Source of the DNA: a virus
Direction: 5' to 3' (one strand)
Virus record (IMG/VR): IMGVR_UViG_3300035459_000032
Span: 1 to 26,384 of that record
DNA length: 26,384 nt
Part shown: in pieces, positions 1 to 26,384 of the stretch
How positions within the stretch are numbered: the first letter of the stretch is position 1
Layout of the letters: each line of letters starts with the position of its first letter
Program-made: the position numbers and the translations under genes
Notes under the pieces: generated by a model
The model's input: only the letters and a program-made list of their open reading frames with translations
Told to the model about the DNA's origin: nothing
Database searches by the model: none

Positions 1-270
1 AACGGCATCAAACGCTCAATCGCTAAATCCTGCGCGCTCAAACTCGCTTCGCATCGCATTTCAAACGCTGAAATTAAACAGTCAAAAAAATTTCTCAACC
101 AAATTCGTGACGATAAAACGGCCGACCCGCGCACACGTTTTATGGCGGCGCGATTTCTTATGGAGCATGATTTTTCAGTTTATCAACATGAAAATCCACC
201 AGTTGAAAAAATTGAGCACAGCGGAAATATTTCGATAGCAGCGCAAATCGAAAAGGGTTTTAACGAATGA
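1..270 (+). CDS. Terminase small subunit, C-terminal part (5' end outside the window)
   Basis: An open frame runs from the first base to a TGA at 268-270 and gives the last 89 residues of a protein. The visible part is basic and helical (segments such as KQSKKFLNQIRDD and RFMAARFLMEHD), followed by a short tail containing IEHSGNIS. In phages a small terminase subunit, which recognises the packaging site and forms the ring that feeds DNA to the motor, usually lies directly upstream of the large subunit. An E-H-S/T-G tail is common in that family. The stop overlaps the next start as ATGA, so the two are translationally coupled. The DNA-binding N-terminus is not in the window, so the assignment rests on position and this tail. 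Confidence 0.7.
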   Translation, partial: NGIKRSIAKSCALKLASHRISNAEIKQSKKFLNQIRDDKTADPRTRFMAARFLMEHDFSVYQHENPPVEKIEHSGNISIAAQIEKGFNE

Positions 271-1637
271 CACCCGAAGAAGTTGCAAGAACATATAAGC
301 GCGATCCGGTTCGGTATTGCGTTGATATTCTCAATTTCGAGCCTGATACCTGGCAGGCAGAAGATTTGCGCGCCACTGTTGACAATTCGAGAATAGCAGT
401 TTCATCGGGGCATGGAATTGGAAAGACGCGGCTGGTTGTCAGTAAGATTCATTGGTTTATGGCGACAAGGCCGAATCCTCAAATAGTCGTGACGGCAAAC
501 ACAAAACCGCAGCTGGAAACAAAGACGTGGCGAGAACTAGCAAAAGTAAATAACGCAGCCGCTAATAAAAATTGGTTTGAAATATCGGCGTCGCGGTTCT
601 GGCTCAAAGCCGCGCCTGGCACATGGTTTTGTTCTGCGCTTGCATGGACTGAGCACCGTTCTGAAGCGTTTGCGGGAACGCACGAAACGCACGTGCTCTA
701 TCTTTTCGATGAAGCAAGCGCCATCGCTGATGTGATATGGGATGTTTCAGAAGGCGCGATGACAACGACAGGCGCAAAATGGTGCGTGTATGGAAATCCT
801 ACGCGCAATACTGGACGGTTCGCGGAATGTTTCGGCAAGTTTAAGCACCGCTGGAAAACATTCCAGATTGACAGCCGCGAAGCAAAATACGCGGACAAGG
901 ACCAACTGCAACGATGGATTGATGATTACGGAGAGGACAGCGACTTTGTGCGCGTGCGCGTGCGCGGCCTATTCCCGCGAGCCGGTTCAAACCAATTTAT
1001 AGCAAGTGATATCGTTGATGCGTGCGACGATTATAGAGCAGAGGGCTACGAGTCAAGCGCGCTTGTTTTCGGCGTTGATGTTGCGCGCTTCGGTGATGAT
1101 CAGAACGTTGTTTGTATCAGGCATGGACGCAAAGTCGAGCGGTTAATTAAGTGGCGCGGAATTGACACCATGCAAACGGCGGGACGAATTGTAGAACTGT
1201 ATGAAGAGCGTAGGCCAGACATGGTTTTTATAGACGGCGGCGGCGTTGGTGGTGGTGTTGTTGACAGAGTGAAATCACTGGTTCCGCCAGATAGGGTCAC
1301 CGAAGTAAACAACGCATGCTCAGCAAATGATCCTGCAAAATATTACAACAAGCGCGCTGAAATATGGGGCAACATGCGCGATGCAATAAAAGCGGGAATT
1401 GAATTGCCGAATGACAATGAACTGAATGAAGAGCTGACCGGCGTTGAGTATGGTTTCAGTAACAAACAGCAGATTCAACTAGAGCGCAAAGAGGACATGA
1501 AAAAGCGCGGGCTGTCCTCGCCTGATTGCGCCGATGCGCTGTCATTGACATTTGCGGAAACTGTGATAAAGGAAAGACCCGTCGTGAGCGGATACAGCAG
1601 GCAGTCAAATTTAGATTTCGCGATGTTCGGTAGATAG
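267..1637 (+). CDS. terL: Terminase large subunit (DNA-packaging ATPase/nuclease)
   Basis: This 456-residue protein is the motor that pumps DNA into the procapsid and cuts the concatemer. The N-terminal ATPase has a Walker A motif SGHGIGKT at residues 47-54. The Walker B stretch LYLFDEAS at about 144-151 ends in the D148/E149 pair. A coupling-type segment (VYGNPTRNTG) lies near 174-183. The RNase H-like nuclease begins at FGVDVARFGDD (268-278, with acidic D271) and continues with FIDGGGVGGG (D323) and SSPDCADAL (D420/D423), the expected acidic metal-binding set. Length and motif order fit a complete, functional large terminase. The start overlaps the small-subunit stop by ATGA. It is followed by small genes rather than directly by the portal. 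Confidence 0.95.
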   Translation: MTPEEVARTYKRDPVRYCVDILNFEPDTWQAEDLRATVDNSRIAVSSGHGIGKTRLVVSKIHWFMATRPNPQIVVTANTKPQLETKTWRELAKVNNAAANKNWFEISASRFWLKAAPGTWFCSALAWTEHRSEAFAGTHETHVLYLFDEASAIADVIWDVSEGAMTTTGAKWCVYGNPTRNTGRFAECFGKFKHRWKTFQIDSREAKYADKDQLQRWIDDYGEDSDFVRVRVRGLFPRAGSNQFIASDIVDACDDYRAEGYESSALVFGVDVARFGDDQNVVCIRHGRKVERLIKWRGIDTMQTAGRIVELYEERRPDMVFIDGGGVGGGVVDRVKSLVPPDRVTEVNNACSANDPAKYYNKRAEIWGNMRDAIKAGIELPNDNELNEELTGVEYGFSNKQQIQLERKEDMKKRGLSSPDCADALSLTFAETVIKERPVVSGYSRQSNLDFAMFGR

Positions 1638-1731
1638 ACCATGAGCTATTTGCCGTTTATTATTCAGAGTCAGAATGCGAACGCGCAATTCTTTATGCAG
1701 GCCGCGATAAAGAGAAAAAAGGAGAATGACA

Positions 1732-1869
1732 ATGCCGTTACAGAAGGGCAGCAGCCGAAAAGTGATGCAGCGCAACTTCAAGGAATTGCTATCAGCAGGA
1801 CACCCGAAAGACCAATCCTGGGCAATCGCAAATCGCATGGCCGGAAAAGGTAAGAAGAAAAAGAAATGA
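1732..1869 (+). CDS. Small basic conserved phage protein (45 aa)
   Basis: ATG 1732 follows a good ribosome-binding site (AAGGAG about 8 bases upstream). The protein starts MPLQKGSSRKVMQRNFKELL, then reads SAGHPKDQSWAIANRMAGKG and ends in a lysine run. It resembles a short family that I know from many phage structural regions, with the pattern MPL-K-G-S/K-K-V-I then a helix, G-x-P-x-Q-A-x-A-I-A and a basic tail. That family has no established function that I can cite. A lysine-rich tail suggests nucleic-acid or virion contact, but this is inference. The stop overlaps the next gene as ATGA. It overlaps a 70-codon frame (1641-1853) that has no ribosome-binding site, and this frame is preferred. 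Confidence 0.75.
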   Translation: MPLQKGSSRKVMQRNFKELLSAGHPKDQSWAIANRMAGKGKKKKK

Positions 1870-1991
1870 ATGGCCGCGAAAAGAAAATATCCGTGCTGGT
1901 GCGCAAGAAATGCGCGGAGATGAGCATAAAGAATCATAGCGCAATCCGGCGCATGATTAAGGCGGCAATCAGGAAGATAGGCTCAAAGTGA
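1866..1991 (+). CDS. Small basic protein, possibly DNA-binding (41 aa)
   Basis: This frame starts in an ATGA overlap with the preceding gene and ends in a GTGA overlap with the next. It encodes 41 residues beginning MNGREKKISVLVRKKCAEMS and ending IRRMIKAAIRKIGSK. The product is strongly basic, with a short beta-like start followed by one or two amphipathic helices. This is reminiscent of ribbon-helix-helix proteins but too short to assign. No function is known to me. Tight coupling on both sides and the absence of a competing frame support it as real. Confidence 0.55.
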   Translation: MNGREKKISVLVRKKCAEMSIKNHSAIRRMIKAAIRKIGSK

Positions 1992-2161
1992 AAGACGATT
2001 GTTTTCATTATCATGATAATCCGCTGAATACTGACAAGACCCAGCGCGTCTTTGCAGAATTGAAGCGGCTGAAGGACGAAAAGAAAAAGGCAAAGATGAC
2101 GCTGCACCTTGACGGAAGCGGAGGCGTGGCAAAGATTGAGGTGTCACAGTTTATACAGTAA
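1988..2161 (+). CDS. Small hypothetical protein (57 aa), GTG start
   Basis: The GTG at 1988 overlaps the previous TGA (GTGA), the same coupling as the neighbouring genes. The product begins MKDDCFHYHDNPLNTDKTQR, has a charged helix rich in Lys and Glu (about residues 21-37), then a beta-like tail, GSGGVAKIEVSQFIQ. I do not recognise the family. The last 15 codons have a diverged copy 55 bases downstream (2172-2216), with mostly synonymous differences, so the C-terminal segment was under coding selection in both copies at some time. Confidence 0.55.
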   Translation: MKDDCFHYHDNPLNTDKTQRVFAELKRLKDEKKKAKMTLHLDGSGGVAKIEVSQFIQ

Positions 2162-2181
2162 TCCTTAAGGGAGCCGTGACG
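2161..2181 (+). repeat. Direct repeat copy 1 (partner at 2348-2368)
   Basis: A 21-base sequence matches 2348-2368 at 19 of 21 positions (core AAGGGAGCCGTG). In copy 2 it forms the 5' arm of a terminator. In copy 1 no matching 3' arm follows. The repeats flank the A/T-rich segment and the decayed gene end, consistent with duplication or insertion between them. Confidence 0.6.
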
Positions 2182-2216
2182 TCGCGAAAATAGAGGTGAG
2201 TCAATATGTGCAATGA
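2172..2216 (+). pseudogene. Duplicated 3' end of the preceding 57-aa gene
   Basis: Read in frame, these 15 codons give GSRDVAKIEVSQYVQ and a stop. The intact gene ends GSGGVAKIEVSQFIQ and a stop. Eleven of 15 residues match, and the differences include the conservative F/Y and I/V. Many codons differ only at the third position, so the copy is old rather than a recent slip. An in-frame TAA at 2166-2168 lies just upstream, so the copy cannot be translated as part of a longer protein. It is probably the remnant of a tandem gene duplication. Confidence 0.6.
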
Positions 2217-2352
2217 TGAGTTGGAATTAGATTTATTAACGCCTCTTACTATTTGTAAATGTTTTCTAATATGCTTAGCAGCACAAAAATTGCCTAAATA
2301 AGGTAAGGCATCGATTTCATTCTTATAAGTAAATAGTTCTGTCGGTCATCCT

Positions 2353-2396
2353 AAAGGGAGCCGTGGCGGTTAAAAGCCGTTTCGGTTCCTTTTTTT
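2353..2396 (+). terminator. Rho-independent terminator upstream of portal gene
   Basis: The 5' arm AAAGGGAGCCG (2353-2363) pairs with CGGTTCCTTTT (2383-2393) through Watson-Crick and G-U pairs. A smaller inner CGG/CCG stem lies around TAAAA (2367-2379). A run of seven T (2390-2396) follows. This separates the terminase and small-gene transcript from the portal gene 18 bases downstream. The portal must then be reached by read-through or antitermination, or by a promoter that I could not identify. Confidence 0.7.
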
Positions 2397-2413
2397 ATTT
2401 GTAGAAAATAAAT

Positions 2414-4522
2414 ATGGCAAAGCGCAATAAGAAAATATCGGCTGAAGATTCGGACTTGCTTGAATTGGCGTTGAAGCGGTTCAAGGACTGCGAGACGGCA
2501 AACCGCGATGTTTACGATGCCGCTCTAAACGATCTCAAATTTTGCGTTGACCAGTGGCCGGATGAATTGCGGCGCACGCGCAGCACTCCCGGACAGGAGC
2601 GTCCGATTGTCACGGATGACCGCATTAGCGCAGTTGTGCATAAAATTTGCAACGACCAGCGGCAGAACCGTGCGCAAGGAAAAGTTAGGCCCTTGTCAGA
2701 TGCGACACAAAGCAAGGCCGATTTATACACTGGCATTATCCGCCATATTCAGTACGATAGCGATTCTGAAACAGCGTTTGACACCAGTTTTGAAAGCGCT
2801 GTGCGCTGCTCAATCGGCTACCATCGGATAGCGACTGATTATGTTGACGATCAGACGTTTGATGAAGAGATAAAGATAAAGCGTATATCTAATCCGTTTA
2901 CCGTTTTTTTCCCGATTCATCTGTGCCGGGAACTCGATTTCAGCGATGCGGAATACTGTTTTGCATGGCGGGATATTCCCAAGGACGAATTTGAGGAGGA
3001 TTATCCGGGCTTTCCTATCGCGGATTGGCTTGTCACGCGCAACGGGTCATCTGGATGGCTCACGGAGAAAACGGTTCGAGTCTGTGAATATTTCTATATC
3101 GAGCATGAAAAGAAAACTCTGTATAAATTCAGCGACGGCACAACGGCGTTTGAGATACCGGAAGGCTTTCTCTCTGTTGACGAAAGAGAAGTCGATAAGC
3201 GCAGCGTTAAATGGTGTTTGCTCACACAAGGCGCAGTCCTCGATAAAGGCGACTTTCCCGGACAGTGGTTGCCGATCATACCTGTGCTCGGTGAAGAAAT
3301 TAACGTCGAGGGCCAGGTGGTTCTTAAAAGCGCAATCCGAAACTGTAAAGATCCTCAGCGCATGGTCAACTATTATTCGGCGCAGGAAATGGAAATTGTT
3401 GCGCTTGCACCAAAAGCGCCGCACATTGCTGCAGAACACCAGCTCGATGGATATGAGGATCAATGGGCCGCGGCAAACATCCAGAACATAGCAGTGCTCA
3501 AGTACAAGCCGATCATGGTCGGCGGCACAGTATTACCACCCCCGCAGCGCTCGCAGCCGCCTATGGTCTCTACGGCGATTGTAGAAGCAAAGCGCGAGTA
3601 CATAGACAGCATTAAAGCAACCTCCGGCGTTTTCGATGCATCCCTGGGGGCGCAAGGCAACGAAAAGAGCGGCGTTGCAATTCGCGCACGACAGCGGCAA
3701 GGCGATACCGCGAATTTCCATTTCCCGGACAATCTCGCAAAGAGCATGTGCCATACGTGGCGCGTTGTTGTTGCCATGATTCCGGAAGTTTATGATACGG
3801 AGCGTGAGATAACAATCATGGGCGAAGATATGCGCGATGAAATCGTAAGAATTAATAGCGAGCTTGAGGGTGACGTTGAAGGAAAAAAGCACTTCGGGCA
3901 TCTCGATGCCGGCAGATACGGCGTTGTCGTTGATACCGGGCCGTCTTATGCGTCAAAGAGGCAGGAAGTTGCGGACAACCTGATTCAAATGGGACAGAAC
4001 GATCCGAATATTTACCCGATTGCTCGTGATCTTATTGCGAAAAACGTCGGCATGGGTGCGGATGTAGTCGAGCGTTTTGCAAAGACGATTGATCCGAAGT
4101 TGATGGAGAACAAAGACCAACAGAGTGTGCCAGTTGCTCAAGTGCAGGCAATGCAGCAGGAATTTCAGGCGAAAGAGAAGGATTTACAAGGGGTAATTGA
4201 GCAAGCAATGGCCGATATTCAGAAACTTGAAGCGGCTGTGAAGGAAAAGCAAAGCGGCTTTGCAAAAGATATTGCTGTCACGCAGATGAAAACGCAGGCG
4301 GAGCTTGAAAAGGCGCATCTTGACAACGCGCATGAAATCGGCATGGCCGCACATTCTCACGTTCTTGAAAACAACCCGCAAATAGCGGAGATAATAAACG
4401 ACCTCAGCTCACGGCTCATGGAGCTTGAGAGTAGCATAAAAACAATGAGCCAAGCACCGGCGGCTAATGCCGAGAGTACAGCAAAAGGAGCAACGAATGC
4501 CAACGGAACTGAAACAGTCTGA
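2414..4522 (+). CDS. P22-type portal protein
   Basis: At 702 residues it is close to the P22 gp1 portal. The portal forms the dodecameric ring at the capsid vertex through which DNA is packaged and ejected and to which the tail attaches. The N-terminal region has the family's signature run of conserved acidic/aromatic and QNR-type segments (VHKICNDQRQNRAQGKVRPL near 75-94; SVGYHR-like CSIGYHRIATDY near 131-142). The last ~130 residues are a Gln/Glu/Lys-rich coiled coil (around VAQVQAMQQEFQAKEKD), matching the barrel helix of long P22-like portals. No strong Shine-Dalgarno precedes ATG 2414. The 3' end overlaps the scaffold gene by 26 bases. Confidence 0.92.
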   Translation: MAKRNKKISAEDSDLLELALKRFKDCETANRDVYDAALNDLKFCVDQWPDELRRTRSTPGQERPIVTDDRISAVVHKICNDQRQNRAQGKVRPLSDATQSKADLYTGIIRHIQYDSDSETAFDTSFESAVRCSIGYHRIATDYVDDQTFDEEIKIKRISNPFTVFFPIHLCRELDFSDAEYCFAWRDIPKDEFEEDYPGFPIADWLVTRNGSSGWLTEKTVRVCEYFYIEHEKKTLYKFSDGTTAFEIPEGFLSVDEREVDKRSVKWCLLTQGAVLDKGDFPGQWLPIIPVLGEEINVEGQVVLKSAIRNCKDPQRMVNYYSAQEMEIVALAPKAPHIAAEHQLDGYEDQWAAANIQNIAVLKYKPIMVGGTVLPPPQRSQPPMVSTAIVEAKREYIDSIKATSGVFDASLGAQGNEKSGVAIRARQRQGDTANFHFPDNLAKSMCHTWRVVVAMIPEVYDTEREITIMGEDMRDEIVRINSELEGDVEGKKHFGHLDAGRYGVVVDTGPSYASKRQEVADNLIQMGQNDPNIYPIARDLIAKNVGMGADVVERFAKTIDPKLMENKDQQSVPVAQVQAMQQEFQAKEKDLQGVIEQAMADIQKLEAAVKEKQSGFAKDIAVTQMKTQAELEKAHLDNAHEIGMAAHSHVLENNPQIAEIINDLSSRLMELESSIKTMSQAPAANAESTAKGATNANGTETV

Positions 4523-5297
4523 ACAGCCAATTGACGAAAAGGAAACTATCGTAGTCGAAAAGCCTGCCGATGAAAAACCGGCAGAGACGGCTGATGAATC
4601 CGCAACGTCTGAGACTCCGAGTGAAGAAAAGCCGGAAGTAAAAGCAGATGAAAAAGCGGATGAAAAGCCAAAGGGCGAAGACAGTGGACTTGTCAAACAC
4701 TTGCGCAAAACGATAGATCATCTCTCAAAGAAAACCAGAGAGCTTGAGCGCCGTTTTGAGCAGGGGCAGGAGATTCCGCCTCCCGTGAAAGAAAATTTTA
4801 CTGATGACGCGGAATTTACAAAGGCCAATCAGAAGTTTCAGGAAACGCAATCTCGGCGCAGCGCAAACGAAATGCAGCGGGCAATTGAAGAGACGCAATT
4901 CGAGCATGAGGACTTCGACATTAACAGCATCGGGCATTTGAATTTTCATATTCCGACGCTGGCTAATGCGGTAAATACTTTGCAGCATGGTAAGGACATT
5001 CTCTACTACCTGACAAAGAACCCGGATGAAGCCTCCGAATTGTCGCTTTTGTCAAAGAGCAGTCCGGCAGCATTCGAGCAAAAACTAGTCGAGATACATG
5101 CGGGCATTCGCAAATCGAAAGTTCCTGTACAGCCAAAAGCAAAAAAAGTATCTGATGCGCCAAAGCCTATCAAACCTATCGGCGGCAATCGCGGAGCATC
5201 GAGAGTAGATCCGGCGAAAATGACTGATAAAGAATGGCTTGATTGGCGTCGCACAGAGAGAGCACAAAAATTTAAACAGCAAATGGGAGTAACATAA
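4497..5297 (+). CDS. Scaffolding protein
   Basis: I chose ATG 4497 over an in-frame ATG at 4467 because AAGGAG (4485-4490) lies six bases upstream. The protein then has 266 residues. It lies between portal and coat, the scaffold position in P22-like phages. The first ~80 residues are acidic and low in complexity, with repeated DEKP/ADEK units. The middle is helical, charged and coiled-coil-like (HLRKTIDHLSKKTRELERRF). The C-terminus is a basic helical tail (MTDKEWLDWRRTERAQKFKQ), like the coat-binding tail of P22 scaffold. It would direct procapsid assembly and then leave the head. Its TAA is followed after one T by the coat ATG. Confidence 0.85.
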   Translation: MPTELKQSEQPIDEKETIVVEKPADEKPAETADESATSETPSEEKPEVKADEKADEKPKGEDSGLVKHLRKTIDHLSKKTRELERRFEQGQEIPPPVKENFTDDAEFTKANQKFQETQSRRSANEMQRAIEETQFEHEDFDINSIGHLNFHIPTLANAVNTLQHGKDILYYLTKNPDEASELSLLSKSSPAAFEQKLVEIHAGIRKSKVPVQPKAKKVSDAPKPIKPIGGNRGASRVDPAKMTDKEWLDWRRTERAQKFKQQMGVT

Positions 5298-5298
5298 T

Positions 5299-6549
5299 AT
5301 GTCACAGACTCTAATTACCGGCCAAGAGCTTACGCGGGCCGCTCTTGACATTTTCCACAATAACGTGGTCATTACCCGCAACATGGATCTCCAGTATGAG
5401 CCTGATTTTGGATCGCAGACCGGCTATGATGGGCAGAAAATAGGCCCGACTCTGCAAATCCGCAAACCGCCTATCGGCACAGTTCGCAGCACGTGGGCAA
5501 TGAGCCAACAGGACATGACCGAAACCTATGCAAGCCTCACGGTTGATACGGTTCGCGGCATTGACCTGAATTTCCCGGATGCGGATCTGGCGCTGTCAGT
5601 TGACGATTTTGTGAAGCGCTATATTGAGCCGAATGTGAAGCGGCTTGCATCGGAAGTTGACAAGGTTTCAGGCGCATGGATAAAGAACCATACTTCGCGC
5701 CTTACCGGCCTCGGCGGCACGCAGCCGAATGCAATCAGCTATTTCCTGAATGCAAAGCGCAAGTTGAATGATCAGACCGTGCCCCAAGACGGGGACATTG
5801 CTTGCATTGTCTGCCCCGCGACTGAGGCGGCGATGATCGGCGGCCTGACGCCGCTGCAATTCAATCCGCAGGCAGAGCTGAGTGAAATGTTCAAAACCGG
5901 CAAGATAAGCAATATGGCCGGAATGAATTGGTACATGAGCCAGATCCTTACCGCTCATACTTGCGGATCGCGCACTGAAACTACGCCTGTTGCGTCGGCG
6001 ATTGTTACGCAGGGCCAAAGCACCATGACAATAACTGGACTAAATGCGACTAGCTTTACAGAAGGCGATATTTTCACTGTGGCTGGCTGCTATGACTGCA
6101 ACCCAGAGACGAAGCAGACATTGCCATATCTGAAGCAATTCAGGGTTACAAGCACTGTCACCGCAACTGCGACGACCACAAATCTTCCGATTGCGCCAAG
6201 CGTGTATTTCAGCAGCGCGGCGGGTTATTTGCAGAATTGCAGTGCGTTCCCTGGCGGAGCGGTGAGTGATATCAATGACGCCACGCATTTCGGTTCGGGC
6301 ACGGCGAGCTACACATACAGCAACGACCTTGTTTTCCACAAGAAAGCGTTTGCGTTTGCGTCGGCTCCGCTGATAATTCCGAATGGCGTTGACATGGCGG
6401 GCCGCGCAAGTGCGGACGGTTTTAGCGTGCGTTTTGTGCGTGCTTATGACACACTCAATGCGCGTATGCTTAACCGGCTTGACATTTTCTTTGGTCTTGC
6501 TGATTTGAGGCCTGAGTGGTCATGCCGCGTTATTGGTGTTGGTGCATAG
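5299..6549 (+). CDS. Major capsid protein, P22 gp5-type
   Basis: This 416-residue protein has the length and layout of the P22 coat family (HK97 fold plus an inserted I-domain). The N-terminal arm (MSQTLITGQELTRAALDIFH) is followed by E-loop-like sequence with RKPPIGTVR near 55-63. The extra domain lies at about 215-320 and includes the family-like phrase GDIFTVAGCYDCNPETKQTL (residues ~253-272). The C-terminus returns to HK97-type strands, ending ADLRPEWSCRVIGVGA. It is the most abundant virion protein. A stable hairpin follows the gene, as is common after coat genes. The start is one base after the scaffold stop. Confidence 0.93.
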   Translation: MSQTLITGQELTRAALDIFHNNVVITRNMDLQYEPDFGSQTGYDGQKIGPTLQIRKPPIGTVRSTWAMSQQDMTETYASLTVDTVRGIDLNFPDADLALSVDDFVKRYIEPNVKRLASEVDKVSGAWIKNHTSRLTGLGGTQPNAISYFLNAKRKLNDQTVPQDGDIACIVCPATEAAMIGGLTPLQFNPQAELSEMFKTGKISNMAGMNWYMSQILTAHTCGSRTETTPVASAIVTQGQSTMTITGLNATSFTEGDIFTVAGCYDCNPETKQTLPYLKQFRVTSTVTATATTTNLPIAPSVYFSSAAGYLQNCSAFPGGAVSDINDATHFGSGTASYTYSNDLVFHKKAFAFASAPLIIPNGVDMAGRASADGFSVRFVRAYDTLNARMLNRLDIFFGLADLRPEWSCRVIGVGA

Positions 6550-6566
6550 GTGTGAGTGAGTGGTGA

Positions 6567-6593
6567 GCCCCTGTTTCGGCAGGGGCAATTTCT
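6567..6593 (+). terminator. Stem-loop after the coat gene
   Basis: GCCCCTG (6567-6573) and CAGGGGC (6580-6586) form a perfect seven-pair GC-rich stem around a TTTCGG loop. A weak T-rich tail (AATTTCTT) follows. It is 18 bases after the coat stop. It may act as a partial terminator or protect the 3' end of the coat message, so that coat is made in excess over downstream genes. The poor T-run makes full termination unlikely. Confidence 0.6.
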
Positions 6594-6625
6594 TAACAAT
6601 ATCAGTTAACAAATAGGAGTCTTTT

Positions 6626-6904
6626 ATGAGCGCTCGGACACAGTATCAAATGGTTGGATGCGAGCAGCCGGATGGCGCGATTGTCGGCCAGTCCTCGGCT
6701 TCGCTTGTCGGTTTTTACGGAATTACGCCTGTAGATCAGGCAGCGGCAATCACAAGTCCCGGTACAACGATCTCTATCAGCAGCTCGCCTTTTGGATACA
6801 CCAGCACGCAGGCAAACGCGCTTGTTGTAGCTGTGGACAGCATCCTGACGGCTTTAAAAGAGGTCGGGATTATCGCTGGCGGAACTGCCGTAACTATTGG
6901 CTGA
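6626..6904 (+). CDS. Small head-surface/decoration-like protein (92 aa)
   Basis: ATG 6626 has AGGAG upstream (TAGGAGTCTTTT spacer). The product includes SLVGFYGITPVDQAAAITSP followed by a Thr/Ser-rich stretch and a final helix (AVDSILTALKEVGIIAGG). Many phages encode such a protein next to the coat gene: a short piece with GFYG-T-P-V-Q, a low-complexity linker and a C-terminal trimerising-type helix ending in L-x-x-x-G-L-I. It is usually annotated as head fibre or decoration protein. The placement here, just after coat, agrees. The assignment is by pattern and position. Confidence 0.6.
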   Translation: MSARTQYQMVGCEQPDGAIVGQSSASLVGFYGITPVDQAAAITSPGTTISISSSPFGYTSTQANALVVAVDSILTALKEVGIIAGGTAVTIG

Positions 6905-6925
6905 TAAGCTGATAACGAGAAAATT

Positions 6926-6946
6926 GGAGGGGTGAAATTCCCCTCC
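6926..6946 (+). promoter_or_regulatory. Hairpin that buries the Shine-Dalgarno of the cassette
   Basis: GGAGGGG (6926-6932) and CCCCTCC (6940-6946) form a perfect seven-pair stem around TGAAATT. The 5' arm is the only Shine-Dalgarno-like sequence before the MptE-like gene and includes the G of a possible GTG start at 6932. The closed hairpin would hide it, leaving ATG 6953 just beyond the stem. No T-run follows, so it is a poor terminator. It could limit translation of the cassette unless opened. Confidence 0.5.
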
Positions 6947-6952
6947 CTTCAA

Positions 6953-7534
6953 ATGACAAAAAGCATACAAAAATTAAAGGGAGTTCACAAAGGGGAAACC
7001 GTTTGGATTATAGGCAAGGGCCCTAGTTTAGCATATCTCAAAAAAAGCGATATTGGAAATGGGCCTATAATTACACTTAATCAAGCATTGATAAAAATTG
7101 AAGAAATTGAATTTGAAAACAAAATTTATTCAATGCAAAAAGACGGGTGTGCTACTTGTGCAAAATGTCCAAACGAATCATGTGAAAGTTGTAAAATAAT
7201 CCCTAAAAAGGCCGCGCTGATTGTTCACAAATATGAATCGGGCCTGCTTTTTATGGATTATGAACCAAGATACGTATTCGATTGTAAAAAAGATTTTGGA
7301 TTGCATCCCTATACTTTTTCTGCTATTGTTGCGATTATAATAGGGATTATGATGGGGTGCAGTAGGTTTGTATTTGTATCATTTGATGCGTGCACGAATG
7401 GTAGTATAGAAACAGAAATACCCGGCGGAATTAAAATAATTGATCCGAATTTATATCATATGCCGGAAGTTATCAAAGAATTAATTAAGCAATTAAAATA
7501 TGCTTACGAATGGTTGACACCATGCGCTTATTGA
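6953..7534 (+). CDS. MptE/DUF115-like protein with a cysteine cluster
   Basis: I chose ATG 6953 (193 aa) over GTG 6932, which lies inside a hairpin directly against the only GGAGG. The N-terminus VHKGETVWIIGKGPSLAYL contains the G-x-G-P-S-L loop typical of the MptE-like/DUF115 fold, shared by pterin pyrophosphokinase MptE and by the Maf proteins that glycosylate flagellin. A five-cysteine cluster (C66, C69, C72, C77, C80) interrupts the fold, and the family is not known to me to need one. A hydrophobic segment (SAIVAIIIGIMMGCSRFVF, about 123-141) fits a core strand-helix of a Rossmann-like fold. The gene is A/T-rich and heads a cassette with two glycosyltransferases, so sugar or nucleotide-sugar handling is the best guess. 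Confidence 0.6.
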   Translation: MTKSIQKLKGVHKGETVWIIGKGPSLAYLKKSDIGNGPIITLNQALIKIEEIEFENKIYSMQKDGCATCAKCPNESCESCKIIPKKAALIVHKYESGLLFMDYEPRYVFDCKKDFGLHPYTFSAIVAIIIGIMMGCSRFVFVSFDACTNGSIETEIPGGIKIIDPNLYHMPEVIKELIKQLKYAYEWLTPCAY

Positions 7535-8238
7535 TTGCTACGCCATTTTACGAAATGAAGGGGTTTTCTCCGTACATATCATCTATTGTAAAAACAATAA
7601 TGATATTAATGAAATCCGGAATTGATGTTGATTATTGGGAACTGTCGGGAGATTCGTACATCGATAGGGCAAGAAATAAAATATCTAACCTGTTTATGAG
7701 AAGTGAATACACTGATTTGCTATTTGTCGATAGCGATATGGGGTGGGATTGCAAGTCGTTGGAAAATATTATACGGCACGAGGTTGATATCGTAGGGGCA
7801 GGATATCCTTGTAAAAATAAATGGGATTTTTGGGGATGCGTGCTGAATACCGAAGAAGGATACGAGAACACGTATGATGCAGCTGGAAGGATAACGCATG
7901 TTGGCCCGCCAAAATGCAAGGACGGTTTGATAAGCGCTCGATTCGTTCCGACGGGCTTCATGAAAATACGTCGGCAGGTGTTCGAGCGGCTTACAAAGGA
8001 ATGCCCCGATAATTTCTATGTCGATGAAAATGGAGAAAAGATATATAACTTTTTTGGTAGGATTCCGCCGCTTGGGGAGGATTCAAGCTTTTGCAAGCGC
8101 TGGACTGATATTGGCGGCGAGCTGTGGGTTGAGCCGGATTGTACAATCAGCCATTACGGATTCAAAGAGTACAAAGGGAATTACGCGCAATACCTGAGAA
8201 GCATGCCGGAAGCGAAGAGGATAGAAAATGTTATATAA
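7522..8238 (+). CDS. GT-A-like glycosyltransferase, copy 1
   Basis: The start at ATG 7522 gives MRLLIATPFYEM, the usual family N-terminus; ATG 7510 would add four residues. The gene overlaps the previous one. The LLIATPFYE strand is followed by YIDRARNKI and then LLFVDSDMGW, a D-x-D metal and nucleotide-sugar site after a hydrophobic strand. Further on are VDIVGAGYP, FVPTGFMKI and GEDSSFCKRW, the order expected of small GT-A transferases found in phages. A paralogue lies at 8358-9095 with all these blocks in the same order. A sugar donor and acceptor cannot be inferred. A virion protein, host surface glycan or modified base are possible targets. Confidence 0.72.
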   Translation: MRLLIATPFYEMKGFSPYISSIVKTIMILMKSGIDVDYWELSGDSYIDRARNKISNLFMRSEYTDLLFVDSDMGWDCKSLENIIRHEVDIVGAGYPCKNKWDFWGCVLNTEEGYENTYDAAGRITHVGPPKCKDGLISARFVPTGFMKIRRQVFERLTKECPDNFYVDENGEKIYNFFGRIPPLGEDSSFCKRWTDIGGELWVEPDCTISHYGFKEYKGNYAQYLRSMPEAKRIENVI

Positions 8239-8371
8239 AAACAAAAACGGTCATTTGATTGGAATTTTAGATTGGCAAGTTACCAAAGAAGATATTGAAA
8301 GAAAGAGGAGGCTAGATGCTTACTGGATAGATAAAGAAAATAAGGAAAAAAAAGGAAATGTCACTCAATAA
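8228..8371 (+). CDS. Small hypothetical protein (47 aa)
   Basis: This frame fills the gap between the two glycosyltransferase genes and overlaps both: 11 bases with the upstream gene and 14 with the downstream one. It starts MLYKNKNGHLIGILDWQVTK and continues as a charged helix (EDIERKRRLDAYWIDKENKE). I do not recognise it. Overlap on both sides, A/T-rich codon use like its neighbours, and the absence of another frame here support translation. The next gene's ribosome-binding site (AAAAGGAA) lies inside its 3' end. Confidence 0.55.
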   Translation: MLYKNKNGHLIGILDWQVTKEDIERKRRLDAYWIDKENKEKKGNVTQ

Positions 8372-9095
8372 ATTCAAGGTTTACATTTCTATACCTGCTT
8401 ACGATGGAAAAATGGCACTTGAAACAGGCATGTCTTTGTTGAATAATATTCGTGTCCTGGAAAAGGCCGGTTACGAATGTTTTATAGATTCCGTTCTTGG
8501 AGATTGCTACATTGAGAATGCGCGGAACAAACTGTGCAAATCATTCCTGATGTCAAATTGTGAAAACATGGTGTTTGTTGATAACGATTTGTCGTTTGAC
8601 AACAATGCAATTTTGAAGCTGCTCAGCAGGCCGGTTGATATTATCGGCGGAGCATATCCTTATCGCGATCCAAAAAAGTCAACATTCCCAGTAAGCATTA
8701 TGCTGGATGAAAATGCCATTCCCGTTGGCGATCCCGCGCATGGGATAATCAAGGCGCATTTTGTGCCTACTGGCCTGATGCGGATAACGCGGGCAGCGCT
8801 TGAGGCCATGAAGGACGAAAACTGGCTTGAACAGCCAAGCAACAAAGAGGAAACGCCGACATATCGTTTTTTTCGGCAGGGATTAGGCTTTGCAATCGGA
8901 CTTGATAAAGAAGATAAGCGATGGATAGGTGAGGATGTTTTCTTTTGCTCGGATGCGAACCGAAAAGGCATTCAGGTATGGTGCGATCCGCGTATTGCCT
9001 TTGAGCATTTCGGCAAAATCGGTACAAAGGGATGCTATCACGAATATCTGTTGAAAAATGGCGTATCTGAAGAAGATAAGAAAAAGGCGGCATAA
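8358..9095 (+). CDS. GT-A-like glycosyltransferase, copy 2
   Basis: This 245-residue paralogue of the 7522-8238 product has the same block order: VYISIPAYDG, YIENARNKL, MVFVDNDLSF (the D-x-D site), VDIIGGAYP, FVPTGLMRI and IGEDVFFC. The blocks match one for one but whole-length identity looks modest, so the duplication is old or the two were acquired separately. It has a more G/C-rich codon use than copy 1, especially in its second half. The two may add successive sugars or act on different acceptors. The stop overlaps the next start as TAATG, so the cassette is coupled to the tail-adaptor gene and is probably expressed late. Confidence 0.72.
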   Translation: MSLNKFKVYISIPAYDGKMALETGMSLLNNIRVLEKAGYECFIDSVLGDCYIENARNKLCKSFLMSNCENMVFVDNDLSFDNNAILKLLSRPVDIIGGAYPYRDPKKSTFPVSIMLDENAIPVGDPAHGIIKAHFVPTGLMRITRAALEAMKDENWLEQPSNKEETPTYRFFRQGLGFAIGLDKEDKRWIGEDVFFCSDANRKGIQVWCDPRIAFEHFGKIGTKGCYHEYLLKNGVSEEDKKKAA

Positions 9096-9829
9096 TGACC
9101 GTATTGACCATGATTGAAAGTTGTTTGACGCTGTTGAATGTGAACGCTGTTGGCGACGCGCTGAGCGATGCTGAGGCACAGGACATTTTGCAGACACTGA
9201 ACATGATGATGGACCAATGGAAAACTGAACAGTTTCTTTTGTACATGATAAAGGACATAAATTTTGCGGTGACAGCGAATACGCAGACCTATACGATAGG
9301 ACCGGGCGGCACATGGGACACGACAACTGATGATAGGCCTGAGCGCATCGAAAATGCCTTTTGCCGGACAAGTGGCGGGGGCACGCTGAACATTGATTTC
9401 GTTATGCGACAGATGACGCATAAAACTTTTCAGGATCTGCCGCTCAAGGGCTTTGGAACCAGCTACCCGACACATTACATGTATGTGCCCGATTATCCGC
9501 TGGGCGTGATTTCTCTCTACCCTGTACCGGCGCAGGCTTTACGCTGCTATCTGGGCGTGTGGATGCAATTCGCATCGTTCACCGGCCTAACGCAAACAAT
9601 CAGACTGCCGCCTGGCTATCTACAGACGATACGCTATAACCTAGCAGCGGAATTGATTCCGCAATATGGGACACCTCCGGAAGTGGGCGCGCTGATAATT
9701 AAGCGGGCTGAAGAGCACAAAAACCAATTGCGGACGATAAATAATGAGCCGCGAATGATGAAATTTGATAGCGCTCTGACTGCGGGGAGCGGAAGATTTT
9801 GCATCTGGACTGGATGGCCTAGTCCCTAA
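9095..9829 (+). CDS. Tail accessory/head-tail adaptor protein, gp4-like
   Basis: The first base of ATG 9095 is the last base of the previous TAA. The 244-residue protein starts with a helical segment typical of P22 gp4-like adaptors (AQDILQTLNMMMDQWKTE). It continues with FAVTANTQTYTIGPGG, a phrase shared widely by this family, and ends with a helical region (GYLQTIRYNLAAELIPQYG). gp4-like proteins bind below the portal and close the packaged head. The order coat, gp4, gp10 is kept here except for the inserted cassette. It is longer than P22 gp4 (166 aa) but matches the longer variants found in many podoviruses. Confidence 0.75.
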   Translation: MTVLTMIESCLTLLNVNAVGDALSDAEAQDILQTLNMMMDQWKTEQFLLYMIKDINFAVTANTQTYTIGPGGTWDTTTDDRPERIENAFCRTSGGGTLNIDFVMRQMTHKTFQDLPLKGFGTSYPTHYMYVPDYPLGVISLYPVPAQALRCYLGVWMQFASFTGLTQTIRLPPGYLQTIRYNLAAELIPQYGTPPEVGALIIKRAEEHKNQLRTINNEPRMMKFDSALTAGSGRFCIWTGWPSP

Positions 9830-9860
9830 TGTCAAGTTTCTTTTGTAAATTGAATTTATT

Positions 9861-11210
9861 ATGACACAATCAGTCGATTTGGGATTTATTGGCGGCCTTT
9901 CTCCTGCACGCAGCGTGCAAATTGATTGCGAGCAGTGCATCAATTTTTACCCGGAGCTGGAGGGCCCTGGAGCAAAGAACGTGCGTGCGCTTATCGGCGT
10001 GCCCGGCAAGGCGCGCTTTGCCACAATAGCAGTGGCGGGCGCTGCGCGATGTCTGCACACTACGGCCAACGGACGAATGTTTGCGGCCATTGGCAGCACT
10101 CTATGCGAAGTCTATTACGACGGCCGCTATACCGTTGTGGGAAGCCTGCTGACAGTCCTGGGGGCCATAACGATGGCGGACAATGGCCGCGCGGGTAATC
10201 AACTTGTCGTTGCTGATGGCACTGCCGGATATGTTCTCGACTTGGTTACAAACGAGTTCGTACAAATACCGGATTTTTGTCCTAACGGCACGCATGTAAT
10301 ATTTAAAGACCAATATTTCTTGATGAACAGTCCAAATACCGGCAGATTTTATGCAAGCGGCCTTCTTGATGGACTATCGTGGGATGCTCTTGTATTTGCG
10401 ACTGCCGAAGGATCTCCGGACAACATTGTAGCAATAGCTAAAACAAATAACGAACTATGGCTATTTGGCGAGCAGTCTGCTGAGGTCTGGTACAATGCCG
10501 GAGCCGTTGATTTTCCTTTCGTGCAAATTCCAAATGCATTTATAGACGTCGGCACGGAAGCACCGGCAAGCGTGGCGGTTCAGGGTAATGACATTTTCTG
10601 GTTGGGCAGCAACAATCGGGGCCATGGAATAGTCTGGCATGCGGTCGGATATCAGCCCGAGCGAATCAGCACTCACGGAATTGAATATATCATTTCTCAG
10701 ATGTCGCGCTCAGATGACGCTATCGGTTATTGCTATCAGCAGGAAGGACATTTTTTCTATGTTCTCAATTTCCCGACGGCAAATAGAACCCTTGTCTACG
10801 ATCAGGCGTCTGGACTGTGGCACGAAAGACAGACCTATAACGAGCGCACAAATATCGGAGGGCGCGACCGTGGTAGTTGCCATACCTATGCATTCGGAAA
10901 ACACATCGTTGGAGATTTTACAAATGGAAATCTCTATGAATTAGATCTCGACACATATACCGATGACGGCGCGATAATTCAGGGAATACGGAGCATGCCG
11001 CATGCACACGCCAACATGAAGCGAATTTACTATTACGAGTTTGAGGCGGACATGGAAAAAGGCGTCGGCAGTGTGCATGAGATAACGCAAGGACCATTCG
11101 GGGTATTGTTTACAGATGATTTCTCAAGTTATTCGACAGGGGCTTTTACTGGTGACGACACCTGGGACGTTACAGAAGGAACATACGGAACAAATTTGGT
11201 GATAGGTTAA
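9861..11210 (+). CDS. gp10-like DNA stabilisation/tail protein, N-terminal part of a split gene
   Basis: The opening DLGFIGGLSPARSVQIDCEQ and CINFYPELEG, and VPGKARFATI are diagnostic for P22 gp10-like proteins, the hexameric tail component between the gp4 ring and the needle. The beta-propeller-like body runs to about residue 403 (FEADMEKGVG). There the family normally passes directly to its C-terminal block. Here, instead, a new segment starts (FTDDFSSYSTGAFTGDDTWD) and the frame ends at residue 449. The missing C-terminal block is in the next frame (11212-12018). No Shine-Dalgarno is visible before ATG 9861. Confidence 0.82.
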   Translation: MTQSVDLGFIGGLSPARSVQIDCEQCINFYPELEGPGAKNVRALIGVPGKARFATIAVAGAARCLHTTANGRMFAAIGSTLCEVYYDGRYTVVGSLLTVLGAITMADNGRAGNQLVVADGTAGYVLDLVTNEFVQIPDFCPNGTHVIFKDQYFLMNSPNTGRFYASGLLDGLSWDALVFATAEGSPDNIVAIAKTNNELWLFGEQSAEVWYNAGAVDFPFVQIPNAFIDVGTEAPASVAVQGNDIFWLGSNNRGHGIVWHAVGYQPERISTHGIEYIISQMSRSDDAIGYCYQQEGHFFYVLNFPTANRTLVYDQASGLWHERQTYNERTNIGGRDRGSCHTYAFGKHIVGDFTNGNLYELDLDTYTDDGAIIQGIRSMPHAHANMKRIYYYEFEADMEKGVGSVHEITQGPFGVLFTDDFSSYSTGAFTGDDTWDVTEGTYGTNLVIG

Positions 11211-11211
11211 T

Positions 11212-12018
11212 ATGGCTAATGCATTAATATTTTTGGGGAGACAAACGAACAGCTCAGCTGACGGGCCGTATTTCGGATATATTACGCCCAAAAATGCTGT
11301 GCATAATGACATGGCAATTACAGCAACGGCAGTTATTGCTGTTCCGCCCAAACCTTTGAGCGGAACAAATCGAAATCGATTGTGTTTTGAATTGAGAAGA
11401 AGCGGGTCAGGGGCAACGCTTTCCTGCTATCGCATTTCCATCGTTTCACAGTATGCATATAACGCAACTTCGGTATCAAATTACTGGCAGCTTGATCAGA
11501 TAACCGATGGAAGTGAAAACTATATTAACTCTGGAAATTTGAGTACATTTTCAGTCAATCCAAATGTGTCAACTACGTATGTTGCAAGTATTATCGGAAT
11601 TGACGATTATCCTCAAATAACTTTGACGGCAACCGGATCGGGCGGAAGTGTTATTGATTGGAACCATAGCCATGATGCGCTTATCGGAAATACCAACTGC
11701 GCAATAGGTTTTGATGCACGGGGCGTTGATGGAAATACTACTCCACTAGTTACGGTTACAGGCGTTTCTGTTTCAGGTTTGACAACGGTAGATATTTATC
11801 GCAGTCCGCAGGCAATGCTTTCCTGGAGCGATGACGGTGGTTTCACGTGGAACGGTGAGCGATGGGAAGATATAGGAAAAATAGGCGAATACTATACGCG
11901 CATGCACTGGCACAGACTCGGTTCAAGCAGAAACAGGGTTTTCAAAATGGTGATTTCCGACCCTGTAAAGCGCGTGCTGATAGCAAGCCATGTGACAATT
12001 GAACAGGAAACAGCATGA
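11212..12018 (+). CDS. gp10-like protein, C-terminal part with inserted LamG/ConA-like domain
   Basis: ATG 11212 lies one base after the stop of the N-terminal half (TAATATG). Residues 1 to ~195 are beta-rich and Thr/Ser/Asn-rich. Together with the last ~45 residues of the upstream protein they look like one concanavalin/LamG-like sandwich. From residue 196 the sequence is the classic gp10 C-terminus: PQAMLSWSDDGGFTWNGERW, IGKIGEYY, HRLGSSRNRVFKMVISDPVK. Removing the insert gives about 476 residues, close to P22 gp10 (472). It may be translated by re-initiation and assemble with the N-terminal half, or be the result of a one-base change in a single long gene. The stop overlaps the fibre start (ATGA). 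Confidence 0.75.
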   Translation: MANALIFLGRQTNSSADGPYFGYITPKNAVHNDMAITATAVIAVPPKPLSGTNRNRLCFELRRSGSGATLSCYRISIVSQYAYNATSVSNYWQLDQITDGSENYINSGNLSTFSVNPNVSTTYVASIIGIDDYPQITLTATGSGGSVIDWNHSHDALIGNTNCAIGFDARGVDGNTTPLVTVTGVSVSGLTTVDIYRSPQAMLSWSDDGGFTWNGERWEDIGKIGEYYTRMHWHRLGSSRNRVFKMVISDPVKRVLIASHVTIEQETA

Positions 12019-13436
12019 TAAAGCTGCCTCCTCCGCCTATTCATTCGCCATTTTTTATTGGCGACAAAAGCGCAATAGGACATGATTGGCTATCATGGTT
12101 TCAGCTCGTGGCGGCGATAGGAAAAGAACCGGGAAGCGTGGGGCCTGTCGGACCGGCTGGAGCAACAGGAGCAACAGGAGCACAAGGGCCAATAGGATCC
12201 AATGGAGCACAGGGCCCAGCTGGCAGCGCAAATATCAATGGTATTCCAGGGTACATTGTCGCTTTTGATGGCGCGACAAATGGAATAAGCGCAACGAATA
12301 CCGATGCGGAAGTTGCTGCAACCGTGGCCGCAAGTCACGCTACCGCGACAGTTGCTGATACGTCTAGCATTGATATGAGCATTTCCGGGCAGCAGATAAG
12401 CGGGGCGGTGCTGCCGGGCGGAGTTGACCATGCCGCGTTGATGGATTTGAACTCTACTAATTATACGCACTTATCAGCGGCAAACGCTACAGATTTGACA
12501 AATGGTAGTTCAACTACGCTACATCGGCACCCACTTAGTGGTTCATATATTGACTTCGCCCCCCACAACATGACGAGTAATGTACTACCTGTTCCTTATG
12601 TTGCAAGTGCAAGTTCGGAGTATAATACTGGAGGGGATTATTATCCTGCGTATAAAGGTTTTGATGGTCAACATACAATATTTTATGGCCGCTGGGTATC
12701 TACTAGCGCTCCGGCGTGGTTAAAAATTGATTTAGGTGTTGGAATTTATCACCTTCTTAACAATTATTCCATTCAAGCGCACGCTTCGTCTCTCGACCTG
12801 ACTAACGCTCCTAAAGCCTGGACTATGGAGGGCAGCAATAATGATTCTACGTGGGATGTTCTTCACACTGTGACAAATGAAACTAGTTGGACATCTGGAC
12901 AGATACGAAATTATACATGCGCTGTGGTGAGTACCGCGTATAGGTATTTCAGAATAAACATTTCCGATAATAATGGGTTTACATACCCGTCAGGCCCGTA
13001 TGCGGGGCAAAAAAGCATAGTAATAGACGAACTTTATTTGTTTGAAGGCGGTTTTGGCAAAATATTAGTGACTGATATCACTGATGCTACGACAACAGAT
13101 GCCAGCCTACGAACGCTTGGCGGGCTGAGTGTAACTAAAGACGAATATGTGGGTGGTGATATTGTTCTCGCAACCGTTGGCAAAGGTTTGAATATCAAGG
13201 AGGGCACGAACGCCCGAATGGGCCTCGCGACCCTTTCCGCAGGGGCAATAACAGTGAGCACGACTGCTGTGACTGCGAACAGTCGCATTATACTGACAAC
13301 GCAGGGTGGAACTTTAACGAATATTGGTGCGCCTTATGTTTCAGCAAGAACGGCGGGAACTTCCTTTACAATAAGTAGCACAAATGTTCTGGACGTGAGC
13401 GATGTAGCCTGGGTAATTTTGGAACCTTCGGCGTAA
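12015..13436 (+). CDS. Tail needle/fibre protein with collagen repeats and discoidin-like domain
   Basis: This 473-residue protein occupies the tail-needle position after gp10. Residues 1-35 (KLPPPPIHSPFFIGD, then DWLSWFQLVAA) look like a virion-anchoring module. Nine Gly-X-Y triplets follow at 43-69 (GPVGPAGATGATGAQ), forming a trimeric collagen-like rod. Residues 138-172 carry the fibre-type pattern DHAALMDLN, YTHLSAA and TLHRH. Residues ~184-345 fit an F5/8 type C (discoidin) sugar-binding domain: AYKGFDG, WLKIDLG, WTMEGSNNDSTWD and IDELYLFEG. The last 125 residues (KGLNIKEGTNARMG, SARTAGTSFTISS, DVAWVILEP) are a common C-terminal trimer domain of phage fibres. It probably binds host surface glycans. 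Confidence 0.78.
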   Translation: MIKLPPPPIHSPFFIGDKSAIGHDWLSWFQLVAAIGKEPGSVGPVGPAGATGATGAQGPIGSNGAQGPAGSANINGIPGYIVAFDGATNGISATNTDAEVAATVAASHATATVADTSSIDMSISGQQISGAVLPGGVDHAALMDLNSTNYTHLSAANATDLTNGSSTTLHRHPLSGSYIDFAPHNMTSNVLPVPYVASASSEYNTGGDYYPAYKGFDGQHTIFYGRWVSTSAPAWLKIDLGVGIYHLLNNYSIQAHASSLDLTNAPKAWTMEGSNNDSTWDVLHTVTNETSWTSGQIRNYTCAVVSTAYRYFRINISDNNGFTYPSGPYAGQKSIVIDELYLFEGGFGKILVTDITDATTTDASLRTLGGLSVTKDEYVGGDIVLATVGKGLNIKEGTNARMGLATLSAGAITVSTTAVTANSRIILTTQGGTLTNIGAPYVSARTAGTSFTISSTNVLDVSDVAWVILEPSA

Positions 13437-13489
13437 GAAGACAAAGAATAATATTGGTGTTTTAATCGAAAAACAGGCGTGAGGGGATT

Positions 13490-14458
13490 ATGGACTTTAG
13501 CTCATTGATGTCTTCTGGCAGCGGTGGCGGGGGCGGCGGATCGAATTGGGGTAAAGGCTTGCAAATCGGCGGCATGGCAGAACAGGACATTGCAGGGTAT
13601 CTTTCTGCATGGCTATCTGAAAAGGATCAGGAGCGCGCACTCGACCAGGCAAAAGCTGAAGTCGAACCGGCCTATACGCAAGCGGCTGGATATTTGCAGC
13701 CATATGCGGATGAAAACTTTTCAAATTATTCGACGCTCAAGGGACTTGTGCAAAGCGGGGCTTTTGATACTGCGCCAATGAATTACAGCAATAGCGAACA
13801 GCAACCGCTTTATACTGAACAGCCTTTTAACTTTGAGGAAGATCCGGGTTATCAATTCCGACTGCAAGAGGGCACGAACGCAATACAGAATACCGCCGCT
13901 GCTCGCGGAAGTCTGTTGTCCGGCGCTACATTGAAAGCGATTCAGCGCTATGGCAGCAATCTTGCGAGCCAAGAATATCAGCAGGCTTTTGACAGGTATA
14001 ATACAAATCGGCAGGCTGCTCAGAATATGTATGGCACGAATCTCAACCAATTCAATGCAAATCGCTCATTTGGTTACAACACAGCGCTTAACAATTGGAA
14101 CCAACAGGCCGGACAGAATCAGAACAGATACAACCAATATGCAAGCCTATCGAATTATGGCAGCGAAGCTCCTGGCGCACTGTCAAACCTTGCTTTACAG
14201 AGAGGCGAAACGCTTGCCAATCTTGATTTGTCTCGTGGGAATGTGCGGGCGGCAGGCTGGCAAGCGGCAGGAAATGCGGCGATAGGACAGGGCCAACACT
14301 TGGCCGAAATTGGTGGCGGCATGCAGAGTAGTTCGCAGAGTCAACCGACAAATGCAAACGCATACCAGACGCAGCCGATTCAGTATCAGCCAGTTTATAA
14401 TGGCTATGACAATTCTTTTTTTGGCAATCAGCCAAGATATGATACGCAATCGATATAG
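13490..14458 (+). CDS. Ejection (DNA-transfer) protein, gp7 position
   Basis: A purine-rich GAGGGG precedes ATG 13490. The 322-residue protein starts with a glycine run, then a helical region. Residues 113-170 carry the conserved ejection-protein block: FNFEEDPGYQFRLQEG, then AAARGSLLSGATLKAIQRYG and ASQEYQQAFDRY. I recognise this block from many podovirus DNA-transfer proteins. The remainder is a Gln/Asn-rich helical repeat region with several N-x-x-N-R-Q-type units and a disordered C-terminus. By position it corresponds to P22 gp7, which leaves the virion and helps DNA cross the cell envelope. It is the first of three consecutive ejection-type genes. Confidence 0.75.
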   Translation: MDFSSLMSSGSGGGGGGSNWGKGLQIGGMAEQDIAGYLSAWLSEKDQERALDQAKAEVEPAYTQAAGYLQPYADENFSNYSTLKGLVQSGAFDTAPMNYSNSEQQPLYTEQPFNFEEDPGYQFRLQEGTNAIQNTAAARGSLLSGATLKAIQRYGSNLASQEYQQAFDRYNTNRQAAQNMYGTNLNQFNANRSFGYNTALNNWNQQAGQNQNRYNQYASLSNYGSEAPGALSNLALQRGETLANLDLSRGNVRAAGWQAAGNAAIGQGQHLAEIGGGMQSSSQSQPTNANAYQTQPIQYQPVYNGYDNSFFGNQPRYDTQSI

Positions 14459-14466
14459 GATTTATT

Positions 14467-15687
14467 ATGAATCTGACTCAACCAAATGTCGGCACAATAG
14501 GCGTGAGCAAGCCATACAGCAGTTTGCTTGACATACAGAACAATGCGCAATTGATGCAAGCGCGCCAACAGGACATGCAGGTACAGAGAATGCAAATTGA
14601 TGCGGCACGACAACAGGAAATGCAACAACAGCAGGCGCAACAACAGGCGGCTTATGAAAAGGCGGCTATCGGCAAATTGCTCAATGAGCACCATGACCGT
14701 ACAACCGGGGATGTCGATTGGGACACAGTAAGCAAGCGGGTTTATGATATTCCCGGAATATCTCAACAGGCGGCAGGAAGTTTTGGCAGCATGGCAAGTG
14801 CTATGTCGTATGCTGGCCAGCTTTCTGATGACGATCCGCAAAAGCCAATTATGAGATCGCTTGCTTCCAAAGGTGATTTTGATAATATGCAGAAGTTGAT
14901 TGACTCAAGAGAAACAAGAAATCTCACTGGTGCGAAATACTCAGCCGACTTAACGCTTGATACAAGAAAGCAAACTGAGGAGGAGCGCCATAATAAAGCA
15001 ATGGAAGCGCGTTCAAGAGAAGGAAATGCGATTGCACTTGGTGAAAAAGAAACGCAGTTTCATGACAAGCGTTTTGCTGAATTTTCAAAAGCCATTGATC
15101 CTTCCGGCCAAGTGCGCGGGCCGCTTGGTGTTTCTAAGCAGGTCTTTGACAGGGCCGAGAGACTTGAATCTCTTGCGAGTGCGCTGCCTGATGGAAATTT
15201 AGACTCGCGGCAAGTTGAGGAGTTAGCAATTGGGCTGAATGCTATGCTTTCCGGTTCTAATACCGGAGCACAACGCCAAGTTGAAGCGCTTGTGCCAAGA
15301 TCGGTATGGGGTAATGTAAAAAAGCTAACTGAATTTCTTGTGAACAATCCACAGGGAACACAGCAACAAGCATTTGTAAAGCGCATGCTCGGAAGCATAG
15401 CGCGTGAAAAGCAAACAGCTGCCGACCAGATAAATAGAACGCAATTTGCGCGAATAGCTGGCTATTCTGATTTGGAAAAGGCCGATCCTGTTCGTTTTGG
15501 TGAAGTATTGCAAAGTCAAGGCGTCGATCCTGAGACTTATAAACAATGGAAATCGAGCGGGTTTAAATCCATCAGCGCCGTGCAAAAGCCGGAAGGATTA
15601 AGTGGCCCTAAAGTTGGCACTGTTGAGGGTGGGTATAAATTCAAGGGCGGCGATCCGGCTGATAAAAATAACTGGGAGAAACAATGA
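14467..15687 (+). CDS. Ejection (internal virion) protein, gp20 position
   Basis: The protein has 406 residues. After a short N-terminus there is a Gln/Met-rich coiled-coil segment (about 30-65, including MQQQQAQQQAAYEKAA). The central portion is long, helical and charged (DTRKQTEEERHNKAMEA). The C-terminus ends VEGGYKFKGGDPADKNNWEK, a tail I recognise from phage internal virion proteins and tape-like proteins. It lies between the gp7-like and gp16-like genes, the place of P22 gp20. Function by analogy: stored in the head and ejected with DNA. The stop overlaps the next start as ATGA. Confidence 0.65.
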   Translation: MNLTQPNVGTIGVSKPYSSLLDIQNNAQLMQARQQDMQVQRMQIDAARQQEMQQQQAQQQAAYEKAAIGKLLNEHHDRTTGDVDWDTVSKRVYDIPGISQQAAGSFGSMASAMSYAGQLSDDDPQKPIMRSLASKGDFDNMQKLIDSRETRNLTGAKYSADLTLDTRKQTEEERHNKAMEARSREGNAIALGEKETQFHDKRFAEFSKAIDPSGQVRGPLGVSKQVFDRAERLESLASALPDGNLDSRQVEELAIGLNAMLSGSNTGAQRQVEALVPRSVWGNVKKLTEFLVNNPQGTQQQAFVKRMLGSIAREKQTAADQINRTQFARIAGYSDLEKADPVRFGEVLQSQGVDPETYKQWKSSGFKSISAVQKPEGLSGPKVGTVEGGYKFKGGDPADKNNWEKQ

Positions 15688-17222
15688 GCGGGCCGTGGGA
15701 AAAATACGCAAATGTTGCCGTGAGCGAGTCGGGGCCGTGGGATAAATACGCGGCAGCACAGCCCGCCGCGCAGCAGGCTCAGCCAGGAAGCATGGCACGG
15801 ACAATGGCCGGTGTCAAGCAGGGGTTGCAAGATGTTGTCGCGTCTACAAAGATAGGTGATGCAACTACGCAGGCGCTTGGCGGTGGGGCACTTGCGCAAG
15901 GCGTTGGACAATTCGCGGCTGTTCCTGAGCGTATCGGACGATTAGCGGGAACTGTCGGAAATTTTATTGGCAATGCCGCAACAGGAACAATTAGTGATTT
16001 GTGGAATGCGGCACAATTGCCCGGCTATCGTACTATTGGAAGTGCAGTAAGCAAAGCCGGACAAGCAGTTGGTCAATTACCGGGTGTTTCAAATCTTTCC
16101 AGCATGATGCAAGACAATACACCTGAATCTGCAAATTGGCGTGCAACAGTAGGTATGTCAAATCTTATTGGCTTAAATCCTATTGAAGCTGCTCGTGTTG
16201 GAGTTTTGCCAAAAACAATAGGTACTGATATTGTTGATAAAGCGATTGAACAGGGAGTAAGTAAAGGAATAAAGCCAACAGTTATTGGTAAGCCCTCTAT
16301 GAAGGCGCTTGATACTTTTTATGATAAAGCTAATCAAGCTATAAAAACAATTGCAGAAAACAAAGATAATATTTCTCTTGTAAATGATGCCGGTGAAACT
16401 ATTGCAAGACCTCGTAATGCCGCTGAGTTTGCGCAAGCAATTGACCAGACTAAAAAAGTTATTTATGATAAGTATAATACAATGGCAAAATCAGCCGGTG
16501 AAGCTGGAATAACATTTGATGCGCAACCAATATTAAAAAAACTTGATGAAATAGCGCAGGGGCCAGAAGAAACGCTGCCTCCAAATGATCCACGTCTAAA
16601 ATGGTCGGCTGATGCAAGAAAATATGCGTATCAACTCAAGTCGGAAATATCTGAACTTCATGATGCGTCTCCCGAAATTGTGCAAGATAGAATTAAGGAT
16701 TTGAATAGTTCTCTTGCTGGATATTATGCGCATAGAACAGCAAAGGCACAAGCTCGAATTGATGGATCTGTTGCTGCGGCAATGCGTGAACAGTTAGACA
16801 AAGGAATAACAGAAGCGGCTGGTGAAGGCTATCAGGATTTGAAAAATCAATATGGAGCGCTCAAGTCCATTGAAAACGAAGTGGCAAAACGCGCCCTTGT
16901 GAATGCTCGAAAATCAAGCAAGGGAATATTTGATCTTACTGATGTTTTTACCGGCGGTGAATTAGCTGCTGGAATATTAACGGCAAACCCAGCATTGATT
17001 TTAAAAGGTGCCGCAGGAAAAGGAATAGCAGAAGCTTATAAAAAATTGGTAAATCCTGATAGATATATTTCAAATATGTTTGATAAAGCGTATGGTTATC
17101 AGGATGCTGTTGGCAATGTTCGTCCGCAACTTGTAGGACAATCATCGCCACTTACGCAAAATATTGCAGAGTCTATGAATAATGCATATTCGACATTAAG
17201 AAATTTGCAACGCACAAAATAG
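15684..17222 (+). CDS. Ejection protein, gp16 position
   Basis: The 512-residue protein begins with two copies of a short motif, SGPWEKYA (2-9) and SGPWDKYA (16-23), which is common at the start of phage injection proteins and may bind a partner. A Gly/Ala-rich amphipathic part follows (residues ~50-150), suited to membrane insertion. The rest is a long helical region and a second Gly/Ala hydrophobic patch (FTGGELAAGILTANPALIL). There is no obvious lytic transglycosylase motif. Codon use shifts from G/C-rich in the first ~420 bases to A/T-rich after about 16100, so the gene looks mosaic. Its place before the tailspike matches P22 gp16. Confidence 0.65.
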   Translation: MSGPWEKYANVAVSESGPWDKYAAAQPAAQQAQPGSMARTMAGVKQGLQDVVASTKIGDATTQALGGGALAQGVGQFAAVPERIGRLAGTVGNFIGNAATGTISDLWNAAQLPGYRTIGSAVSKAGQAVGQLPGVSNLSSMMQDNTPESANWRATVGMSNLIGLNPIEAARVGVLPKTIGTDIVDKAIEQGVSKGIKPTVIGKPSMKALDTFYDKANQAIKTIAENKDNISLVNDAGETIARPRNAAEFAQAIDQTKKVIYDKYNTMAKSAGEAGITFDAQPILKKLDEIAQGPEETLPPNDPRLKWSADARKYAYQLKSEISELHDASPEIVQDRIKDLNSSLAGYYAHRTAKAQARIDGSVAAAMREQLDKGITEAAGEGYQDLKNQYGALKSIENEVAKRALVNARKSSKGIFDLTDVFTGGELAAGILTANPALILKGAAGKGIAEAYKKLVNPDRYISNMFDKAYGYQDAVGNVRPQLVGQSSPLTQNIAESMNNAYSTLRNLQRTK

Positions 17223-17231
17223 GCGGTAATT

Positions 17232-20063
17232 ATGGCTAGTCTTTGTCCGTGGCCGATTAAAGAATCTGATGGCGATGGCGTCCCTGGGGCCGGGTGGAAA
17301 CTGTATGCATATGAGGCTGGCACGAGCACGCCAAAAGACATGTACAGCGATGCCGACGGGCTGGTGGCAACAGCAAATCCGTTTGTGCTCGATGCCGACG
17401 GGCGCGGCATAGTTTTTCTTGGCGGGGGCCGCTACAAACTCATTATGAAGACCGATGCGGACGCACAGGTCTGGCTGGTGGACAATGTTGGCATTGGCGG
17501 CGGGGCTGGCTCTATCGCGACTGTAGACTGCGTAGACGATGCCAGAGACGCCACGCTTACTGACATGCGCGGCCTGGATCCAGGTGCCTATGATATGGTG
17601 ATATGCCGCGGATACTGGGCTGTAGGCGACGGCGGTGGCGGGGCTTTCCATTGGGATGCTACGGCAACCGATACCGAGGACTACGGCGCGCACATTGTGC
17701 CGGATGCGGGCGGTACGGGCCGATGGGTGCGTGATTATGATGGACGTCTCAACGTGCGCTATTTTGGGGCCGTAGGCGACGCCGTAACTGATGACGCTAC
17801 CTACATAGGCTATGCTGCATCCTATGCCGTGGTGCCAGAGATAAACAGCACAGACCATAACCAGGCGGTTGTTATACCGTGGGGAAACTTTTTGATAGGC
17901 AGCGCTCCCGGCCTTGGCTCAGTCACTACCATTTTTGAGCCACATGGCAGGCTGACATGGACGGTCGCCATTAACCCCGCAATACTGGCAGCGATTGCAG
18001 CCGATGACACGACACAGCACTTTTCCTGCTCAGTTGCCAATGCGCCGGTTCTGGCCGGCATTGAGTCACTACGGCCGGAAACATTCGGGGCCGTCGGCAA
18101 TGGCAGCACCAATGACACGGTTGCACTCGGATGCACATTTGCGGCCATACCGGATCAATCTGGCGTCCGCATCGAAATGAATCCGGGGAAAGTCTATGCA
18201 ATAGCGGGCAGCGACGGATTTTTGCTGGACAGCCGGAGCGGATTAATTATCAATGGCAATGGGGCCAGTATTAAAAGACTTAGCGGCGCCGGGCCTATCT
18301 TCACATTTTTGGGATGCAGCAATACGGTTGTAAATAAATTGCTGCTCTTAGGCCAAGGCTACGCAACTTATGGGTTGTACTTTATAAAGAATGACAGTGA
18401 CACTGGAAATAGTCAAATCACAGTGAATGATTGCTATATCGAAATGTGCGGCGTAGCGGTACGACTTGGCATCGGTGATCACAATGATACCGGCGCCGTG
18501 AAATATTGCAGTTTTAATAGAGTGCAGTTTGTCAATAACTCAACAGCGCACGTGCATGCATACGACGATGAAATTGAGGGCGTGCGTTTTAATGACTGCC
18601 TTTTCCAAAATAATTATGCAGAGGGTATAGTAACATATGGTGTGAAAGCTGAATATGGGATACTTGAATTTAATAACCCACTAGCATTGTTATCAGATTA
18701 TTATTACGACGGTGATTTCTTCTGGTGGGTGCAGGACGGCGCTATTAAAGTGAATGGTGGCAGCACATACAGCAGCACAACAAAAGCGCTTCTGCTTATG
18801 GCTGCACAGACGGCGACGCCGCTGCATACTCTACAAGATTTACATTGCGGCAGTTTCTTTTCCGGGCATAAATTTTATAGCTTGGGCACGGACAGCTACA
18901 CAGGCTATGATGATGCCACTATTATTTCGATGCTGGCCGGTTCGCGCGATTTGCGTTTGGTAAACTGTGACATTGACACGCCGACAACATATACTTCGGG
19001 AGATATGCCGGTTGTTGTTGTCGCCTCTGGTGCGGGCATGTTCACAAGCTCCCATTGCCGGTATCCTATTGGTTCTGTCGGCGATCTACCGTGGTATGGT
19101 GGATATAGCTCTGGGCTTTCTTTGCCTATTGGAAATTACCGCAGTGTCGGCGATGTGTTTTATACGTGGAATTTGAATGGCGGCGGATGGTATGAGAGAT
19201 TGCCACTGGTACAGCCGGATACGATTAATCAGAACGATCAGGACAACGCCTATAATATTCTTATCCCAACAACAACGACTAACCAAGCAAAATATTTACA
19301 CTGGGGAAGGCTTGGGGCAAGCAATACAAACTTAGGCATGGGGAAATTAGGCTATTGTTCTACAAGTGATGCCGGATCTGAATTTAATCTATATGTAAAT
19401 AAAATATCAACCGGCGCAGAAACAATGGCAATGCAGATTGACGAAAACATCCGCGCTACATTTGAGGGCCGGGTATCGCTGTTGAAGGGCGCGAACGTCG
19501 CGAGCGGTTCGTATATAGTTTTGAGTGAGGGAAACTATATGCACATTACCAACTCAACGAAATTGCAAACGATAGAGTATTCGGGTTGGCAAAGTGGAGC
19601 GATAGTTTATCTCTATTTTGTGGCAGCATGCGAAATACGGCACGCTAATTTAGAATACGGGATATTGCTCAATGGCGGAGCAAATTACATTGCGCAGCCC
19701 GGCGAAATACTTGGATTTGTTCTTGACGTTGACAGATGGGTGCAGGTAAGCGGCCAACGGCGCATGCTTGGATGCATAGGGACGGGTTCTATTGCAACAG
19801 CTACGCTAACCGTTTCTGCTGGCGGAAATGCCTACAATGTTGGTGCCGGAACTGTATCATACATCACATATACGGGTTGGTCGATTGGCTCTATAATAAC
19901 TCTTATCAGCACGGGGACTGTTGGCTATACCCACAAAACGGGGACGGTTCCAGCAAACACATACGATCTTGATTTGAGTGCTGGAAGCGGGCCTTTGTCT
20001 CGTGTTGCTGGTGACTCTGTTGGTTTTATAAATACTGGAACATATTGGCGTCAAATTTATTAA
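17232..20063 (+). CDS. Tailspike with beta-helix receptor-binding domains
   Basis: AGGCGG lies before ATG 17232. The 943-residue protein has an N-terminal virion-binding-type module (GVPGAGWKLYAYEAGTSTPK, YSDADGLV, NPFVLDADGRG) found in many podovirus tailspikes and fibres. Two pectate-lyase-type starts follow: NVRYFGAVGDAVTDD near 175-189 and PETFGAVGNGSTND near 283-296. A right-handed beta-helix with short hydrophobic repeats follows (ITVNDCYIEMCGVAVRLG, VRFNDCLFQNNYAEG). The C-terminal ~190 residues hold two tandem copies of one beta-domain, each with a Y-S/T-G-W-x-x-G-x-I core (SGWQSGAIV and TGWSIGSII). It should bind or cleave the host surface polysaccharide. Catalytic residues cannot be named from sequence alone. 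Confidence 0.85.
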   Translation: MASLCPWPIKESDGDGVPGAGWKLYAYEAGTSTPKDMYSDADGLVATANPFVLDADGRGIVFLGGGRYKLIMKTDADAQVWLVDNVGIGGGAGSIATVDCVDDARDATLTDMRGLDPGAYDMVICRGYWAVGDGGGGAFHWDATATDTEDYGAHIVPDAGGTGRWVRDYDGRLNVRYFGAVGDAVTDDATYIGYAASYAVVPEINSTDHNQAVVIPWGNFLIGSAPGLGSVTTIFEPHGRLTWTVAINPAILAAIAADDTTQHFSCSVANAPVLAGIESLRPETFGAVGNGSTNDTVALGCTFAAIPDQSGVRIEMNPGKVYAIAGSDGFLLDSRSGLIINGNGASIKRLSGAGPIFTFLGCSNTVVNKLLLLGQGYATYGLYFIKNDSDTGNSQITVNDCYIEMCGVAVRLGIGDHNDTGAVKYCSFNRVQFVNNSTAHVHAYDDEIEGVRFNDCLFQNNYAEGIVTYGVKAEYGILEFNNPLALLSDYYYDGDFFWWVQDGAIKVNGGSTYSSTTKALLLMAAQTATPLHTLQDLHCGSFFSGHKFYSLGTDSYTGYDDATIISMLAGSRDLRLVNCDIDTPTTYTSGDMPVVVVASGAGMFTSSHCRYPIGSVGDLPWYGGYSSGLSLPIGNYRSVGDVFYTWNLNGGGWYERLPLVQPDTINQNDQDNAYNILIPTTTTNQAKYLHWGRLGASNTNLGMGKLGYCSTSDAGSEFNLYVNKISTGAETMAMQIDENIRATFEGRVSLLKGANVASGSYIVLSEGNYMHITNSTKLQTIEYSGWQSGAIVYLYFVAACEIRHANLEYGILLNGGANYIAQPGEILGFVLDVDRWVQVSGQRRMLGCIGTGSIATATLTVSAGGNAYNVGAGTVSYITYTGWSIGSIITLISTGTVGYTHKTGTVPANTYDLDLSAGSGPLSRVAGDSVGFINTGTYWRQIY

Positions 20064-20078
20064 CAGGAGGTTTCGCAC

Positions 20079-20462
20079 ATGTCAAATACTTGTCAGACAA
20101 TCAATCTTGAACCGGGCGTAACGGTTCCCGGCGTCGGCAATTTCGCGGGCGGTTCTGGTGGATTAAATTTGCTTGAATGCCTCAACAAAATCAATGGGTG
20201 GTATGCAACGGCTGAGATTGCAATCGATAGCGATTGCGATTTGCTCACAGTTTATCCGGGACTGAAATGCTATGCCGTCGAGGACATTGCCGCATCCGGC
20301 AGATACATTTATTATTATGAGGCAAGTCAGTTGACAGACGCTAACCCGCGCAGGCATAACGGCGCGAACAGCGCTTTCAGCGGATTACAGCCCCAGATAC
20401 GTAAGATCGTTTACAATGGCAGCTATGCGACGACGATAAAATTGTACTTCCAAAAGGGCTAA
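20079..20462 (+). CDS. Unknown protein following the tailspike (127 aa)
   Basis: A strong AGGAGG (20065-20070) precedes ATG 20079, the best ribosome-binding site in this region. The product has an N-terminal Gly/Val-rich part (NLEPGVTVPGVGNFAGGSGG), a short helix (LLECLNKINGWYATAEIAID), then beta-like sequence ending TIKLYFQKG. Four cysteines are scattered (C5, C34, C49, C60), with no clear metal motif. I do not recognise it. Position suggests a tailspike partner, a tail-tip protein or a fibre chaperone; the strong ribosome-binding site favours a virion component made in quantity. Confidence 0.65.
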   Translation: MSNTCQTINLEPGVTVPGVGNFAGGSGGLNLLECLNKINGWYATAEIAIDSDCDLLTVYPGLKCYAVEDIAASGRYIYYYEASQLTDANPRRHNGANSAFSGLQPQIRKIVYNGSYATTIKLYFQKG

Positions 20463-20468
20463 TAAAAA

Positions 20469-20897
20469 ATGTACTATCGCCCGCGCCATTTTGTCTTGCA
20501 GGAGCTTGTGCCTAAAGAGGTATTTGATGTACTTGGCGAAAAAGCGTGGATATTGCTTGATGGGCGCATATTGTGGACGCTTGATGCATTGAGGGACAAA
20601 ATAGGCGTGGCGCTGACTGTTAACGACTGGAGCAGTGGAGGAAATTTTCAACAGCGCGGTTTCCGCACGGTTGCAATTGATGCGCGGTACAGTCAGCACA
20701 TGAGGGGCGCGGCGGCGGATTTTGATATTCAGGGAATAGCGGCGGACGATTTTCGGCAACGGGTGCGGGGCGGGCACTTCGGAAAAGAATTGAAATACAT
20801 TACTCGCATCGAAGATAATGTGAATTGGATTCACATAGACACCGCTGATGTTGACAGACGCGCAAATAACGGAATCATTTTTTTTAATGGTTTCTGA
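20469..20897 (+). CDS. Peptidase M15-like endolysin
   Basis: The 142-residue protein has the two metal-site blocks of M15 (D-Ala-D-Ala peptidase/L-Ala-D-Glu endopeptidase) enzymes: SQHMRGAAADFDI (residues 75-87, with H77 and D84) and NWIHIDT (119-125, with H122). An acidic residue before the last His (E115 or D116) is a candidate catalytic base. The N-terminal FVLQELVPKEVF matches the family start. It is likely the phage endolysin, cutting peptidoglycan cross-links at the end of infection. It lacks a signal peptide and so would need a holin. It is followed at once by a DUF1353 gene and small membrane proteins, a typical lysis region. Confidence 0.82.
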   Translation: MYYRPRHFVLQELVPKEVFDVLGEKAWILLDGRILWTLDALRDKIGVALTVNDWSSGGNFQQRGFRTVAIDARYSQHMRGAAADFDIQGIAADDFRQRVRGGHFGKELKYITRIEDNVNWIHIDTADVDRRANNGIIFFNGF

Positions 20898-20898
20898 T

Positions 20899-21417
20899 AT
20901 GCAGCAATACAAAATTCAATTTCCCAGCGGTCAACCGCAGGTCCAACCTACGGGCACAATTAACACTATTGGCCTGCCGCTATTTCGCTTACTTGTTGCG
21001 TATGAGATATTTCTCGACAATTGCCGATTGATTGTACCTGCTGGTTTTACTAGTGATTTTGCCTCAATACGTCCACGCATTATGCGTGCATGGTTCAATC
21101 CTACCGATCCATTGACTGGCCCACCTGCAATCCTGCATGATTTTCTTTGCAGCAATGCTATTTTGCCGTGGAATATGAACGCCGATATTTTTATGTCAGC
21201 CATGAAATTTATGGGTGTAAATCCGATAAAGCGCACGGTGATGTATGCCGCTGTGCGCTGCGCTGGAATAGGCAATCCATATGCAAATGTAGATGAAATA
21301 ATAGGGTTTAGAAGGCAGTGCGGTATTGAAACTGGCCTTATGCCGCTGTGCTGGACGGTTGAAGAATTATCAATGCTCGCGAAACAACATTCTCCGGCTT
21401 GGGCGAAATCGATATGA
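20899..21417 (+). CDS. DUF1353 family protein
   Basis: I chose ATG 20899 (172 aa), one base after the endolysin stop, because the same stop-T-ATG junction recurs in this genome. In-frame ATG 20887 is possible. The family signature is clear: LIVPAGFTSDFASIRP (residues 44-59), AILHDFLCS (77-85) and a following N-A-D-x-x-F-M (94-100). DUF1353 genes are frequent next to phage lysis genes. Their biochemical role is not established. Conserved Asp/His residues (D53, H80, D81) suggest a metal or catalytic site. The stop overlaps the next start as ATGA. Confidence 0.8.
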   Translation: MQQYKIQFPSGQPQVQPTGTINTIGLPLFRLLVAYEIFLDNCRLIVPAGFTSDFASIRPRIMRAWFNPTDPLTGPPAILHDFLCSNAILPWNMNADIFMSAMKFMGVNPIKRTVMYAAVRCAGIGNPYANVDEIIGFRRQCGIETGLMPLCWTVEELSMLAKQHSPAWAKSI

Positions 21418-21650
21418 ACGCATATGAGCACAACAAACGCGATCACGATAATTTGAATGATACGCGGTTAATTCCTGAGTTCCGTATGTGTGTTTTTCAT
21501 ATTGCGCACGAGAAACAGATTGAACAACTTGAAAAGGCATGCGATGAAATATGGCGCGCAATTAATACGATGCGGGCATGGGTTATCGCTGGATGCGGAG
21601 CTATGATAATGTGTTTGATAGGTGTGATTTTTCAGGTTTTGACGAAATAG
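21414..21650 (+). CDS. Small membrane protein, XhlA/holin-accessory-like (78 aa)
   Basis: The start is in an ATGA overlap with the DUF1353 gene. A charged helical N-terminus (HEKQIEQLEKACDEIWRAIN, 32-51) precedes a single C-terminal transmembrane segment (about 55-75, AWVIAGCGAMIMCLIGVIFQ) and a short TK tail. This is the plan of XhlA-type hemolysin/holin-accessory proteins and of many phage lysis-cassette proteins. It may help permeabilise the inner membrane or hold the endolysin there. The layout is visible; the lytic role is inferred from position. Confidence 0.6.
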   Translation: MNAYEHNKRDHDNLNDTRLIPEFRMCVFHIAHEKQIEQLEKACDEIWRAINTMRAWVIAGCGAMIMCLIGVIFQVLTK

Positions 21651-21660
21651 ACGGTATGAA

Positions 21661-21936
21661 GTGCTTGACAAACAAAAATGCAGACAATGCCGGGACGCAC
21701 TTAGAGAGGTGCTCGATGCCGTGCATAGTTTCAACAATAAGCTTACAGTTATCAGCGGTACATCAGAATATGTCAGCCACGATCCGTCGCTCGCGGATGA
21801 TGGGCGAAGGATGCTGGCATTGACTGAAAAAGCGTGTTTTGAATATGCGAAACGAATGCAGAATGCATGTGAGTCTATCGAAAAATGCATACGGGAAATT
21901 GAATGGTGCTTGAAAGAGCATGAAAAAAATGGATAA
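21661..21936 (+). CDS. Orphan histidine-kinase DHp (HisKA)-like small protein (91 aa)
   Basis: The only in-frame start is GTG 21661; the ribosome-binding site is weak. Residues 20-46 read AVHSFNNKLTVISGTSEYVS and then HDPSLAD. This closely follows the phospho-acceptor helix of hybrid-type histidine kinases, normally A-H-D-F-N-N-x-L-T-V-I-x-G and D-P-S-L. H22 would be the acceptor. The usual Asp after it is Ser here. A second long helix follows (RRMLALTEKACFEYAKRM), as in the DHp hairpin. No ATPase domain follows. A Cys pair, CRQC (7-10), precedes it. It may mimic or dimerise with a host kinase, or just share the helical hairpin. This is unusual in a lysis region. Confidence 0.6.
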   Translation: MLDKQKCRQCRDALREVLDAVHSFNNKLTVISGTSEYVSHDPSLADDGRRMLALTEKACFEYAKRMQNACESIEKCIREIEWCLKEHEKNG

Positions 21937-22021
21937 AGGAAATTTGATATTATTGGTTTTGCTACTTGCTGTCGTTATAGTGTATGGGGTATTTCTTGTG
22001 CAAGCACTAAAGGTTTTTTAA
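21929..22021 (+). CDS. Single-pass membrane peptide (30 aa)
   Basis: The frame starts eight bases before the end of the DHp-like gene and ends in a TAATG overlap with the lipoprotein gene. It is almost entirely one transmembrane segment (NLILLVLLLAVVIVYGVFLV) with MDKG before and QALKVF after it. It could be a small holin-like or anchor peptide. It is too short to be a normal inner-membrane spanin, which needs a periplasmic coiled coil. Coupling on both sides supports it as real. Confidence 0.55.
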   Translation: MDKGNLILLVLLLAVVIVYGVFLVQALKVF

Positions 22022-22308
22022 TGCTATGTCGGAACCTGCTTTTTATTCTGACATTTGCGGCCTGTTCGCAGAGCGGCCAGGAGAGCAATGCTATTTCCGA
22101 GACTACGAATATGAAGTCTGGGACACCCTTCTTGGGCAGCACGGTGATAGTGTGCGTGAGGCGGATTGCGGCATGCGAGTTTTGCACGGACAGCGCATGG
22201 ATAGACACGCTACCGAGAGCGCCATGGACAGCGAACGGGAATTACTACAGTCCGGTTTGGCCGGTGCCGCTTCCGATGAGCAAATATACGGTTGAGGTTA
22301 GGCGGTGA
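22021..22308 (+). CDS. Lipoprotein, possible outer-membrane spanin (95 aa)
   Basis: The gene starts in a TAATG overlap with the membrane peptide. MLCRNLLFILTFAACSQSGQ is a short signal with a lipobox-like F-A-A-C at 12-15, so C15 would be lipidated. The C-terminus is proline-rich (YYSPVWPVPLPMSKY), as in Rz1-type outer-membrane spanins. Two internal cysteines (C51, C55) are extra. No clear inner-membrane spanin partner is found nearby, so the spanin call is tentative. A competing 89-codon frame (22026-22295) lacks a signal and is disfavoured. Confidence 0.5.
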   Translation: MLCRNLLFILTFAACSQSGQESNAISETTNMKSGTPFLGSTVIVCVRRIAACEFCTDSAWIDTLPRAPWTANGNYYSPVWPVPLPMSKYTVEVRR

Positions 22309-22311
22309 AAA

Positions 22312-22506
22312 ATGAAACATTGGCATGTTTTCCCGAAAAATGATTTGATTGAACACAACACGCAATCAAACGAGTGTCCATGTGCGCCATTTCTTGACTA
22401 TCATTTTGACGAGGACTTTTGTATAGTGGTACATTCGGCAATGGATCGCAGAGAAGTTTTTGAAGCAAAAAATGAAAAAGAAATTAGCAATCGCAAAAGT
22501 TCATAA
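22312..22506 (+). CDS. Conserved small phage protein with Cys-x-Cys (64 aa)
   Basis: The product starts MKHWHVFPKNDLIEHNTQSN, then ECPCAP and VVHSAMDRREVFE. This is a recurrent phage pattern known to me: W-x-V-x-P-x-N-D-L-x-E-H, a C-x-C-x-P centre, then V-V-H-x-A-x-D-x-R-E. His and Cys placement suggests metal binding. Function is unknown. AGGCGGTGA upstream serves as ribosome-binding site. The 3' end overlaps the next gene by 35 bases. Confidence 0.7.
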   Translation: MKHWHVFPKNDLIEHNTQSNECPCAPFLDYHFDEDFCIVVHSAMDRREVFEAKNEKEISNRKSS

Positions 22507-22648
22507 GGTGCGCGGTAAAAATGAATGGCAATGGATTTGTCCGTATTGCGATTTCGCGCGGGCGAGCGAAGTAAAACCGAATAACGATTTGACTAAATTC
22601 TGGTGCAGCGAATATCAACGCGAATACAAAGTGAGGATGGCCTATTAG
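22472..22648 (+). CDS. Small zinc-ribbon-like protein with a missing ligand (58 aa)
   Basis: ATG 22472 (MKKKLAIAKVHKVRGKNEWQ) is favoured over the in-frame TTG 22460. WICPYCDFA holds the first Cys pair (C23, C26). The second knuckle reads FWCSEYQREYKVR, in which C45 is present but the expected Cys three residues on is Y48 (TAT, one base from TGT). The protein may bind metal with three Cys plus His, or may be losing its zinc site. It overlaps the preceding gene by 35 bases. Function unknown. Confidence 0.6.
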   Translation: MKKKLAIAKVHKVRGKNEWQWICPYCDFARASEVKPNNDLTKFWCSEYQREYKVRMAY

Positions 22649-22651
22649 CAA

Positions 22652-22750
22652 ATGCTGCAAAAAATAAGTATTGAAATATTCAAATATGCGTACTTCGCTT
22701 TGTGTTTGTATCTGCTGTATGTTGGTACTGGAAACTTTTGGCGCTGGTGA
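22652..22750 (+). CDS. Membrane peptide (32 aa)
   Basis: The frame begins three bases after the zinc-ribbon-like gene and encodes MLQKISIEIFKYAYFALCLY followed by LLYVGTGNFWRW. It is largely hydrophobic and could make one transmembrane segment with an aromatic end. No ribosome-binding site is evident except re-initiation from the close upstream stop. Without it the 120 bases before 22772 would be empty, apart from the next gene's ribosome-binding site. A tentative gene. Confidence 0.4.
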   Translation: MLQKISIEIFKYAYFALCLYLLYVGTGNFWRW

Positions 22751-22771
22751 AATATAAAAAAGGAGAATGAG

Positions 22772-23461
22772 ATGCTTAAAAGTGCTTGGCAGTGGCTTGA
22801 CGGAAAGAAACAGAAGCTAGCAAATATATATTGGGGCATAATTGTCCCGGCATTGGCTGTACCAATGGCGAGCGGTGTTACGGTGCCGAAATGGGTTGTC
22901 GTAACCGCTGGTATAGTCGGCGTATTGTTTTCTTATATCGGCATTACGCACGCTGCATATAAATCGCAAATTGCGCAATCACAAATGCCCGGCAATGCAG
23001 GCGATGCGAAACAAGGCGCAATAGTTGGGGCCGGGCTGGCAGGGCTTGCGGCTATAACGGCGGTTGCGTTGCTTGGTGGAAAATTTAGCAGCGCCGATAT
23101 CAGCGGCGATATTACTCTGCTCGATAGCACAATAGTAATAGCGCATGTAAAGGAAGCTATACCGCAAGCCGCGGCATTGGCGCAGGCGCAAGCAGAGGCG
23201 GTGTTGGCCGGGGACACCGTGGATATGTCACGGATACCGAAAGACACTGTGCCCGCGCACCCGGTGCTTAATCAAGAACGGATCTGTGATGTGCCTGCCG
23301 GGAAAGTTTTGTATGTGCAAGCCGGATGGATGGACGCGGAAACTAAGGCAAAAACAGAAACATATAGCGTGCTATATCCCGCCGATTTGACGACGGGTGG
23401 AAATGTGATGCGCGTTAATGCTCAGTTGACTTTTAGCAATCAGCCCGCGGCGAAGGAATAA
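22772..23461 (+). CDS. Membrane protein with soluble C-terminal domain (229 aa)
   Basis: A strong AAAAAAGGAG precedes ATG 22772. After an aromatic, charged start (MLKSAWQWLDGKKQKLANIY) come two hydrophobic segments (about 20-36 and 41-60, IYWGIIVPALAVPMAS and VVVTAGIVGVLFSYIGI). A third, Gly/Ala-rich one follows at about 86-106 (GAIVGAGLAGLAAITAVALL). Residues ~108-229 form a soluble domain with IPKDTVPAHPVLNQE and VPAGKVLYVQAGW. I do not recognise the family. It may be a holin-like or virion-associated membrane protein. The downstream gene encodes a secreted protein, so both may concern the cell surface. Confidence 0.6.
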   Translation: MLKSAWQWLDGKKQKLANIYWGIIVPALAVPMASGVTVPKWVVVTAGIVGVLFSYIGITHAAYKSQIAQSQMPGNAGDAKQGAIVGAGLAGLAAITAVALLGGKFSSADISGDITLLDSTIVIAHVKEAIPQAAALAQAQAEAVLAGDTVDMSRIPKDTVPAHPVLNQERICDVPAGKVLYVQAGWMDAETKAKTETYSVLYPADLTTGGNVMRVNAQLTFSNQPAAKE

Positions 23462-23466
23462 AAACC

Positions 23467-25797
23467 GTGAAAAAAATTATTAAAGCATTTATTGTTTTGT
23501 TGGTCTTGTCTCTGTCAATTTATGCGGCTACTCGCACATGGAGCGGCGGCACGAATACGGACATGAACAATACTGCGAACTATGACGGCAGCGGATCGCT
23601 CACAAATGATAATTTAGTTTTCGATGCAACGGGCGCGGCTGTCGCGTCTACCGCAACCGCTTCGCTTACATGCAATTCGATAATCGTTCGTGTTGGTTAT
23701 ACGAGCGCGTGGAATGATGGCGGACAGACGATAACTACAGCCGGAGCAATGGATTCCATTGGCAGCGGCGGCGCTGTTACGGTATCGGGGAAATGGATAC
23801 GCAACGGTGATGGGAATATTACGCTCAATGCTGCTGGTGCGTTGACTACTACCGGATGGGATTTGACGCACAATGGAAGTGGAAAAATAATTGTAAAAGC
23901 AGGGCAAACAATAGATAGCATGTTCGTTGCTGCAAATGCAAAAATCGATACGATTAGCAATGGAATTACAATACGTCGGCTTTATTATATTGGCACTGGC
24001 ACGCTTTTTAATCCGGTTAGCATAACACAAAACATTTCATCACAAAAATCTGGATATGTCTGGACGCAGGGCACTTTCATAAATAACGGTACGATTGCTA
24101 TTGGCAACAGCGGCGCCAATGGGCCTAAGACAAGTATTACATCGTATGCAAATACTGGCACGGGCACAACAAATTTTAATTTGGCCGCATCGGTCACTAA
24201 TGATACTATTGTTTTGAATGGCGCATGCACGGGGATGGGTGGGGCGAATATTTATTCATCGGCTGGAACTTCGCCCGTATTTCATACATTGACTACAAAT
24301 GGCAATACAATGTCAGGAAATTCTCTTAGCTATTGGGGCACGAGCGGCACAAATGCGCAGTTTAAGATTTATGCCGCTGGTTCTACGCTGAATTTTAAGG
24401 GCTATAACATCGGCAAAGCCTACAAAACTGCGCTTTGCTCACTCTGGACAAGTGGCACTATAATTGATACCGGCAACTTTGATTTGGGCGACTCTGTGCG
24501 ACTAATTGCAACGACTCCATCTCTAATCAAAATGACCGGAACAGCGGCTTCAAACATTGATTTGCTTAATCAGCTTGCGTATGATATTGAGGAAGCGCAG
24601 ACGACAGCCAAGCGCTTGACAATTACGAATAATATTAGTTGCCACAACTTCACGCGCACTACAGGAACGCTTGCGCTCAATAGCAAAAATATTTCCTATT
24701 CCGGGAATTTCATTGCTAACTCAGCATCGGCAACCGATTCAGTTTTGGGCAGGATTGCGGAGGATACTATTAAATCAACCGGCGGAGGATTGTTTCAGCT
24801 TTCAACTTCCGGCGTTGTGCAGCTTGACAGCACGGTTCTTTCTTTGTCAGGCGGTGAGACTGTTAATCTGAATGCTAATCTAAATATAAAGGGGCTTATT
24901 CTTGCAACTGCTAAATCTTTTACTTTCCAAGCCTTAAAACTTTTGAATCCTCTAAAATACGTCACATTTGCAAACAATGATACGCTTCGTTCCGGAAGCG
25001 CCGGGAATAGGGCGACTATCAATCTGCCTGCCGCCGTGGCGCTTTCCGGTCTCAAAGCAACAGACATAGCAATCCAGGGAGGGCCGCTTTACGATACCAG
25101 TGGCACGGGTTACAATGGCGGGAACGATAGCAATGTGATTTTCGACAGCTTGCTTTTCAGCTCGATATCGCCTAATCCTATCGCAGGTGCTGGTGGCCTA
25201 TGTACGCTCACGGTAACGCATGGCAGGACCGCAGGCGGCTCCCTGACCGTTGACGGCTCCAGCACAGCTATCACCTCCCAGGGCGCTGCGCAGTGGCGCT
25301 TTACCGCTCCAGCGCACGCCGTAGGAGCCGTGACGGTTGCTGGTAGTAACGGCAATGGCATCACGAGCGGGAGCATTAGTCTGACATATCAAAATTCCAA
25401 TCCGACATCCTACGTGTGGAATGCAAGCGCGGCCGGGCAATGGGGAGTTGCGGGTAACTGGACGCCTGTACAGGTGCCGGGAGCATTAGACACAGCCATA
25501 TTTGACGCTACCAGCGCATTTGCCTGCTCGGTTCTGACAGTGCGCAGGATGGGACGAATTAACCAGGTTAGCGGCACACTTTATTTTGGCGCTCAGATGG
25601 ACACCATAGGCGCAATGACGATAGCTGGGACGATGATTAATGCCGGGGACACGCTATGTATTGTTGGCAATGCCGCTGTAGGTGGAACAATAACCAGTAC
25701 CGCGCCGACACTTTGGAAAATGCTGGGAACAAATAGCAAAATTACCGGCACAGCATCACTACCTAAAACGATTTATTTGCACGGCGGGGGGTTTTAG
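23467..25797 (+). CDS. Large secreted beta-rich repeat protein (776 aa), GTG start
   Basis: MKKIIKAFIVLLVLSLSIYA is a clear Sec signal peptide with cleavage near residues 20-21, unusual for a phage structural protein. The mature part is Thr/Ser/Asn/Gly-rich beta sequence resembling secreted adhesins and autotransporter passengers. Module 1 opens with TRTWSGGTNTDMNNTANYDG at 22-41; an IPT/TIG-like stretch (ISPNPIAGAGG, TLTVTHGRTAGGSLTVDGSS) lies at about 570-640. Module 2 begins at 648 (SYVWNASAAGQWGVAGNW) and repeats the early part of module 1. The frame then ends at a G6T4 tract (LHGGGF), with the rest of module 2 in the next frame. No outer-membrane anchor is visible. It could alter the host surface or act as an appendage. 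Confidence 0.65.
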   Translation: MKKIIKAFIVLLVLSLSIYAATRTWSGGTNTDMNNTANYDGSGSLTNDNLVFDATGAAVASTATASLTCNSIIVRVGYTSAWNDGGQTITTAGAMDSIGSGGAVTVSGKWIRNGDGNITLNAAGALTTTGWDLTHNGSGKIIVKAGQTIDSMFVAANAKIDTISNGITIRRLYYIGTGTLFNPVSITQNISSQKSGYVWTQGTFINNGTIAIGNSGANGPKTSITSYANTGTGTTNFNLAASVTNDTIVLNGACTGMGGANIYSSAGTSPVFHTLTTNGNTMSGNSLSYWGTSGTNAQFKIYAAGSTLNFKGYNIGKAYKTALCSLWTSGTIIDTGNFDLGDSVRLIATTPSLIKMTGTAASNIDLLNQLAYDIEEAQTTAKRLTITNNISCHNFTRTTGTLALNSKNISYSGNFIANSASATDSVLGRIAEDTIKSTGGGLFQLSTSGVVQLDSTVLSLSGGETVNLNANLNIKGLILATAKSFTFQALKLLNPLKYVTFANNDTLRSGSAGNRATINLPAAVALSGLKATDIAIQGGPLYDTSGTGYNGGNDSNVIFDSLLFSSISPNPIAGAGGLCTLTVTHGRTAGGSLTVDGSSTAITSQGAAQWRFTAPAHAVGAVTVAGSNGNGITSGSISLTYQNSNPTSYVWNASAAGQWGVAGNWTPVQVPGALDTAIFDATSAFACSVLTVRRMGRINQVSGTLYFGAQMDTIGAMTIAGTMINAGDTLCIVGNAAVGGTITSTAPTLWKMLGTNSKITGTASLPKTIYLHGGGF

Positions 25798-25798
25798 T

Positions 25799-26143
25799 AT
25801 GGCAACTCGGACATATGCGCGATTGGTGCTAAATAGTGGATCGACCTATACTCAACCTGCCGGAGATACAATTATTGTTACGTCCTATGTTTCTGGTGAT
25901 TTCGATGGCGCGTCTATTATTTCTGACACTCCGGGCAGTCCGTTTTATCTGCAAATGCCTGCCGGAGGCGTAACCGTTATTGGCTGTATGTTTGCCGATT
26001 GCGATGCAAGCGGTGGCGGGGCCATTGATGATACTGCTGCGGGCGGGCATAATGGCGGTCGCAACACAAATATTACATTTCCTACTGCTGCAAAATCAAC
26101 AGGCCGCCGCTCCCTGAGTCTTAGCCTTGCGCTGAGCGTGTAG
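25799..26143 (+). CDS. C-terminal half-module of the secreted repeat protein in a separate frame (114 aa)
   Basis: ATG 25799 is one base after the upstream stop (TAGTATG). The sequence (YARLVLNSGSTYTQPAGDTI, then VTVIGCMFADCDASGGGAID and HNGGRNTNITF) aligns with the end of module 1 of the upstream protein (KGLILATAKSFTF, then LKATDIAIQGG and YNGGNDSNVIFD). It has no signal peptide. One base fewer in the G6 tract would fuse the two into one ~891-residue protein that finishes module 2. It may be a split gene, a slippage-switched C-terminus or an assembly error. The last ~15 residues (GRRSLSLSLALSV) overlap the terminator-like sequence and the converging gene. Confidence 0.6.
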   Translation: MATRTYARLVLNSGSTYTQPAGDTIIVTSYVSGDFDGASIISDTPGSPFYLQMPAGGVTVIGCMFADCDASGGGAIDDTAAGGHNGGRNTNITFPTAAKSTGRRSLSLSLALSV

Positions 26144-26156
26144 GCGGTTCCTTTTT
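26104..26156 (+). terminator. Possible terminator at the end of the late operon
   Basis: CCGCC (26104-26108) can pair with GGCGG (26143-26147), with a short inner GCT/AGC pairing (26109-26111 and 26135-26137). TTCC and a run of five T (26152-26156) follow. The loop is large and the stem short, so it is weak, but it stands exactly where transcripts from the two strands converge. Confidence 0.35.
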
Positions 26157-26384
26157 GTCTACCATATCGTTGGTATCAACGATATGGTCGGCGCGCAGTT
26201 GTGCTATACGCTCATTTAGAGCACTAAAACAAGATCGAGAACCATACAAATAAGCACTCCGTAGTTTTTCCAGAAATGCAATTTCCTCTCCGTGATCCAC
26301 CTGTGCCGGTTGTGAGCTGCGAACCTTGTATAGAGAAATTGTTTCTATGTTCTGATATGCGTCAAGCGCTCTTCGCACATAGTC
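26121..26384 (-). CDS. Unknown protein on the opposite strand, C-terminal part (5' end outside the window)
   Basis: On the minus strand an open frame enters from the right edge (reading DYVRRALDAYQNIETISLYK) and stops at 26121-26123. At least 87 residues are visible. The middle is a regular amphipathic helix region (EEIAFLEKLRSAYLYGSRSC, then FSALNERIAQLRADH), like the C-terminal part of small helical proteins found in bacteria and phages. The end is charged and disordered (DKKEPPTRSAQG). It converges on the late genes and overlaps the last one by 23 bases. It may be the first gene of another phage operon. An internal GTG at 26378 could be a start, but the frame continues beyond it. Family not recognised. 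Confidence 0.55.
   Translation of the reverse strand, partial: DYVRRALDAYQNIETISLYKVRSSQPAQVDHGEEIAFLEKLRSAYLYGSRSCFSALNERIAQLRADHIVDTNDMVDKKEPPTRSAQG
26161..26188. repeat. Perfect 12-base inverted repeat with 4-base loop
   Basis: ACCATATCGTTG (26161-26172) and CAACGATATGGT (26177-26188) are exact reverse complements around GTAT. It lies inside the converging minus-strand gene, where it encodes DHIVDTNDMV. No T-run follows on either strand, so it is not a standard terminator. It could be a protein-binding operator, an RNA-stabilising hairpin or chance. It is the longest perfect palindrome that I noticed in the window. Confidence 0.7.

Follow-up and report, generated by a model that had tools for sequence, protein, structure and literature searches.

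A P22 gp10-like tail hub gene with a large loop insertion, probably made as two chains, and its split counterparts in other short-tailed phages

Introduction

Few tail parts of short-tailed phages are as conserved as hubs of the gp10 type, which are regarded as single-chain structural rings. In the virus record IMGVR_UViG_3300035459_000032, analysed here over its 26,384 bases (hereafter, the window), the gene for such a hub is divided between two reading frames, and the division falls inside some 240 residues that are extra to the gp10 protein. This raises the question of whether the hub is made as two chains or whether the break is an error, a programmed frameshift or a sign of decay, and what the extra sequence might be. 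If large domains regularly accompany a split hub gene, the virion would possess a second, exchangeable display site. Such a rule would also account for annotations that list short orphan ORFs and gp10 genes that look truncated.

The hub gene and its surroundings

The window carries a P22-like structural block with genes for the large terminase, portal, scaffold, coat, a head-tail adaptor-like protein, the gp10-like hub, a collagen/F5-8C fibre, a DNA ejection protein and a tailspike-like protein. Portal, scaffold, coat, adaptor-like, hub and DNA ejection genes follow one another in the order of the P22 gp10 block. All large genes other than the hub are unbroken ORFs, the structural ones with family matches. 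The features of the hub gene, together with a comparison site from the same genome, are as follows.

9861..11210, + strand: gp10-like tail hub, chain 1 (449 aa), with the platform N-terminus, the beta-propeller and the start of the insert (PHROG 578, AlphaFold, 8eap)
11070..11207, + strand: insert part 1, about 46 residues, the C-terminal tail of chain 1 (FTDDFSSYSTGAF...LVIG), missing from relatives of 475-476 aa
11198..11203, + strand: GGTGAT, an extended Shine-Dalgarno-like motif 8 bases 5' of the chain 2 ATG (duplex energy)
11208..11214, + strand: TAATATG stop/restart between the chains, the same as at the scaffold/coat junction
11212..12018, + strand: gp10-like tail hub, chain 2 (268 aa), an ORF whose C-terminal 88 residues match PHROG 578
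11212..11799, + strand: insert part 2, about 196 residues of orphan sequence with no database match, in which strands are predicted at very low confidence only
11800..12015, + strand: conserved gp10 C-terminal module (SPQAMLSWSDDGG...), with tblastn matches in 39 phage records
5295..5301, + strand: TAATATG between scaffold (4467-5297) and coat (5299-6549), comparison site

The gene product is a tail hub (nozzle) of the P22 gp10 type, whose body and C-terminus are intact. In profile searches, residues 5-426 of chain 1 (E 1.6e-100) and residues 180-267 of chain 2 (E 3.4e-16) both match PHROG 578 (head closure Hc3), and the nearest PDB sequences are those of Pam1 (7eeq, E 2e-50) and Pan3 (9vyg, E 7e-48). 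The comparison with P22 gp10 proposed in the preliminary description was carried out on the read-through product, modelled by AlphaFold with 56 relatives. The body and C-terminus are predicted mostly at pLDDT above 90 and the insert below 50. The model, which has the propeller and platform fold of the P22 hub, superposes on P22 gp10 (8eap) with a Z score of 38.9 over 437 residues (rmsd 2.4), including both flanks of the insert. Thus, the gp10 identity first proposed from the letters is upheld by the family matches of both chains and by the fold. The ORFs and the alignment with relatives of 475-476 aa likewise bear out the coordinates, insert size and junction given there.

Two neighbouring regions may be mentioned here. 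The gene 3' of the hub (12015-13436) contains collagen repeats, an F5/8 type C (discoidin-like) domain and a K1-lyase C-terminal chaperone domain; its product is likely a fibre with its own sugar-binding domain. Two adjacent genes at 7510-8238 and 8358-9095 each match PHROG 1574 (function unknown), as though a structural gene had been duplicated in tandem.

The inserted sequence

In the same alignment, the extra sequence amounts to 239-243 residues, lying between ...EADMEKGVG (about 11070) and SPQAMLSWSDDGG (about 11800). This agrees with the domain insertion between gp10 body and C-terminus that had been described. The GC3 of insert part 2 is 0.34, as against 0.50-0.53 in the gp10 flanks, and this distinct composition makes a recent acquisition plausible.

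No relative of the insert was found in Pfam, PHROGs, NCBIfam, PDB sequences or phages, and pairwise profile comparison with the accessory domains of other hubs showed no similarity. Matches to 6ekt (E 0.012) and 2i75 in the PDB were weak, belong by name to unrelated folds and were taken as chance. A search of IMG/VR with chain 2, coat and portal returned no relative of the insert; for coat and portal it returned one 6.5 kb contig (L013), which ends before gp10. In the collections searched there was neither a close relative of the window gp10 nor any relative with the same insert or the same junction. Because the insert has no relatives, AlphaFold is uninformative for it (pLDDT 32 when modelled by itself). 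The preliminary description had likened the insert, by eye, to a LamG/ConA domain, an impression shared by our own inspection. Laminin_G_3 gave no match in the insert even at E 10, and the suggestion is neither supported nor refuted. The modules found in other split hubs (Ig-like, Fn3, BspA-type leucine-rich repeats and a sub-threshold Laminin_G_3) suggest by analogy that the insert is likely an adhesin-like module.

The junction between the two reading frames

The first frame is closed by TAA (11208-11210) and the second opens no earlier than 11206, so the two can meet only within a stretch of 2-5 bases between 11204 and 11210. No homopolymer longer than two bases is present there, the nearest runs of five being at 11056, 11230 and 11290. 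The second chain starts right beside the stop of the first. Of random junction positions in the genes of the window genome, 1.5% have a stop and an in-frame ATG at such close range. The duplex of GGTGAT with the 13-nt 16S tail is worth -8.8 kcal/mol, a strength reached by 2.9% of 140 internal in-frame ATGs; both percentages were picked post hoc, after the site had been seen, and are suggestive. The 8-nt Shine-Dalgarno core of chain 2 is weak (-2.3, 37%).

Large inserts and split hubs among gp10 relatives

In an initial set of about 110 gp10 loci, most relatives have about two residues at the insert site, and some three dozen carry 31-91 extra, unrelated residues in a single frame. By these alignments, the hairpin loop near the end of gp10 is a hypervariable insertion site, or hotspot. 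In the full set of 196 classified loci, 184 are single-frame genes, all with inserts of at most 95 residues. The remaining 12 are split, and they comprise every locus with a larger insert (243-634 residues). After removal of near-copies, 123 single-frame and 8 split loci are left. L104, with withheld bases in this region, and L129, whose contig ends within its insert, were kept out of the counts, and apparent breaks in L076, L083 and L178-L189 were rejected as artefacts of the search start. The window gp10 falls with the split group, having an insert of more than 200 residues and its C-terminal module outside the body ORF.

A tree of 77 hub bodies, built by a quick method and with L194 and L217 as long branches, cannot be explained with fewer than four changes of state, even if well-supported branches alone are considered. 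Two-chain hubs with large added domains therefore appear to have arisen independently at least four times. To our knowledge this has not been described: a literature search that covered few subscription papers turned up neither a split gp10 nor a gp10 insertion hotspot.

In Acinetobacter prophages (L118/L150, L103 and L151), the gp10 C-terminal module is a separate 66-aa ORF. Two of these genomes have about 270 extra residues at the end of a chain 1 of 653-670 aa, and in them the 66-aa ORF has its own ribosome-binding site. The two hub chains are separated by gaps of 11-40 nt or by an extra ORF; in L151 a whole ORF of 315 aa (6132-7079) lies between both hub parts, suggesting that the split site behaves like a cargo locus. 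In L103, an intrinsic-terminator-like hairpin (4958-4975) stands between chain 1 and the 66-aa ORF and could alter the ratio of the two chains. The truncated Acinetobacter locus L129 (3-1715, - strand) bears an insert with BspA-type leucine-rich repeats (PF13306, E 8e-14).

A second lineage (L148, L212-L214 and L217), one of two that wider searches of genomes and viral contigs brought in, has a chain 1 of 642-961 aa, in several cases with Ig-like and other distal modules, and a chain 2 of 71-74 aa. Ig-like He_PIG was found in L148 and L214, and sub-threshold He_PIG and Laminin_G_3 in the extension of L212. The bodies of L212 and L214 are 93% identical and their distal modules differ, which indicates module exchange. 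In L217 (4501-6675), an extension of about 340 residues resembles a second propeller by eye and has no Pfam match. The C-terminal module is thus a separate ORF of 66-74 aa in L118, L103, L151, L148, L212 and L214.

In the third lineage (L194/L218/L219), the insertion occupies an earlier loop of gp10 and, as in the window, the reading frame is broken within the inserted sequence; L194 and L218 carry an Fn3 module. The position of the break is kept at 74% chain 1 identity while the junction bases differ (ATGA vs TGATG). In the other two lineages the accessory domain is wholly on chain 1, so that L194/L218 alone have the break within the insert. Across the second and third lineages (L148/L212/L214/L217/L194/L218), the junctions are ATGA, TGATG or GTGA.

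Ratios of pN/pS were 0.33-0.38 for both chains of L194/L218. For the small chain 2 they were 0.12-0.25 within the Acinetobacter group and for L212/L214, and 0.48 for L212/L148. In both chains, synonymous changes outnumber non-synonymous ones by far; these split hubs are therefore maintained genes. In all three lineages the split is kept between related genomes under purifying selection. A Gluconobacter gp10 (L125, 2563-4051) is broken by a frameshift and has no insert, in what is apparently a decayed prophage.

How the split is best explained

Taken together, the junction figures and the split rule drawn from relatives favour a genuine two-chain hub over the other explanations, and the window hub is probably made in this way. 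The simplest competing account is that of one continuous frame, interrupted by a one-base sequencing or assembly error or by a recent mutation in one genome. It gains from the locus being known from a single record and from an insert that reads naturally across the break, where the frames meet within a few bases and where no relative of the insert is available for comparison. However, the break lacks a homopolymer, its stop lies next to the ATG in the manner of real junctions in this genome, and no other large gene of the window is interrupted. The preliminary description had held that relatives with an uninterrupted frame, together with reads showing a missing base, would make the split an error. 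Such relatives do exist, but only where the large insert is missing; every other gp10 with a large insert is split, in isolates as well as in independent assemblies. We consider an error or mutation rather unlikely for these reasons.

A minority fused hub, made besides chain 1 by programmed +1 frameshifting at GGT TAA T, would fit the overlap of the frames by a few bases just 5' of the stop and the GGTGAT motif upstream. TAAT is, however, a strong stop context, and inspection of the junction revealed no recognised slippery heptamer or prfB-like CUU UGA. Further, the chains of the split relatives are encoded by separate genes, each with its own start site, or are parted by breaks beyond the reach of a +1 shift, as with the whole ORF in L151. 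The frameshift offered in the preliminary description as an alternative has thus gained no positive support, and we hold it to be very improbable, while the re-initiation proposed beside it is supported and now backed by independent split relatives. Least credible of all is the notion that insertion and break have destroyed the hub and that the record stems from a defective virus. An apparently decayed gp10 does occur in Gluconobacter, but the window gene keeps its conserved residues in body and C-terminus and shows no other lesion, and the remaining structural module is unbroken.

A two-chain hub in the window could be formed as follows. The gp10 loop holds an accessory domain of about 240 residues, probably a surface-binding module of the virion. 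Chain 1, with the platform N-terminus, the propeller and the first 46 residues of the insert, would terminate at TAA, and ribosomes would restart one base later at the ATG to make chain 2 from the rest of the insert and the C-terminal module. The conserved end of chain 2 would then supply the missing part of the platform barrel in trans, a task that must also fall to the separate ORFs of 66-74 aa in other lineages if those hubs work. The two halves of the insert may conceivably pair and so hold the chains together. A hexameric hub would bear six such domains on the platform loop, which by comparison with T7 gp12 would face outward, and the domain would bind a receptor or glycan.

The insert loop is most likely an exchangeable accessory display on a two-chain hub. 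A wider proposal, put forward tentatively and with more doubt than confidence, is that short-tailed phages repeatedly make the hub two-chain when a large surface-binding module is added, that a split insert serves both as host-recognition head and as non-covalent staple, and that the loop is a swappable second receptor-binding site besides the tailspikes. Acinetobacter prophages with a split gp10 exist in isolates, so the rule is directly testable.

Comparison with known systems

P22 gp10 and Sf6 gp8 (PHROG 578, Pfam Phage_stabilise) share with the window hub the fold, the C-terminal module and the P22-like gene place. P22 gp10 is nevertheless one chain of 472 aa, whereas the window hub has two ORFs and about 240 extra residues. 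Similarly, the Pam1 needle head and the Pan3 stabilization protein (7eeq, 9vyg), the closest solved sequences, have a common fold with the window hub but are single chains of 442-446 aa without a large insert. The muzzle protein gp44 of phicrAss001 (7qok) has a core like that of the window hub (Z 26.5) and has gained large inserted domains; unlike in the window, these lie within or between propeller blades of one long chain (PMC10172136). The T7 nozzle gp12 also consists of propeller and platform, with an extra jelly-roll, the fiber dock, between both on the outer surface. It is, however, one chain of 794 aa, and the dock is a permanent fiber-binding domain and not a variable module (PMC6702177). 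The split gp10s of Acinetobacter (L118/L103/L151), of L148/L212/L214/L217 and of L194/L218 differ from the window in their unrelated insert sequences and, in the first two lineages, in a chain 2 that is the 66-74 aa module only, but they share with it a large accessory domain and a separately started C-terminal chain.
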